NCBI RefSeq assembly: GCF_033546935.1
Contig: NZ_CP137854.1
Span: 1,674,001-1,738,000, forward strand
Length of the DNA stretch: 64,000 bases
Reading direction: 5' to 3'
DNA from: Xylophilus sp. GOD-11R
Lineage (GTDB): Bacteria; Pseudomonadota; Gammaproteobacteria; Burkholderiales; Burkholderiaceae_C
Shown one piece after another: positions 1 through 64,000 of the stretch. Both the position numbers and the translations under genes were made by a program. How positions within the stretch are numbered: position 1 is the first letter of the stretch; each line of letters opens with the position of its first letter. Under the pieces are notes generated by a model. It had not been told where the DNA came from and searched no databases. It was given only the letters and a program-made list of their open reading frames with translations.

Positions 1-268
1 TCAACATCCTCAAGACATCGAGCGCTTCCGGCGTGGCGGTCGCGCCCTCGGGCTGCTTGCGGCCCATGAGCAGGTCCATCAGATCGTGGTCCGACAGATC
101 CATCAGTTGTGTCATGCCGCGTGCCTGCCGCACGGTGAGCGTGTCGGCGTGGCGGGCGAAGAAGCGCTCGATGAACAGGTCGTTCTCGAGCAGGCCGCGC
201 CGGCAGCGCCAGCGCAGCTTGCTGAGCGAACGCTCGTCGACGAGCGCTTCGTCCGGCACGGCTTGCAT
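1..268 (-). CDS. sdhE: FAD assembly factor SdhE (partial, 3' end off window)
   Basis: SdhE is a small soluble factor that helps attach FAD covalently to the flavoprotein subunit SdhA. The reading frame starts at an ATG at 268 and is open to the window edge, giving about 89 codons; the end of the gene lies outside. The family signature RRG with following acidic residues is visible (RRG at residues 23-25, then LLENDLFIERF), as are the DHDLMDLLMG helix residues near the C terminus. It starts 19 nt after the sdhB stop on the same strand, so it is very likely co-transcribed with the dehydrogenase it matures. A GTG immediately upstream (271) is an alternative start. Confidence 0.88.
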   Translation of the reverse strand, partial: MQAVPDEALVDERSLSKLRWRCRRGLLENDLFIERFFARHADTLTVRQARGMTQLMDLSDHDLMDLLMGRKQPEGATATPEALDVLRML

Positions 269-287
269 CACGGATTCGATGGCGGGA

Positions 288-992
288 TCAGACGGCCCGG
301 CGGACCATCAGCTCCTTGATCTTGCCGATCGCCTTGGTGGGGTTGAGACCCTTGGGGCAGACATCGACGCAGTTCATGATGGTGTGGCAGCGGAACAGGC
401 GGTACGGATCCTCGAGGTTGTCGAGGCGGTCGCCGGTGGCGTTGTCGCGACTGTCGGCGATGAAGCGGTAGGCCTGCAGCAGGCCGGCCGGGCCGACGAA
501 CTTGTCGGGGTTCCACCAGAAGCTCGGGCAGCTGGTCGAGCAGCTGGCGCACAGGATGCACTCGTACAGGCCGTCGAGTTCTTCGCGCTCTTCCGGGCTC
601 TGCAGGCGTTCCTTTTCGGGCGGCCGGCTGTCGTTGATCAGGTAAGGCTTGATCGAGTGGTACTGGTTGAAGAAGTGGGTCATGTCCACGATCACGTCGC
701 GGATGACCGGCAGGCCCGGCAGTGGCTTGATGACGATCGGGTCCTTCAACGTGCGCAAGTTGGTCAGGCAGGCCAGGCCGTTCTTGCCGTTGATGTTCAT
801 CGCATCGGAGCCGCACACGCCTTCGCGGCAGGAGCGGCGAAAGGCGATGGTCGGGTCGATGGCCTTGAGCTTGATCAGCGCGTCGAGCAGCATGCGTTCA
901 TTGCCTTCGAGTTCGATCTCGATGGTCTGCATGTAGGGCTTGGCGTCCTTGTCCGGGTCGTAGCGATAGATCTTGAATGTGCGCTTTTGCAT
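288..992 (-). CDS. sdhB: Succinate dehydrogenase iron-sulfur subunit
   Basis: The 234-aa iron-sulfur subunit of complex II passes electrons from the SdhA flavin to quinone. All three cluster-binding regions are intact. The [2Fe-2S] loop has C55, C60, D63 and C75, with the Asp ligand also seen in E. coli. The ferredoxin-like half has C145, C148, C151, C155 and C202, C208, C212 for the [4Fe-4S] and [3Fe-4S] centres. Length is standard. It lies 30 nt downstream of sdhA and 19 nt upstream of sdhE, in the order sdhC-sdhD-sdhA-sdhB-sdhE read on the minus strand. Confidence 0.97.
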
Positions 993-1022
993 GATGTACT
1001 TTCGCGTGGGTTGCCGGACTGA

Positions 1023-2831
1023 TCAGAACGTGCGGACCTTGGGCGGCACGGTGTCGACGGTCAGCGGCTTCATGCGGACCGGTTTGTAGGCCAGGCTGTT
1101 GGTGGCGCTGTACCACAAGGTGTGCTTCATCCACTCCTTGTCGTTGCGGCCGAGCGGGAACTCGGCGTCGTCGGCGGGACGTTCGTAGTCGTCGACGGTG
1201 TGGGCGCCACGGCATTCCTTGCGCGCTGCGGCAGACACCATGGTGGCCTGCGCCACTTCGATCAGGTTGTCGACTTCCAGGGCTTCGATGCGGGCGGTGT
1301 TGAAGACGCGCGACTTGTCCTTGAGCGTGACGTTGGCCACGCGCTTGCGGATCTCGGCGATCTTGGCCACGCCTTCGTCCATGACCGACTGCTGGCGGAA
1401 CACGGCGGCATGCGCCTGCATCGTGGCGCGGATGTCGGCAGCGACGTCCTGGGCGTATTCACCGGACGTGGAGTCTTCCAGTTCGTTCAGGCGCTTCAGG
1501 GTACGGTCGGCCGCATGGGCCGGCAGCGACTTGTGCTCCTTGAGCTTGTCGTTGAACTCGACGATGTGGTTGCCGGCCGCGCGGCCGAAGACCAGCAGGT
1601 CGAGCAGCGAGTTGGTGCCCAGGCGGTTGGCGCCGTGCACCGACACGCAGGAGCATTCGCCGACCGCGTACAGGCCCTTGACCACCACGCTCTCGTTGGC
1701 TTCGTTCTGGGTGACGACCTGGCCGTTGATGTTGGTGGGGATGCCGCCCATCTGGTAATGGATGGTGGGCACCACCGGGATCGGCTCGCGGGTGATGTCG
1801 ACGTTGGCGAAGTTATGGCCGATCTCTTCGACCGAGGGCAGGCGCTTGCGGATGGTGTCGGCGCCCAGGTGGTCGAGCTTGAGCAGGATGTGGTCCTTGT
1901 TGGGACCGCAGCCACGGCCTTCCTTGATTTCCTGGTCCATGCAGCGCGAGACAAAGTCGCGCGGGGCCAGGTCCTTCAGGGTAGGCGCATAGCGTTCCAT
2001 GAAGCGCTCGCCGTTGGCGTTGAGCAGGATCGCGCCTTCGCCGCGGCAGCCTTCGGTCAGCAGCACGCCGGCACCGAACACGCCGGTGGGGTGGAACTGC
2101 CAGAACTCCATGTCCTGCAGCGGGATGCCGGCGCGCGCCGCCATGCCCAGGCCGTCGCCGGTGTTGATGAAGGCGTTGGTGGACGCCTGGAAGATGCGGC
2201 CGGCGCCGCCGGTGGCCAGCAGCACGGTCTTGGCCTGCAGGATGTGCAGGTCGCCGGTTTCCATCTCGAGCGCGGTCACGCCGACGACGTCGCCTTCGTC
2301 GTCGCGGATCAGGTCGAGCGCCATCCATTCCACGAAGAACTGGGTGCGGGACTCCACGTTCTTCTGGTAGAGCGTGTGCAGCATCGCGTGGCCGGTGCGG
2401 TCGGCCGCGGCGCAGGCGCGTTGCACCGGCTTTTCGCCGTAGTTGGCGGTGTGGCCGCCGAAGGGACGCTGGTAGATGGTGCCGTCGGGATTGCGGTCGA
2501 AGGGCATCCCGAAGTGTTCGAGCTCGTAGACCACCTTCGGTGCCTCACGGCACATGAACTCGATGGCGTCCTGGTCGCCCAGCCAGTCGGAGCCCTTGAT
2601 GGTGTCGTAGAAGTGGTAGTGCCAGTTGTCCTCGCTCATGTTGCCGAGCGAGGCGCCGACGCCGCCCTGTGCCGCGACGGTGTGCGAGCGGGTGGGAAAG
2701 ACCTTGGACAGAACCGCGACGTTCAGGCCCGCGCGGGAGAGTTGCAGCGAGGCGCGCATCCCGGAGCCGCCGGCGCCGATGATGACGACGTCGAACTTGC
2801 GCTTGGTGATATCGGACGTGGAGTAGGTCAT
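1023..2831 (-). CDS. sdhA: Succinate dehydrogenase flavoprotein subunit
   Basis: The 602-aa catalytic subunit oxidises succinate to fumarate using covalently bound FAD. The N terminus carries the dinucleotide-binding motif GAGGSG (residues 19-24), and RSHTVAAQGG contains the histidine (about residue 50) that binds FAD covalently. The C-terminal catalytic and capping domains are full length. The frame is open further upstream, but that extension overlaps sdhD. The ATG at 2831 gives the family's usual N terminus and leaves a 5-nt gap after the sdhD stop, so it is chosen as the start. Confidence 0.97.
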   Translation of the reverse strand: MTYSTSDITKRKFDVVIIGAGGSGMRASLQLSRAGLNVAVLSKVFPTRSHTVAAQGGVGASLGNMSEDNWHYHFYDTIKGSDWLGDQDAIEFMCREAPKVVYELEHFGMPFDRNPDGTIYQRPFGGHTANYGEKPVQRACAAADRTGHAMLHTLYQKNVESRTQFFVEWMALDLIRDDEGDVVGVTALEMETGDLHILQAKTVLLATGGAGRIFQASTNAFINTGDGLGMAARAGIPLQDMEFWQFHPTGVFGAGVLLTEGCRGEGAILLNANGERFMERYAPTLKDLAPRDFVSRCMDQEIKEGRGCGPNKDHILLKLDHLGADTIRKRLPSVEEIGHNFANVDITREPIPVVPTIHYQMGGIPTNINGQVVTQNEANESVVVKGLYAVGECSCVSVHGANRLGTNSLLDLLVFGRAAGNHIVEFNDKLKEHKSLPAHAADRTLKRLNELEDSTSGEYAQDVAADIRATMQAHAAVFRQQSVMDEGVAKIAEIRKRVANVTLKDKSRVFNTARIEALEVDNLIEVAQATMVSAAARKECRGAHTVDDYERPADDAEFPLGRNDKEWMKHTLWYSATNSLAYKPVRMKPLTVDTVPPKVRTF

Positions 2832-2836
2832 TTTTT

Positions 2837-3202
2837 TTACAGCCTCCACAGCACCTGGACCATGTAGCCGACACAGCCGACCAGCCAGAAGATGGAGAGG
2901 ATTTGGAGGATCAGGCGGACGACCACGGGCTTGACGTAGTCCATCCAGATGTCGCGCATGCCGACCCAGGCGTGATAGCCGAGGGCGACAATGGTGACCA
3001 GGGTGAGCACCTTCATCCATTGCGCGGAGAAGATGCCGGCCCACAGGTCGTAGCTGAGCGGGCCGTGCGAGAAGATGACCTGCGCCAGCAGCACGACGGT
3101 GAAGGCCGCCATGAGCAGGGCGGTGCCGCGCTGGGCGATCCAGTCGCGCAGGCCGTAGTGGGCGCCGACGACGACGCGCTTGGAACCGTAATTGACGGAC
3201 AT
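2837..3202 (-). CDS. sdhD: Succinate dehydrogenase membrane anchor subunit
   Basis: A 121-aa hydrophobic protein with three predicted membrane helices (about residues 25-45, 60-82 and 95-117). It anchors SdhAB and, with SdhC, forms the haem b and quinone site. The middle helix keeps the HAWVGMRDIWMDY segment, typical of SdhD helix II and its haem-ligand and quinone region. It sits between sdhC (34-nt gap) and sdhA (5-nt gap). Position and topology leave little doubt, although SdhD sequences diverge strongly between taxa. Confidence 0.93.
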   Translation of the reverse strand: MSVNYGSKRVVVGAHYGLRDWIAQRGTALLMAAFTVVLLAQVIFSHGPLSYDLWAGIFSAQWMKVLTLVTIVALGYHAWVGMRDIWMDYVKPVVVRLILQILSIFWLVGCVGYMVQVLWRL

Positions 3203-3236
3203 GGTGGGGTTTGCTCCGGTCTTTTTCTAATGGGAT

Positions 3237-3662
3237 TCAGTACAGGCCGAACAGCTTGGCGCCAAGCACGATGGTCAGCAGGACGCTGGCGACGATCACG
3301 CCGGTGGCGGTCTTCTGGCCGATCTTCTTCTCGACCGCGTGGTGGTTCACGTCCATCCACAGGTGGCGCAGGCCGGCGATGAAGTGGTGCAGGTAGGCCC
3401 AGATCAGGGCCAGGCAGAAGAGCTTGAGCAGGATGCCACCGAAGCCGACGTTGAAGATGCTGCTGAAACGGGCGAAGGAGATTTCGGAGCTGACGGTCAT
3501 GTCGAACATCCAGATCACCAGCGGCAGCAGGACGAACATCATCAGACCGCTGATCCGGTGGAGGATCGACACCCAGCCTGCTGCCGGCAGACGGTAGGTG
3601 GTGAGGTCGGTGAAAGCGTTGATATTGCGGAATTCGGGCCGCTTTTTGGAGAGTTCTGCCAT
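3237..3662 (-). CDS. sdhC: Succinate dehydrogenase cytochrome b556 subunit
   Basis: The 141-aa larger membrane anchor of complex II has three hydrophobic helices. Two family motifs are visible. RPEFRNINAFTDLTTYRLP followed by SILHRISG is the N-terminal signature (H and R near the quinone site), and HHFIAGLRHLWMD carries the haem-ligand histidine region. It is the first structural gene of the minus-strand sdhCDAB-sdhE operon. About 106 nt separate it from the upstream gntR gene on the same strand, so it could be read from its own promoter in that gap or from the gntR promoter. Confidence 0.95.
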   Translation of the reverse strand: MAELSKKRPEFRNINAFTDLTTYRLPAAGWVSILHRISGLMMFVLLPLVIWMFDMTVSSEISFARFSSIFNVGFGGILLKLFCLALIWAYLHHFIAGLRHLWMDVNHHAVEKKIGQKTATGVIVASVLLTIVLGAKLFGLY

Positions 3663-3768
3663 GGGGATTTTTGCTTTCTGCTTGTAACTGCCAGGTAATC
3701 GGGTTGCGAAGCGCCCAAAATTCTATTGCACGTATGAGGTATTACCCGGAATAGACCGAGCCGCACGC
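3663..3768 (-). promoter_or_regulatory. Candidate sdhC promoter region
   Basis: This 106-nt non-coding spacer between gntR and sdhC is AT-richer than its surroundings. Read on the minus strand it contains a TAGAAT hexamer usable as a -10 box, but no convincing -35 element. The dyad found upstream of gntR is not repeated here. This is an inferred promoter location only. Confidence 0.3.
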
Positions 3769-4548
3769 TCAGTTCAGCTGGTTGTGGTAGTGGTGCGAGT
3801 CGGTTCGGTAGAGGCCGCGACGGAGTTCCATCGGCGTGTCGTTGTAGGTGAAGGAGAGCCGCTCCACGCTCAGCAGCGGGCTGGCGTCGGCCACGTCGAG
3901 CAACGAGGCCTGGTCGGCGCTGGCGGCGACGGCGCGGAGCTTTTCGCTGGCGCGCACCATGCGAACACCGAATTCGAGCTCGAACATGGCGTAGGTGGGG
4001 CCTTTGTACGCCAGCATCTGCGCGGCGGTCAGGCCCTTGAAGGTCTGGCCGGGCAGCCAGATGTCTTCGAGGATGCGTGGCACGCCGCCGAAGAGCAGGA
4101 TGCGACGGGTCTGCATGACCGGTTCGCCGGCGCGCAGTTGCAGGGCGCGGGCGACTTCGGCCGAAGCACGCACCCGCTTGCATTCGAGGATGCGGCGATC
4201 GGAGTGTTCGTATTCGCCGGAGTCGTTGCGCAGCTTGAGAAAGCGGTACTGCACATGCCGCTCGGAATGGGTGGCCACGAAAGTGCCCTTGCCCTGACGG
4301 CGGATCAGCAGGTTGTCGCCCGCGAGCTCGTCGATGGCCTTGCGTACCGTGCCCTGACTGACACGAAAGCGCAGTGCCAGGTCGGTTTCGCTGGGAATGG
4401 ATTCGCCGGGTTTCCAGTCGCCGGATTCAAGCCGCTGCAGAATCAAAGTCTTGATCTGCTGGTAGAGCGGGCTGAATGCGGGAGCCGCGCCCTCGTCGGG
4501 GACGATGTCGGTGGCGGATTGTTCCGCTGCTGGAGGGACGGATGGCAT
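3769..4548 (-). CDS. GntR/HutC-family (UTRA) transcriptional regulator
   Basis: A 259-aa repressor-type regulator. Residues about 27-92 form a GntR winged helix (PLYQQIKTLIL, IPSETDLALRF, SQGTVRKAIDEL, RRQGKGTF). Residues about 110-250 form a UTRA ligand-binding domain typical of the HutC subgroup. It lies between sdhCDAB (same strand, downstream) and mdh (divergent), a setting seen in Comamonadaceae where such a regulator is thought to control TCA genes. The effector is unknown. The frame is open up to 4608, but the ATG at 4548 is preferred because the upstream extension would cross the palindromic site at 4591-4608. Confidence 0.9.
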   Translation of the reverse strand: MPSVPPAAEQSATDIVPDEGAAPAFSPLYQQIKTLILQRLESGDWKPGESIPSETDLALRFRVSQGTVRKAIDELAGDNLLIRRQGKGTFVATHSERHVQYRFLKLRNDSGEYEHSDRRILECKRVRASAEVARALQLRAGEPVMQTRRILLFGGVPRILEDIWLPGQTFKGLTAAQMLAYKGPTYAMFELEFGVRMVRASEKLRAVAASADQASLLDVADASPLLSVERLSFTYNDTPMELRRGLYRTDSHHYHNQLN

Positions 4549-4590
4549 CGTGAAGGCGGGAAGGGCGTGCTGCCTGGAACTCCGGCGATC

Positions 4591-4608
4591 ATATCTTATA
4601 TAAGACAT
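4591..4608. promoter_or_regulatory. Operator-like palindrome between gntR and mdh
   Basis: The core TCTTATATAAGA (4594-4605) is a perfect 12-bp palindrome. It extends to an 18-bp dyad of the form ATrTCTTATATAAGAyAT with a single mismatched pair. An ATAAGAC direct repeat follows on the right side. It lies 43-60 nt upstream of the gntR start and about 150 nt upstream of mdh in the divergent intergenic region. This fits a site for the GntR/HutC protein encoded beside it, controlling itself and mdh. The binding assignment is inference from position and symmetry. Confidence 0.65.
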
Positions 4609-4756
4609 AAGACAAGTTGACCCGCTTGATTTAACGGCAGTACACTCCCGCGCTGTCCGCCCAGCGACGAACTTTCGTTACGCCATGCCGACACGATCAG
4701 GCGAGCGGCAAGCGGCGGGCGACCATTTCTCACTACCCATCCCCGGAGTCCTTTCC

Positions 4757-5746
<990 letters not shown>

Positions 5747-5779
5747 GCCTTGATTCGAACAAGACCGTACAGGAACACC

Positions 5780-6556
5780 ATGGCCGAATGGAACCCCAGC
5801 CTCTACAGCCGCTTCGAGGACGAGCGCACGCGCCCGGCCCGTGAGTTGCTGGCGCGGGTTCCGCTCGGCCAGGCGCGCCTGGCGGTCGACCTGGGCTGCG
5901 GGCCCGGCAACTCCACCGAGTTGATCGTCGCCCGTTTCCCCGACGCTACCGTCATCGGTACCGACAATTCAAAGCCCATGCTGGAGAGCGCCGGCCAGCG
6001 CCTGCCGGGCGTGCGCTTCGATTTGTCCGATATCGCCTCCTGGCAGCCCGAAACGCCGCCGGACCTCGTCTATGCCAATGCCTCCCTGCAGTGGGTGCCG
6101 GGCCACGAGACGCTGATTCCGCGCCTGTTCGCCAGCCTTGCACCCGGCGGCGTGCTGGCGGTGCAGATGCCCGACAACCGCGACGAGCCCACCCACCGCG
6201 CCATGCGCGAAGTGGGCGCCTTGCAGCCCTGGGCCGAATGCATCGGCGACCTGGAAAAGCTGCGGACCGCCATCCTGCCTCTTGCCGCCTATTACGACAT
6301 GCTCGCGCCGCAGGCAGCAGCGGTCGACGTCTGGCACACCGTGTACCAGCACCCCATGGATTCGGCGCAGGCCATCGTCGACTGGGTCAGCGGTACCGGG
6401 CTGAAGCCCTTCGTCGCGCCGCTCGGACCGGAACTCGAAGCGAGCTACCGGGCCGAATACCTGCGCCGCATCGAGGCGTCGTACCCGCCGCGCTCCGACG
6501 GTCGCCGGCTGCTGGCGTTCCCGCGCATGTTCATCGTGGCGCAACGCAAGGCATGA
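5780..6556 (+). CDS. tam: Trans-aconitate 2-methyltransferase
   Basis: A 258-aa SAM-dependent methyltransferase. Motif I is VDLGCGPGNS (37-46), and SLQWVPGHETL resembles the post-I region of the Tam family. Tam esterifies trans-aconitate, a spontaneous isomer of cis-aconitate that inhibits aconitase. Placement in the same run of genes as aconitase B supports the assignment. The start at 5780 (MAEWNPSLY) matches the usual N terminus. The stop overlaps the next gene in an ATGA, implying translational coupling to the CitE-like lyase. Confidence 0.88.
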   Translation: MAEWNPSLYSRFEDERTRPARELLARVPLGQARLAVDLGCGPGNSTELIVARFPDATVIGTDNSKPMLESAGQRLPGVRFDLSDIASWQPETPPDLVYANASLQWVPGHETLIPRLFASLAPGGVLAVQMPDNRDEPTHRAMREVGALQPWAECIGDLEKLRTAILPLAAYYDMLAPQAAAVDVWHTVYQHPMDSAQAIVDWVSGTGLKPFVAPLGPELEASYRAEYLRRIEASYPPRSDGRRLLAFPRMFIVAQRKA

Positions 6557-7557
6557 ACTACGAAGCCGCCCTGCATCCACGCGCGGCGCTGCTGGGCGCC
6601 CAGGCCGGGGCGGTCGTGCTGCCGGTGTGCGACCACTACAGCGGCGTCGAGGCGCGCATGCGCAAGAGCCTGCAGCTGCAGTCCGAAATGACCGAGGAGT
6701 TCGGCACCTGCGTGTTCGACGTCACCCTGGACTGCGAGGACGGCGCCCGCACCGGCGCCGAAGCCGAACACGCCGCCCTGGTCACCGAGCTCGCTCTTGC
6801 CGCTGCCGCCGATGCGCGCGTGGCGGTGCGGGTGCATCCGGTCGACCATCCGGCCTTCGATGCCGACGTACAGACCATCGTCGGCCGTGCGGGCGGGCGC
6901 TTGCGCCATGTGATGGTGCCCAAGGTCGAGACCGTCGCCGACGTGGAGCGCGCAGCGCAGGCCCTGGATGCCGCCGGTGCGCCGGACCTGCCGTTGCAGG
7001 TGCTCATCGAATCACCGGGCGCCGTGCACCGCGCCTTCGAGATCGCCGCGCACCCGCGGGTACAGTCGCTCTCCTTCGGACTGATGGACTTCGTCTCAGC
7101 CCACGCCGGCGCCATTCCCGCCGCGGGCATGGGCGTGGCCGGGCAGTTCAGCCATCCGCTGGTGGTGCGCGCCAAGCTCGACATCGCGTCGGCCGCGCAT
7201 GCATCCGGCAAGGTGCCGTCGCATTGCGTGGTCACCGAGTTTTCCGACACCGCCGCCATCGAGCGGGCCGCCCGCATGGCCGCCCGCGATTTCGGCTACA
7301 CCCGCATGTGGAGCATCCACCCGGCGCAGATCCGCCCGGTGCTGCAAGCCTTCGCACCCGATCCGTCCGACATCGAGACCGCCGCCCGCATCGTCGCCGC
7401 CGCCCAGGCCGCCGACTGGGCGCCGATCGCTTTCGACGGAAACCTGCACGACCGCGCCAGTTACCGTCACTATTGGCAGGTGCTGGAGCGCGCCCACCGC
7501 ACCGGCCGACCCTTGCCGCCGCAGGCGCGGGATTGGTTCACGCCAGCCGCCGCCTGA
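6553..7557 (+). CDS. CoA ester lyase, HpcH/HpaI aldolase / CitE-like family
   Basis: A 334-aa (beta/alpha)8 lyase of the citrate-lyase-beta-like family. Visible signatures are VFDVTLDCEDGA (acidic metal and CoA region), the VPKVETV strand, LIESPGAV with a metal-binding Glu, and FGLMDFVSAH. Such enzymes cleave malyl-, methylmalyl- or citramalyl-CoA; no citrate lyase alpha or gamma subunit is nearby, so it is not citrate lyase itself. The ATG at 6553 overlaps the tam stop by 4 nt. The exact acyl-CoA substrate cannot be read from sequence. Confidence 0.87.
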   Translation: MNYEAALHPRAALLGAQAGAVVLPVCDHYSGVEARMRKSLQLQSEMTEEFGTCVFDVTLDCEDGARTGAEAEHAALVTELALAAAADARVAVRVHPVDHPAFDADVQTIVGRAGGRLRHVMVPKVETVADVERAAQALDAAGAPDLPLQVLIESPGAVHRAFEIAAHPRVQSLSFGLMDFVSAHAGAIPAAGMGVAGQFSHPLVVRAKLDIASAAHASGKVPSHCVVTEFSDTAAIERAARMAARDFGYTRMWSIHPAQIRPVLQAFAPDPSDIETAARIVAAAQAADWAPIAFDGNLHDRASYRHYWQVLERAHRTGRPLPPQARDWFTPAAA

Positions 7558-7600
7558 TAACCCCTACGATGCCGTCCCCGCGTATTTGCCGAGATTCCGA

Positions 7601-8203
7601 ATGAACAAGTTCCTCCTTGCCAGCCTGCTGGCCTGCGCTCTCCCTTTGGCCGCCCAGGCCCAGGACGCCGCCAAGCCCGCCGCGAAGGCCGCGACCAAGC
7701 CTGCCGCCGCCGCCAAGCCTGCGACGACGACCAAGGCGGCCGCCAAGCCCGCCCAGAACAAGGCCAAGCCCAAGCTGGCGCGCTCCGCCGCGAAAGCGGT
7801 GGAGGAGGTGACGCCCGTCGACACCGACACCGATATCGTGCTGTCGCCCGAAGACATCGAGATCGCCGGCCGCGTCTACACCGGCAGGATCAACTGCGAA
7901 CTCGGCGCCAACGTCGAGGTCACCGCTGACGAAAAACGCCCCGGCTTCTTCGTCGTGAAGATCCAGCGCAACCGCTACCACATGCACCCGGTCGCCAGCC
8001 GCACCGGCGCCATCCGCCTCGAAGACCCGCGCGCGGGCGCTCTCTGGCTGCAGCTCGGCAACAAGTCGATGCTGATGAACCAGAAGCTCGGCGAGCGCAT
8101 GGCCGACGAATGCCAGAGCCCGCAGCAGACCGCGATGGCCGAGGAGCTGCGCAAGAACCCGCCCAAGGCCCTCTTCGAAGGTGCCGACGCTCCCAAGAAT
8201 TGA
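7601..8203 (+). CDS. Secreted Lys/Ala/Pro-rich hypothetical protein
   Basis: A 200-aa protein I do not recognise by function. It starts with a Sec signal peptide (hydrophobic residues 4-18, likely cleavage after AQA). A low-complexity Ala/Lys/Pro/Thr stretch of about 45 residues follows, recalling histone-like tails or periplasmic linkers. A folded C-terminal domain starts around residue 75 (VLSPEDIEIAGRVYTG, then the CELG and DEC cysteines). It lies between the CitE-like gene and acnB, 43 nt and 39 nt from its neighbours, so probably in the same transcript. Close relatives appear to be conserved in Comamonadaceae next to acnB, but I cannot check this here. Confidence 0.8.
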   Translation: MNKFLLASLLACALPLAAQAQDAAKPAAKAATKPAAAAKPATTTKAAAKPAQNKAKPKLARSAAKAVEEVTPVDTDTDIVLSPEDIEIAGRVYTGRINCELGANVEVTADEKRPGFFVVKIQRNRYHMHPVASRTGAIRLEDPRAGALWLQLGNKSMLMNQKLGERMADECQSPQQTAMAEELRKNPPKALFEGADAPKN

Positions 8204-8242
8204 TTTCCCCCCTCCCATCCCCCACGATTCCGACGGAGAACG

Positions 8243-10831
8243 ATGATGTTGCAAGCCTACGTTGAACATGTCGCCGAGCGAGCAGCACTGGGCATTCCGC
8301 CCCTGCCGCTGACCGCCAAGCAGACAGCCGAACTGATCGAGCTGATGAAGGCGCCGCCTGCCGGCTCGGCCGACTTTCTGCTCAACCTCATCACCCACCG
8401 CGTTCCTGCCGGCGTGGACGACGCCGCCAAGGTCAAGGCCAGCTACCTCGCCGCCGTCGCCCTGGGCACCGAAAAGAACGAACTCATCAGCCGCGCCAAG
8501 GCCACCGAGCTGCTCGGCACCATGCTCGGCGGCTACAACATCAGCCCGCTGATCCAGCTGCTGGACGACGCCGAAGTCGGCGGCGTCGCCGCCGATGCGC
8601 TCAAGAAGACGCTGCTGATGTTCGACCAGTTCCACGACGTCAAGGAAAAGGCCGACGCGGGCAATGCCAACGCCCGAGCCGTGGTCCAGAGCTGGGCCGA
8701 TGCCGAGTGGTTCACCAGCCGCCCGGAAGTGCCCCAGAGCCTGACCGTGTCGATCTTCAAGGTCACCGGCGAGACCAACACCGACGACCTGTCGCCCGCG
8801 CCGGACGCCTGGAGCCGTCCGGACATTCCGCTGCACGCCCTGGCCATGCTCAAGAACAAGCGCGACGGCATCACCCCGGAAGAAGACGGCAAGCGCGGCC
8901 CGATCAAGTTCATCGAAGACCTGCGCGCCCAGGGCAACCTGGTGGCCTACGTCGGCGACGTGGTCGGCACCGGCTCCTCGCGCAAATCGGCCACCAATTC
9001 GGTGCTGTGGTTCACCGGCGAAGACATTCCCTTCGTGCCGAATAAGCGCTTTGGCGGCGTCTGCCTGGGCACCAAGATCGCCCCGATCTTCTACAACACC
9101 ATGGAAGACGCCGGCGCGCTGCCGATCGAGCTGGACGTGAGCCAGATGAACATGGGCGACACCGTCGAGCTGCGCCCCTACGAAGGCAAGGCGCTGAAGG
9201 ACGGCAAGGTCATCGCTGAATTCACCGTCAAGAGCGACGTGCTGTTCGACGAAGTGCGCGCCGGTGGCCGCATTCCCCTGATCGTCGGCCGCGGTCTCAC
9301 CGCCAAGGCGCGTGAAGCGCTGGGCCTGCCGCCCTCCACGTTGTTCCGCCTGCCGCAGGATCCGGCCGATTCCGGCAAGGGCTTCAGCCTGGCGCAGAAG
9401 ATGGTCGGCCGCGCCTGCGGCCTGCCCGAAGGCCAGGGCGTGCGCCCCGGCACCTACTGCGAACCGAAGATGACGTCGGTCGGCAGCCAGGACACCACCG
9501 GCCCCATGACCCGCGACGAGCTGAAGGACCTGGCCTGCCTGGGCTTCTCGGCCGACCTGGTGATGCAGTCGTTCTGCCACACGGCTGCCTACCCGAAGCC
9601 GGTGGACGTGCGTACCCACCACGAGTTGCCCGAGTTCATCAGCACCCGTGGCGGCATCTCCCTCAAGCCGGGCGACGGCGTGATCCACAGCTGGCTCAAC
9701 CGCTTCCTGCTGCCCGACACCGTCGGCACCGGCGGCGACAGCCACACCCGCTTTCCCATCGGCATCTCGTTCCCGGCGGGCTCCGGCCTGGTGGCCTTCG
9801 CGGCCGCCACCGGCGTGATGCCGCTGGACATGCCCGAATCGGTGCTGGTGCGCTTCAAGGGCAAGATGCAGCCGGGCGTCACCCTGCGTGATCTGGTCAA
9901 CGCGATTCCGCTGTACGCCATCAAGGCGGGCCTGCTAACGGTCGAGAAGAAGGGCAAGAAGAACATCTTCTCCGGCCGCGTTCTCGAGATCGAAGGGTTG
10001 CCCGACCTGAAGGTGGAGCAGGCCTTCGAGCTGTCCGACGCCTCCGCCGAGCGCTCGGCTGCCGGCTGCACGGTCAAGCTCAACAAGGAACCGATCATCG
10101 AGTACATCAACAGCAACATCACGCTGATGAAGTGGATGATCTCCGAGGGCTATGCCGACGCCCGCACCCTGGGCCGCCGCATCGCGGCGCAGGAAGCGTG
10201 GCTGAAGAACCCCGAGCTGCTCGAAGGTGATGCCGACGCCGAATACGCGGCCGTCATCGACATCGATCTGGCCGACATCCACGAGCCGATCGTGGCCTGC
10301 CCCAACGACCCCGACGACGTGAAGACGCTGTCGGACGTGTCTGGCGCCAAGATCGACGAAGTGTTCATCGGCTCCTGCATGACCAACATCGGCCACTTCC
10401 GCGCAGCCTCCAAGCTGCTCGAAGGCAAGCGCGATATTCCAGTCAAGCTGTGGGTGGCACCGCCGACCAAGATGGACGCGGCCCAGCTCACCGAAGAAGG
10501 CCACTATGGCGTCTTCGGCACCGCTGGCGCACGCACCGAAATGCCGGGCTGCTCGCTGTGCATGGGCAACCAGGCGCAGGTGCGTGAAGGCGCGACGGTC
10601 ATGTCGACCAGCACACGCAACTTCCCGAACCGCCTGGGCAAGAACACCAACGTGTACCTGGGCTCGGCCGAGCTGGCCGCCATCTGCTCGCGCCTGGGCC
10701 GCATCCCGACCAAGGAAGAGTACATGGCCGACATGGGCGTGCTCGACGCCGCCAGCTCCAAGATCTACCAGTACCTGAATTTCGACAAGATCGACTCGTT
10801 CACCGAGGCGGCTGCCAAGGTTCCTGCCTGA
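8243..10831 (+). CDS. acnB: Aconitate hydratase B
   Basis: An 862-aa bifunctional aconitase B (citrate/isocitrate isomerisation via cis-aconitate). The AcnB-specific layout is present. An N-terminal HEAT-like helical domain ([22 protein letters not shown]) comes first, then the swivel domain ([27 protein letters not shown]), then the catalytic domains. The Fe-S cysteines lie in [11 protein letters not shown] and in GCSLCMGNQ near the C terminus. It closes the plus-strand TCA block and is followed within 20 nt by a strong terminator. In other bacteria AcnB also binds mRNA when its cluster is lost; nothing here tests that. Confidence 0.97.
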
Positions 10832-10850
10832 TACACCGGCTGTCCCAGGA

Positions 10851-10880
10851 AAGACGCGCTTCGGCGCGTCTTTTTTTTGT
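10851..10880 (+). terminator. Rho-independent terminator after acnB
   Basis: A perfect 9-bp GC-rich stem (AAGACGCGC / GCGCGTCTT) with a TTCG tetraloop is followed by a run of T. It lies 19 nt after the acnB stop and marks the end of the mdh-acnB plus-strand block. Confidence 0.95.
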
Positions 10881-10904
10881 CCGCGCCCGTGCCGTCGGCG
10901 AGCC

Positions 10905-12161
10905 TCAGGTCCGCAGGGCCGCGCCGGCCGCTTCCAGGCCGCTGCGCACCGCGCCTTCCAGCGTGGCGGGGTAGGGGCCTTCGATGTAGTCGCCGCAGGC
11001 CAGCAGGCCGTGGCCTGCGCTCGCCGGCGGACGTTGCAGCCCCGGGGTGCAGGCGAAGGTGGCGCGTTTGTCGATGAGCGTGCTCACCGGCCTGACCTTC
11101 AGGCCCAGCTGCACGCGCGCCTGCGCGACCACCCCGGCTTCCAGTGCCGCTCGTTCGCCGTGCCAGGCGCTGGCCACGAAAGCCAGCAGGCCGGATTGCC
11201 CGCCGAGCTGCCCGCGGTCGAAGACGAACTGCGCGGGCTGCGATGCGTTGCAGCGCAGTGCGAGCATGGGCTGATCCACCGCTCGATCGGCCATGGCGTA
11301 GACCGTCGCGATCGGTTCGTGGCGGAGCGAGCGTGCCAGTCGTGCCCACGCCGGCGCGATGGATTCGGCCAGCCGTGCCGCTTCGCCCGGCGGGCAGGCC
11401 AGCACGATCCGGTCGAAGGGCTGGTCGTCGATCTGCCAGGCTGTGCCGGTCTTGACCAGCGACTGGACGCGTTGCCCCCTACGCAGCGTGGCGCCCCGCT
11501 GCGCCAGCCAGTCGAGCGCTGGCCTCGGAAACAGCGCGTCGAGGTCGGCCCGGGGCAGCAGCAGATCGCTGGCGCCGACGGGGCCGAGCAGGGCGTCGCG
11601 CAACACGCGCAGGAACACGGCGGCGCTGGCCCGCGTGGTCGGCGTGTTCAGCGCGGACACGCAGAGCGGGTCGATCAGGTCCTGCATGACGCGGGCGGGC
11701 AAGCCTTCGCACAGGCCTGCAACCGTCAGGGCACTGTCGCAGCGAAATCCACGCAGCCGCCAGGCGAGGGCGGTGCGCAGCAGGGTTAGCTTGTCGCGCC
11801 AGGACCATCCTCGCGCCTGGGCGATGCCGCGCAGCAGCGCGAGGCTCGCCGCGCCGCGTGGCAGCGCGAGCCCGCCACCGTCCGCGAACCGCAGCGACAG
11901 CGGCAGGCGCATCAGCAGGGCGTCCGGGTCAGCGCCAACGATCCGCATCAGCCCCAGCGTTTCGGTGTACGCGCCGATCAGGATGTGCTGCCCGTTGTCC
12001 AGCAGCCAGTCGTCCGTCGGCACGCTGCGGGCACGCCCGCCGGCCGATCGGGCCGATTCGTAAAGGGTGACCTGCGCGCCCGCCCGCGTCGCGCCGACCG
12101 CGCAGGCCAGGCCCGCCCAGCCCGCGCCCACCACCGCGATGCGCGGGGCGGCGGCGGGCAT
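10905..12161 (-). CDS. hpnE: Squalene-associated FAD-dependent desaturase HpnE
   Basis: A 418-aa FAD-dependent amine-oxidase-fold enzyme with an N-terminal GAGWAGLACA dinucleotide motif and an ESARSAGGRARS segment. In the HpnCDE route it reduces hydroxysqualene to squalene. A C-terminal FAD-contact region (LLACGDYIEGPYPATLEGAVRSG) is present. It is the last gene of the minus-strand hpnCDE operon; its ATG overlaps the hpnD stop by one base (TGATG). Squalene feeds hopanoid synthesis, but no hopane cyclase gene lies in this window. Confidence 0.93.
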   Translation of the reverse strand: MPAAAPRIAVVGAGWAGLACAVGATRAGAQVTLYESARSAGGRARSVPTDDWLLDNGQHILIGAYTETLGLMRIVGADPDALLMRLPLSLRFADGGGLALPRGAASLALLRGIAQARGWSWRDKLTLLRTALAWRLRGFRCDSALTVAGLCEGLPARVMQDLIDPLCVSALNTPTTRASAAVFLRVLRDALLGPVGASDLLLPRADLDALFPRPALDWLAQRGATLRRGQRVQSLVKTGTAWQIDDQPFDRIVLACPPGEAARLAESIAPAWARLARSLRHEPIATVYAMADRAVDQPMLALRCNASQPAQFVFDRGQLGGQSGLLAFVASAWHGERAALEAGVVAQARVQLGLKVRPVSTLIDKRATFACTPGLQRPPASAGHGLLACGDYIEGPYPATLEGAVRSGLEAAGAALRT

Positions 12162-13000
12162 CAGAAGCGGCCCAGCGCCTGCATCTTCCAGGCGAGCCAG
12201 AACTTGCGCAGCGGTGTCAGGCTGACGCGCTGGTGCAGCACGTGAAAGCCGTCGCGCTCGATCTCGTCGAGCAAGGTGCGGTAGATACTGGCCATCATCA
12301 GCCCCGGCTTTTGCGGGCGCCGGTCGACCGAGGGCAGCAGCGCGAAGGCTTCGGTGTAGAGACCGCGCGCGCGCTGGGCCTGAAAGCGCATCAGGTTCAC
12401 GAAGCGGTCCGAATGCGTGCGGCTCAGGATCTCGTGGGCCTTCACGTCGAACTGCTGCAGCTCGTTGACCGGCAGGTAGATGCGGCCCCGCAGCGCGTCT
12501 TCACCGACGTCGCGAATGATGTTGGTCAGCTGGAAGGCCAGGCCCAGCTTGTGCGCGTACTCGGTGGTGCGCTCGGAGCTCTGGCCGAAGATGCGCGCCG
12601 CGACCTCGCCCACGATGCCGGCCACCAGATGGCAATAGCGTTGCAGCGCGGGAAAGTCGAGATAGCGCGTTTGTTCCAGGTCCATCTGGCAGCCCTGGAT
12701 GACCGCCAGCAGATGCCGCGCCTCGATGCCGAAGGCCGGCACGTGCGGCATCAGTGCCTTGGTCACCGGATGGCTCGGCTGGCCTGCGAAGGCGTTGGCG
12801 ACTTCGCCCTGCCACCAGGCCAGCTTGGTCGCGGCCACGCCGGGGTCGACCATCTCGTCGACGACATCGTCGACCTCGCGGCAGAAGGCGTAGAACGCGG
12901 TGATCGCGGCCCGCCGGTCCTGTGGCAGGAACAGAAAGGCGTAATAGAAGCTGCTGCCCGAGGCGGCGGCTTTTTGCTGGACGTAGTCTTCTGGATTCAT
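12161..13000 (-). CDS. hpnD: Presqualene diphosphate synthase HpnD
   Basis: A 279-aa trans-isoprenyl diphosphate synthase (squalene/phytoene synthase fold) that condenses two farnesyl diphosphates to presqualene diphosphate. The two Asp-rich motifs are visible as REVDDVVDE and NIIRDVGEDALRGRIYLP. The reading frame is open for thousands of bases upstream through unrelated genes, so the start is set at the ATG at 13000 (MNPEDYVQQK), which gives the family length and overlaps the hpnC stop by 4 nt. It is coupled on both sides within hpnCDE. Confidence 0.94.
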   Translation of the reverse strand: MNPEDYVQQKAAASGSSFYYAFLFLPQDRRAAITAFYAFCREVDDVVDEMVDPGVAATKLAWWQGEVANAFAGQPSHPVTKALMPHVPAFGIEARHLLAVIQGCQMDLEQTRYLDFPALQRYCHLVAGIVGEVAARIFGQSSERTTEYAHKLGLAFQLTNIIRDVGEDALRGRIYLPVNELQQFDVKAHEILSRTHSDRFVNLMRFQAQRARGLYTEAFALLPSVDRRPQKPGLMMASIYRTLLDEIERDGFHVLHQRVSLTPLRKFWLAWKMQALGRF

Positions 13001-13908
13001 GTGGCGGCGCGGATTGTCCCATCGGATGCGCTGCGCATCCGCAGCGCACGCCAGCCCATGACAAAAACATCGGTCGGGCCGAGCTTCGGGCGCCGACCCA
13101 GCGTCGCGAAACCGAGCCCTTCGATGCGGTCGAGGATACGTAGTCCGCCCTGCACGACGAGGCGCAGCTCCCACCCGGCGCGGCCCGGAATGCGGCAGGC
13201 CAATGGTGCGCCGGCCAGCAGTTCGGCGCGCGCCCAGGCCACGCAATCGGCCACGAGTCGGCGCGTGGCCTCGGTGTCGACGCCGGCTTGCAGCGTGCGG
13301 CGGTCGATGCCGAAGCGCGCCAGATCCTCGTCGGCGACGTAATGGCGGGCGCGCGGCAGGTCTACCGACAGGTCCTGCCAGAAGTTGGCCAGTTGCAGGC
13401 CGGTGCAGACGGCGTCGCTGCGGGCCAGCGCGTTCGCGTCGTCGATGCCGTAGAGATGCAGCAGCAGCCGACCGACCGGGTTGGCGGAGCGGCGGCAATA
13501 GTCGATCAGGGAGGCCCGGTCGGCATGGGTGGCGCCGGCGGCCGTCATGCGGGTGTCTTGCTCGAACGCGTCGAGCAGGTCTTCGAGCAGCGGCAGCGGC
13601 AGGCGCCATTCGCGCATCGCGACGCCGAGCGGCCGGAAAACCGGGATCCAGCGGGTAGACGGCGCGTGTCCGGCGGCGACGGCTCGCAGATCGGCGCGGA
13701 AGGCCGCCAGGTCGCGCAGCCGGCCGGGCGCGTCGGCGTCGCCCTCGTCGGCGATGTCGTCCGCGGTACGGGCGAATCCGTAGATCGCGGCGATCGGTGT
13801 ACGCAGCTTCGGCGGGCACAGCCAGGAGGCTACGGGGAAGTTTTCGTAGTGATCGTGCAGCTCGGGCACGGCACCGTCGCGGTGGGGATGAGGCGTCACG
13901 GGGCGCAT
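12997..13908 (-). CDS. hpnC: Hydroxysqualene synthase HpnC
   Basis: A squalene-synthase-fold protein of about 303 aa that converts presqualene diphosphate to hydroxysqualene. ARTADDIADEGD and FWQDLSVDLPRARHY are its two Asp-containing motifs; the second differs from HpnD as expected for HpnC. It is the first gene of the operon and ends in a 4-nt overlap with hpnD. Both the ATG at 13908 and an in-frame GTG at 13926 are possible starts; neither has a strong ribosome binding site. The operon is divergent from the tRNA-Leu at 14037. Confidence 0.92.
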   Translation of the reverse strand: MRPVTPHPHRDGAVPELHDHYENFPVASWLCPPKLRTPIAAIYGFARTADDIADEGDADAPGRLRDLAAFRADLRAVAAGHAPSTRWIPVFRPLGVAMREWRLPLPLLEDLLDAFEQDTRMTAAGATHADRASLIDYCRRSANPVGRLLLHLYGIDDANALARSDAVCTGLQLANFWQDLSVDLPRARHYVADEDLARFGIDRRTLQAGVDTEATRRLVADCVAWARAELLAGAPLACRIPGRAGWELRLVVQGGLRILDRIEGLGFATLGRRPKLGPTDVFVMGWRALRMRSASDGTIRAAT

Positions 13909-14036
13909 TGTCCATGCGGGCTGCACCGCCGCGCGGAAAGCGTGGCCGCGAGCAGGCTAAAATCGCGGGTTGTCCAATTTGCCGCAGCGCTTGCCGACCC
14001 CAACGACGAGGCGGGCTGCTGTGTGATTTTCCGGGC

Positions 14037-14123
14037 GCGCGGGTGGCGAAATTGGTAGACGCACCAGGTTTAGGTCCTGACGCCAGCAATGGTGTGGGGG
14101 TTCGAGTCCCCCCCCGCGCACCA
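14037..14123 (+). tRNA. tRNA-Leu (anticodon UAG)
   Basis: An 87-nt tRNA with a class II long variable arm. The 7-bp acceptor stem GCGCGGG/CCCGCGC, the D-arm with GGTAGACGC, anticodon TAG at 14071-14073, the TTCGAGTCC T-arm and an encoded CCA are all visible. The first pair of the anticodon stem is a C-A mismatch. It lies 50 nt upstream of tig, a common arrangement in Burkholderiales. Confidence 0.97.
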
Positions 14124-14173
14124 CTCCGATTAGCTGAGTAGCTAAGACCTGAAGCAACGAAAAGAGAGCTCAC

Positions 14174-15496
14174 ATGGCCGTGAACGTTGAAACCCTCGAA
14201 AAGCTCGAACGCAAGATCACCCTGACCCTGCCCGTTTCGGTCATCCAGTCCGAAGTCGACCAGCGCCTGAAGCGCCTCGCGCGCACCGTCAAGATGGACG
14301 GCTTCCGTCCGGGCAAGGTCCCGATGAGCGTGGTGCAACAGCGCTACGGCTACTCGGTGCAATACGAAGTCATGAACGACAAGGTCGGCCAGGCGTTCTC
14401 CGCCGCCGCCAACGAGGCCAACCTGCGCATCGCGGGCCAGCCGACCATCACCGAGAAGGACGGCGCGCCCGAGGGCGAACTGGCCTTCGACGCGGTCTTC
14501 GAGGTCTATCCGGACGTCAAGATCGGTGACCTGGCCGAAGCCAAGGTCGAGAAGCTGACCGCCGAAGTCGACGACGCGGCCATCGACCGCACGCTGGACA
14601 TCCTGCGCAAGCAGCGCCAGACCTTCTCGCAGCGCGCGCAGGAGCAGGCCGCCCAGGACGGCGACCGTGTCACCGTCGACTTCGAAGGCAAGATCGAAGG
14701 CGAAACCTTCCAGGGCGGCAAGGCCGAGGACTTCCAGTTCTCCGTCGGCGAAGGCCAGATGCTCAAGGAATTCGAAGACGCGGTGCGCGGCATGAAGGTC
14801 GGCGAAAGCAAGACCTTCCCGCTGGACTTCCCGGCCGACTACCACGGCAAGGACGTCGCGGGCAAGCAAGCCGACTTCCTGGTCACCGTGAAGAAGATCG
14901 AACAGGCCAATCTGCCCGAAGTCAACGAACTCTTCGCCAAGTCGCTCGGCATCGCCGACGCCACGGTCGACGGCCTGCGTGCCGACATCCGCAAGAACCT
15001 CGAGCGCGAAGTCAAGTTCCGCGTGCTGGCCAAGAACAAGCAAGCCGCGATGGACGCCCTGGTCGAGAAGGCCGAGCTGGACCTGCCGCGCGCTGCCGTG
15101 CAGGCCGAACTCGACCGCATGGTCGCCAACGCGCGCGCCGAACTCAAGAACCGCGGCATGAAGGACGCCGACAAGGCGCCGATCCCCGACGACATGTTCC
15201 GCCCGCAAGCCGAGCGCCGCGTGCGTGCCGGTCTGGTGGTGGCTGAACTGGTGCGTGCCAACGGCCTGGAAGCCAAGCCCGAGCAGATCAAGGCCCACAT
15301 CGACGAGCTGGCCTCCAGCTATGAAAAGCCGGCCGACGTGGTCCGCTGGTACCAGAGCGATCGTCAGCGCCTGGGCGAAGTCGAGGCCATGGTCATCGAG
15401 AACAACGTCACCGACTTCCTGCTGTCCAAGGCACAGGTCACCGAAAAGGCTGTTTCCTTCGAAGAGCTGATGGCTCAGCAAGGCCAGCAAGGTTGA
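14174..15496 (+). CDS. tig: Trigger factor (ribosome-associated chaperone and prolyl isomerase)
   Basis: A 440-aa protein that binds at the ribosomal exit tunnel and folds nascent chains. The N-terminal ribosome-binding domain carries the [16 protein letters not shown] signature (about residues 44-60). A central FKBP-like PPIase domain follows ([21 protein letters not shown]). The C-terminal chaperone arms run from about residue 250. The order tig-clpP-clpX-lon groups folding with proteolysis. A GAGAG-type ribosome binding site precedes the ATG. Confidence 0.97.
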
Positions 15497-15503
15497 TGGC
15501 GCA

Positions 15504-15525
15504 GCGGGCGATCCGGATCGCCCGC
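15504..15525. other. 22-bp perfect palindrome between tig and clpP
   Basis: An uninterrupted GC-rich inverted repeat (arm GCGGGCGATCC) begins 8 nt after the tig stop. There is no following T tract, so it is not a standard intrinsic terminator. It could act as a 3'-end stabilising stem or attenuator between tig and clpP, or as a protein site. No function is shown. Confidence 0.55.
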
Positions 15526-15605
15526 CCGATGTGGGGCTTGTGCTTCGCGGCGCAGGCCCCATTTCTTTTTTCGATACAGTCAGTCGTCCTTTTCCTGGAG
15601 AAAAC

Positions 15606-16214
15606 ATGAGTGCACTCGAAACCCAAGGCCTCGGCATGGTGCCTATCGTGGTCGAGCAGTCGGGCCGCGGTGAGCGTTCCTACGACATCTATTCGCGCCT
15701 GCTGAAGGAGCGCGTGATCTTCCTGGTCGGCCCGGTCAACGACCAGACCGCCAACCTTGTCGTGGCACAGCTGCTGTTTCTCGAGAGCGAGAACCCCGAC
15801 AAGGACATCTCGTTCTACATCAACTCCCCAGGCGGCTCGGTCAGCGCCGGCATGGCGATCTTCGACACGATGAACTTCATCAAGCCCGATGTCTCCACGC
15901 TGTGCACCGGCATGGCCGCCAGCATGGGTGCTTTCCTGCTGGCAGCGGGCGCCAAGGGCAAGCGTTTCGCGCTGCCCAACAGCAAGGTCATGATCCACCA
16001 GCCGCTCGGCGGCATGCAGGGCCAAGCCACCGACATCGAGATCCACGCCCGCGACATCCTCAAAACGCGTGCGCAACTCAACCGCATCCTGGCCGAACGC
16101 ACCGGCCAGCCGCTCGAGAAAATCGAGCGCGATACCGAGCGCGACTACTTCCTCGAAGCGGACGAAGCCAAGACCTACGGGCTGGTCGACCAGGTGATCG
16201 CCAAGCGCGCCTGA
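15606..16214 (+). CDS. clpP: ATP-dependent Clp protease proteolytic subunit
   Basis: A 202-aa serine peptidase that forms the tetradecameric chamber served by ClpX. The catalytic triad reads as Ser106 (GMAASMG), His131 (MIHQPLGG) and Asp180 (RDTERD), with the same spacing as in E. coli. The ATG at 15606 follows a GGAG ribosome binding site; a longer upstream start would run through non-coding sequence. A strong terminator separates it from clpX, so clpX probably has its own promoter or is expressed by read-through. Confidence 0.97.
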
Positions 16215-16230
16215 TTCGTGCTCCGGTAGG

Positions 16231-16268
16231 AAAAGCGGCGTTTTTCCCTATGGGAAACGCCGCTTTTT
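16231..16268 (+). terminator. Terminator between clpP and clpX
   Basis: A hairpin with arms AAAGCGGCGTTT / AAACGCCGCTTT around a short loop ends in a T run, 17 nt after the clpP stop. The flanking A and T runs make it potentially active in either direction. It lies about 45 nt upstream of clpX. Confidence 0.85.
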
Positions 16269-16313
16269 ATTTCGCTATCATGTCCGTATCCACCTCCAGA
16301 GGCATTCATTCCC

Positions 16314-17579
<1,266 letters not shown>

Positions 17580-17745
17580 CGACAGGGGCATGACGCGCCC
17601 TGTTGCAGCCATGCGGCTCCGCTAGCCTTATTCTCTGTCGCAGCCAGACGGCCGACCGGTTTTCGCCGGTTGGCGGTTTGTTTCCCATCACCTTGAAAAA
17701 GGCCGGGGCACCAACCACCTGCAGCAGGTTCACTTTAGGATTTCC

Positions 17746-20175
17746 ATGTCCGGCCACACACCTCTCCCCGCCGATCCGATCGACCTGCCGCTGCTTCCGC
17801 TGCGCGACGTGGTCGTATTTCCCCACATGGTCATTCCGCTGTTCGTGGGCCGTCCCAAGAGCATCAAGGCGCTCGAACTGGCGATGGAAGCCGAGCGGCG
17901 CATCATGCTGGTCGCCCAGAAGACGGCAGCCAAGGACGAGCCTGCCGTCGACGACATGTTCGACGTCGGTTGCGTCTCGACCATCCTGCAGATGCTGAAG
18001 CTGCCCGACGGTACCGTGAAGGTGCTGGTCGAAGGCCAGCAACGTGCGTCCGTCACCGCGATCGTCGATGCGGAAACGCATTTCGTCGCCACGGTGAGCC
18101 CGGTCGGCGAAAACGAAGCAGACCGGCAGACCAGCGAGGTCGAGGCCCTGCGCCGCGCGGTGATGCAGCAGTTCGATCAGTACGTCAAACTCAACAAGAA
18201 GATTCCGCCGGAGATCCTGACTTCCATCTCCAGCATCGACGATCCGGGCCGCCTGGCCGACACCATTGCGGCGCACCTGCCGCTGAAGGTGGACAGCAAG
18301 CAGACGGTGCTCGATCTCCACGACATCCGGGCGCGGCTCGAAAACCTCTTCGAGCAGCTGGAGCGCGAGGTCGACATCCTCAACGTCGACAAGAAGATCC
18401 GTGGCCGCGTGAAGCGGCAGATGGAGAAGAACCAGCGCGATTTCTATCTGAACGAGCAGGTCAAGGCCATCCAGAAGGAACTCGGCGAGGGTGAAGAGGG
18501 CGCCGACATCGAGGAGATCGAGAAGAAGATAAAGCTCGCCAAGATGCCCAAGGAAGCGCTGAAGAAAGCCGAGGGCGAACTCAAGAAGCTCAAGCTGATG
18601 TCGCCGATGTCGGCCGAGGCGACCGTGGTGCGCAACTACATCGACGTGCTCACCGGTCTGCCGTGGAGCAAGAAGACCAAGATCAAGCACGACCTGACGC
18701 ACGCGGAAGACGTTCTCAACGAGGACCACTACGGCCTCGACAAGGTCAAAGACCGCATCCTCGAATATCTCGCGGTGCAGCAGCGCGTGGAGAAGGTCAA
18801 GGCGCCGATCCTCTGCCTGGTCGGCCCACCGGGCGTGGGCAAGACCTCGCTCGGCCAATCCATCGCCAAGGCGACGGGCCGTAAATACGTGCGCATGGCC
18901 CTGGGTGGCATGCGCGACGAGGCCGAGATCCGTGGCCATCGGCGCACCTACATCGGCGCGCTGCCGGGCAAGGTGCTGCAGAGCCTGAACAAGGCTGCCA
19001 CGCGCAATCCGCTGTTCCTGCTCGACGAGATCGACAAGCTCGGCACCGATTTCCGCGGTGATCCGTCGAGCGCGCTGCTCGAAGTGCTCGACCCCGAGCA
19101 GAACCACACCTTCGGCGACCACTATGTCGAAGTCGATTTCGATCTGTCGGACGTGATGTTCGTCGCCACTTCGAATTCGATGAACATTCCGCCGGCGCTG
19201 CTCGATCGGATGGAAGTGATTCGGCTGTCGGGCTATACCGAAGACGAGAAAACCAACATCGCCATGAAGTATCTGCTGCCCAAGCAGATGAGCAACAACG
19301 GTGTGAAGGAAGAGGAATTACGAGTCGCGGAAGATGCGGTTCGTGATGTCGTCCGCTACTACACGCGTGAGGCCGGCGTGCGGTCGCTCGAGCGTGAGCT
19401 CTCCAAGATCTGCCGCAAGGTGGTGAAGGGATTGCTGCTGAAGAACATGACACCGCAGGTGGTGGTGACGGCCGAGAATCTTCACGACTTCCTGGGCGTG
19501 CGCAAGTACAACTACGGCCGTGCGGAGCAGCAGAATCAGGTCGGTCAGGTGGTCGGCTTGGCGTGGACCGAAGTGGGCGGCGATCTTCTGACGATCGAAG
19601 CCGCGATCACCCCGGGCAAGGGCGTCATCACCCGCACGGGCTCGCTCGGCGATGTGATGAAGGAGTCGGTGGAAGCTGCCCGTACCGTGGTGCGCAGCCG
19701 CGCGCGGCGCCTCGGCATCCGCGACGACATCTTCGAGAAGAAGGACATCCACATCCACGTACCGGACGGCGCGACGCCCAAGGACGGCCCGAGTGCCGGC
19801 GCTGCGATGACGACCGCCTTCGTTTCCGCCTTGACTGGCATTCCCGTTCGAGCGGACGTTGCGATGACCGGCGAGATCACGTTGCGAGGCGAGGTCACGG
19901 CCATCGGTGGACTGAAGGAAAAGCTGCTTGCCGCCTTGCGCGGTGGAATCAAGACGGTCCTCATTCCGGAGGAGAACGTCAAGGATCTGCAGGAGATTCC
20001 GGCCAATGTGAAGGACGGGCTGGAGATCGTTCCGGTGAAGTGGATCGACGCGGTGCTGGATGTGGCACTCGAACGTGCGCCCAAGCCGCTGACCGACGAG
20101 GAAGCTTCGGCAGTGCCACCGGTGACGCCCGCAGTTCCCGCTGCAGGCGGTACCCCGGCGTCGATGCAACACTGA
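17746..20175 (+). CDS. lon: ATP-dependent protease La (Lon)
   Basis: An 809-aa AAA+ protease. The N-terminal substrate-binding domain ([23 protein letters not shown]) leads into a coiled region around residues 190-260. The AAA+ module has Walker A GPPGVGKT at 360-367. The C-terminal peptidase has the catalytic Ser683 in [10 protein letters not shown], and a Lys about 43 residues on (in [10 protein letters not shown] and the following helix) completes the dyad. A 166-nt spacer separates it from clpX. A CTTGAAA at about 17692 recalls a heat-shock -35, but no matching -10 was found. Confidence 0.98.
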
Positions 20176-20223
20176 AATTTCTCATTTTTTTGGACCGAGC
20201 TCGAAAGGGTCCAAAAATTGGGT

Positions 20224-20276
20224 TAGAATTCGAGTCGTTGCAGCAAACAGCGGTTTACGCGAAGTTTGTTGCAAAT
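20224..20276 (+). promoter_or_regulatory. Putative tRNA-Gly promoter segment (copy 1)
   Basis: The element TAGAATTCGAG (from 20224) lies 53 nt upstream of the first tRNA-Gly. The identical 11-mer lies 54 nt upstream of the second tRNA-Gly copy at 21295. TTAGAAT or TAGAAT would serve as -10. The conserved spacing supports a promoter-related role; the -35 is not clear. Confidence 0.45.
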
Positions 20277-20352
20277 GCGGGAGTAGCTCAGTTGGTAGAG
20301 CGCAACCTTGCCAAGGTTGAGGTCGAGAGTTCGAGACTCTTCTCCCGCTCCA
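20277..20352 (+). tRNA. tRNA-Gly (anticodon GCC), copy 1
   Basis: A 76-nt standard cloverleaf with acceptor GCGGGAG/CTCCCGC, D-loop AGCTCAGTTGGTAGAGC, anticodon GCC at 20310-20312, TTCGAGAC T-loop and encoded CCA. Its sequence is identical to the copy at 21349. It is followed by its own terminator-like hairpin. Confidence 0.98.
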
Positions 20353-20359
20353 CATTCCA

Positions 20360-20385
20360 AAGGGAAGCCTCGGCTTCCCTTTTTC
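20360..20385 (+). terminator. Terminator after tRNA-Gly copy 1
   Basis: Nine-bp arms AAGGGAAGC / GCTTCCCTT around a CTCG loop, then TTTT. It separates tRNA-Gly from tRNA-Cys only 20 nt later, so tRNA-Cys needs read-through or its own promoter. Confidence 0.85.
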
Positions 20386-20404
20386 GTCGAAAGACGCGGA
20401 ATAC

Positions 20405-20478
20405 GGCGCGATAGCAAAGCGGTTATGCCCCGGATTGCAAATCCGGTTAGCCCGGTTCGACTCCGGGTCGCGCCTCCA
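20405..20478 (+). tRNA. tRNA-Cys (anticodon GCA)
   Basis: A 74-nt cloverleaf with acceptor GGCGCGA/TCGCGCC, D-arm AGCAAAGCGGTTATGC, anticodon GCA at 20437-20439, GGTTCGACTCC T-arm and encoded CCA. It is the second member of a Gly-Cys-Leu tRNA group. Confidence 0.97.
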
Positions 20479-20772
20479 TCTATATCTAGTACGCTTCGGA
20501 GTCGCCAGCACAGCGTTCCGATGGCGTGAGGATTGATCCGCTTTTCACTGATTTTCGGCACTGATGATGCCGAGTTGTCGCGAAGCGGCATGGGGCGTCG
20601 CGTCAGGCTGGGCGGTCCGACGGTTTGCGGTCGGGATGCTCGGTGATGAATCATTCGGGTGTAATTTTTTATCCCCTGAAAAGCAGTGAATGATGACCTT
20701 AGGTCTCGTTAGTTATAACCGGTATTCGTCGATATTTTCGACTGGCTTGCTCTGCTAGAATTCAGCGGCTGT
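20479..20772. other. Gene-free spacer between tRNA-Cys and tRNA-Leu
   Basis: About 294 nt of lower GC than the flanking genes. I see no coding sequence with plausible codon use and no tRNA or terminator. TAGAATTC just before the tRNA-Leu (about 20754) resembles the -10 region used by the neighbouring tRNA-Gly genes. Confidence 0.5.
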
Positions 20773-20859
20773 GCCGGCATGGCGAAATTGGTATACGCAT
20801 GGGACTTAAAATCCTTGCTCGGAAACGGGGTGCGGGTTCGAGTCCCGCTGCCGGCACCA
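20773..20859 (+). tRNA. tRNA-Leu (anticodon UAA)
   Basis: An 87-nt class II tRNA with acceptor GCCGGCA/TGCCGGC, D-arm GGCGAAATTGGTATACGC, anticodon TAA at 20807-20809, a long variable arm, GGTTCGAGTCC T-arm and encoded CCA. Confidence 0.97.
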
Positions 20860-21348
20860 GAGGTGCTTTCAGCAATCGATGCTGTTATGCGCCTGTGGTT
20901 TTTGATGGCCTGCAATATTTAGCAGACAATATCAACGTCCGTGGTTGTACTTGATTGAAGTTGGCTGAGATTCAATATTGGTTCGTTGAATATCGTCCCA
21001 TTATTGAACCATGCGGACATTCATCTCTTCGCGATGACTCGTTTCAGTTGTGATGCAACGCGTTGCGCTGATGGCCCCAGGGCTTGCCGATGACGCGAGC
21101 GTTGCATTGCCTCGCGCATAGCGATGGCGAAGCCGCATCGACCGGGGCTGTCGACTGCGGGGCGAGTCATTCGATGGTTGGCGAAAGCAGGGCCTACGAC
21201 TTGGAAGCTGCTGCAACGATGGCCCTCCATCGCCTCGTGCGGTCTGAAGTCGTCAAAAAATTTGAACTTCTTGCCTGCCTCGAAAAAGTTGGTATAGAAT
21301 TCGAGGCTCGGTTCAGTGCAGTACAGAAATGTACGAAGCTGCCGAAAC
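20860..21348. other. Long gene-free, lower-GC region between tRNA-Leu and tRNA-Gly copy 2
   Basis: The 489-nt stretch has no supportable gene: short frames on both strands lack normal codon bias and start signals. Its first third is clearly AT-richer than the chromosome around it. The last 54 nt hold the TAGAATTCGAG element (21295) shared with tRNA-Gly copy 1, with TTGCCT 17 nt upstream of TATAGA as a possible promoter. tRNA flanks are favoured integration sites, but no integrase, att repeat or mobile-gene remnant is visible. Confidence 0.5.
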
Positions 21349-21424
21349 GCGGGAGTAGCTCAGTTGGTAGAGCGCAACCTTGCCAAGGTTGAGGTCGAGA
21401 GTTCGAGACTCTTCTCCCGCTCCA
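21349..21424 (+). tRNA. tRNA-Gly (anticodon GCC), copy 2
   Basis: Base-for-base the same 76-nt tRNA as at 20277, anticodon GCC at 21382-21384, CCA encoded. The upstream 11-mer TAGAATTCGAG and a downstream GGAAGCC-type terminator are also shared in kind with copy 1. Confidence 0.98.
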
Positions 21425-21430
21425 AATTCG

Positions 21431-21462
21431 AAAAGGAAGCCTTTTGGGGCTTCCTTTTTTTG
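21431..21462 (+). terminator. Terminator after tRNA-Gly copy 2
   Basis: Eleven-bp arms AAAAGGAAGCC / GGCTTCCTTTT around a short loop are followed by a T run, 6 nt after the tRNA. Confidence 0.92.
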
Positions 21463-21615
21463 CTTGTGGGGGATCGATTTCGCGGCAACGCCGGACGGCG
21501 CAGACGTGCGAAAATGATGGCTTGCGGCGACATAGCTGAGAGCCACTTTTCCTTCCCGGTCGCTTGCCACGCCGAGCATCGCTTGTCGGCACGGCGACCC
21601 AGCATTCAAACATCC

Positions 21616-22248
21616 ATGTCCAGCTACAACGCTCCTTTCGAAATCCACGTTCATGGCGACGTGGTCCTGCGTTCCGACGTCACGTTCGAACAGCTGCAGG
21701 ATGCGCTTAAGCCCCTCTGGAAATACGCGGGCGCGCGTTCCTTGGCCGATGGTGCCGCCAGCGCCTACGAGGACGAACCGGGCATCGAGTTCGACGCCAA
21801 GGAGCATGTCCTGCACGTCTGCTGGACCGTCAACGGAGACGAGGATTTCCGTCAGAACCTTGACGAGATGTGCATGAGCCTGAACGAACTGGCAGAGCAG
21901 GGCGCGGCGATCGAGGTGAGCTTCTACGACGCAGACTTCGACGATGACGAAGAAGCCGACGATGCCGAAGCACGCGATGACTTTGTCATGCTGTTCGTCG
22001 GCCCCACGCCGGCGGCGATCATGCAGGTGCAACGTGACCTGCTGGTGGAAGATGTCGTCAACATGATGGAGCGCCATTTCGACGGGGCCGAGCTGGGTGG
22101 CGTCGTCGCCGAGATCGACAAGCTGTTCAGCGAGCGTTTTGAGGCGTTGGTGAATTCGCTTGAGATCGGCAAGCCGCCGCGTGGCAGTGGCGGAACCGGC
22201 CCGGCCGGCGGACACGGCGGCGGTCGGCGACCCCGCCATCTGCACTGA
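21616..22248 (+). CDS. Acidic conserved hypothetical protein
   Basis: A 210-aa cytoplasmic protein with no signal peptide or membrane helix. The N-terminal half is an alpha/beta domain (FEIHVHGDVVLRSDVTFEQL). A strongly acidic Asp/Glu cluster lies around residues 118-128. A second half follows (FVMLFVGPTPAAIMQVQRDLLVEDVVNMMERHF), and the tail is Gly/Arg/His-rich. I do not recognise its function; it resembles an uncharacterised family kept in Comamonadaceae (possibly DUF6806). The start at 21616 is the only ATG giving a compact protein, and a terminator follows at once. Confidence 0.82.
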   Translation: MSSYNAPFEIHVHGDVVLRSDVTFEQLQDALKPLWKYAGARSLADGAASAYEDEPGIEFDAKEHVLHVCWTVNGDEDFRQNLDEMCMSLNELAEQGAAIEVSFYDADFDDDEEADDAEARDDFVMLFVGPTPAAIMQVQRDLLVEDVVNMMERHFDGAELGGVVAEIDKLFSERFEALVNSLEIGKPPRGSGGTGPAGGHGGGRRPRHLH

Positions 22249-22258
22249 TCCTTACCAG

Positions 22259-22280
22259 AGCGCCTTTTCAGGCGCTTTTT
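22259..22280 (+). terminator. Terminator after the acidic hypothetical gene
   Basis: Arms AGCGCC / GGCGCT around TTTTCA are followed by seven T, 10 nt after the stop and between convergent genes (murI lies on the minus strand). Confidence 0.88.
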
Positions 22281-22297
22281 TTCGTCCCGCGTATGGC

Positions 22298-23143
22298 TCA
22301 GGCCGAGACGGCGCAAGAGCTTGATAGCCCCAGCCATTTTCGCGCGGCCGCTTCCAGCAAGGCCGGGTCGCCGGTGCTCTCGAATTCCACCCTGCCTCCG
22401 ACCTCGCCGATCGTCCTGATCAAGTCGTGTCGTATCAGGAGACGCGCAGTCTGTCTGGCGACGGCGGGGCCTGTCTCGATCATCCGGATCGGTCGGTCGC
22501 CCAGCACGCGCCGCAGGGCATCGACGGCGAAGACGTAATGGGTGCAGCCGAGCACGAGGATGTCCATCTGCCCCGCTTCGTGACCAAAAGTGCCCATCGC
22601 GTTCAGATGGAGCTCACAGAGGGATTGGGTATGGGCAGCTGACGCCGCGCCCGGTGACATCACTTCGTCCTCGATGGCGGCGGCCAGGCCGTCGCAGCCC
22701 CGGACGACGACTTCGCCTGCACCGGCCAGCGAGGTGACCAGGGCGCTGAACTTCGCGCTGGATACCGTGCCCTGCGTCGCAATGACGCCGATGCGGCCGG
22801 TCCGGGTTTCAGCCAAGGCGGGCTTCACCGCGGGCTCTACGCCGACGAGAGGAAGGTCCGGGTGCTCGGCGCGCAACAAATGGATGGCCGCCGTGGTTGC
22901 GGTATTGCAGGCGACGACGAGAGCCTTGATGCCGTGTCGATCGCGCAGTTTGCCGGTGACCATGCGTGCTCGCGCGATGGCATGGCTGTCGCCGCGTTCG
23001 CCATAGGGGGCATATCCGCTGTCGGCCAGATAGACGAAGTGCTCCCGCGGCAAGGTTTCGCGCAACGCCTGCAGCACGCTCAGGCCGCCGATGCCGCTGT
23101 CGAAAACCCCGATCGGTGCGTCCGGAGAGGGGAGTTGATGCAT
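22298..23143 (-). CDS. murI: Glutamate racemase
   Basis: A 281-aa cofactor-independent racemase that supplies D-glutamate for peptidoglycan. The two catalytic cysteines lie in VVACNTATTAAI and LGCTHYVF, with the DSGIGGLSVL N-terminal motif and the YLADSGYAPYG substrate loop. Length is normal. It is minus strand, about 118 nt downstream of the class I fumarase gene on the same strand, and could share its transcript. Confidence 0.96.
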   Translation of the reverse strand: MHQLPSPDAPIGVFDSGIGGLSVLQALRETLPREHFVYLADSGYAPYGERGDSHAIARARMVTGKLRDRHGIKALVVACNTATTAAIHLLRAEHPDLPLVGVEPAVKPALAETRTGRIGVIATQGTVSSAKFSALVTSLAGAGEVVVRGCDGLAAAIEDEVMSPGAASAAHTQSLCELHLNAMGTFGHEAGQMDILVLGCTHYVFAVDALRRVLGDRPIRMIETGPAVARQTARLLIRHDLIRTIGEVGGRVEFESTGDPALLEAAARKWLGLSSSCAVSA

Positions 23144-23261
23144 GGCGTGGATCGGTGTCTTGGCGGCGGAGCAATCGGCGATTATTTCACCGGTCGACTA
23201 CCGCCATGCAGTATGCAGGCTTGCCGTGGTGCTGGCGGCACCACGGCAGCCTGCCGGCCGT

Positions 23262-24815
23262 TCAGGTCGAGGCGACCTCGATACCCTTGAACTCGCCGAG
23301 CGCGATGCGCTTCTGCCACTCGGCCGGGCCGGTGACATGCGCATTGGTGCCCCCTGAATCGACCGCGACGGTTACCGGCATGTCGACCACGTCGAATTCG
23401 TAGATGGCTTCCATGCCGAGGTCGGCAAAACCCACGACTTCCGCCTTCTTGATGGCCTTGCTCACCAGGTAGGCAGCGCCGCCCACTGCCATGAGATAGG
23501 CGCTCTGGTGCTTCTTGATCGCCTCGACCGCCACCGCGCCGCGCTCGGCCTTGCCGACCATGGCGATGAGACCGGTTTCGGCCAGCATCATCTCGGTGAA
23601 CTTGTCCATGCGGGTGGAGGTGGTCGGGCCGGCGGGGCCGACGGCCTCGTCGCGCACCGGGTCGACCGGGCCGACGTAATAGATGACGCGATTCTTGAAG
23701 TCGACCGGCAGCGGCTCACCCTTGGCGAGCATGTCCTGGATGCGCTTGTGCGCCGCGTCGCGGCCGGTGAGCATCTTGCCGTTGAGCAGCAGGGTATCGC
23801 CGGGCTTCCAGCTGGCGACTTCCTCGCGGGTCAGCGTGTTCAGGTCGACGCGACGGCTCTTGTTGTAGTCGGGCGCCCAATCGATCTTGGGCCACAGGTC
23901 GAGCGACGGGGCTTCGAGGTAGGCGGGGCCGGTGCCGTCCATCACGAAGTGTGCGTGACGGGTGGCGGCGCAGTTGGGAATCATCGCGACCGGCTTGCTG
24001 GCGGCGTGGGTCGGATACATCTTGATCTTGATGTCGAGCACGGTGGTCAGGCCGCCGAGGCCCTGGGCGCCGATACCCAGCGCGTTGACCTTTTCATAGA
24101 GCTCGAGGCGCAGCTCTTCGACCTGCGTGAGCTTTTCGCCCTTGGCGGACTTTTCCTGCAGCTCGTACATGTCGATGTCGTCCATCAGGCTTTCCTTGGC
24201 CGAGAGGACCGCCTTTTCGGCCGTGCCGCCGATGCCGATGCCCAGCATGCCCGGCGGGCACCAACCGGCGCCCATGGTCGGCACCGTCTTGAGCACCCAG
24301 TCGACCAGTGAGTCGCTCGGGTTGAGCATGACCATCTTGCTCTTGTTCTCGCTGCCGCCACCCTTGGCAGCGACGGTGACGTCGAGTTTGTCGCCCGGCA
24401 CGATTTGGGTGAATATGACCGCCGGCGTGTTGTCGCCGGTGTTCTTGCGGGCGAAATGCGGATCGGCCACGACCGAGGCGCGCAGCATGTTGTCGGCGTT
24501 GTTGTAGCCGCGACGCACGCCTTCGTTGATGGCGTCCTCGAAGCTGCCGGTGAAGCCTTCGAGGCGGACATCCATGCCTACCTTGACGAAGACGTTGACG
24601 ATGCCGGTGTCCTGGCAGATGGGGCGCTGGCCGGTCGCGCTCATCTTGCTGTTGGTCAGGATCTGGGCAATGGCGTCCTTGGCAGCCGGGCTCTGCTCGC
24701 GCTGGTAGGCACGGGCGAGGTGCGCGATGAAGTCGGCCGGGTGGTAGTAGCTGATGTACTGCAGTGCAGCTGCTACCGACTCGATGAGATCGGCTTGTTT
24801 AATCGTCGTGGTCAT
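23262..24815 (-). CDS. Fumarate hydratase class I (iron-sulfur)
   Basis: A 517-aa oxygen-sensitive [4Fe-4S] fumarase that interconverts fumarate and malate. Visible features are CQDTGIVNVFVKVG, a GWCPPGMLGIGIGGT loop, NCAATRHAHF, and the C-terminal beta domain with GPAGPTTSTRMDKF and GGAAYLVSKAIK. The frame is open 45 codons upstream, but the ATG at 24815 (MTTTIKQADLIES) matches the family N terminus. A class II enzyme (fumC) lies 3 kb away, so both fumarase types are encoded here. Confidence 0.95.
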   Translation of the reverse strand: MTTTIKQADLIESVAAALQYISYYHPADFIAHLARAYQREQSPAAKDAIAQILTNSKMSATGQRPICQDTGIVNVFVKVGMDVRLEGFTGSFEDAINEGVRRGYNNADNMLRASVVADPHFARKNTGDNTPAVIFTQIVPGDKLDVTVAAKGGGSENKSKMVMLNPSDSLVDWVLKTVPTMGAGWCPPGMLGIGIGGTAEKAVLSAKESLMDDIDMYELQEKSAKGEKLTQVEELRLELYEKVNALGIGAQGLGGLTTVLDIKIKMYPTHAASKPVAMIPNCAATRHAHFVMDGTGPAYLEAPSLDLWPKIDWAPDYNKSRRVDLNTLTREEVASWKPGDTLLLNGKMLTGRDAAHKRIQDMLAKGEPLPVDFKNRVIYYVGPVDPVRDEAVGPAGPTTSTRMDKFTEMMLAETGLIAMVGKAERGAVAVEAIKKHQSAYLMAVGGAAYLVSKAIKKAEVVGFADLGMEAIYEFDVVDMPVTVAVDSGGTNAHVTGPAEWQKRIALGEFKGIEVAST

Positions 24816-24883
24816 GTTTTGGTGGGGGTGGGGGTGTTGTTCTCGCCCGATATTTTCCCACCTTCCGCCTTGCCGAAGGCGCC

Positions 24884-26023
24884 CTACAGGCCGCGCCCGA
24901 CCATCGCGCTCTGGATCGTTCCGCCGTATTTCACGATCAGGGCCGTCCATGGCACCGCGGTGCTAGATTTCAGGTTGCTGCTCGCCTTGGTCGTCAGATC
25001 GATCTGTTCGATGCTCGCGCCGCTGTAGTTGTCGGTCGTGCGCGCCACGTAGAGGTAGGGGCCATCGGCCACGAAGTCGGTCGCGATACCCCAGGCGCTG
25101 TTGGCGCCGTACACGGTGGAGGCGCCGCCATTGAAGACCCTCGATCCGCCCTGGTTGAGCGTGGTGGTGACCGGCCAGCCCTGGTTGTCGGCGCCGCCCA
25201 TGATGAGATCGGGCCGGCCGTCGTTGTTGAGGTCTACCAGTTCGATGGTGTAGATCGGGCGGTTTCGGCCGACCTGCGGCGCCAGTTCCGCATGTTCCGT
25301 GAACGAGCCGTCACCGGCGCCCAGGAACACGCGGATCGCGTTCGATGCGATGACGTTGTCGGTGGCGACGATGTCGGCGTTGCCGTCCTGATTGATGTCT
25401 GCGACGGTGACGTTGTGGAAGAAGCCGATGCCCGCCGGTATCGGCGCGACCCGGAATCTGCCACCGCCTTGGGATAGCACCGCATACATCCGCTCGCCGG
25501 GGAAGGGCGTGGCGTCGTACCCGTGGCAGCCGACCACGATGTCGGGAATGGAGTCCTTGTTGAGGTCCGCGACGGCGGCTTTTCGCGGGTGGATGCATCC
25601 GGCGCTCGTGTCGAGCATGCCGGTTTCGAGGATCCAGTTTCCTGCCACCGGGTCTCGGCTGTAGATGCCGAAGGTGCTGGCTGCAGCGCTGGTGGGCGTC
25701 GAGCTTCTCGGGTCGTAGTTCAGTCTCGCCGTGAACAATTGGAACGTTCCGTTCTGCTTGAAATCGGCCAAAACGGTGGCGTCGGACCATGAATTTCCCG
25801 GCAGTCGTACTGGCGCCAGATTAAAGTTCTTGGCGTTGAGATAGGACGTCGGTTGAACCGACGTTCCCGCAGGTACTGCCGGGAACACGACGTTGATTGG
25901 CTGCGTCTGCCCGGCACCGGAGTTGTTGTTGGAGCCCGCGTTGGAAGCTGAGTCACTTCCTCCACCGCCACACGCTGCCATGAAGGCCGACGAGATGAGC
26001 GCGAGCAATGAAATTTTGTTCAT
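24884..26023 (-). CDS. FG-GAP/VCBS-repeat-type lipoprotein
   Basis: A 379-aa predicted lipoprotein. The signal peptide ends in FMAAC with the lipid-acceptor Cys18, followed by a Gly/Ser/Asn-rich linker. The body has several copies of a calcium-type repeat: VADLNKDSIPDIVVG, VADINQDGNADIVATD and VDLNNDGRPDLIMGG, the D-x-[DN]-x-DG pattern of FG-GAP beta-propellers. It is probably anchored in the outer membrane. The ligand is unknown. The start at 26023 is chosen because it begins the signal peptide. GC is somewhat lower than in the neighbouring fumarase gene, so it may be an accessory gene. Confidence 0.85.
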   Translation of the reverse strand: MNKISLLALISSAFMAACGGGGSDSASNAGSNNNSGAGQTQPINVVFPAVPAGTSVQPTSYLNAKNFNLAPVRLPGNSWSDATVLADFKQNGTFQLFTARLNYDPRSSTPTSAAASTFGIYSRDPVAGNWILETGMLDTSAGCIHPRKAAVADLNKDSIPDIVVGCHGYDATPFPGERMYAVLSQGGGRFRVAPIPAGIGFFHNVTVADINQDGNADIVATDNVIASNAIRVFLGAGDGSFTEHAELAPQVGRNRPIYTIELVDLNNDGRPDLIMGGADNQGWPVTTTLNQGGSRVFNGGASTVYGANSAWGIATDFVADGPYLYVARTTDNYSGASIEQIDLTTKASSNLKSSTAVPWTALIVKYGGTIQSAMVGRGL

Positions 26024-26292
26024 GGTTTTGCGGAGTTCGCTGCTGAGAGTTGAAGAACGACGTTCGAGCGGCAAGAGCGACAGACCTATGACGTGATCGG
26101 CCCATTCACAAATGTTCACGTTTGTAAAATCTAAGGATACAAATGCGCTCGTTGGGTGCAATAGGGCGATGTGACTAAGCAGCGCCCGGCAGGCGGGTCC
26201 TGCGGCCCGCCCGCAGGGCAGTCGCTATTCAGTGCAAAATCCAGAAGTTGTTTACGTGTCAGGCGACATGTGTCACCATGTATCCGGGAGCC
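26024..26292. promoter_or_regulatory. Intergenic region between divergent lipoprotein and small hypothetical genes
   Basis: The 269-nt spacer is AT-rich in its first half. ACAAA-N8-TTTGT (26108-26125) forms a small imperfect dyad. A GC-rich inverted repeat (GCAGGCGGGTCC/GGCCCGCCCGC, about 26190-26216) may be a hairpin. No gene is supported. The boundary sets promoters for both flanking genes. Confidence 0.35.
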
Positions 26293-26631
26293 ATGAACGT
26301 CTTCGACCAACTTCTTTCTCAGCTTGCGGTGTCGATGCGTTCGGAAAGCCAGTTGTCATCTGTCATGGAGGTGGCGTTCTCGGCCAAGGCGGCCCTCGAC
26401 CTCGAATTCGGCGACGGCAACCGTCGTTCGCTTTCCATGACCCGATTGATGCTGCGGCTCAACCAGCCGCTCGATCGGCGCAAGCGGGTCGACACCATCT
26501 ATCGCGTTGCCGAACTGCTGGCCGCCACGTCCAACGACATTCGTCGCAGCGAAGGCAAGCCGGTGAGTACGCGCGGGGTCGATTTCTTCGACAGCCTCCC
26601 GCAAAACGACGCGCCCGACGCAGCAACCTAG
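26293..26631 (+). CDS. Small hypothetical protein (112 aa)
   Basis: The reading frame from the ATG at 26293, preceded by GGGAG, encodes 112 residues with codon use like the rest of the chromosome (mostly G or C at third positions). The sequence is helical and charged ([48 protein letters not shown]). There is no signal peptide or known motif, and I do not recognise it. It ends 7 nt before the following FAD oxidoreductase start, suggesting co-transcription. A shadow frame on the other strand is the main reason for caution. Confidence 0.6.
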
Positions 26632-26638
26632 GACCGCC

Positions 26639-27757
26639 GTGGACCGCATCGACTGCGTGGTGATCGGCGCCGGCGTGGTGGGCCTGGCGCTCGCGCGCCA
26701 GTTGGCGCGGGCGGGGCGGGACGTGCTGGTCGTCGAGTCGGCCGGTGAGATCGGTACCGGCACGAGCTCGCGCAACAGCGAGGTGATTCATGCCGGCATC
26801 TACTACCCCACTGGCAGCCTGAAAGCCGAACTCTGCCTGCGCGGCCGGGAGCTGCTGTACGACTATTGCTCTGCTCGGAATGTCGACCACCGCCGCTGCG
26901 GGAAGTTCGTCGTGGCGACGTCGGATGCCCAGTCGGCGGCCCTCGACGGCATCCTGCGCCAGGCGCATGCCAACGGTTGCGCCGAGGTGCGGCGCATCGG
27001 CGCTGCAGACGCCATGGCACGCGAGCCAGCGCTGGTCTGCACCGACGCGCTCGAATCTCCGATGACCGGCATCGTCGACAGCCACGGCCTCATGCTGGCG
27101 TTGCAGGGCGATGCTGAACGGGCAGGCGCGTCGTTTGCCTTCGGCAGCATGGTGTTCGGTGGTCGGGTCACTCGCGCGGGGATCGAGCTGACCGTCGGCA
27201 GCGACGATTACCGGGTGCTGGCCGATCTGGTCGTCAACGCCGCCGGTCTGTGGGCGCCGTCGCTCGCGAGTCGCATCGACGGTCTGCCACCGGCCTCCGT
27301 TCCGACGGCCTGTTTTGCCAAGGGCAATTATTTCTCCCTGGCCGGCCGCTCCCCGTTCGGCCGGCTCGTCTATCCGGTGCCCGAACCTGGCGGCCTGGGC
27401 GTGCATCTGACGCTGGACTTGGCCGGGCAGGCGCGCTTCGGCCCCGATGTCGAGTGGCTGCCGCCAACGCAGTCACCCGACGCATTGGATTACCGCGTCG
27501 ATCCATCGCGCGGCGACGGTTTCTACGCGGCCATCCGCCGCTATTGGCCGCAGTTGCCCGACGGCGCGCTGGCGCCAGCCTACTCAGGCGTTCGTCCCAA
27601 GATCCTCGTGAGCGGTGGTGTGCCCGCCACCGACTTCATGCTCTGGCTGCCGGCCGACCACGGCGTGCCCGGCTATGTCGGCCTCTATGGCATCGAGTCG
27701 CCCGGGCTGACCTCCAGCCTCGCCATCGCCGAACGTGTGGCGGCGGCGCTCGCCTGA
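26639..27757 (+). CDS. FAD-dependent oxidoreductase, L-2-hydroxyglutarate dehydrogenase (LhgO)-like
   Basis: A 372-aa member of the DAO family. It has an N-terminal [16 protein letters not shown] motif (10-22), the substrate and flavin segment [23 protein letters not shown]-less C-terminal FAD contacts, and [15 protein letters not shown] near the end. These match L-2-hydroxyglutarate oxidases, which pass electrons to the membrane quinone pool and recover 2-oxoglutarate. The start is a GTG at 26639, 7 nt after the small hypothetical gene. The substrate is inferred from similarity only; other 2-hydroxy acids are possible. Confidence 0.85.
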
Positions 27758-27877
27758 CCGATCGCCCCTGTTCGTGGCGCGCCTAACCCGGGCGCATTAA
27801 GCTTTCGCGTTGCCGCGTACCAGCCGCCGCCAGTTCACGGCCTCCATCGACCACTCCAAACAACAGGGCAGTTAACT

Positions 27878-29266
27878 GTGGAATTCCGTACTGAACGAGA
27901 CACCTTCGGACCGATCGAGGTCCCCGCCGACCAGCTGTGGGGCGCGCAGACGCAGCGCTCGCTGCAGAACTTCGACATATCCGGCGAGCGGCAGCCGGTC
28001 GAGATCGTGAAGGCGCTGGCGCAGGTCAAGCGTGCATCGGCCGTCGTCAACAACAAGCTCGGATTGCAGGACGACAAGAAGACGCAGGCCATCGTGGCCG
28101 CGGCCGACGAGGTCATCGCCGGCAAGCATCCGGGCGAGTTTCCGCTCGTCGTCTGGCAAACCGGTTCGGGTACGCAGACCAACATGAACGTCAACGAGGT
28201 GCTGGCCAACCGCGCCAGCGAGCTGCTGGGCGGCGAACGTGGCGAGTCGCGCGTGGTGCACCCCAACGACGACGTCAATCGCAGCCAGTCGAGCAACGAC
28301 GTCTTTCCGACGGCGATGCATGTGGCGGCCGTGGAAGCCCTGACGCACAAGCTGCTGCCGGCCATCGCCAAGCTCAAGGCGACGCTGGAACAAAAAGCCA
28401 CCGCCTTCGACGACATCGTGAAGATCGGCCGCACCCATCTTCAGGACGCCACGCCGCTGACGCTGGGCCAGGAGATCTCTGGTTGGGCGGCGCAGTTGGC
28501 GCACGGCGAAAAGCATGTGCGCGACACCCTGCCGCATCTGTGTGAACTGGCGCTGGGCGGCACCGCGGTCGGCACCGGTCTGAATGCGCCCAAGGGCTAT
28601 GCCGAGGGCGTGGCGGCCGAGCTGGCGCGGCTGACGGGTCTACCTTTCGTGACCGCCCCGAGCAAGTTCGAGGCGCTGGCATCGGTCGACGGGCTGGTGT
28701 TCGCCCACGGTGCGTTGAAGACGCTGGCCGCCAGCATGATGAAGATCGCCAACGACGTGCGCTGGCTCTCCAGCGGCCCGCGCAGCGGCATCGGCGAGTT
28801 GAGCATTCCGGAAAACGAACCGGGCTCGTCGATCATGCCGGGCAAGGTCAATCCGACGCAGAGCGAAGCGGTCACCATGCTGGCCGCGCAGGTCTTCGGC
28901 AACGACGTGGCGATCAACTTCGGCGGTGCTTCGGGCAACTTCGAATTGAACGTCTTTCGCCCGATGGTGGCGCACAACTTCCTGCAGAGCGTGCGGCTGC
29001 TGGCCGACGGCATGGTGAGCTTCAACGATCACTGTGCCGTGGGGATCGAGCCCAATCGCGACCGCATCGCCGAGCTGGTGTCGCGTTCGCTGATGCTGGT
29101 GACGGCGCTCAACACCCACATCGGATATGACAAGGCGGCCTATATCGCCAAGAAGGCGCACAAGGAAGGCAGCAGCCTGCGCGAGGCGGCCGTAGCTTCC
29201 GGCCACGTGACGGCCGAACAGTTCGACCAGTGGGTGATTCCCGCAAACATGACCGGCAAGCATTGA
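27878..29266 (+). CDS. fumC: Fumarate hydratase class II
   Basis: A 462-aa iron-independent fumarase of the aspartase/fumarase superfamily. Diagnostic segments are [35 protein letters not shown], and the signature [15 protein letters not shown] with the mobile loop serine. The start is a GTG at 27878 ([16 protein letters not shown]), which matches the family N terminus. It is transcribed away from murI and fumarase I. Being stable to oxidation, it usually backs up the Fe-S fumarase. Confidence 0.97.
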
Positions 29267-29348
29267 CCGGGCCTTGGCCTTCCGGCCCTTCACCGGGAGG
29301 CGTATTTAAAAGATCAGGGAGGCGGGCAGCGCCCGCATAGGAGAAGCC

Positions 29349-30089
29349 ATGACAAACCTGCCAGCGGGCCGGGCCGTGCGGACGTTCCTGCTGTGGGCCA
29401 CCGCAACGGGCACCGTACTTGCGCAGCCCGTCAGCGATGTGCCAGCGGCCGCCGCAGACACTGCTGCTGCCGCGAGCTCGCAAGCCGGGCTGGCGACCGC
29501 AGCGAAGTGGCGGATTCCGCCCGAGCCGGAATACCCGCTATTCGCGCGCCAGCTGTACCAGCACGGTCAAATCGTCGTCCGGCTGGTGGTGGATGCCACC
29601 GGCACGCCGGTACACAGCGAAATCCTGCGCCGCGAGCCGCCCCATGTGGATTTCTTCGATGACGCGGTGCAGCTCGCCCTGATGAAGGCCCGTGCCACGG
29701 TTCCAGCCGACGCGGTGCCCGGCCGCTTCTACGCCTATCAGGCGACTATCAATTTCACGATGGATGGTGGCGGCAACCAGCATCCATGGGTGCGGATTCG
29801 CCAGCCAGTCGAGATGCCCGCCGAGGCGCTGAGCCGCGGCGTCTCGGGCTGGGTGTCGGTATTGTTGCCGGTGGACGCTGAAGGCAGGCCCGACATTGAT
29901 CGGGCGCGCGTGTTGAGCCGCCAACCGCTGCGTGCGATCTATTTCGATCCCAAGGCCCTGGAAGCGCTCAAGGGATACCGCTTCGCCCCGCTACTGTCGG
30001 CCGGTACCCCGGCACCGCGCTGGACGGTGGTGCGCATCGATTTCCGCACGCCGGACCAGTTGGCTGCCGCCACCGCCCCGGCACCGTGA
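29349..30089 (+). CDS. Secreted TonB C-terminal-domain protein
   Basis: A 246-aa protein that starts with what looks like a cleavable signal peptide (WATATGTVLAQP) rather than the uncleaved anchor of TonB. It has no long Pro-rich spacer. Two segments resemble TonB C-terminal domains: residues about 55-140 (PEYPLFARQLYQHGQIVVRLVVD...VDFFDDAV) and about 150-230 (PAEALSRGVSGWVSVLLPVDAEGRP...FDPKALEALKGYRFAP). It may be a periplasmic TonB-like partner or a structural protein. A GGAG-type ribosome binding site precedes the ATG. It is convergent with the YqhA-like gene. Confidence 0.75.
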   Translation: MTNLPAGRAVRTFLLWATATGTVLAQPVSDVPAAAADTAAAASSQAGLATAAKWRIPPEPEYPLFARQLYQHGQIVVRLVVDATGTPVHSEILRREPPHVDFFDDAVQLALMKARATVPADAVPGRFYAYQATINFTMDGGGNQHPWVRIRQPVEMPAEALSRGVSGWVSVLLPVDAEGRPDIDRARVLSRQPLRAIYFDPKALEALKGYRFAPLLSAGTPAPRWTVVRIDFRTPDQLAAATAPAP

Positions 30090-30111
30090 CGCGGGCAGCG
30101 GACCGCTTGCC

Positions 30112-30720
30112 TCAGTGCTTGCCGCTGGCGCCGCCATGGCCTTCCATCAGGCGGTCGGTGTAGGCGATGGCCATGGCGGACAGCAGGAAGGCGATGTGGA
30201 TCGCGGTCTGGGCGATGAGCACGCGGTCGGTGTAGTTGTCGGCGTTGATGAAGGTCTTGAGCAGGTGGATCGAGCTGATGCCGATGATCGACAGACCGAG
30301 CTTCACCTTCAGGACGGATGCATTGACGTGGCTCAGCCATTCGGGCTGGTCGCGCTGGCCCTCGAGGCCGAGGCGGCTCACGAAGGTTTCGTAGCCGCCG
30401 ACGATGACCATGATCAGCAGGTTGGAGATCATCACCACGTCGATCAGCGCCAGCACCACCAGCATGATGACCGTCTCGTTGAGCGAGGTCGGTGGCACGT
30501 CGACCTTGTAACCGATGCTGGTGACCAGCTTCTGCAAGGCTTCGCTGCTGCCGAAGGCGGCTTCGACCAGGTGCGTGAGTTCGACCAGGAAATGAATCAC
30601 GTAGACCGCCTGGGCGACGATGAGGCCCAGGTACAGCGGCAACTGCAGCCAGCGGCTGGCGAAGATCAGGGCGGGCAGGGGACGCAAGGGGGACGAGCTT
30701 CGTTTCACCGGGTCGGTCAT
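30112..30720 (-). CDS. YqhA/UPF0114-family membrane protein
   Basis: A 202-aa inner-membrane protein with about four hydrophobic helices (residues 27-50, 85-110, 140-160 and 170-190). The family-typical [15 protein letters not shown] and [20 protein letters not shown] segments are visible. The UPF0114/TIGR00645 family has no settled function; a distant relation to SLAC1-type channels has been suggested. The ATG at 30720 is chosen, since the longer frame would overlap the divergent acs start region. It lies 167 nt from acs. Confidence 0.85.
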
Positions 30721-30887
30721 GGGGGGCGGCCGAGGGCCGTCTGTTGGATTGCGGAGTTGCAATTTTAGGCGGGCCCCATGACGGCCTCTGCAAAAATGAC
30801 CCTGTATCGCGGGCCCGATCCGGTCAGTCGCGCGTAAGTGCGATTGGTCACAGTCCGGCCGCATAACGAAACGCCAGGAGACTACCA

Positions 30888-32885
<1,998 letters not shown>

Positions 32886-32886
32886 T

Positions 32887-33275
32887 CTCCCCCAGGCTTC
32901 GCACTTCGTGTCTCCGCCTACCCCCTTCCGGGGGCGGCTTGCTGGCTCGGCGTACCCTCGCCGCGTCGCCCCCGAGGCAGTCGGCTGCGCTGCGCGCTGG
33001 CCTCGGGGCTGGACTCTCCCCCAGGCTTCGCACTTCGTGTCTTCGCCTACCCCCTTTCCGGGGGCGGCTTGCTGGCTCGGCGTAGCCTCGCCGCGTCGCC
33101 CCCGAGGCAGTCGGCTGCGCTGCGCGCTGGCCTCGGGGCTGGACGCTCCCCCAGGCTCCGCACTTCGTGTCTCCGCCTACCCCCTTTCGGGGGCGGCTTG
33201 CTGGCTCGGCTTGGCCTCGCCGCCTCACCCCTGGGGCAGTCGGCTGCTTCGCCGGCCTCCACGGATGGGCGGAGG
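32887..33275. repeat. Three tandem copies of a ~129-bp GC-rich repeat after acs
   Basis: Units start at 32887, 33016 and 33146 with CTCCCCCAGGCT (spacing 129 and 130 nt). The first two are nearly identical and the third decays after about 33215. Each unit has two dyads: a C5-TTCC-G5 type stem (CCCCCTTCCGGGGG, varying slightly between copies) and GCCCCCGAGGC paired with GCCTCGGGGC about 20 nt on (32968-33009 in copy 1). The array starts one nt after the acs stop. Its first 66 nt match the repeats inside the btuF 3' end. It contains no credible gene; open frames across it are an effect of composition. Confidence 0.92.
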
Positions 33276-33361
33276 TCTGCCTCTGATTGAGCCGAGCTGC
33301 TTACATCGCCAGTCGGGGCTGCCGCCAGAATGTCGGTTTGTGTTTTGCAGGACTAAACGCC

Positions 33362-33841
33362 ATGGCCCGAACCATTTCCTTACTTGTCATCGCATTGCTC
33401 ATCGTGCTGCTGGCGGTGCTCAACTGGACGACGCTGGCCTCGCCCACGCTGATCTCGCTGGGCATCACCTCGGTGACCGCGCCGCTGGGGCTGATCATGC
33501 TGGGGCTGACGGTGCTGCTGGCCGTGCTGTTCGTGGCCTATGTGCTCACGCTGCAGGGCTCGGTGCTGATGGAAAACCGTCGGCACAACCGCGAGCTGCA
33601 GTCGCAGCGCGAACTCGCCGACAAGGCCGAGGCTTCGCGCATCACCGAGATGCGTTCGGCGCTCGACCTGCAACTGCAGCAGCAGTCGATCGACCTGCGC
33701 AACGTGCGCGACGGCCTGCTGGCACGCATCGACCGGCTGGAGCAGACCGTCGACGCCCGGCTGGACCAGACCGACAACACCACGGCGGCCTACCTTGGCC
33801 AGATCGAGGACCGCATGACGCGTGGCGGTCCGGTGCTCTGA
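33362..33841 (+). CDS. LapA-like membrane protein with C-terminal coiled coil
   Basis: A 159-aa protein with two strongly hydrophobic helices (residues about 4-24 and 38-65). A long cytoplasmic helix with coiled-coil character follows (RRHNRELQSQRELADKAEASRITEMRSALDLQLQQQ; LDQTDNTTAAYLGQIEDRM). The two-helix N terminus with a short loop containing NWT resembles LapA/DUF1049 proteins, whose E. coli member works with LapB in lipopolysaccharide control. No lapB is adjacent, so the role stays open. The start at 33362 is chosen because it begins the first helix. Confidence 0.75.
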   Translation: MARTISLLVIALLIVLLAVLNWTTLASPTLISLGITSVTAPLGLIMLGLTVLLAVLFVAYVLTLQGSVLMENRRHNRELQSQRELADKAEASRITEMRSALDLQLQQQSIDLRNVRDGLLARIDRLEQTVDARLDQTDNTTAAYLGQIEDRMTRGGPVL

Positions 33842-33847
33842 GGCGAT

Positions 33848-34168
33848 CTACTGGGGCAGGGCGAGGATCCAGCCCGCGAGCTTCTTGGCGTCGGCTTCGT
33901 TGACCTGCGGATTGGCCGGCATCGGCACCGGCCCCCAGACGCCACCGCCGCCCTGGCGGATCTTCCTGGCCAGGGCATCGACCATGTCCGGTTTGCCTGC
34001 GTACTTGCCGGCGATGGCCTTGAACGCCGGGCCCACCACCTTGCGCTCGACCGTGTGGCAGGCCATGCAGTTGCGCGCCTTGGCCAATGCCAGGTCGGCC
34101 CGTGCCGCCAGCGGTGCCAGGCCCAGGCCGGCAGCGAGCACGATACAAACAGGGGACGTGTTTTTCAT
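33848..34168 (-). CDS. Class I c-type cytochrome (c551/c552-like)
   Basis: A 106-aa periplasmic electron carrier. The signal peptide occupies residues 1-24 (cleavage after ARA). The haem motif CMACH (34-38) follows, and a methionine in PMPAN (about residue 84) is the probable sixth ligand. The size and the VGPAFKAIAGKY segment fit the cytochrome c551/552 family that shuttles electrons to terminal oxidases or reductases. It is minus strand, and its stop lies 6 nt from the end of the plus-strand membrane protein gene (convergent). Confidence 0.93.
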   Translation of the reverse strand: MKNTSPVCIVLAAGLGLAPLAARADLALAKARNCMACHTVERKVVGPAFKAIAGKYAGKPDMVDALARKIRQGGGGVWGPVPMPANPQVNEADAKKLAGWILALPQ

Positions 34169-34205
34169 CGCGGTAAAGTCGCGGGATTGTAGTGAGGGCG
34201 CCGCC

Positions 34206-34445
34206 ATGCTTTTTCTCGGAGTCGGAATCGTGCTGCTCGCACTCAAGTGGCTCGAGGTCGACCCGGTTGCGGCCTGGAGCTGGTGGCTGGTGCTCGCACC
34301 TTTCGCGCTGGCGGCTCTCTGGTGGACGGTGGCCGATTCCATCGGCTACACCAGCCGCAAGGCGGCCGAGCGCGACGAGGCCCGCAAGCAGGCCCGGATC
34401 GAGCGCCAGCGCGAGGCGTTGGGAAAACGGCGGCCGCGTCGCTGA
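34206..34445 (+). CDS. Small Trp-rich membrane protein (TIGR04438-type)
   Basis: A 79-aa protein with two hydrophobic helices rich in Trp (WSWWLVLAPFALAALWW at about 25-41) and a basic C-terminal tail (RKQARIERQREALGKRRPRR). It matches the small Trp-rich family named TIGR04438 in Burkholderiales; the function is unknown. The ATG at 34206 follows a weak ribosome binding site. It is divergent from the cytochrome gene (37 nt apart) and convergent with ilvD. Confidence 0.78.
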   Translation: MLFLGVGIVLLALKWLEVDPVAAWSWWLVLAPFALAALWWTVADSIGYTSRKAAERDEARKQARIERQREALGKRRPRR

Positions 34446-34466
34446 GCGCCGAGCCGCCATGACCAC

Positions 34467-36149
34467 TCAGAACGCGTCCAGCACCGCGCCCTTGCTGGCG
34501 CTCGCCGCGTTGTAGGCGAACTTGGCCTGCACGCCGCGCTTGTAGCGCGGAGCCGGCGGGGTCCAGCCGGCGCGGCGCTTGGCGAGTTCTTCTTCCGGCA
34601 CATTGAGTTCCAGGATCAGGTCGTGCGCGTCGATGGTGATCGAGTCGCCTTCCTCCACGAAGGCGATGGTGCCGCCGGCCGCCGCTTCGGGTGCGACGTG
34701 GCCGACCACCATGCCCCAGGTGCCGCCGGAAAAACGCCCGTCGGTGATCAGGCCCACGCTCTCACCCAGTCCGGCGCCGATGAGCGCGCCGGTCGGCGCC
34801 AGCATCTCCGGCATGCCCGGGCCGCCCTTGGGACCGAGGTAGCGCAGCACCATCACGTCGCCAGCGACGATCTTGCCGTCGAGGATGGCCTTGAGGGCCG
34901 ACTGCTCGTCGTCGAAGACGCGCGCCGGGCCGGTGATGACCGGATTCTTCAGGCCGGTGATCTTGGCGACAGCGCCTTCCGGGCTCAGGTTGCCCTTGAG
35001 GATGGCCAGATGGCCCTGCTCGTACATCGGCTGGTCAATCGGGCGGATCACGTCCTGGTCGGAGCGCGGCGTGGCGGGCACGTCGGCCAGCACTTCGGCA
35101 ATGGTCTGGCCGCTGATGGTGATGCAGTCGCCGTGCAGCAGACCGGCTTCGAGCAGGATCTTCATGACCTGCGGAATGCCGCCGGCGCGGTGCAGGTCCA
35201 CCGCCAGGTACTTGCCCGAGGGCTTCAGATCGCAGATCACCGGCACCTTCTTGCGCATGCGCTCGAAGTCGTCGATGGTCCATTCCACTTCGGCCGCGTG
35301 GGCGATGGCCAGGAAGTGCAGCACCGCGTTGGTGGAGCCGCCGGTCGCCATGATGACCGCGACCGCGTTCTCGATGGATTTGCGGGTGACGATGTCGCGC
35401 GGCTTGATGTCCTTCTTGATGGCCTCGATCAGCACCTTGGCCGATTCCTTGGCCGAGTTGGCCTTTTCGTCGTGTGGATTGGCCATGGTGGAGGAGTAGG
35501 GCAGGGAGATGCCCAGCGCCTCGAAGGACGAGCTCATGGTGTTGGCCGTGTACATGCCGCCGCAGGAGCCGGTGCCGGGAATGGCGTGCATCTCGATGTT
35601 GCGCAGTTCCTCGTCGCTCATGTTGCCGGCGGCGTTCTGGCCCACGGCTTCGAACACGCTGACGATGTTCAGATCCTGGCCCTTCCAGCGCCCCGGCAGG
35701 ATGGTGCCGCCGTACACGTAGATGGCCGGCACGTTGGCGCGCAGCATGCCCATCAGGCCGCCGGGCATGTTCTTGTCGCAGCCGCCGACCACCAGCACCC
35801 CGTCCATCCACTGGCCGCCGACGCAGGTCTCGATGCAGTCGCTGATGACTTCGCGGCTGACCAGGCTGTATTTCATGCCTTCGGTGCCCATGGCCATGCC
35901 GTCGGAAATGGTGGGTGTGCCGAACACCTGCGCATTGCCGCCGGCTTCCTCGATGCCGGCGATGGCCGCGTCGGCCAGCTTCTGCAGGCCCGAATTACAC
36001 GGCGTGATCGTGCTGTGCCCGTTGGCGACGCCGACCATCGGCTTCTTGAAATCGCTTTCCTGGTAGCCCATGGCGTAGAACATGGAGCGGTTGGGCGCGC
36101 GCGATTTGCCTTGGGTGATGTTGTCGCTGCGCAGGGCTTTTTCGGTCAT
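34467..36149 (-). CDS. ilvD: Dihydroxy-acid dehydratase
   Basis: A 560-aa Fe-S enzyme for the third step of branched-chain amino acid synthesis (2,3-dihydroxy acid to 2-oxo acid). Cluster and Mg-site segments are intact: [18 protein letters not shown] and [16 protein letters not shown], with the C-terminal [19 protein letters not shown] domain. Length is standard. It is divergent from a LysR-type gene with a LysR-box-like dyad in the 105-nt spacer, a strong hint of control by that regulator. Confidence 0.97.
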
Positions 36150-36205
36150 CGTGGTGCCTCTGTCGTTAGGGGTGCAAAAAACTGCCGGGCAGTATGCGCC
36201 TTAAG

Positions 36206-36246
36206 ATTCATATCTTCCAATCCATTCATATCGATTGATTGATATG
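36206..36246. promoter_or_regulatory. LysR-type operator candidate between ilvD and lysR-type gene
   Basis: CATATC-N8-GATATG (36227-36246) is an inverted repeat containing an ATAT...ATAT T-N11-A LysR-box pattern. ATTCATATC also occurs as a direct repeat at 36206 and 36225. It ends 8 nt before the LysR-type start and overlaps the region where both divergent promoters must lie. The site assignment is inferred from symmetry and position. Confidence 0.6.
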
Positions 36247-36254
36247 TTCGGCGA

Positions 36255-37211
36255 ATGAATAGACCTCTCATGTCGGCCAAGGTGGAGTTGCGGGCGTGGC
36301 GGCAATTCGTGGCCGTCGCCGAAGAGCTGCATTTCGGTCGCGCCGCCGCCCGCCTGCACATGACGCAGCCGCCGCTCACGCAGGGCATCGCCCAGCTTGA
36401 GCGTGTGTTGGGCGTGCCGCTGTTTTTGCGCAGCAGCCGTCGTGTCGCCCTGGCGCCGGCCGGCGATGCCTTGCTGCCGGAGGTGCGTGAGCTGCTGGCG
36501 CGTGCCGAAGCCTTGCCCGAGCGGGCGCGCGCCGCCGCAGCCGGCCATGCCGGCCGGCTGCGGCTGGGCTTCGTCTCGACCGTGGGTTTCGATCAGCTGC
36601 CGCGCTGGGTGCGCGGATTTCGCGAGTTGCGTCCGCAGGTGCAGCTGGACCTGGTCGAGGCGACCGGCGACGTGCAGCTCGCCGGGCTCGCGCAGGGCGA
36701 ACTCGACGCCGGGCTGATGCTGCACGCGCCCGGCCAGGCGCCCGGCCTGCTGCGATCCTGCCGGGTGGCCTGCGAGCCGCTGGTGCTGGCGATGCCGGCC
36801 GATCACCCGCTGGCGGCCTTGGAGCATCCGTCGTGGGCAGATGTGCTGGAGCAGCCGCTGGTGGTGTTTCCGCGGCGCATCCTGCCGTCCATCCACGACG
36901 CGATCCTGGGCCTGTACCACCAGCGCGGCCGTCTGCCGCCGGTGGTGCAGGAGGCGATTCAGATGCAGACCATCGTCAACCTGGTGTCGGCAGGCATCGG
37001 CTTTGCCTGGGTGCCGGAAAGCGTGACCCGGTTCCGGCGTGAAGGCGTGGTCTACCGCACACCTGCCGGCACCACGGCCGACCGGGCCGTGGCAGATCTT
37101 CCGGCCTGCGAGACCAGCCTGGTCTGGCCCGGCGACAACCCCAATCCCGCCCTGCATGCCTTCGTCGATTTCGTGCGGGAGCGCGCCGGGCACAATACCG
37201 CCCCATGCTGA
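36255..37211 (+). CDS. LysR-family transcriptional regulator
   Basis: A 318-aa regulator. The N-terminal winged helix (residues about 10-70) has [39 protein letters not shown] periplasmic-binding-protein-like effector domain follows (about 95-300; [16 protein letters not shown]...[12 protein letters not shown]). It is divergent from ilvD, so branched-chain amino acid metabolism is the likely target; the effector is unknown. The start could also be M6 (36270). The stop overlaps the lgt start region by 7 nt. Confidence 0.93.
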
Positions 37212-38041
37212 TGTACCCCACGATCGACCCCGTTGCCTTGAGCATCGGGCCACTGGCCATCCACTGGTATGGCCTGACCTACCTCGCCGCTTTCGCGCTT
37301 TTCCTGTTCCTGGGTACGCGGCGCTTGCGCCACGAGCCCTTCGCTTCGATGACCGGTCCGCAGGCCTGGACTCGCAAAGACGTCGAAGACGTGCTTTTCC
37401 TGGGTGTGCTCGGCGTGGTGGTGGGCGGCCGCATCGGCTACTGCCTGTTCTACAAGCCCGGTTTCTATTTCACCCATCCACTCGACATCTTCTATGTCTG
37501 GCAGGGGGGCATGAGCTTTCATGGCGGACTGCTGGGCGTGATCGTTTCGATGGTGTGGTTTGCCCGCTCGCGCGGCAGGCCGTGGGTGCAGGTGGCGGAT
37601 TTCGTCGCTCCCTGCGTTCCGACCGGGTTGGCCGCCGGTCGTGTGGGCAACTTCATCAACGGCGAACTTTGGGGCCGCTTCTGCGACGCCTCCTTGCCAT
37701 GGGGCATGGTGTTTCCGCAAAGCGGATCGCTCGCGCCACGCCATCCCTCGCAGGTCTACCAATTTCTGCTGGAAGGGCTGCTGCTGTTCGTCTTGCTCTG
37801 GCTGTACGCACGGCGGCCTCGTCGGATGGGCGAAGTGTCCGGTGCATTCCTATTGGGTTACGGCGTGTTTCGCTTCGTTGCAGAGTTTTTCCGCGAGCCT
37901 GACAGCTTTTTGGGCTTGCTCCCGTTGGGCATGAGCATGGGGCAGTGGCTATGCGTGCCCATGATCTTCGGTGGAATTGTTTTCTTGGTCTGGGCACGTC
38001 GGAGGCAGCCGGTTTTATCGAAAACCAGCGTGGTTGCCTGA
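37205..38041 (+). CDS. lgt: Prolipoprotein diacylglyceryl transferase
   Basis: A 278-aa inner-membrane enzyme that moves diacylglycerol from phosphatidylglycerol to the lipobox cysteine of prolipoproteins. Family signatures are visible: [32 protein letters not shown] with its essential His, and the Lgt signature [14 protein letters not shown]. About seven hydrophobic helices fit the known topology. It overlaps the end of the LysR-type gene by 7 nt; the FG-GAP lipoprotein at 24884 would be one of its substrates. Confidence 0.96.
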
Positions 38042-38165
38042 AAAACAGCGCGGATTCTGCCCTGGCACGGCAATTTTTTGTTCTCGATGCCAGATAGCCC
38101 GATCGAAAAATCCTATGTGTGACGGGCCACAAGCGCTATTTTCTTCAAGGAATTTCACACACTTT

Positions 38166-38186
38166 GGACTTTCAAGATGAAAGTCC
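38166..38186. other. 21-nt perfect hairpin upstream of the c-di-GMP operon
   Basis: Arms GGACTTTCA / TGAAAGTCC around a 3-nt loop lie in the 226-nt gap between lgt and the HD-GYP gene, 82 nt before its start. No T tract follows, so it is not a clear terminator. It could be an operator or a 5'-UTR structure. The rest of the gap (38042-38267) shows no gene. Confidence 0.5.
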
Positions 38187-38267
38187 GTTGCTTATCTGTC
38201 TGTGACCGACTGTTTCTCGAATTCTTTTGTGTAACATGCTTCCAACGGCACACGCCAAGAGCAGTTC

Positions 38268-39563
38268 ATGGAAGAGGGCCAGTCAAAAGTCATCGACGTT
38301 CGTATGCTGCGAAAGGGCATGTTCATCCATCTCGACCTCGGGTGGATGGATCATCCTTTTCCGCTTAGCAGCTTCAAGGTCACGACCGACGAACAGCTAC
38401 AGACGATCCTCGCGCTGGGGCTTCAGACCGTCCGCTACTACCCCGATCGCAGCGATATCGATCCTCAGCCCACCGACGGTCTCGAGCGCAACGATGCCGA
38501 TCGCGACGGCGACTCCGACACGCCGCACCAGACTCCCGCCGAGCCCATGGATCCGGCCAAGCGACGTGCTCGCGACAACGCTCAGCACGCCAGCACGCTC
38601 CTCCATTGCGAACGGCGTTTCACCGAGGCCTCGCGCCGCTTTCGCAACATCAGCGACAACGTCACGCTCAGCCCCCGACTGGCGCATGACGACGCGGCCG
38701 GCCTGGTGACCTCCTGCGTCGAAGACCTGCTGGCCGACGGCGACTCGGTGATCAGCCTGCTCTCCGAAAGCGTGGGCGAACGCAGCGCACAGCATCCGGT
38801 GAATGTGATGGTGCTGTGCCTGCTGCTCGGGCGCGCACTCGACCTGCAGCGCGAGGCCCTGATGTCGCTCGGCCTGGCCTCGCTGCTGCACGACATCGGC
38901 AAGCTCGAACTGCCGCTGCGCTACCGCATGGTCGACGAGAGCTTCTCCACTTCCGAATACCGCATCTACCAGGACCACGTGGCGCGTGGCGTAGCCCTGG
39001 CGCGCAAGATGGACCTGCCGCCCGAGGCCGTGGCCGCCATCGCGCAGCACCACGAGATGATGGACGGCAGCGGTTTCCCCGCCAAGCTGCAGGGCTCGCA
39101 GATCCATACCTCCGGCAAGATCCTGGCGCTGGTCAATCGCTACGACAACTTCTGCAACCCGCCACGCAGCGCGCTGGCGTTGACGCCGCACGAAGCGCTG
39201 TCGGTGATCTTCGCGCAGATGAAACCGCGCTTCGATCCCGCGGTGCTCGGTGCCTTCATCCGCATGATGGGCGTGTATCCGCCGGGTTCGGTGGTGCAGC
39301 TGGGCAACGACCGTTACGCCATGGTTGTGTCGGTCAATTCCAGCCGGCCGTTGCGGCCCCGGGTGCTGGTGCATGACCCGGCGGTCGCGCGGGTCGATGC
39401 CGGCGTGCTCGACCTGGAAACCGCGCCTGAACTGGGCATACGCCGCAGCCTGAAGCCTGCGCAACTGCCCAAGGCCTCGCTCGACTACCTGTCGCCACGC
39501 AGCCGCATCTGCTACTTTTTCGAGCGCGCGGTGGATCCGGCCACAGCGGGGGCCGCGGCATGA
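38268..39563 (+). CDS. HD-GYP-type c-di-GMP phosphodiesterase-like protein
   Basis: A 431-aa protein. The N terminus (residues about 6-130) matches the DUF3391 region that often precedes HD-GYP domains (VIDVRMLRKGMFIHLDLGWMDHPF). The HD-GYP domain spans about 165-340, with HD at 208-209 (LLHDIGK) and HHE at 261-263. The GYP triad reads GFP (DGSGFPAKL, 269-271), and a later Asp of the usual DxxD is Asn (LVNRYDNF). Activity may be retained or altered. Its stop overlaps the next gene by 4 nt, tying it to the GGDEF-EAL protein. Confidence 0.9.
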   Translation: MEEGQSKVIDVRMLRKGMFIHLDLGWMDHPFPLSSFKVTTDEQLQTILALGLQTVRYYPDRSDIDPQPTDGLERNDADRDGDSDTPHQTPAEPMDPAKRRARDNAQHASTLLHCERRFTEASRRFRNISDNVTLSPRLAHDDAAGLVTSCVEDLLADGDSVISLLSESVGERSAQHPVNVMVLCLLLGRALDLQREALMSLGLASLLHDIGKLELPLRYRMVDESFSTSEYRIYQDHVARGVALARKMDLPPEAVAAIAQHHEMMDGSGFPAKLQGSQIHTSGKILALVNRYDNFCNPPRSALALTPHEALSVIFAQMKPRFDPAVLGAFIRMMGVYPPGSVVQLGNDRYAMVVSVNSSRPLRPRVLVHDPAVARVDAGVLDLETAPELGIRRSLKPAQLPKASLDYLSPRSRICYFFERAVDPATAGAAA

Positions 39564-41992
39564 GTTTGGCTGCTTCGGCAGCCTGGATCGACGGCCTTCT
39601 CGAAGCCGTCTGGATAGTCGAAGGTCCCGAGTTCCATGTGCTCGCGACCAATGCCGCTGCCGCACAGCTCACCGAACGCAGCACCGCGGCCATGGTCGGC
39701 CAGCCGGTCACCCATCTCTTCACCGACCCGGAAGACGTGTTCTTCTGGGAAAACGCCGAGCACGATCGCGCTGCAGGGCTGTTGTCGAACACCCGCCTGC
39801 TGCGGCCCGACGGCACCGTGCTGCATGTCGAGCGCCGCATCACGCCGATCGCGCCGGCCGGCCAGGTCGACAAGCCGACCTGGCTGGTCGGGGTGGTCGA
39901 TCGCAGCCGGCAGCAAAAAAACGAAGACGAGCTCGAACGCCTGCTGGCCGAATCGCGCGCCACGCTCGAATCGACTGCCGACGGCATGCTCGTCTGCGGT
40001 CTCGACGGTGCCATTCGCGCCTTCAACCGGCGCTTCGCGCAGATCTGGGAGATCCCCAAGGAAGTGCTGGTCCAGCGCGACGACACGGTGGTGCACCGCA
40101 TGGTGGCCGACCAGTTGCTGGACATGGAGAGCTATCGCGGCCGGCTCAGCGAGATCTTCGGCGAGATCGACCAGAGCGCCAGCGACGTGATGCTGCTGCG
40201 CAGCGGCCGGGTGGTGCAGCGCCTGTCGCTGCCGCAGTTCAGCCGGGGCCGTGTCATCGGGCGGGTTTTCTCGTTCCAGGACATCACCGAGCGCATTTCG
40301 GCAGAGCAGGGGCTGCGCCTCGCGGCCCGCGTTTTCGAGTGCAGCCCGGAAGCCGTCTTCGTCGCCGACGCGCAGCACCGCATCGTCACTGCCAATCCGG
40401 CCTGCTGCCGCATGGCGCGCTACCCGCTGGAGCGCCTGGCTGGCAGCAGCGCCACCGATCTGTTCGAAGACCACGATGCCGGCCGCCTGTTCACCGACAT
40501 CCGCTCGGCCTGGGAAAGCGCCGGCATGTGGGAAGGCGAGGTGTGGCACCGCCGTGGCGATGGCAGCGTCTGTCCGGTCAAGCTCGCCTGGGTGGTACTG
40601 CGCGACGGCCACGGCAGCGTGTCGCAGACCATTGGCTTCTTCCGTGATCTCTCCGGGCAGCGCGAGGCGCAGCGCCGCATCGAAGAGCTGGCTTTCAGCG
40701 ACGCCTTGACCGGCCTGCCCAACCGCCTGCTGCTGGCGCGCCGCGTCGATCGGCAACTCTCGCCGAGCAAGCGCGAAAAGCTGCCCTTCGCAGTGCTTTT
40801 CCTGGACCTGGACCGTTTCAAGAACATCAACGACTCCATGGGCCACCAGTTCGGCGACCGCGTGCTGGTGAAGGTCGCCGAACGGGTGAAAGCCTGCCTG
40901 CGTCCGTCCGACACGCTTTGCCGCATGGGCGGCGACGAATTCGTGGTGCATCTGCACGACGCCGACGCGCTATCGGCCGAGGGAGTGGCCCAGCGCGTGC
41001 TGCAGTCGCTCGCGCTGCCTTTCCTGTTGGAAGACATGCGCTTTTCGGTCAGCGCCAGCATCGGCATCTCGCTCTACCCGCAGGACGGGAATTCGCTCGA
41101 CGACCTGGTTCGGCACGCCGATACCGCAATGTTCCGCGTCAAGGAGCGCGGCCGCGGCAGCTACCGTTTCTATGCGCCGGAAATGAACGTCGACCTGCGC
41201 GCCCGCATGTCGCTCGAACACGCCATGCGAGAAGCTTTGGCACGGCGCCGTTTCGTGCTGCATTACCAGCCGCAACTGCACTTGCGCAGCGGCGCGATGG
41301 TGGGCGTGGAAGCGCTGATTCGCTGGGTCGACGAAGAGCGCGGCAATGTCGTGCCTTCGGCCTTTATTCCGCTGGCGGAAGAATCCGGTTTCATCGTGCA
41401 GATCGGCGCCTGGGTACTCGAAGAGGCCGTGCGCCAGGCGGCGGTGTGGCAGCAGGCGGGCACGGCGGTGGTGGTGTCGATCAATGTGTCGCCGCTGCAG
41501 TTTCGCCAGGCCGATTTCGTCGACCGGGTCGCGTCGGCGATTCGTGTGGCTGGCGTGTCGCCGGAACTCATCGAGCTGGAGCTCACCGAGTCGATCCTGG
41601 TTCAGGAAGCCGACGAGGCGCTTCAGCGCTTGCATGAACTGGTCAAGGTCGGCGTGCGCCTGGCCATCGACGATTTCGGCACCGGATATTCCAGCCTGGC
41701 CTATCTCAAGAAATTCCCGATTCACCGGGTGAAGATCGACCAATCCTTCGTGCGTGAACTGCCCAACGACTCCAGCGACCACGCCATCGTGACAGCCATG
41801 TTGGCCATGGCCCGAGCACTGCGGTTCGACACGGTCGCCGAGGGGGTTGAAACGGAAGCCCAGCGCGACTGCCTGCTGGATCTGGGCTGTGCGCATTTTC
41901 AGGGGTTTCTCTGTGCGCCCGGATTGCCTGCATCCGACATCGGTCAGCGCCTTCGCGACGGCGAATCCTTCAGACCGGTCGCGAGAGTTTGA
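39560..41992 (+). CDS. PAS-GGDEF-EAL signalling protein
   Basis: An 810-aa protein with no membrane helix. About three PAS-like sensory domains occupy residues 5-370 (FHVLATNAAAAQL; GLDGAIRAFNRRFAQIWEIP; RIVTANPACCRMARY). The diguanylate cyclase domain follows with an intact GGDEF at 457-461 and an RxxD inhibitory site five residues before it. The EAL domain has EAL at 584-586 and the conserved NVSPLQF, ELTES, DDFGTGYSS and KIDQSFV blocks, with QGF in place of QGY. Both catalytic motifs look complete, so it may make and degrade c-di-GMP. It is coupled to the HD-GYP gene by an ATGA overlap. Confidence 0.95.
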   Translation: MSLAASAAWIDGLLEAVWIVEGPEFHVLATNAAAAQLTERSTAAMVGQPVTHLFTDPEDVFFWENAEHDRAAGLLSNTRLLRPDGTVLHVERRITPIAPAGQVDKPTWLVGVVDRSRQQKNEDELERLLAESRATLESTADGMLVCGLDGAIRAFNRRFAQIWEIPKEVLVQRDDTVVHRMVADQLLDMESYRGRLSEIFGEIDQSASDVMLLRSGRVVQRLSLPQFSRGRVIGRVFSFQDITERISAEQGLRLAARVFECSPEAVFVADAQHRIVTANPACCRMARYPLERLAGSSATDLFEDHDAGRLFTDIRSAWESAGMWEGEVWHRRGDGSVCPVKLAWVVLRDGHGSVSQTIGFFRDLSGQREAQRRIEELAFSDALTGLPNRLLLARRVDRQLSPSKREKLPFAVLFLDLDRFKNINDSMGHQFGDRVLVKVAERVKACLRPSDTLCRMGGDEFVVHLHDADALSAEGVAQRVLQSLALPFLLEDMRFSVSASIGISLYPQDGNSLDDLVRHADTAMFRVKERGRGSYRFYAPEMNVDLRARMSLEHAMREALARRRFVLHYQPQLHLRSGAMVGVEALIRWVDEERGNVVPSAFIPLAEESGFIVQIGAWVLEEAVRQAAVWQQAGTAVVVSINVSPLQFRQADFVDRVASAIRVAGVSPELIELELTESILVQEADEALQRLHELVKVGVRLAIDDFGTGYSSLAYLKKFPIHRVKIDQSFVRELPNDSSDHAIVTAMLAMARALRFDTVAEGVETEAQRDCLLDLGCAHFQGFLCAPGLPASDIGQRLRDGESFRPVARV

Positions 41993-42037
41993 GGCGGTCG
42001 GCGGCCGAACGGCGGCACGGTGCCTGGGATTCAAAGA

Positions 42038-42067
42038 AAAAGCCGCTGTAGCAACAGCGGCTTTTTT
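42038..42067. terminator. Bidirectional terminator between GGDEF-EAL gene and 6S RNA
   Basis: Eleven-bp arms AAAAGCCGCTG / CAGCGGCTTTT around a 6-nt loop have A and T runs on both sides, so either strand reads stem plus U tract. It ends the plus-strand c-di-GMP operon and the minus-strand 6S RNA. Confidence 0.92.
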
Positions 42068-42073
42068 GTGGAA

Positions 42074-42256
42074 TCGAGGTGTCTGCGGGAGCCACCGGAC
42101 CGGCATCCTGAACCGGGGGTTCAGGTGGGCCAGGGCAGCCAAGCATTGGGTTCATCTGACGCGAGACGATCACGCTTGCTTGGCAATTTACCTAGCCCGT
42201 GCTCAGTGAGCATTGGTTCAAGGAAATATAAAGCCCGGCATGCGCCGCAGACACGA
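42074..42256 (-). ncRNA. ssrS: 6S RNA (SsrS), regulator of RNA polymerase
   Basis: The ~183-nt region directly downstream of zapA is the usual site of ssrS. Read on the minus strand, the ends pair (GTGTCTGCGG at 42254-42245 with CCGCAGACAC at 42088-42079). Inside, TCCTTGAACC on the 5' side can pair with GGTTCAGGA on the 3' side around a large central bubble. The 3' part has the CACCTGAACC...GGTTCAGG hairpin that lines up with the E. coli 6S segment CACCUUGAACC...GGUUCAAGG. A TACAAT -10 box lies at 42266-42261, about 7 nt before the 5' end. The shared terminator follows. 6S RNA binds sigma70 holoenzyme in stationary phase. Ends are approximate. Confidence 0.85.
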
Positions 42257-42260
42257 AGCC

Positions 42261-42266
42261 ATTGTA
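42261..42266 (-). promoter_or_regulatory. -10 box of the 6S RNA promoter
   Basis: TACAAT on the minus strand is placed 6-7 nt before the start of the 6S closing stem. It lies 24 nt after the zapA stop. The -35 is not clear, as expected if it overlaps the zapA end. Confidence 0.55.
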
Positions 42267-42289
42267 GGCCCTGCGAAGGGACGAATGGG

Positions 42290-42613
42290 TTACAGAAGAC
42301 GTCCGTCTTCGGCCAGGGCGTCGTCGAGGCGCTGCAGCAGGTGTGTCCAGCGGGTGCCGTCGGCGGCCGCGTCACCGGCAACACCGGCGACGCCGGTGTC
42401 AGCCGGCGTCGCCGGCCGCTCGGTGGCGTCGAACGCCAGGTTGAGTGCCGCCAGTACCGCGATGCGGTCCCGCGCGCGGATCTTGCCGGCATCGCGGATA
42501 CGGGTCATGGCCGCGTTGACCCTTTCGGCCGCGTCACGCAACCGCGATTCGCCGCCTTCCGGGCAGCCGAGCAGGTAGCCCTGGCCGAGGATCTGTACTT
42601 CGATCTGCTTCAC
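42290..42613 (-). CDS. zapA: Cell division protein ZapA
   Basis: A 107-aa FtsZ-ring-associated protein. The N-terminal beta part reads VKQIEVQILGQGYLLGCPEGGESRLRDAAERVNAAM, a close fit to ZapA, followed by a helical dimerisation region (AGKIRARDRIAVLAALNLAFDA) and an Ala/Gly/Thr-rich loop. The start is a GTG at 42613 that overlaps the stop of the upstream coiled-coil gene (GTGA). Minus strand; 6S RNA lies immediately downstream, a linkage kept across proteobacteria. Confidence 0.92.
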   Translation of the reverse strand: MKQIEVQILGQGYLLGCPEGGESRLRDAAERVNAAMTRIRDAGKIRARDRIAVLAALNLAFDATERPATPADTGVAGVAGDAAADGTRWTHLLQRLDDALAEDGRLL

Positions 42614-42843
42614 GTCCGGTCCTCGTCGTGGAGTTCGTCCTGAATCAGCGGCAGGCGCTCCAGCACCGCGTCGACCCGGACCCGCGCGGCCTGCAGTCTC
42701 ACCCGCATGGCGTCGCGCTCGCGGGTGAGGCTGGCGACCTGTTCTGTCAGCAGGGCATTGGTCCGGCGCAACTCGGCATGGCGCAACAACAATCGCTCGA
42801 CTCGTTCGGCGATCTGGTCGAGAGGAGGGGGTGTGGGTGCCAT
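42610..42843 (-). CDS. ZapB-like small coiled-coil protein
   Basis: A protein of about 77 aa from the ATG at 42843 (MAPTPPPLDQIAERVERLL). It is almost wholly a coiled coil (LLLRHAELRRTNALLTEQVASLTRERDAMRVRLQAARVRVDAVLERL). Small coiled-coil genes of this type (TIGR02449/ZapB-like) commonly precede zapA, and ZapB links ZapA to the chromosome terminus in E. coli. In-frame ATGs at 42873 and 42912 would lengthen it; they are less likely because of the nearby divergent riboswitch promoter. Its stop overlaps the zapA GTG. Confidence 0.8.
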   Translation of the reverse strand: MAPTPPPLDQIAERVERLLLRHAELRRTNALLTEQVASLTRERDAMRVRLQAARVRVDAVLERLPLIQDELHDEDRT

Positions 42844-42936
42844 GGCGTCGCCGATTGTAGGGTTCTGAAACATCGGCTCGATGAATCCGTTGCAGCCATG
42901 GCGTTTCGCCAACAGTTGCTCGCATAGAATCGCCGC

Positions 42937-43150
42937 CGTTGGTGCTCGTGCGGTCGGCTCTCGGCCGCGCAGTTCAACGGGAAGCAGGAGGGTTGTCCGC
43001 CCAAGGACGCGCCCGACCTGCGCTGCCCCCGCAACGGTCGGTGGAAGAGCCTGCGTCAGCAGCTCGTGACGGTTTCAATCAGCCACTGGAAGCATCGTGC
43101 TTCTGGGAAGGCGAGACCAACAGGTTCCACCCAGCCCGGATACCGGCCAA
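42937..43150 (+). promoter_or_regulatory. Cobalamin riboswitch upstream of btuB
   Basis: An adenosylcobalamin aptamer in the leader of the B12 operon. In order are a TTGGTGCTCG 5' stem, AACGGGAAGCAGG, CTGCCCCCGCAACGGT, GCCACTGG...CTGGGAAGGC, and the B12 box AGCCCGGATACCGGCC at 43133-43148. All match the riboswitch consensus, with the usual order and spacing. The 113 nt down to the btuB start would hold the expression platform; CGCTTT/AAAGCG (about 43170-43187) can form a stem there. High B12 should lower expression of btuB and the genes coupled to it. Confidence 0.96.
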
Positions 43151-43263
43151 CGACGTGGCTTCGCCGCAGGGCGCTTTCACCGGAAAGCGATGTGCGACGA
43201 GGCCTTTCGTGCCCACGACCGGCGGGGAAGCCGGGCAGGGCCGCACCCCTCTGTCGCTCCATC

Positions 43264-45090
43264 ATGAAAATCCGTCTCTCCCGTATGGCGCGGGTCGCCG
43301 CCTGCCTGTCGCCCCTGGTCCTGCACGTCGCCGCGCACGCCCAGTCCACCGGCTCCGCGCTGACCGACACCGTGGTCACCGCCAACCGCACCGAACAACC
43401 CTTGTCGGACCTTCTGTCCGACGTTTCGATCGTCGACCGCGAAACCATCGCGCGCAGCGGCGCTGTCGGCGTGGCCGACGTGCTGGCCCGCCTGCCCGGC
43501 ATCGAAGTGGCCCGCAACGGCGGCCCGGGCAACACCACCAGCGTGTTCCTGCGCGGTGCCGAATCGCGCTTCACGGCGGTCTACCTGGACGGTGTTCGCA
43601 TCGACTCGCAATCGACCGGCGGCGTGCAGTGGGAGCAGATTCCGCTGGCGCAGATCGACCGCATCGAGGTGCTGCGCGGCCCGGCCGCCGCGGTGTACGG
43701 CTCGGACGCCATCGGCGGCGTGATCCAGCTGTTCACCCGCAAGGGCGAAGCCGGCTTCCATCCCTACGTGGGCATCGGTGGCGGCACGCACGGCACCGGC
43801 CGACTGGAGGCGGGCGCCAGCGGCACGGCGGGCGTGGACAACGCCTTCGACTACTCGCTGGGTGTGGCCCGCGAGATCAGCAACGGCTTCAATGCCCGAG
43901 AGGTCGCCACGCAGAACCCCGACAAGGACGGCTACCGCAGCACCTCGGCCAACGCGCGGCTGGGATTTCGCATCGACGCACGCAATCGTCTGGACGCCAC
44001 CTTTCTGGCCAACGATCTCGAGTCGCAGTACGACAACTCGCGGCGCCTCAACGACAAGTCCAACCACACGCTGCGCACCGCCGGCCTCACCTACACCGGC
44101 CAATGGACCGATTTCTGGAAGGCGACGGTGCAGGCGACCGCTTCGCGCAGCGTCTACGAAACGCAGCCTTCGGTCTACCGCACCGAGACCGAGCTGCACA
44201 ACTACCTGTTCCAGAACGAGTTCCGTTTCGGCGAGCACCTCTTCACGGCAGCGCTGGAGCGCCGCGAGGACAACCTGCAGAACACGCCGATCGATCGCGA
44301 CCGTTCGCAGAACGGCATCGCGCTCGGCTACGCCCTGAAGCACGGCGCCCACACGCTGCAGCTGCACGGCCGCCATGACGACGACAGCGAGTTCGGCGGC
44401 AAGAACACCGGCAGCGCGGCCTACGGCTACGCCATCAATTCGAACTGGCGCGCGACCGCGTCGGTGGGCACGGCCTTCCGCGCGCCCACGCTCTACCAGC
44501 GCTTCTCCGAATACGGCCTGGGCAGCCTGCGTCCCGAGACCTCGCGCAACGTGGAAGCGGCGCTGCACTGGTCGCAGGGCGCCAGCAGCGCCAGCGTCAC
44601 CGTCTACCGCAACAAGGTGGACAACCTGATCAGCTTCGGCGCAGCCGGTGGCTGCGGCTCCACCTTCGGCTGCTACCGCAACACCGCCCACGCGCAGTAC
44701 GAAGGCGTGACCTTCGCCGGCGCCCACAAGCTCGGCGCCTTCGCCCTGCGCGGCTCGCTGGACCTGCAGGATCCGAAGGACGAGGACACCGGCCGCCAGC
44801 TCGCGCGTCGGGCCAAGCAGCATGCGGTGCTCGGTGCCGACACCCGCTTCGCCGGGGTCGATGTCGGCGCGGAAATGCAGGCTTCCGCCCATCGCTGGGA
44901 CAATGCGGCCAACACCACCCGCCTGGGCGGCTACACGCTGTTCAATCTCTATGCCAGCACACGCATCGCCCGCGACTACAGCCTGGTCGCTCGTATCGAC
45001 AACCTCGCCGACAAGTTCTATCAAACGGCCAACACGTACGCCACTGCCGGCCGCGTGTTGTACGTCGGCGTGAAATGGGCGCCGCAGTAA
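43264..45090 (+). CDS. btuB: TonB-dependent vitamin B12 outer-membrane receptor
   Basis: A 608-aa protein with a signal peptide (residues 1-26, ending AHA) and a TonB box in DTVVTANR, as in E. coli BtuB. The plug domain has VADVLARLPGIEVARNGG, TSVFLRGAESRFTAVYLDGVRI and IEVLRGPAAAVYGSDAIGG. A 22-strand-type barrel follows, ending in VGVKW plus a short tail. It lies 113 nt after the cobalamin riboswitch. The longer open frame upstream is riboswitch sequence. Its end overlaps cobB by 16 nt. Confidence 0.96.
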   Translation: MKIRLSRMARVAACLSPLVLHVAAHAQSTGSALTDTVVTANRTEQPLSDLLSDVSIVDRETIARSGAVGVADVLARLPGIEVARNGGPGNTTSVFLRGAESRFTAVYLDGVRIDSQSTGGVQWEQIPLAQIDRIEVLRGPAAAVYGSDAIGGVIQLFTRKGEAGFHPYVGIGGGTHGTGRLEAGASGTAGVDNAFDYSLGVAREISNGFNAREVATQNPDKDGYRSTSANARLGFRIDARNRLDATFLANDLESQYDNSRRLNDKSNHTLRTAGLTYTGQWTDFWKATVQATASRSVYETQPSVYRTETELHNYLFQNEFRFGEHLFTAALERREDNLQNTPIDRDRSQNGIALGYALKHGAHTLQLHGRHDDDSEFGGKNTGSAAYGYAINSNWRATASVGTAFRAPTLYQRFSEYGLGSLRPETSRNVEAALHWSQGASSASVTVYRNKVDNLISFGAAGGCGSTFGCYRNTAHAQYEGVTFAGAHKLGAFALRGSLDLQDPKDEDTGRQLARRAKQHAVLGADTRFAGVDVGAEMQASAHRWDNAANTTRLGGYTLFNLYASTRIARDYSLVARIDNLADKFYQTANTYATAGRVLYVGVKWAPQ

Positions 45091-46409
45091 ACACGCCGGC
45101 CCGCTGCGCCGCGTTGCTCGTGGCGGCCCCGGCTTCCGGCCAGGGCAAAACCACGGTGGCGGCCGCGCTCGCGCGCTTGCATGCGCGCGCCGGCCGCAAG
45201 GTGCGGGCTTTCAAGGTGGGCCCGGACTTTCTCGACCCCTGCTGGCTGGAGGCGGCCACCGGCGCGCCGGTGCATGCGCTCGACCTGTGGATGGTGGGCG
45301 AGGGCGGTTGTGCCGCCGCGCTGCACGCCGCCGCGGCCGACTGCGATCTGCTGGTGATCGAAGGCGCGATGGGCCTGTTCGACGGCTCGCCCAGCGCCGC
45401 CGATCTGGCGCAGCGCTTCGGCATTCCGGTACTGGCGGTGATCGACGCGTCGAGCATGGCCGGCACCTTCGGCGCGCTGGTTTTCGGGCTGCGGCACTAC
45501 CGCGCCGACATGCCCTGGGCCGGCGTGCTGGCCAACCGGGTCGCCAGTCCGCGCCACCGCGACATGCTGCGCGAGGGCCTGCGCGAGCCCGGTGACTGGC
45601 TGGGGTCGCTGCCGCGCAGCGCCGACTGGGCCCTGCCCGAGCGGCATCTGGGCCTGGTGGCCGACCTGCCAGCCAGCGAAGTGATGGCGCGAATCGACGC
45701 CGCCGCCGACGCGCTGTCCGCCACGCCCCTGGCCGCCTTGCCGCTGGAGCGCTGGGCGGTGGAGTTCCCGGCGCCGGATGCCGTCGATGCCCTGCCGCCG
45801 CTGCTCGCCGGCCGGCGCATCGCGGTGGCGCACGACGCGTCTTTCGCCTTCGTCTACCGCGCCAATGTCGACACGCTGGAGGCGCTGGGCGCCAGCGTCG
45901 CCTTCTTCTCGCCGCTGGCCGGCGAGGCACTGCCCGCCTGCGATGCGGTGTGGCTGCCGGGAGGCTATCCGGAGCTGTATCCGCAGCAGCTCGCCGCGGC
46001 CACCGCTACCCGCGACAGCCTGGCCGCGCACATCGATGCCGGCAAGCCGGTGTGGGCCGAGTGCGGCGGAATGATGGCGCTGATGGACGAGATCTGCGAC
46101 ATGGAAGGCCGCAGCCACCCTGGCTGGGGCCTGCTGCCGGGGGTGACCCGCATGCACCGCCGGCTGGCGGCGATCGGCCCGCAGCAGCTGGCGCTCGATG
46201 CCGGCACGCTGCGCGGTCACACCTTCCATTACTCGACCGCCGCGTCGCCGCTGCCGGTGGTGGCGCGCACCGCGCGCCCGGACGCCGCCGCCGCGCACGA
46301 CGCGGGCGAGGCCGTCTATGCGCACGAGGGCGTGCGGGCGAGCTATTTCCATGCGTGGTTCGCGTCGTGCCCGGGGGCCATTGCGGCCTTGCTCGGCGGC
46401 CGGACATGA
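45075..46409 (+). CDS. cobB: Cobyrinic acid a,c-diamide synthase
   Basis: A 444-aa ATP- and glutamine-dependent amidase acting on the a and c carboxylates of cobyrinate (or the hydrogenobyrinate analogue in the aerobic route). The N-terminal dethiobiotin-synthase-like ATP domain has ASGQGKTT. The C-terminal class I glutamine amidotransferase domain has its Cys in WAECGGMMAL and a His in FHYS/FHAWF. It overlaps btuB by 16 nt and cobU by 4 nt, showing tight coupling to the riboswitch-controlled leader gene. Confidence 0.95.
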   Translation: MGAAVNTPARCAALLVAAPASGQGKTTVAAALARLHARAGRKVRAFKVGPDFLDPCWLEAATGAPVHALDLWMVGEGGCAAALHAAAADCDLLVIEGAMGLFDGSPSAADLAQRFGIPVLAVIDASSMAGTFGALVFGLRHYRADMPWAGVLANRVASPRHRDMLREGLREPGDWLGSLPRSADWALPERHLGLVADLPASEVMARIDAAADALSATPLAALPLERWAVEFPAPDAVDALPPLLAGRRIAVAHDASFAFVYRANVDTLEALGASVAFFSPLAGEALPACDAVWLPGGYPELYPQQLAAATATRDSLAAHIDAGKPVWAECGGMMALMDEICDMEGRSHPGWGLLPGVTRMHRRLAAIGPQQLALDAGTLRGHTFHYSTAASPLPVVARTARPDAAAAHDAGEAVYAHEGVRASYFHAWFASCPGAIAALLGGRT

Positions 46410-46963
46410 CGCCCACGGTCGTCGCCTCCGAACTGGTGCTGGGCGGGCAGCGCAGCGGCAAGTCGCGACGGGCAGAAATGCTGGCCGTCGCCTGGCTGTC
46501 GCGCGCGCCTTCGCACCGGGCGATCTTCGTGGTGACGGCGGAGCCGGGCGACGAGGAGATGCGCACGCGCATTGAGCGCCATCGTGCCGACCGAGCAGAG
46601 CGCCTGCCGGGCGCCGCCACGGTGGAGGCGCCTCGCGCGCTGGCGCAGGCGGTGGCGCTGCATTCCGATGCGGCCACGCTGCTGGTCGTGGATTGCCTCA
46701 CGCTGTGGCTGGCCAACCTGCACGGCCTGGACGACGCGGCCCTGGCGGGCGAAGCCGATGCGCTGGGCGAGGCGGTGGCCCTCGCGCCGGGGCCGGTGGT
46801 GCTGGTCTCCAACGAAATCGGCCTCGGCGTGGTGCCGATGGGCCGCGAGGTGCGCGCCTATGTCGACGCGCTCGGCCGCCTCAACCAGCGGCTGGCCGCG
46901 GTCTGCGAGCGGGTGACGCTGGTGGCCGCGGGCTTGCCGCTGGCGCTCAAGGGAAGCTTGTGA
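46406..46963 (+). CDS. cobU: Adenosylcobinamide kinase / guanylyltransferase
   Basis: A 185-aa bifunctional enzyme that phosphorylates adenosylcobinamide and adds GMP. The P-loop GGQRSGKS (about 14-21), the guanylyl-accepting His in RIERHRADR, VDCLTLWLANL and VSNEIGLGVVP all match CobU. The start ATG at 46406 overlaps the cobB stop. The open frame continues far upstream through cobB in another reading and is not used. It is coupled to btuF by TGATG. Confidence 0.94.
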   Translation: MTPTVVASELVLGGQRSGKSRRAEMLAVAWLSRAPSHRAIFVVTAEPGDEEMRTRIERHRADRAERLPGAATVEAPRALAQAVALHSDAATLLVVDCLTLWLANLHGLDDAALAGEADALGEAVALAPGPVVLVSNEIGLGVVPMGREVRAYVDALGRLNQRLAAVCERVTLVAAGLPLALKGSL

Positions 46964-48012
46964 TGACGATTTTTCGCGGCGTCTTGCTGGCGCTGTCGCT
47001 GGCGGCCCTGCCGGCCGCCCACGCCGCCGGGCCGGCGACCGTCATCTCCACCGTCACGGATGGCCGGGGCCGCGAGGTGGCGCTCACCCGGCCGCCGGCC
47101 CGCATCGTGAGCCTGCTGCCCTCGCTCACCGAAAGCGTCTGCGCGCTCGACCAGTGCCAGCGCCTGGTCGGCGTGGACCGGTATTCGAATGCGCCGGCCT
47201 TCGTGCGCGGACTGCCGCAGGTCGGCGGCGGGCTCGATCCCAACATCGAGGCCATCGTGGCGCTCAAGCCCGACCTGGTGCTGCTGGCGGTGTCGTCGCG
47301 GGCCAGTGCGCGGCTGGAGGCGCTGGGCATTCCGGTGGTGGCGCTGGAGCCCAAGACGCATGCGGACGTGCGCCGGGTGCTGGGTCAGCTCGCCACCCTG
47401 CTGGGCCTGAAGACGGAAGCCGCCGACCGGCTGTGGCGCGAGATCGATGCCGGCGTGCAGGCGGCTGCGCAGTCGTTGCCGGCGAGCGCGCGTGGCACGC
47501 GGGTGTACTTCGAGGTCAGCCGCGGGCCTTATGCGGCGGGTGAGTCTTCTTTCATCGGCGAGACGCTCACGCGCCTGGGCGTGCGCAACGTGGTGCCGGC
47601 CGCGCTCGGGCCGTTTCCGCGGCTCAACCCCGAATACGTGGTGCGGGCCGATCCCGACGTGATCATGGTCGGCAACCGCAGCATGCAGGCGATGGCGGCG
47701 TACCCGGGCTGGCAGACGATGCGGGCGATCAAGGCGGGGCGGATCTGCGTGTTCGGGCCGGATGTGTCGGACGTGGTGGTACGGCCCGGGCCGCGCATGG
47801 CCGAAGCCGCGCGGGCGATGGCTTCATGTCTCGTGGATAAAGCTCCACCCCAGGCTGCGCACTCCGTGCTTTCGCCAACCCCTTCCAGGGGCGAGCTGGT
47901 GGATACGGCTACACCCCAGGCTTCGCACTTCGTGTCTGCGCCATCCCCTTCCAGGGGCGAGCCGGCCGCTTCGGGCGGCCGTGCGCGGCGGCTCCCGGAG
48001 AAGACCGAGTGA
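46963..48012 (+). CDS. btuF: Periplasmic corrinoid-binding protein BtuF with repeat-derived C-terminal tail
   Basis: A 349-aa class III substrate-binding protein for the BtuCD importer. A signal peptide (1-21) precedes a mature domain with RIVSLLPSLTESVCAL, LVGVDRYSNAP, GGLDPNIEAIVALKPDLVL and a C-terminal lobe. The normal fold should end near RMAEAARAMASC (about residue 290). The remaining ~55 residues come from two in-frame 66-nt repeat units (47846-47977) of the family found after acs, giving PPQAAHSVLSPTPSRGE and TPQASHFVSAPSPSRGE. The original stop seems to have been displaced. The ORF then overlaps btuC by 4 nt. Confidence 0.92.
   Translation: MTIFRGVLLALSLAALPAAHAAGPATVISTVTDGRGREVALTRPPARIVSLLPSLTESVCALDQCQRLVGVDRYSNAPAFVRGLPQVGGGLDPNIEAIVALKPDLVLLAVSSRASARLEALGIPVVALEPKTHADVRRVLGQLATLLGLKTEAADRLWREIDAGVQAAAQSLPASARGTRVYFEVSRGPYAAGESSFIGETLTRLGVRNVVPAALGPFPRLNPEYVVRADPDVIMVGNRSMQAMAAYPGWQTMRAIKAGRICVFGPDVSDVVVRPGPRMAEAARAMASCLVDKAPPQAAHSVLSPTPSRGELVDTATPQASHFVSAPSPSRGEPAASGGRARRLPEKTE
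47846..47977. repeat. Two in-frame 66-bp repeat units within btuF
   Basis: Units start with CACCCCAGGCT at 47846 and 47912. The core (CAGGCTTCGCACTTCGTGTC, then CCCCTTCCAGGGGCGAG) matches the first half of the 129-bp units after acs. The period of 66 nt is a multiple of 3, so both units are translated in the same frame as a 22-residue repeat. Copy 2 is closer to the acs array than copy 1. Confidence 0.9.
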
Positions 48013-49007
48013 GGCGTCGCGCGGGTTGGCTGGCGGCTTTCCTGCTGCTGGCATCGGTGGCGTTGCTCGCGCTCGGCGCGGCCATCGGCAGCACGGGACT
48101 CGACAGCCTGCAGGCGATGCGGCGTGATCCGGTCGCCTGGCAGATCGTGTGGGATATCAGGCTGCCGCGCACCGCCGGGGCCTGGGTCTGCGGCGCGCTG
48201 CTGGGGCTGGCGGGCGCGGTGGCGCAGGGCCTGTTTCGCAATCCGCTGGCCGAACCCTATCTGCTGGGCAGCGCCTCGGGTGCATCGCTCGGCACCGCGC
48301 TGGCGCTGCTGGTAGCGGGGCAGGCGGCGACACGCTCGCTCAGCAGCGACTGGCTGATCCAGCTCGGCGTGACCGGCGCGGCCTTCGTCGGCGCGGTGCT
48401 GGCGGTGCTGCTCACGCTCACCCTGGCGCGCGGCGCGCAGCACACGCTGCGGCTGCTGCTGGGCGGTGTGATCGTCGGCGTGGTGCTCGGCGCGGCGAAG
48501 GACCTGGTCACGCTGGCCGCGCCCCACATCCTGGAGGCGATGCAGGGCTTCACGCTCGGCAGCACCGCCTTCCTCGGCTGGCAGGCGGTGGTGCTGATGA
48601 CCACGGTGCTGGCCGGCTGTCTGCTGGTGTCGGCGCTGCTGGCGCCGGTGCTCGACGGCCTGACGCTGGGCGAGGCCACCGCCGCCAGCCTGGGCCTGGC
48701 GCTGCCGGCGCTGCGCGCGGCGCTGGTGGCGGTGCTGGCGCTGTGCACCGCCACGGCGGTGGCCAACACCGGGCTGATCGCCTTCGTCGGCCTGGCCGCG
48801 CCGCACCTGGTGCGTCCGCTGGTGCGGGTAACGCATGCCGGCCTGCTGCTCTTGTCGGCCGGCATGGGCGGTCTGCTGCTGATGGCCTCGGACCTGCTGG
48901 CCCGCAGCCTGTTCGCGCCGCAGGAGCTACCGGTCGGCGTGCTGACCGCGCTGCTCGGTGGCGGCTATCTGCTTTGGCTGATGCACCGGCGGGGAGGGCG
49001 GCGATGA
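48009..49007 (+). CDS. btuC: Vitamin B12 ABC transporter permease
   Basis: A 332-aa FecCD-family permease with about ten hydrophobic helices. Conserved blocks include LGLAGAVAQGLFRNPLAEPYLLG, SASGASLG, FTLGSTAFLGW and GLIAFVGLAAPHLVR, the last near the ATPase-contact L-loop. The start is a GTG at 48009 overlapping the btuF stop (GTGA). It works with BtuF and BtuD encoded on either side. The shift of the btuF stop by repeat units evidently preserved this overlap. Confidence 0.94.
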   Translation: MRRRAGWLAAFLLLASVALLALGAAIGSTGLDSLQAMRRDPVAWQIVWDIRLPRTAGAWVCGALLGLAGAVAQGLFRNPLAEPYLLGSASGASLGTALALLVAGQAATRSLSSDWLIQLGVTGAAFVGAVLAVLLTLTLARGAQHTLRLLLGGVIVGVVLGAAKDLVTLAAPHILEAMQGFTLGSTAFLGWQAVVLMTTVLAGCLLVSALLAPVLDGLTLGEATAASLGLALPALRAALVAVLALCTATAVANTGLIAFVGLAAPHLVRPLVRVTHAGLLLLSAGMGGLLLMASDLLARSLFAPQELPVGVLTALLGGGYLLWLMHRRGGRR

Positions 49008-49777
49008 GCGCCCTGGCCGCCCGTGGCCTGCACGCCCGGCTGGGGCGTCGCGAGATCCTGCACGGCATCGACCTGACGCTGCCCGCCGGCCGCTGGACAT
49101 CCATCGTCGGCCCCAACGGCGCGGGCAAGTCGACCCTGCTCAAGGTGCTCGCCGGCCTGCTGGCACCGAGCGCCGGCCACGTCGAGCTGCAAGGCCGGCC
49201 GCTGACCGGCTGGAGCGCCCGCGAGCGCGCCCGTGCGTTGTCGTGGCTCGGCCAGGGCGAGGGCGCGGACGGCGGCGCCGACGACCTCGCGGCCTGGGAC
49301 GTGGCCATGCTCGGCCGCCTGCCGCACCGGCCCTGGCTCGCGCCGCCTGGCCCGGCCGACCGCGCGGCGGTGGAGCAGGCATTGCGCGCCACCCATGCCT
49401 GGGACTGGCGCGCCCGGCCGCTGGGCGAGCTTTCCGGCGGTGAACGCCAGCGGGTGCTGCTGGCGCGCGCCCTGGCGGTGAGCGCGCCGGTGCTGCTGAT
49501 GGACGAGCCGCTCGCCAACCTCGACCCACCCCACCAGTCCGACTGGCTGACGACGGTGCGCGCCCTGGCCGCCGGGGGCGCCACCGTGGTGAGCGTGCTG
49601 CACGAGATCGGCTTCGCGCTGCACGCCGACCACGTGGTGGTGCTGCAGGCCGGCCGGGTACTGCACGCCGGCGCGCCGCACGACGAGCGCACCCACGCGG
49701 CGCTGGAGTCGGTGTTCGACGGGCGCATCGCCATCCGTCCGCTGGACCAGGGCTGGGCGGTGGTGCCGCGCGCCTGA
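49004..49777 (+). CDS. btuD: Vitamin B12 ABC transporter ATP-binding protein
   Basis: A 257-aa ABC ATPase: Walker [10 protein letters not shown] (about 37-45), signature LSGGERQRV, Walker [13 protein letters not shown] and the H-loop His in VLHEIG. It closes the btuFCD import module. Its ATG overlaps the btuC stop by 4 nt. A 29-nt gap with an AAGAGAGAA ribosome binding site separates it from cobO. Confidence 0.94.
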
Positions 49778-49806
49778 ATCCGAAGATCCAAAGAAGAGAG
49801 AACCGC

Positions 49807-50376
49807 ATGCAGATCGAAACACCGCCCACCGCCAAGCCCTACGAAAAACCCGAGGGCGAACGCCGGGGCCTGGTCATCGTCAACACCGGCGACGGCAAGG
49901 GCAAGAGCACGGCGGCCTTCGGCCTGGCGCTGCGCGCGCACGGCCGGGCCAAGCCGGTGCGCATCTTCCAGTTCATGAAGGTGCCGTCGGCGCGTTTCGG
50001 CGAACACCGCATGTTCGAGCAGCTCGGCATTCCGATCGAAGGGCTGGGCGACGGTTTCAGCTGGAAGAGCCAGGACCTGGAACGCAGCGCGCAGCTCGCC
50101 CGCGACGGCTGGCAGACAGCGCGTGCGGCGATCCTGTCGGGCGAATACTTTCTCGTGGTGCTCGACGAGATCACCTATCCGCTGATCTACGGCTGGCTGC
50201 CGCTGCAGGACGTGCTCGACACCCTGCGCCAGCGGCCGCGCGAGGTGCATGTGTGCCTGACCGGCCGGCGCTGCCCGCCGGAGATCGTGGAGCTGGCCGA
50301 CACGGTGACCGAGATGGCCATGGTCAAGCACGCCTTCAAGGCCGGCGTGCCGGCGCAGCGGGGCATCGAGGATTGA
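49807..50376 (+). CDS. cobO: Corrinoid adenosyltransferase (CobO/BtuR type)
   Basis: A 189-aa enzyme that adds the 5'-deoxyadenosyl group to cob(I)alamin precursors. The P-loop [17 protein letters not shown] (about 28-44), [23 protein letters not shown] and [15 protein letters not shown] are diagnostic of the CobA/CobO/BtuR family. It is followed by cbiB with a 4-nt overlap that uses a TTG start. It can serve both de novo and imported corrinoids. Confidence 0.95.
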
Positions 50377-51326
50377 ACGCCTTGCCACCAGCCCTCGCCG
50401 CGCAGGCCGTGCTGGTGGCGCTGCTGGTGGACATCGTCTCGGGCGAGCCGCGCCGCTGGCATCCGGTGGCGGGCATGGGGCGCTTTCTGGGCCGCGCCGG
50501 ACGATGGGCGGCGCCCGAGCGGGCGCCGACAGGGCGTGACCTGAAAGCGTTCCGGCGCGGGGCCATGGCGTGGGTCGCGGGCGCGGCGGCCTGCGCCATC
50601 GCGGCCTGGGCACTGCAATCGCTCCTGGTGACGCTGCCCGGGTGGGCGTGCGCCTTGCTGCTGGGCCTGGCGCTCAAGCCGATGCTGGCCTGGCGCATGT
50701 TGCGCGACGAAACCGTGGCGGTGGAGGCGGCCCTCGCGCAGTCGCTGCCCGCCGGCCGGCAGCGACTGTCGCGCCTGGTCAGCCGCGACACCACGGCGCT
50801 GTCGGCCGGCGAGGTGCGTGAATCCGCCATCGAGAGCCTGGCCGAGAACTTCAACGATTCGGTGATCGCGCCGCTGTTCTGGTTCGCCCTGTTCGGACTG
50901 CCCGGCGCGGTCGTCTACCGATTCGCCAATACCGCCGACGCGATGTGGGGCTATCGCGGCATGCGCCAGGGGCGCTGCTGGGAATGGGCGGGCAAGTTCG
51001 CGGCACGCGCCGACGATGCGCTGTCGTGGCTGCCGGCGCGGCTGTCGGCCGCGGCGATGCTGGTCGGCGCGCCGGCTGGCATGTGGCGCGGGCTGCCGGC
51101 GCAGGCGCGCGTCACGCCATCGCCCAACGGCGGCTGGCCGATGGGCGCGATGGCCCTGCGGCTCGGCGTACGCCTGGGCAAGCCGGGCCACTACCTGCTG
51201 AACCCCGCCGGACGCGTGCCCGGGCCGGACGACACCACGCGCGCCGTGCGCATCGCCACCCGCATCGTGCTGGCGATGGGCGTGCTGGCGGCTTTCGTCC
51301 TGCTGACCTACCGAGCGAGCCCATGA
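50373..51326 (+). CDS. cbiB: Adenosylcobinamide-phosphate synthase
   Basis: A 317-aa membrane protein (CobD in the aerobic naming) that joins the aminopropanol arm to adenosylcobyric acid. Family motifs are [50 protein letters not shown] and [15 protein letters not shown]. Several hydrophobic helices are present. The only start that fits is a TTG at 50373, which overlaps the cobO stop (TTGA); an ATG start would remove the conserved N terminus. It overlaps the aminotransferase-like gene by 4 nt. Confidence 0.93.
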
Positions 51327-52357
51327 CCCAGCGCGCCCACGGCGGCCCCGACGCGTCGGGACAGTCGCCCTTCGATTTCTCTACCAACGCCAACGCCTGC
51401 GGCCCGTGCCCGTCGGCGCTGGCGGCGGTGCTGGCCGCCGATGCGCGCTCGTATCCCGATCCGGCCTACCGCGCGCTGCGGGACAGCCTGGCTCGCCACC
51501 ATGGTGTGGACGTGGCGCGCATCGTGCCGGCGGCCAGCGCCAGCGAGGCCATCCTGCGCATCACCGCCCGGGCCGTGCAGCGGGGCGTGACGGGGGTGTC
51601 GGTGCCGGAATTCGCTTACGGCGACTACCGCCATGCCGCCGAAGCCTGGAGCCTGCCGGTGCACGCACGCGGTCAGCGCCACGCGGCGGGCGCCGCAACG
51701 CTGGCCTGGGCCTGCGATCCGTCGAGCCCGCTCGGCCTGGCCGATGCGCCCGCCGCATCCGTCGCAGCCTCGACGCTGGTCGTCGACCGCGCCTATGCGC
51801 CACTGCGCCTGTCCGGCGCCGATCCCTGGCGGGCGCATGCCGGCCTTGCCTGGCAGCTCTGGACGCCGAACAAGGCGCTGGGCATGACCGGCATCCGCGC
51901 GGCCTATCTCATCGCACCCGAGGGCGGCGAGGACGAAGCCGCCGCGCTCGACCGGCTGGCGCCGTCCTGGCCCATCGGCAGCCACGGCGTGGCCATGCTC
52001 GACGCCTGGTGCCACGACGAAGCCCGCACCTGGCTCGCGCAGAGCCTGGACACCCTGCGCGCCTGGAAGTCCGCCCAGCAGGCCTTGTGCGACAGCCTCG
52101 GCTGGCAGCCGCTGCGCTCCGACGCCAACTTCTTCGTCGCCCGCCTGCCCGAAGGCACGCCCGCCGACCTGCTCGCACGACTGCGGGAGCAGGGCGTGCA
52201 ACTGCGCGATTGCGCCTCCTTCGGACTGCCGGGCCACGTGCGGCTGGGCGTGCTGCCGCCGCCGGCGCAGCAGGCGCTCGCCGATGCGGTGGGAGGCGCG
52301 GCTGGAGGCTCGGGCGGCGGGGCCACTACCATGCACGCCCCGAACCCCTGGAAATAA
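51323..52357 (+). CDS. CobC/CobD-like PLP-dependent aminotransferase-fold protein
   Basis: A 344-aa fold-type I PLP protein in the position of threonine-phosphate decarboxylase, which supplies the aminopropanol phosphate for cbiB. The FSTNANACGPCPS N terminus resembles CobC/CobD, and the PLP lysine is K184 in TPNKALGMTGIR. The usual NPNNPTG motif reads DPSSPLG (132-138), so the Asn that normally contacts the cofactor is replaced. It is coupled to cbiB (ATGA). Function in arm synthesis is likely from context; catalytic details are uncertain. Confidence 0.85.
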   Translation: MTQRAHGGPDASGQSPFDFSTNANACGPCPSALAAVLAADARSYPDPAYRALRDSLARHHGVDVARIVPAASASEAILRITARAVQRGVTGVSVPEFAYGDYRHAAEAWSLPVHARGQRHAAGAATLAWACDPSSPLGLADAPAASVAASTLVVDRAYAPLRLSGADPWRAHAGLAWQLWTPNKALGMTGIRAAYLIAPEGGEDEAAALDRLAPSWPIGSHGVAMLDAWCHDEARTWLAQSLDTLRAWKSAQQALCDSLGWQPLRSDANFFVARLPEGTPADLLARLREQGVQLRDCASFGLPGHVRLGVLPPPAQQALADAVGGAAGGSGGGATTMHAPNPWK

Positions 52358-52365
52358 GCGCAGCC

Positions 52366-53181
52366 ATGGCACGCCTCGACAACGAAGACAACCGGTCCGT
52401 CGCCCTCTACTGGGACTTCGAGAACCTGCACGCCAGCCTGGTCGAGGAGCGCTACGGCGAGGGCACCTACGGCAAGACCGACAACCGCTTCAAGGTGCAG
52501 GAGCCGCTGGTGGACGTGCAGGCCATCGTCGAGCTGGCGTCGTCCTTCGGGCCGGTGGCGATCAACCGGGGCTACTGCAACTGGCAGTTCTACGGCCGCT
52601 ACCGCGACGCGCTGCTGCAGGGCGCGGTCGAGCTGATCCAGCTGTTTCCGCCGGGCGCGTCGGCCAAGAACGGCGCCGACATCAAGCTCTGCCTCGATGC
52701 GGTGGAAGACATCCAGCGCTTCGGCCATATCGCCACGGTGATCATCGTCGGCGGTGACAGCGACTTCATGCCGGTGGCGCAGAAGATCAAGGCCGCCGGC
52801 CGCGCGCTGGTGGGTATCGGCACCCGGCGCTCCACCAATCGGCACTGGGCCAAGAGCTGCCACGAATTCCGTTATTACGAAAACCTGGTCGAGCCCCTGG
52901 CCGAAGCGGCCCGGGCCGAGCCCGAAGCACCGCCCGCGGCGGTACCGGCGCTGGACCCGGCCGCCGAGATGCTGCGCCGCGCGGTGCACCTGCTGGCCGA
53001 AACCAAGGGCGACCCGTGGGTGAACAAGGGCGCGATCTTCCACATGGTCAAACGCCTGGACCCGACCTTCGATCCCCGGGAATACGGCCACGCCAACTTC
53101 CCCGCCATGGTCAAGGCGCTCGACCAGGTGGTGGAAGTGCGCAAGGGCGATTCGGACCAGCAGGTCCGGCTGCTGCCGTGA
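52366..53181 (+). CDS. NYN (PIN-like) nuclease-domain protein with C-terminal OST-HTH/LOTUS domain
   Basis: A 271-aa protein. The NYN/LabA-like domain (about 10-175) keeps the acidic residues expected for metal binding: D17 in YWDFENLH, D105 in GADIKL, and D131 and D133 in GGDSDFMP. A Pro/Ala-rich linker (188-205) leads to an OST-HTH/LOTUS-type domain (about 205-271; RRAVHLLAETKGDPWVNKGAIFHMVKRLDPTFDPREYG). Such proteins are suspected RNA-binding nucleases. It sits inside the cobalamin operon, 8 nt after the aminotransferase gene and 25 nt before cobQ, with no known link to B12. Confidence 0.9.
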   Translation: MARLDNEDNRSVALYWDFENLHASLVEERYGEGTYGKTDNRFKVQEPLVDVQAIVELASSFGPVAINRGYCNWQFYGRYRDALLQGAVELIQLFPPGASAKNGADIKLCLDAVEDIQRFGHIATVIIVGGDSDFMPVAQKIKAAGRALVGIGTRRSTNRHWAKSCHEFRYYENLVEPLAEAARAEPEAPPAAVPALDPAAEMLRRAVHLLAETKGDPWVNKGAIFHMVKRLDPTFDPREYGHANFPAMVKALDQVVEVRKGDSDQQVRLLP

Positions 53182-53206
53182 TCGGCCGCGTGGCGAAGGC
53201 CACGCC

Positions 53207-54646
53207 ATGACCGCGCGCTGCGTCATGGTGCTCGGCACCACCAGCGGCGCCGGCAAAAGCTGGCTCACCACCGCGCTGTGCCGCTGGTATGCCGACCGCG
53301 GATACAAGGTCGCGCCGTTCAAGGCGCAGAACATGAGCAACAACGCCCGCGTGGTGGCGGGCGGCGAGATCGGCAGCGCGCAATATTTCCAGGCCCTGGC
53401 CGCGCGCGCCGAGCCCGACGTGCGCATGAACCCGGTGCTGCTCAAACCCGAGCACGACACCGCCAGCCAGGTGGTGCTGATGGGCCGGGTCGACACCACG
53501 CTGACCAGACTGCCCTGGCGCGAACGCAGCGCCCATGTCTGGCCGCACGTCGCGCGTGCGCTCGATGCGTTGCGCGCCGAGAACGACGTGGTGGTGATCG
53601 AAGGTGCCGGCTCGCCTGCCGAGATCAACCTGCAGGCCAGCGACATCGTCAACCTGCGCGTGGCCCGGCACGGCGACGCGCGCTGCCTGCTGGTCACCGA
53701 CATCGACCGGGGCGGCGCCTTCGCCCATCTCTACGGCACCTGGGCGCTGCTGCCCGAAGCCGACCGCGCACTGCTGCGCGGCTTCGTGCTCAACAAGTTC
53801 CGGGGCGACGCCAGCCTGCTGGCGCCCGGCCCGCAGATGCTGCAGGACATGACCGGCGTACCCACCGTGGCCACCGTGCCGATGTGGTGGCGCCACGGCC
53901 TGCCCGAGGAAGACGGCGTGTTCGACGACCGCCCCGGTGGTGCATCGGGCGCGGTGCGGCTGACGGTGGCGGTCGTGGCCTATCCGCGCATCAGCAATCT
54001 CGACGAGTTCCAGGCGCTGAAGAACATCGAGGGCGTGCGGCTGGTGTGGGCGCGATCGCCCGCGCAGTTGCAGTCGGCCGACTGGATCGTGCTGCCCGGC
54101 TCCAAACACACCAGTGGCGACCTGGCCTGGTTGCGCACCCAGGGCCTGGACGCCGCCGTCGCCGCGCACGCGGCGGCCGGCCGGCCGGTGCTGGGCATCT
54201 GCGGCGGGCTGCAGATGCTGGGCGAAGCGCTGATCGATCCGCACGGCATCGACGGCAACGGCCCGGGCCTGGGCCTGCTGCCGCTGGTGACGGCCTTCGA
54301 GCCGGAGAAGACGGTGCGCCACACGCGCGCGCGTTTTGGCGCGGTGGGCGGTGCGTGGTCGGCCTTGTCGGGCGTGGAGATGGCCGGCTACGAGATCCGC
54401 CACGGCCAGACCGCCGCCCGGCCCGACCTGCCGGCGCCGTTGCGGGTGCTGCCCGAAGGCCTGGGCTGGCAGAACGCCCAGGGCAATGTGCTGGGCCTGT
54501 ACCTGCACGGCCTGTTCGAGGACAGCGCCGTGCTGCAGGCTTTGTTCGGTGCCGAAGCGCCCACGCTGGACCGGGTGTTCGACGGACTGGCGGCGGCGGT
54601 GGAGCGCGACTTCCGGCCGGGTTGGCTGGCATCGTTGCTCGGCTGA
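53207..54646 (+). CDS. cobQ: Cobyric acid synthase
   Basis: A 479-aa glutamine-dependent amidase that completes amidation at positions b, d, e and g of the adenosylated a,c-diamide. The N-terminal ATP domain has GTTSGAGKSW and FKAQNMSNNARVV. The C-terminal GATase domain has Cys in GICGGLQMLG and His in LYLHGLFED. It is the last gene of the riboswitch-led run. It is convergent with the dsbB-like gene 19 nt away, with no clear terminator between. Confidence 0.96.
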   Translation: MTARCVMVLGTTSGAGKSWLTTALCRWYADRGYKVAPFKAQNMSNNARVVAGGEIGSAQYFQALAARAEPDVRMNPVLLKPEHDTASQVVLMGRVDTTLTRLPWRERSAHVWPHVARALDALRAENDVVVIEGAGSPAEINLQASDIVNLRVARHGDARCLLVTDIDRGGAFAHLYGTWALLPEADRALLRGFVLNKFRGDASLLAPGPQMLQDMTGVPTVATVPMWWRHGLPEEDGVFDDRPGGASGAVRLTVAVVAYPRISNLDEFQALKNIEGVRLVWARSPAQLQSADWIVLPGSKHTSGDLAWLRTQGLDAAVAAHAAAGRPVLGICGGLQMLGEALIDPHGIDGNGPGLGLLPLVTAFEPEKTVRHTRARFGAVGGAWSALSGVEMAGYEIRHGQTAARPDLPAPLRVLPEGLGWQNAQGNVLGLYLHGLFEDSAVLQALFGAEAPTLDRVFDGLAAAVERDFRPGWLASLLG

Positions 54647-54665
54647 ACCGGCCGCCGGGGCTGGC

Positions 54666-55247
54666 TTATCGCACCAGCATCTCGTAGACCTTGGGATCGT
54701 CCGCGCACTGGCCGGCGCCGCATTCGACCACGGTCGACACCAGGTTGCCGGCGATCAGCGCCACGAAGACGATCGCGACGAATTTCTCCAAGATGCGCGA
54801 CACCGAAAGCCCGTGCAACGCCGGTTGGAGGACCGGTCCCCAATGGCCCAGAGACATCATCAGCGCCACCGCCAGGACCAGCAGCACCGACGCCACCAAT
54901 GCCCAGGTGTAGAAATGCAGCCCGAGAAAACTGCTGCCATAACCGACATTGCCGGGTTCTATGTGCAGAAACACCTGACGCAGCGCGATGGCGCCGGTAG
55001 TGACAGCGCCGACCAGCGCCATCGCGTAATGGGTATTGCGTATGCCCATCCGAATATTGAAAAGAAATCCAAGGCCGACCAGTATCAGCCCCGCCCGTTG
55101 CAGCAGGCAAAGTGGGCATGGTAATTCGGAGCGGACCAACTGGTAATAGAAGGCAACGCACAGGCACAAGCTGATGCCGACCAGTCCGGCGAGGTTCAGC
55201 CAAACCGCTACCGAATGGTCGTTGCGCGGATTCAATGAGTTCGTCAT
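54666..55247 (-). CDS. DsbB-like disulfide bond formation protein
   Basis: A 193-aa inner-membrane protein with four main hydrophobic helices plus a C-terminal one. The quinone-proximal pair is C44-C47 in PCPLCLLQRAG, as in DsbB. The periplasmic loop that carries the second pair in E. coli DsbB (about residues 95-110 here, HIEPGNVGYGSS) has no Cys. Instead C176 and C181 lie near the C terminus (VECGAGQC). A strong GAGGAG ribosome binding site precedes the ATG. It follows a 52-aa DUF5993-type gene, a pairing that marks a DsbB subgroup. Confidence 0.9.
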   Translation of the reverse strand: MTNSLNPRNDHSVAVWLNLAGLVGISLCLCVAFYYQLVRSELPCPLCLLQRAGLILVGLGFLFNIRMGIRNTHYAMALVGAVTTGAIALRQVFLHIEPGNVGYGSSFLGLHFYTWALVASVLLVLAVALMMSLGHWGPVLQPALHGLSVSRILEKFVAIVFVALIAGNLVSTVVECGAGQCADDPKVYEMLVR

Positions 55248-55259
55248 GCCGGGCTCCTC

Positions 55260-55418
55260 TCAGAATGAAAGCGGAAGGTGGGTGGTTGCATGGTGGTCGA
55301 ACCACAGCAGGCAGACCGCCAGCATCACGCCCCAGCAGGCATAGGCCGCCCTGGATTTTTCAAACAGCGAGAAAATGGCGGTGGCCAGCGCGATCGCAAA
55401 AGGTAGAAGCATCACCAT
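55260..55418 (-). CDS. Small membrane protein, DUF5993-type partner of DsbB
   Basis: A 52-aa reading frame from the ATG at 55418, ending 12 nt before the dsbB-like start. It has two hydrophobic helices (LLPFAIALATAIFSLF and YACWGVMLAVCLLWF) and a His-rich end (DHHATTHLPLSF). Length, topology and position immediately upstream of a DsbB-family gene match small DUF5993 proteins. It has two cysteines in the second helix. The function is unknown; it may stabilise or modulate the DsbB partner. Confidence 0.72.
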   Translation of the reverse strand: MVMLLPFAIALATAIFSLFEKSRAAYACWGVMLAVCLLWFDHHATTHLPLSF

Positions 55419-55670
55419 TTACTGGTTCCAGGCAAAGTTGAGGTGCGCCGGAGCTTTGCAGATAATCGGCGGCACAGTCTTCGCCATGTTTAGGCCGGAC
55501 AGGGTAAAGCGATAAATATCCAGTATTGGGATGCGCGGCAATATGGCGCGACGCCGTGTGAATAAATGCGCGTTCACCCCGCCGCGGAGTCGGGCGCTGC
55601 CGCTGTCATTGGTCGCAGCCGGCCCGCCGCCTTACGATCACCGGCTTCGCCGTCTCCAGAGGATCCACCC

Positions 55671-56891
55671 ATGAACGCCCCCTTCACACCGCCCGCGCGG
55701 CAGCCCGCCACCGCCCAGGATCTCGCCGCGCTGCCGCTGATCGAGAAGTGGATCTCGTTTGCCACCGTCTCGCGCGACAGCAACCTGCCCTTGATCGAAT
55801 GGACCCGCGACTGGCTCGCTGTCCACGGCGTACAGAGCGAACTCACCTACGACGACACCGGCCGCAAGGCCAACCTCTGGGCCACGCTGCCGGCGGCCGA
55901 CGGCGAGACCAAGGTCGGCGGCATCGTGCTCTCCGGCCATACCGACGTGGTGCCGGTCGACGGCCAGCCCTGGGACACCGACCCCTTCGTCGCCACCGTG
56001 TCCGGCGACAAGCTCTACGGCCGCGGTGTCACCGACATGAAGGCCTACAGCGCCACCGCGCTGTTCATGGTGCCCGAGCTTCTGCGCCGCAAGCTCAAGC
56101 GGCCGATCCACCTGGCATTGAGCTACGACGAGGAAATCGGCTGCATCGGCGTGCGGCCGATGATCGCCAAGATGGTCGACCAGGGCTTCCGCCCGGCCGG
56201 CTGCATCGTCGGCGAGCCCACCGGCATGCAGGTGGTGATCGCGCACAAGGGCAAGCACGGCTACAAGACTTCGGTGCGCGGCCACGAGGCGCATTCCTCG
56301 CTGACGCCGCTGGGCGTGAATGCGGTCGAGGTGGCCTGCGAATTCGTCGCCAACCTCAAGTCGATGGCGCGCCGGCTGGCCGCCGAAGGGCCGTTCGACC
56401 CGCTCTTCGACGTGCCATTCACCACCATCCACACGGGCGTGATCCATGGCGGCACCGCGCTCAACATCATCCCGCGCGACTGCGAGATCGCTTGGGAGAT
56501 TCGCCATCACCACCTGAACTCGCCGGTTGCCCTGTTCAACGAAGCCAAGGCCTTCGGCGACAGCCTGGTGCCCGCCATGCAGGCGGTGGCGGCCGACACC
56601 GGCATCACCCACCGCCAGACCTCGGTGCTGCCCGGCTTCGCCACCGACGCGGCCAGCGAAATCGCGCAGATGGGTTTCCGCTGCGCCGAGGTCGACGGCG
56701 CCAGCCAGGCGGTGAAGGTGTCGTTTGGCACGGAAGCTGCGTTGTTCCACCAGGTCGGCGTGCCGACCATCGTCTGCGGCCCCGGGCACATCGCCCAGGC
56801 CCACCAGCCCAACGAGTGGGTGACGCTGGAACAGCTCGCCTGGTGCGAGCGCTTCATGCGCCGGCTCGCCGACGAGGTCTGCATCGACTGA
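55671..56891 (+). CDS. argE: Acetylornithine deacetylase
   Basis: A 406-aa M20-family zinc hydrolase that removes acetate from N2-acetylornithine in arginine synthesis. The metal-site segments SGHTDVVPVDGQPW, GRGVTDMKAYSA and SYDEEIGCIGVRPM are present, followed by the dimerisation domain (GHEAHSSLTPLGVNAVE) and the C-terminal His in CGPGHIAQAHQPNE. The upstream in-frame extension lacks a ribosome binding site; the ATG at 55671 is preceded by AGAGGA. The 252 nt before it (55419-55670) hold no supported gene. Confidence 0.92.
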   Translation: MNAPFTPPARQPATAQDLAALPLIEKWISFATVSRDSNLPLIEWTRDWLAVHGVQSELTYDDTGRKANLWATLPAADGETKVGGIVLSGHTDVVPVDGQPWDTDPFVATVSGDKLYGRGVTDMKAYSATALFMVPELLRRKLKRPIHLALSYDEEIGCIGVRPMIAKMVDQGFRPAGCIVGEPTGMQVVIAHKGKHGYKTSVRGHEAHSSLTPLGVNAVEVACEFVANLKSMARRLAAEGPFDPLFDVPFTTIHTGVIHGGTALNIIPRDCEIAWEIRHHHLNSPVALFNEAKAFGDSLVPAMQAVAADTGITHRQTSVLPGFATDAASEIAQMGFRCAEVDGASQAVKVSFGTEAALFHQVGVPTIVCGPGHIAQAHQPNEWVTLEQLAWCERFMRRLADEVCID

Positions 56892-56931
56892 TCCCCGCTT
56901 TTCGCATCCATCGTTTTCAGGACCCATCGAC

Positions 56932-57906
56932 ATGACCGCAGACCGCCGCCGCTTCATCGGCACCAGCTTCGCCCTCGGTGCCATCGCCGCCTCCGGCCGC
57001 GCCTTCGCCCAGGCCTCCGGCCAGGTCGTCCACATGGTCGTGCCCTTCGCCTCCGGCGGCGTGCAGGACATCCTGGCGCGTTCCATTTCCACCGAACTCG
57101 GCCTGGCCCTGGGCCAGACCGTGCTGGTGGAAAACCGTGCCGGCGCCGGCGGCACCGTGGGCACCGGCTACGTCGCCAAGGCCGCACCCGCCAGCAACAC
57201 CATGGTGATGGCCGCGGCCAGCCACAACATCGCCGGCACGCTCTACACCAAGCTGAGCTATGACCCGCAGAAGGACTTCGCGCCCATCGCCCACATCGGC
57301 ACCGCCGACTACGTGCTGATGATCCATGCCGACGTGCCGGCCAAGACCGTGGCCGAATACATCCGCCATGCCAAGGCCAACCCCGGCAAGCTCAACTACG
57401 CCACCAGCGGCGTCGGCAGCGCCACCCACCTGGCCATGGCGTATTTCAACGGCAAGGCGGGCATCGACGTCGTCCACATTCCGCTCAAGGCGACCGGCGA
57501 GGCGATCAACGAGGTGATTTCCGGCCGGGCGCAGGCGGTCATCGCGGCGAGCATCGGGGCGCTGGCGTTCGCCAACGATGCCCGGGTGCGGCTGATCGGC
57601 GTTACGTCCACCCAGCGGTCCAAATACCTGCCTTCGGTGCCGACCATCGCCGAAAGCGGTCTGCCCGGCTACCGCTTCGACTCCTGGTTCGGCCTGCTCG
57701 GCCCCGCCGGCACGCCGCCCGCGCAGATCGCCAAGGTGAACGCCGCCGTCGGCAAGCTGCTGGAAGACCCGGTGATCCTGGAGCGGCTCGACAAGCAGGG
57801 CATCCGCCCGCAGGCGATGAGCGCCGGCGATTTCGGCAAGCTGCTGGCGACCGACTACGTGCGCATGGCCGAAGTCGTCAAAGCCTCCGGCGCCACGGTG
57901 GAGTAG
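56932..57906 (+). CDS. Bug-family (TctC) periplasmic substrate-binding protein
   Basis: A 324-aa member of the Bordetella uptake gene family, large in Burkholderiales. The signal peptide begins DRRRFIGTSFALG, with an RR pair that could be read by Tat. The mature part has the family marks VHMVVPFASGGVQDILAR, VENRAGAGGTVG, YATSGVGSATHLA and ESGLPGYRFDSWFGLLGPAGTP. Ligands are usually small carboxylates; no tripartite permease genes are adjacent, so it is an orphan. A tandem repeat array begins at the base after its TAG stop. Confidence 0.93.
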   Translation: MTADRRRFIGTSFALGAIAASGRAFAQASGQVVHMVVPFASGGVQDILARSISTELGLALGQTVLVENRAGAGGTVGTGYVAKAAPASNTMVMAAASHNIAGTLYTKLSYDPQKDFAPIAHIGTADYVLMIHADVPAKTVAEYIRHAKANPGKLNYATSGVGSATHLAMAYFNGKAGIDVVHIPLKATGEAINEVISGRAQAVIAASIGALAFANDARVRLIGVTSTQRSKYLPSVPTIAESGLPGYRFDSWFGLLGPAGTPPAQIAKVNAAVGKLLEDPVILERLDKQGIRPQAMSAGDFGKLLATDYVRMAEVVKASGATVE

Positions 57907-58330
57907 TGAGCCCCTCGGCTTTTTCACTTCGCTTCGCTGCGTGTAAACGCCATCCCCCAAGGGGAAGGCTTCGCCGAGTCCAGGGAAACCCTGGCCTGGT
58001 GAGTTGTGTGCCCCTCGGCTTTTTCACTTCGCTTCGCTGCGTGTAAACGCCATCCCCCAAGGGGAGGGCTTCGCCGAGTCCAGGGAAACCCTGGCCTGGC
58101 GAGTTGTGTGCCCCTCGGCTTTTTCACTTCGCTTCGCTGCGTGTAAACGCCATCCCCCAAGGGGAGGGCTTCGCCGAGTCCAGGGAAACCCTGGCCTGGC
58201 TCTACTTGGATATGAGCGCTTTCGGGTGGCGGCGCCCGGTGTGAGCCCCCCCTAGGGGGAGGGCTTCGCCGAGTCCAGGGGCCCTGGGCTGGCTCTACGG
58301 GAACATGGGCGCCATCTGGGGGCGCCCGCT
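57907..58330. repeat. 100-bp tandem repeat array plus degenerate units after the Bug gene
   Basis: Units begin with CCCCTCGGCTTTTTCAC at 57911, 58011 and 58111: exactly 100 nt apart and nearly identical (two differences between units 1 and 2). Each contains CCCCAAGGGG and CCAGGG-AAA-CCCTGG stems. Unit 3 passes into a ~93-nt degenerate unit, with GGCTCTAC recurring at 58198 and 58291 and GGGAGGGCTTCGCCGAGTCC at 58252. The array starts directly after the Bug stop and fills most of the 516-nt gap before cobT. No gene is supported in it. Confidence 0.93.
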
Positions 58331-58422
58331 GTTTGTGGCAGGGGAGGACTCGCGCATCGAGCGGGTGAGCCGGCGTGGGGCAGGGCGCCGATAGACTCGT
58401 CGGCTCTTTTCCCTTTCTCGCC

Positions 58423-59460
58423 ATGAGCTTCGTCGTTCCCTCCATTCCCGACCTCCACGAGCCGACGCTGTCGGCCCGCCTGCGCCACCTCATCGACCAC
58501 AAGACCAAGCCGCTCGGCTCGCTCGGGCGGCTGGAGTCACTGGCGCTGCGCATCGGCGCCATCCTCGGCAGCGAAGCGCCGCGCCTCGTGTCACCACAGC
58601 TGCTGGTCTGCGCGGCGGACCACGGCCTGGCAGTGCGCGGCGTTTCGGCCTATCCGAGCGACGTCACCTGGCAGATGGTCGAGAACTTCCTCGCCGGCGG
58701 CGCGGCGGTGAGCGTGCTGGCGCGCCAGCACGGCCTGGCGCTGACCGTGGCCGACTGCGGCGTGGCGCACGACTTCGCGCCCCGGCCGGGGCTGGTCGAC
58801 TGCAAGGTTGCGCGCGGCACCGCCGACGCCTCCACCGGCCCGGCCATGACGCCCGCCCAGCGCGACCAGGCCCTGGCCCACGGCCAGGCGCTGGTGCGAT
58901 CGTTGCCCGGCAACGCGCTGCTGCTCGGCGAAATGGGCATAGGCAACACCTCGTCGGCCTCGCTGCTGCTGGCCCGCCTCGGCGGCGTGCCGTTGGCCGA
59001 CTGCGTGGGCGCCGGCACCGGCCTGGACGACGCCGGCATCGCCCGCAAGCTGGCGGTGCTCGGCGAGGTCTTGGCGCTGCATGCCGATGCCACGCAATCG
59101 CTCGACGCCCTGGCCGCGTTCGGCGGATTCGAGATCGCCACCCTGGCCGGCGCAACGCTGCAGGCGGCGGCCGAGCGCCGGGTGATCCTGGTCGACGGCT
59201 TCATCACCAGCGCGGCGGTGCTGGTGGCCGCGCGCCTGGCGCCGGCCGTGCTGCAGCGCTGCGTGTTCGCCCATCGCTCGGGCGAACGCGGCCATGGCGC
59301 CTTGCTGGCGCAGCTCGGCGCCGAACCCTTGCTCGACATGGGCCTGCGCCTGGGCGAAGGTTCGGGCGCGGCGCTGGCCTGGCCGATGCTGGTGTCGGCC
59401 TGCGCGATCCTGGCCGAGATGGCCAGCTTCGAATCGGCCGGCGTGGCGACCGCCGCCTGA
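58423..59460 (+). CDS. cobT: Nicotinate-nucleotide--dimethylbenzimidazole phosphoribosyltransferase
   Basis: A 345-aa enzyme that makes alpha-ribazole phosphate, activating the lower ligand of B12. It has DHKTKPLGSLGRLE, CAADHGLAVRGVSAYP, LGEMGIGNTSSASLLLARL, FAHRSGERGHGALL and LRLGEGSGAALAWPML with the catalytic Glu. It is separated from the main cobalamin operon by dsbB, argE and the Bug gene. No second riboswitch precedes it, only the repeat array. cobS, which would use its product, is not in the window. Confidence 0.95.
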   Translation: MSFVVPSIPDLHEPTLSARLRHLIDHKTKPLGSLGRLESLALRIGAILGSEAPRLVSPQLLVCAADHGLAVRGVSAYPSDVTWQMVENFLAGGAAVSVLARQHGLALTVADCGVAHDFAPRPGLVDCKVARGTADASTGPAMTPAQRDQALAHGQALVRSLPGNALLLGEMGIGNTSSASLLLARLGGVPLADCVGAGTGLDDAGIARKLAVLGEVLALHADATQSLDALAAFGGFEIATLAGATLQAAAERRVILVDGFITSAAVLVAARLAPAVLQRCVFAHRSGERGHGALLAQLGAEPLLDMGLRLGEGSGAALAWPMLVSACAILAEMASFESAGVATAA

Positions 59461-59463
59461 CGA

Positions 59464-60360
59464 TCAGGCGGCTGCTTCCGCGCCACGCCGCGCGGCCTCG
59501 GTGTCCCGGGCCGGCGGCAGGCCGAACATGCGGCCGTACTCGCGGGTGAACTGCGGCACGCTCTCGTAGCCCACGCCGAACGCGGCAGCGCTCGCCGACG
59601 CGCCTTCGCCGATCATGCGGCGCCGCGCCTCTATCAGCCGCAGCCGCTTCTGAAACTGCAGCGGCGACAAGGACGTGACGGCGCGGAAATGCTGATGGAA
59701 CGACGAGGGGCTCATGCCGGCCGTGGCCGCCAGCCGCTCCACCGTCAGCGGCCGGTCGAATTCCGCGCGCAGCAGCGCCACGGCCCGCGCCACGCGGCGC
59801 ACCTGGCTTTCGGGCCAGCCCAGCTGGCGGATCGCCGGACCGTGCTTTCCGGTCAGCAGCCAGTAATGCAGTTCACGCACGCCCTGGGCCTGCAGGATCG
59901 CGAGCGACTCCGGCCGCTCGACGAGCCGCATCAGCCGCCCGCAAGCCTCGGCCACTTCGGCATCGGTGGTGGTGGCGCGTGCGGCGTCGTGGCCGGTGCC
60001 GGGCAGCACGGGCTCCATCTGCAGGGCGAGTTCGGACACCACCGACAGATCGAGGTCCATCACGATCGACACATAGGGCGCGGCCTCGGTGGCGTCGGTG
60101 ATGCGGCTGACGGTGGGCACGTCGGCGGTGATGAGCAGCGAATCACCGCTCTGCAGCCGATGCGTGCGGGTGCCGACCGTCACTTCCTTGGCGCCTTGCA
60201 GCACCAGGCAGACCAGGGGCCGGTAGATGTCGTGAATCAGCCCGCTGGGCCGGTGCGATCGCACGATGCTCAGGCCGTCGATCGGCGTGGGCGCGATGCC
60301 GGCGGCGTCGGCATGGGCGTCCGCATGGCGGCGTGCCGCCTGGAGCAGGGTCTCGGTCAT
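59464..60360 (-). CDS. AraC-family transcriptional regulator
   Basis: A 298-aa regulator with an N-terminal AraC_N (PF06719-type) domain (SIVRSHRPSGLIHDIYRPLVCLVLQGAKEVTVG). A C-terminal double helix-turn-helix follows (RVARAVALLRAEFDRPLTVERLAATAGMSPSSFHQHFRAVT; GYESVPQFTREYGRMFG). It is divergent from the SDR gene at 60495, which it probably controls; this AraC_N type is often paired with an oxidoreductase. The ATG at 60360 is chosen. The 134-nt spacer has no striking palindrome. Confidence 0.92.
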   Translation of the reverse strand: MTETLLQAARRHADAHADAAGIAPTPIDGLSIVRSHRPSGLIHDIYRPLVCLVLQGAKEVTVGTRTHRLQSGDSLLITADVPTVSRITDATEAAPYVSIVMDLDLSVVSELALQMEPVLPGTGHDAARATTTDAEVAEACGRLMRLVERPESLAILQAQGVRELHYWLLTGKHGPAIRQLGWPESQVRRVARAVALLRAEFDRPLTVERLAATAGMSPSSFHQHFRAVTSLSPLQFQKRLRLIEARRRMIGEGASASAAAFGVGYESVPQFTREYGRMFGLPPARDTEAARRGAEAAA

Positions 60361-60494
60361 GGCGCCGAGCGTAACGGTGCCGGGCGCCCGCCGAAACCCC
60401 ATTCGGAGGATCGGGCAAGAAGCTTCGAGCTTTCGGTAAAGACGCTGCGCGCGGCGGTTTCTAGCATCGGTCCATCACTTCACAGGACCGCACC

Positions 60495-61274
60495 ATGAGC
60501 GCTGAAAACTCCTCCGCAACCAACACCATCGCCCTCGTCACCGGCGGCAGCCGGGGCCTCGGCCGCAACACCGCCCTGCACATCGCCCGTGCCGGCGGCG
60601 ACGTGGTCATCACCTTCCGCAGCCGCGCGGACGAGGCGCAGGCCGTGGTCGCCGAGATCGAGTCGCTCGGCCGCAAGGCGGTCGCCCTGCAGCTCGACAC
60701 CGCCGTCGCCGCCGGCTTCGCCGACTTCACCGCCCGGCTGCGCCAGGCGCTGCGCGCCACCTGGCAGCGCGACAGCTTCGACCACCTCGTCAACAACGCC
60801 GGTCATGGCGAGCACGCCGCCTTCGCCGACACCACCGAAGCGCAGTTCGATGGTCTGGTGAATGTGCACCTGAAGGGCGTGTTCTTTCTGACCCAGGCCT
60901 TGTTGCCGCTCATCACGGACGGTGGCCGCATCGTCAACCTCTCCTCGGGCCTCACCCGTATGAGCTGGCCCGGCTACGCCGCCTACGCCGCCATGAAGGG
61001 GGCGGTCGAAGTGCTGAGCCGCTACCTCGCCAAGGAGCTGGGCACACGCGGCATCGCGGTCAACACCGTGGCGCCGGGCGCCATCGAGACCGACTTCGGC
61101 GGCGGCGTGGTGCGCGACAACCCGGAGATCAACCAGCGCGTGGCCGGCATCACCGCGCTCGGCCGCGCGGGTGTGCCCGACGACATCGGGCCGATGATCG
61201 CCAGCCTGCTCGCGCCCGCCAACCGCTGGGTGAACGCGCAGCGCATCGAGGTGTCGGGCGGTCAGGGTCTGTGA
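60495..61274 (+). CDS. SDR-family oxidoreductase
   Basis: A 259-aa classical short-chain dehydrogenase. The cofactor motif TGGSRGLGRNTA, NNAGHG, the catalytic Ser in IVNLSSGLTR, and YAAYAAMKGAVE (Tyr-x3-Lys) are intact, as is the PGAIETDF segment. The Arg after the first Gly motif and the FRSR segment favour NADP(H). The substrate is unknown. It is divergent from the AraC gene, so likely its target. Confidence 0.92.
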   Translation: MSAENSSATNTIALVTGGSRGLGRNTALHIARAGGDVVITFRSRADEAQAVVAEIESLGRKAVALQLDTAVAAGFADFTARLRQALRATWQRDSFDHLVNNAGHGEHAAFADTTEAQFDGLVNVHLKGVFFLTQALLPLITDGGRIVNLSSGLTRMSWPGYAAYAAMKGAVEVLSRYLAKELGTRGIAVNTVAPGAIETDFGGGVVRDNPEINQRVAGITALGRAGVPDDIGPMIASLLAPANRWVNAQRIEVSGGQGL

Positions 61275-61341
61275 CGATGCCGCTGCGAGGACCGCGCGAC
61301 ATACTGCCGTTTTTTTCAGCCCGGTTATTCGGGATCAATTC

Positions 61342-62307
61342 ATGAAACGACTGCATCGTCTCGCCGCCGCCCTCGCGGCATCGGCCCTGCTGGCGGCGCC
61401 GGCCTGGGCGCAGAACGTCAAGGTGACACCGCTCGGCGGCATCGACGGCGAGTTCTGCGCCCAGGACCGCGCACTCGTCTTCGAAGACCCCAACGGCACC
61501 CGCATCCTCTACGACCCCGGCCGTACCGTGGCCGGCGCCACCGACCCGCGCCTGGGCAAGATCGACATCCTGCTGGTCAGCCATATGCACGGCGACCACA
61601 TCGGCAATGCGCACACCGCCGCGCCCAATGCCGGCACCTGCGGCGCGCCCGACATGTCGGTGTCGGACTATCCGCATTCCAACGCGGTCAACATCGCTTT
61701 CGCCAAGAATTCCAAGATCGTCGTCGGCAGCGAAATGCCGCCGTTCTTCGCCGCCAAGCTGCGCTCGCTCGGCGGCAACCCGGCCAACGCGATGCTGGCG
61801 CGCTTCGGCGGCAGCGTGACCGTGGGCGGCGTGCGCATCGCCACGGTGACCGCCATGCACAGCAACGGCGTCGAGCCCGAATACATCGGCGGTGACCTCG
61901 GCAAAGCCATGAAGGAAGCCGGCATCGCCGGCGACGTGGGCCTGGCCACCGGCTATGTGCTCACCTTCAGCAACGGCCTGGTCGCCTACCTGTCGGGCGA
62001 CACCGGCATCACCGCCGACCAGGACCGCGTGGTGCGTGACTACTACCGCGCCAAGCTGGTCGTGATGAACATGGGCGACGGCTTCACCACCGGCCCGGGC
62101 GAGGCGGCCTATGTGGTCAACGAGCTGGTCAAGCCGGCGGCGGTCATCGCCTCGCATGCCAACGAGGTGGGCACGGTCGGCGGCAAGGTGCGGCCGGGCA
62201 GCAAGACCGAGGCCTTCATCAAGGCGGTGAAAGTTCCGGTGCATGTTCCGCTGTCGGGCATCACCATGGAGTTCACCGCGCGCGGTGCCTGCGCCGCCGG
62301 CTGCTGA
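61342..62307 (+). CDS. Periplasmic MBL-fold metallo-hydrolase
   Basis: A 321-aa protein with a signal peptide (residues 1-23, ending AWA) and a metallo-beta-lactamase fold. The metal motif HMHGDH is in LLVSHMHGDHIGNAH, with further ligands in AMHSNGVEP, LSGDTGI and a late ASHANEVG. It resembles the UlaG-like/beta-lactamase_2 branch rather than true beta-lactamases. The substrate is unknown. The cysteines (FCAQ, GTCGAP, CAAGC) could form disulfides in the periplasm. Confidence 0.86.
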   Translation: MKRLHRLAAALAASALLAAPAWAQNVKVTPLGGIDGEFCAQDRALVFEDPNGTRILYDPGRTVAGATDPRLGKIDILLVSHMHGDHIGNAHTAAPNAGTCGAPDMSVSDYPHSNAVNIAFAKNSKIVVGSEMPPFFAAKLRSLGGNPANAMLARFGGSVTVGGVRIATVTAMHSNGVEPEYIGGDLGKAMKEAGIAGDVGLATGYVLTFSNGLVAYLSGDTGITADQDRVVRDYYRAKLVVMNMGDGFTTGPGEAAYVVNELVKPAAVIASHANEVGTVGGKVRPGSKTEAFIKAVKVPVHVPLSGITMEFTARGACAAGC

Positions 62308-62326
62308 CCGGCCTCCGGCGGCCGGC

Positions 62327-62346
62327 CATCACCTGATTAGGTGATG
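62327..62346. other. 8-bp inverted repeat before the FAD oxidase gene
   Basis: CATCACCT-GATT-AGGTGATG is a perfect hairpin 20 nt after the MBL gene stop and about 66 nt upstream of the next start. No T tract follows. It may be a weak terminator or an operator. Confidence 0.5.
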
Positions 62347-62411
62347 ACGATGCGGTAAGCGCCACGGCACCATCGCGCCCTTCGGCGCGTCGGCCGACAC
62401 GAGGAGCAAGC

Positions 62412-64000
62412 ATGGTCTGCCCGGCTTCGAGCTACAGCGGTATCCGAAACGACAACATCGCCTGGTCCAACTGGAGCGGCCGCGCGGGACGCACGCTCAA
62501 GTCGCTCTTCGTGCCCGCGCCCGCCGGCGCCGTGAACACCGACGTGCCACTGCCGCCGCCGGTCGGCCTGCAGCAGCTGGTGCGGGTGGTGAAGGACGCG
62601 ACCGACAACGCGCGCTCGGTGCACGCCATCGGCAGCGGCTGGGCCTTCGACGACCAGGCCATCGGCGACGACTGGGCCATCGACATCCGCGGGCTGCGCT
62701 CGCGCTTGCTCGGCACGGTGGGCGACGCGCAGGTCAACGGCATCGCCAACAACGCGCCGCAGACCGGCGCCGGTCTGACCGATAGCTGGCGCGCCAGTCA
62801 GGCCGATCGCGCCGGAACCCGCAAGCTGGTGCATGTGGAGGCGGGCATCAAGCTGTGGCAGCTGATCCAGATGCTCGACGGCCTCGGCCTGGCGCTGCCC
62901 ACGCTCGGCGGCGCCAACGGCCAGGCGCTGGCCGGCGTCATCAACACCTCGGTGCACGGCGGCGACTGGATGCAGCCGGCATTTCCGGGCCTGGTGCGGG
63001 CGCTGCACCTGGTGACGCACGGCGGGCGCGAAATGTGGATCGAGCCCGGCACCGCGGCCATCACGCGCGACGACCGGCTCAAGCCCACGCTGAGCTGCCC
63101 GGACGTGGAGATCGTGCGCAGCGACGAGATCTTCCATGCGGCGGTCGTCGGCATGGGTCGCTTCGGCGTCGTGTATGCGTATGTGCTGGAAGTGCGGCCA
63201 CAGTTCTGGGTGGCCGAGGTGGCGACCCGGCCCGATCGCAACGCGGTCTTCGCGGCCTTGCGCGCGGGAGCCGCCACCATCAACAACCCCTTCGGCGCGC
63301 TGCTCTCACTGCTCGCCCAGGACGCCGGGCCGGCAAGCGTGGCCGAGTCCCGGTCCGGGGCGCAGCCGAGCTTCTTTCAGCTGCTGCTGAGCACCCGCAA
63401 TCCGCCGGGCATCTGGGTGCAGCGCCGCTGGGAAACCACCGACCGCAGCGACCTGAACGTGGGCGCGGCCACCGACGTGTCGGGCGACCTGGTGGCGCTG
63501 GGCCTGAATGCGCTGCTGGTCGCCAATCCGCTGGGTTCGATCTTCAGCGCGCTCAATCCGATCCTCGATGCGATCGTCAACGGCGTGATCGACGGCGAGA
63601 TGAAGAACGCCGCCGAAAAAGGCCGGCGCGGACGGCACGCCTGGGTGACCGCCGGGCCGCCGAGCGGCAAGTTTCCGGACTACAAGGGTGTGTCGGCCGA
63701 GGTGATGTTCGACGCCAACAACCCGGCCTATGTCGACTTTCTGCAGGCGATCCTGGCCGAGGGCGGCAACTTCCGTCAGGTGGGCTGGCTGTCGCTGCGG
63801 CCGAGCCGGGCCACCACGGCCACGCTGTCGATGCACAACGTGGGCGGCACGCACGCCGTGTCGATCGAGATCGCCTTGCTGGCCGGCATGGTCGACAACG
63901 AACGCTTCATGACCTTCGTGCAGCAGAAGGCGCTGGCGCTCGGCGGGCGGCTGCACTGGGGTCAGGTCAACGGCGCGCTCACGCCGCAGACCGTGTCGGC
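62412..64000 (+). CDS. FAD-linked oxidase (VAO/aldonolactone-oxidase-like), partial
   Basis: The frame from the ATG at 62412, preceded by a GAGGAG ribosome binding site, stays open to the window end (over 529 codons). The N-terminal FAD-binding part has RSVHAIGSGWAFDDQA and the TLGGANGQALAGVINTSVHGGD segment typical of PCMH-type flavin domains. GMGRFGVVYAYVLEVRP follows, as in aldonolactone and sugar-alcohol oxidases. No signal peptide is seen. The 3' end is missing, so the substrate-binding end cannot be judged. It lies 104 nt after the MBL-fold gene and may form a pair with it. Confidence 0.88.
   Translation, partial: MVCPASSYSGIRNDNIAWSNWSGRAGRTLKSLFVPAPAGAVNTDVPLPPPVGLQQLVRVVKDATDNARSVHAIGSGWAFDDQAIGDDWAIDIRGLRSRLLGTVGDAQVNGIANNAPQTGAGLTDSWRASQADRAGTRKLVHVEAGIKLWQLIQMLDGLGLALPTLGGANGQALAGVINTSVHGGDWMQPAFPGLVRALHLVTHGGREMWIEPGTAAITRDDRLKPTLSCPDVEIVRSDEIFHAAVVGMGRFGVVYAYVLEVRPQFWVAEVATRPDRNAVFAALRAGAATINNPFGALLSLLAQDAGPASVAESRSGAQPSFFQLLLSTRNPPGIWVQRRWETTDRSDLNVGAATDVSGDLVALGLNALLVANPLGSIFSALNPILDAIVNGVIDGEMKNAAEKGRRGRHAWVTAGPPSGKFPDYKGVSAEVMFDANNPAYVDFLQAILAEGGNFRQVGWLSLRPSRATTATLSMHNVGGTHAVSIEIALLAGMVDNERFMTFVQQKALALGGRLHWGQVNGALTPQTVS

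Follow-up and report, generated by a model that had tools for sequence, protein, structure and literature searches.

The DNA analyzed here, a 64,000-nt stretch referred to below as the window, carries btuF and, overlapping its end, btuC (Table 1). The btuF product scored above the cut-off of the TroA_like model and below the cut-off of the BtuF model itself. TRF reported a single tandem array at the 3' end of btuF (47833-47962; period 66, 2.0 copies, 85% matches, no indels), and a comparison of its two 66-nt units showed that they are identical at 56 of 66 positions and that both are read in frame, as an earlier reading made from the letters of the window alone (the sequence-only reading) had claimed. 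That reading had placed the repeats at 47846-47977; the array is real, but its position was about 13 nt off, since the periodicity begins within the VDKA codons. These first codons of unit 1 are probably ancestral btuF sequence, judging by relatives that have CL-x-(D/E)-K-A. The peptide predicted within the repeat tail includes LVDTATPQASHFVSAPSPSR, and the first part of the sequence that follows unit 2 (GCCGCTTCGGGCGGCC) resembles, when compared by eye, the 3' module of L042, another copy of the repeat family described below. The GTGA in which the btuF stop and the btuC start overlap was intact, and the arrangement for translational coupling is thus kept, again as had been proposed. A terminator scan of the btuF end returned one site only, inside btuC and at chance level. 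A cobalamin riboswitch (RF00174) lies at 42923-43165 (+), upstream of the gene run that holds btuF, and the long ORF after the riboswitch (43264-45090) reads like a TonB receptor.

Table 1. Features of the btuF locus and of the related array in the window
Feature	Position	Strand	Basis or remark
Three-unit non-coding array, same repeat family	32886..33247	+	First core 5 nt past the stop of acs (acetate-CoA ligase)
btuF, periplasmic B12-binding protein, 349 aa with repeat-encoded tail	46963..48012	+	PF01497; PDB BtuF homologues
Presumed ancestral BtuF part, through the final helix and K-A codons	46963..47844	+	Orthologue ends; AlphaFold2 helix 279-293
66-nt unit 1, VDKAPPQAAHSVLSPTPSRGEL	47833..47898	+	TRF and unit-unit comparison
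66-nt unit 2, VDTATPQASHFVSAPSPSRGEP	47899..47964	+	TRF and unit-unit comparison
Remainder of the btuF tail	47965..48009	+	At the protein level common to P0001 and P0002
GTGA, btuF stop TGA overlapping btuC start GTG	48009..48012	+	
btuC, FecCD permease	48009..49007	+	PF01032

The repeats lie beyond the part of the protein that is expected to fold. The vitamin B12-binding proteins listed from PDB align up to BtuF residues 287-290 and the Pfam match ends at residue 266, while in the AlphaFold2 model, which resembled periplasmic binding proteins in a fold comparison, two BtuF chains among them, the last helix spans residues 279-293. From residue 301 onward the block means of pLDDT were 58, 50, 48, 46 and 48. 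Because the fold ends near residue 293 and pLDDT is low from residue 301 on, the final 55 or so residues are predicted to be disordered and to lie outside the fold, which supports the earlier estimate that the BtuF fold ends about 55 residues before the stop codon.

We compared the 3' ends of btuF at 80 orthologous genome loci, one of which (L140) gave no readable junction. In 48 of the 79 readable junctions the protein has a short tail, 22 residues counted from RPGPR and typically ending in K-A-P. The btuF repeat begins exactly after K-A-P, at the codon where these 48 orthologues stop, so the expectation that relatives end near the MASC residues was borne out. By eye, a homologous tail lacking the repeat was found neither in the 79 junctions nor in the 120 proteins that were listed out of 7999 matches. 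Two of these listed database proteins, P0001 and P0002, carry a single unit, amounting to 32 residues after KA(P/S), compared with 54 (32 + 22) in the present protein. No repeat tail was found in BtuF of the six congeners searched. Short variable tails extend past the K-A-P point in some relatives (CLVEKSAKRQPGKAE in G003 and CLVDKAPRQDGKKP in P0008), and BtuF tails of 65-68 residues with another sequence occur at L102, L124 and L132; L135 has a scrap with the same start as the latter tails.

The repeat is not confined to btuF. A BLAST search with the 132-nt btuF segment gave 53 matches, itself included, in the whole genome of 5,127,500 bp, and a 20-nt core allowing at most 3 mismatches matched 54 times genome-wide, compared with one match for a reversed-pattern control; places with a weaker core (L063, L066, L067 and L070-L074) lie outside these 54. 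The repeat family is thus real, and the array after acs belongs to it. Copies occur in clusters of 1-5, in tandem and head to tail in one orientation, with a spacing of 33-174 nt within arrays. A single unit is about 96 nt long as inferred from the P0001 and P0002 proteins, and 99 nt in L042. Over 57 nt, 48, 52 and 50 of the 54 copies are open in the three sense phases, so an open frame in btuF or in any other gene that a copy enters, such as panC (see below), is unremarkable by itself. Because a family mostly free of stops makes read-through easy, one could argue that the tail is a spurious in-frame repeat or an assembly frame error. However, the same type of tail is present in P0001 and P0002, the frame joins btuC through GTGA, and membership in the family is statistically clear; we consider this explanation extremely improbable and, in view of the relatives and the number of repeats, regard it as refuted.

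We then related the copies to genes, which were called with a home-made codon model around the 54 copies, grouped into 36 clusters. The count of cores inside and outside ORFs that the sequence-only reading had called for gave 34 clusters outside called genes and two inside, in btuF and panC. All 34 non-coding clusters are oriented in the sense of the upstream gene, and in each the first CCCCAGG-like sequence (at most 1 mismatch) lies 1-14 nt past the upstream stop. When only cores with at most 3 mismatches were counted, 26 of the 34 clusters were within 15 nt of the stop; the other eight have a degenerate first unit, as judged by eye. Random combinations of intergenic position and strand in the window were sense-oriented in 36% of cases and also within 15 nt in 3.5%. 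The same docking rule held in 40 of the 42 clusters examined in three congeners, in a sample made up of 20 regions for the 29 places of G002, 12 regions for the 39 places of G001 and all 8 places of G003. Both exceptions are in G002, one being 123 nt from the stop (L226) and the other in the opposite orientation (L231).

The second coding case is the ORF at genome positions 3025833-3026744 (L062, 634-1545), which was identified as panC; its usual stop has been lost, and about 24 residues are encoded by a further member of the repeat family. In nine other genomes panC ends with LIDNLE followed by 1-9 residues, five of the nine having a single residue there. The panC gene of the source genome continues instead as ASAHPQATHFVSSPTPHRGRLAGSA and stops inside the element. 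The elements in btuF and panC are read in the same phase, the first base of the core being offset by one from a codon start in each gene.

Taken together, these results make it probable that the btuF tail is the translated copy of a structured, dispersed repeat that normally docks in sense orientation just after stop codons, and that this copy inserted upstream of GTGA and was tolerated. The incoming element, stop-free and, at about 96 nt, divisible by three, would have landed between GTGA and the final helix of BtuF, adding 32 residues. With entry on the 5' side of GTGA and an in-frame length, both the helix and the btuF-stop/btuC-start pair would have stayed intact and the coupling to btuC would have been kept. 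An in-frame tandem duplication of 66 nt, or the arrival of a dimer, would then account for the present 54 residues. Since P0001 and P0002 carry one unit only, the second unit may have arisen by duplication in situ; short tandem dimers with a similar spacing exist elsewhere in the genome (L041, L043, L046 and L056), and the btuF dimer may therefore have arrived ready-made.

A comparable case was found in a second lineage. The DNA of the btuF tail in Acidovorax defluvii (L124/L260), 84 nt long, matched 35 places in its own genome, itself included. Of the best 30 of these 35 matches, which were examined, 25 have an upstream called gene in the same orientation, whose end falls anywhere from 8 nt within the match to 26 nt ahead of it; the btuF copy itself is intragenic. 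At L267, L276 and L287 the upstream called gene has the opposite orientation, and at L271 none was called. At L271 and L276 frames that had been open for 502 and 339 codons run on in frame into the element and end within it, and the products of these genes gave matches to an ABC exporter and to a methyltransferase domain; L267 and L287 lie beside genes of the opposite strand, outside the docking rule. The two tails are alike in that a dispersed repeat which docks at stops, with a similar layout, is translated in frame as the end of btuF. The A. defluvii tail differs in its sequence and 3' module, is an independent event and has no 66-nt duplication. A stop-docked repeat has thus become the tail of BtuF on two occasions, each time from a different repeat sequence.

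The read-throughs bear on another order of events, in which the element first docked after the btuF stop, a later mutation removed this stop, and GTGA was re-formed or already lay downstream. The position of all 34 non-coding clusters, 1-14 nt past a stop, agrees with this order, and panC fits it as well, in that five of nine orthologues end one residue past LIDNLE and the element here begins about one codon later; in A. defluvii L271 and L276, likewise, only a few codons of the element are read before a stop within it. However, btuC starts at or near the btuF stop in many relatives, and docking after the stop would have parted the two genes, so that one would have to explain the GTGA at the present end by coincidence or by a second origin. 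We regard this order as rather unlikely for btuF and favor entry on the 5' side of GTGA. The sequence-only reading had placed the insertion at the original stop codon. That the repeat starts where 48 orthologues stop, and that the family docks at stops, speak for this, whereas the variable short tails of the near relatives and the weak order of branches in their clade make it less certain; such an insertion site is plausible. Whether or not it applies, the element sits upstream of the GTGA stop/start pair and not across it.

We also analyzed the relationships of the near relatives. The near clade, comprising the source genome, P0001-P0008 and G003, is firm (support 100/99), and the BtuF core of G003 is identical to that of P0006 (Xylophilus rhododendri), which makes Xylophilus the probable genus. 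Within the clade P0005, which was counted by eye as the bearer of a worn element, groups with P0002, and the branching order is poorly supported. Forcing the four element-bearing rows together cost 10.4 log units (AU p 0.056), so the tree neither supports nor rejects a single-clade history of the btuF element. The data do reject a three-row grouping that leaves out P0005 (p 0.0006), owing to the placement of P0005 next to P0002. As the four bearers were not recovered as a clade, one insertion followed by losses and several insertions are both possible.

The sequence-only reading had also called the element domesticated. If this is taken to mean a selected function, the tail might serve, for example, as a flexible spacer or as a tether of BtuF in the periplasm. 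Three members of the clade carry the tail (P0001, P0002 and the source genome), with a comparable one in Acidovorax, and its frame survived a length change of 66 nt. However, eight codons differ between the two units and all eight alter the residue, the tail is predicted to be disordered, and relatives lack it or retain short scraps (P0003, P0007 and L135). The comparison of the two units (18.5 synonymous and 47.5 non-synonymous sites) gave no indication that the tail is under selection; as the differences are few, this result fails to show constraint and does not prove neutrality. Domestication in this sense is therefore not supported, and we think it very improbable. The BtuF tail would rather be a tolerated, disordered periplasmic extension, in which selection mainly preserved the frame and the btuF-btuC coupling rather than the peptide.

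Outside btuF, the docked element would most likely act as RNA, a stop-proximal hairpin that shields the 3' end of the mRNA or slows terminating ribosomes. Of 102 elements from four genomes, we aligned the 42 that have a third hairpin of the form CCGGC-loop-GCCGG, the inner stem being the selection criterion. In the outer stem of nine pairs, 344 of 370 pairs were standard, compared with 105-169 for slid partners and a maximum of 288 for shuffles, and 15 extra Watson-Crick pair types were found. Alignment and structure were derived from the same sequences, which biases the result towards structure; the slides and shuffles serve as its control. None of the btuF copies belongs to these 42 covarying elements, and their third hairpin is of another type. 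The btuF stretch folded no better than shuffled sequences (z -0.59 and -0.21), and the same was true of the copy after acs (z -0.78); only three of seven folded pieces reached z -2.8 or lower. No family of Rfam 15 matched at E of 1 or below in 46000-50000 or 32700-33400.

For six genes, among them those that we take, by eye, to be ilvC, fliE, glyA and yidC, we compared 29 loci from five congeners; a seventh, which we read as ftsZ, gave matches only and no locus. In G003, the closest of the congeners, yidC and fliE have a hairpin followed by a T-run, resembling an intrinsic terminator, soon past the stop and carry no element. In the source genome an element lies between the stop and such a terminator at both genes, and at ilvC the terminator is gone. 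G001, G002 and G005 also carry docked elements or variants of them at ilvC and fliE; all of these observations were made by eye. The possibility that the element replaces an intrinsic terminator was thus rejected, as the terminator is kept further downstream and was lost only at ilvC. Because the terminator is retained beyond the repeat, the element appears to have been added at the stop, between stop and terminator.

Several known systems share some of these properties. The Rickettsia palindromic elements (RPEs; Ogata et al. 2000, 2002) are described as short palindromic mobile repeats read in frame in unrelated proteins, and nearly half of the reported RPEs are inside ORFs, according to the available text of PMC10969869. 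Insertion in frame with preservation of the host protein is also what we see in btuF, panC and the btuF of A. defluvii; in contrast to RPEs, 34 of 36 clusters here lie just past stops and only two are coding, both as C-terminal tails, and the likeness drawn here is one of description. BRE (Hot et al. 2011) is a G+C-rich repeat of about 90 bp, found in tandem and in variable copy number, with some copies in coding sequences, in Betaproteobacteria that include Acidovorax and Polaromonas (PMC3110155, available text). Compared by description, it may share with the present family the tandem arrangement (here 1-5 copies per cluster), the presence of some coding copies (here two of 36 clusters) and a unit of similar length, but the spacing within the present arrays varies from 33 to 174 nt. 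BRE, described from the same bacteria, is probably a relative. Docking at stops, a fixed orientation to the upstream gene and the btuF case are absent from that description of BRE, as far as it is available.

Position relative to the stop recalls the palindromic REPs of E. coli (Liang et al. 2015), for which those lying at most 15 nt past a stop were reported to stall ribosomes and lower translation. Depending on the survey, 260 of 496 (about half) or 446 of 4072 (11%) are that near a stop (PMC12306157, available text). Measured by the same distance, all 34 non-coding clusters here and 40 of 42 congener clusters are stop-proximal. Copies that encode protein do not appear in the available description of the E. 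coli REPs. By analogy with the latter, the target of the hairpins docked outside btuF is probably the mRNA end or the terminating ribosome. Many copies of the present family contain, by eye, CGCCTACCCCC next to a hairpin; its complementary strand reads GTAG. REPs tagged with GTAG or CGTC are mostly downstream of coding regions, with intragenic units noted, and among them dimers of opposite orientation predominate, in contrast to the head-to-tail arrays of one orientation found here; the available text of that account (PMC3733652) does not include Acidovorax or Comamonadaceae. No RAYT gene flanked by the repeats was found in the source genome, where a single weak Y1_Tnp match (26.8 bits, 587839-588126, L039) has its nearest core copies at 573409 and 663176, so that none flanks it. 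Among the papers listed in searches of open-licence PMC literature, none dealt with repeat-encoded BtuF tails or with strict stop docking in Comamonadaceae, which is weak evidence of absence.

The btuF locus provides a clean example of a non-coding repeat that would have turned into part of a protein while a pair of overlapping genes stayed intact, in the same gene in two lineages. The near-absolute sense docking at 1-14 nt, in turn, makes the role of stop-proximal repeats, be it 3'-end protection, control of ribosomes or targeted mobility, testable in one genome. As a conjecture that we ourselves hold to be quite improbable, Comamonadaceae might carry structured mobile elements that insert specifically at stop codons in sense orientation, targeted through the transcript or its termination and not through a DNA motif. 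Hosts would then repeatedly gain C-terminal tails when the stop falls on the far side of the element, and overlapping pairs such as btuF-btuC would force the coding outcome.

The window also contains an array of three 100-nt copies with a different repeat sequence and similar hairpins (57901-58200). It starts at the end of a called gene (56932-57906), and it therefore seems to be docked at a stop as well.
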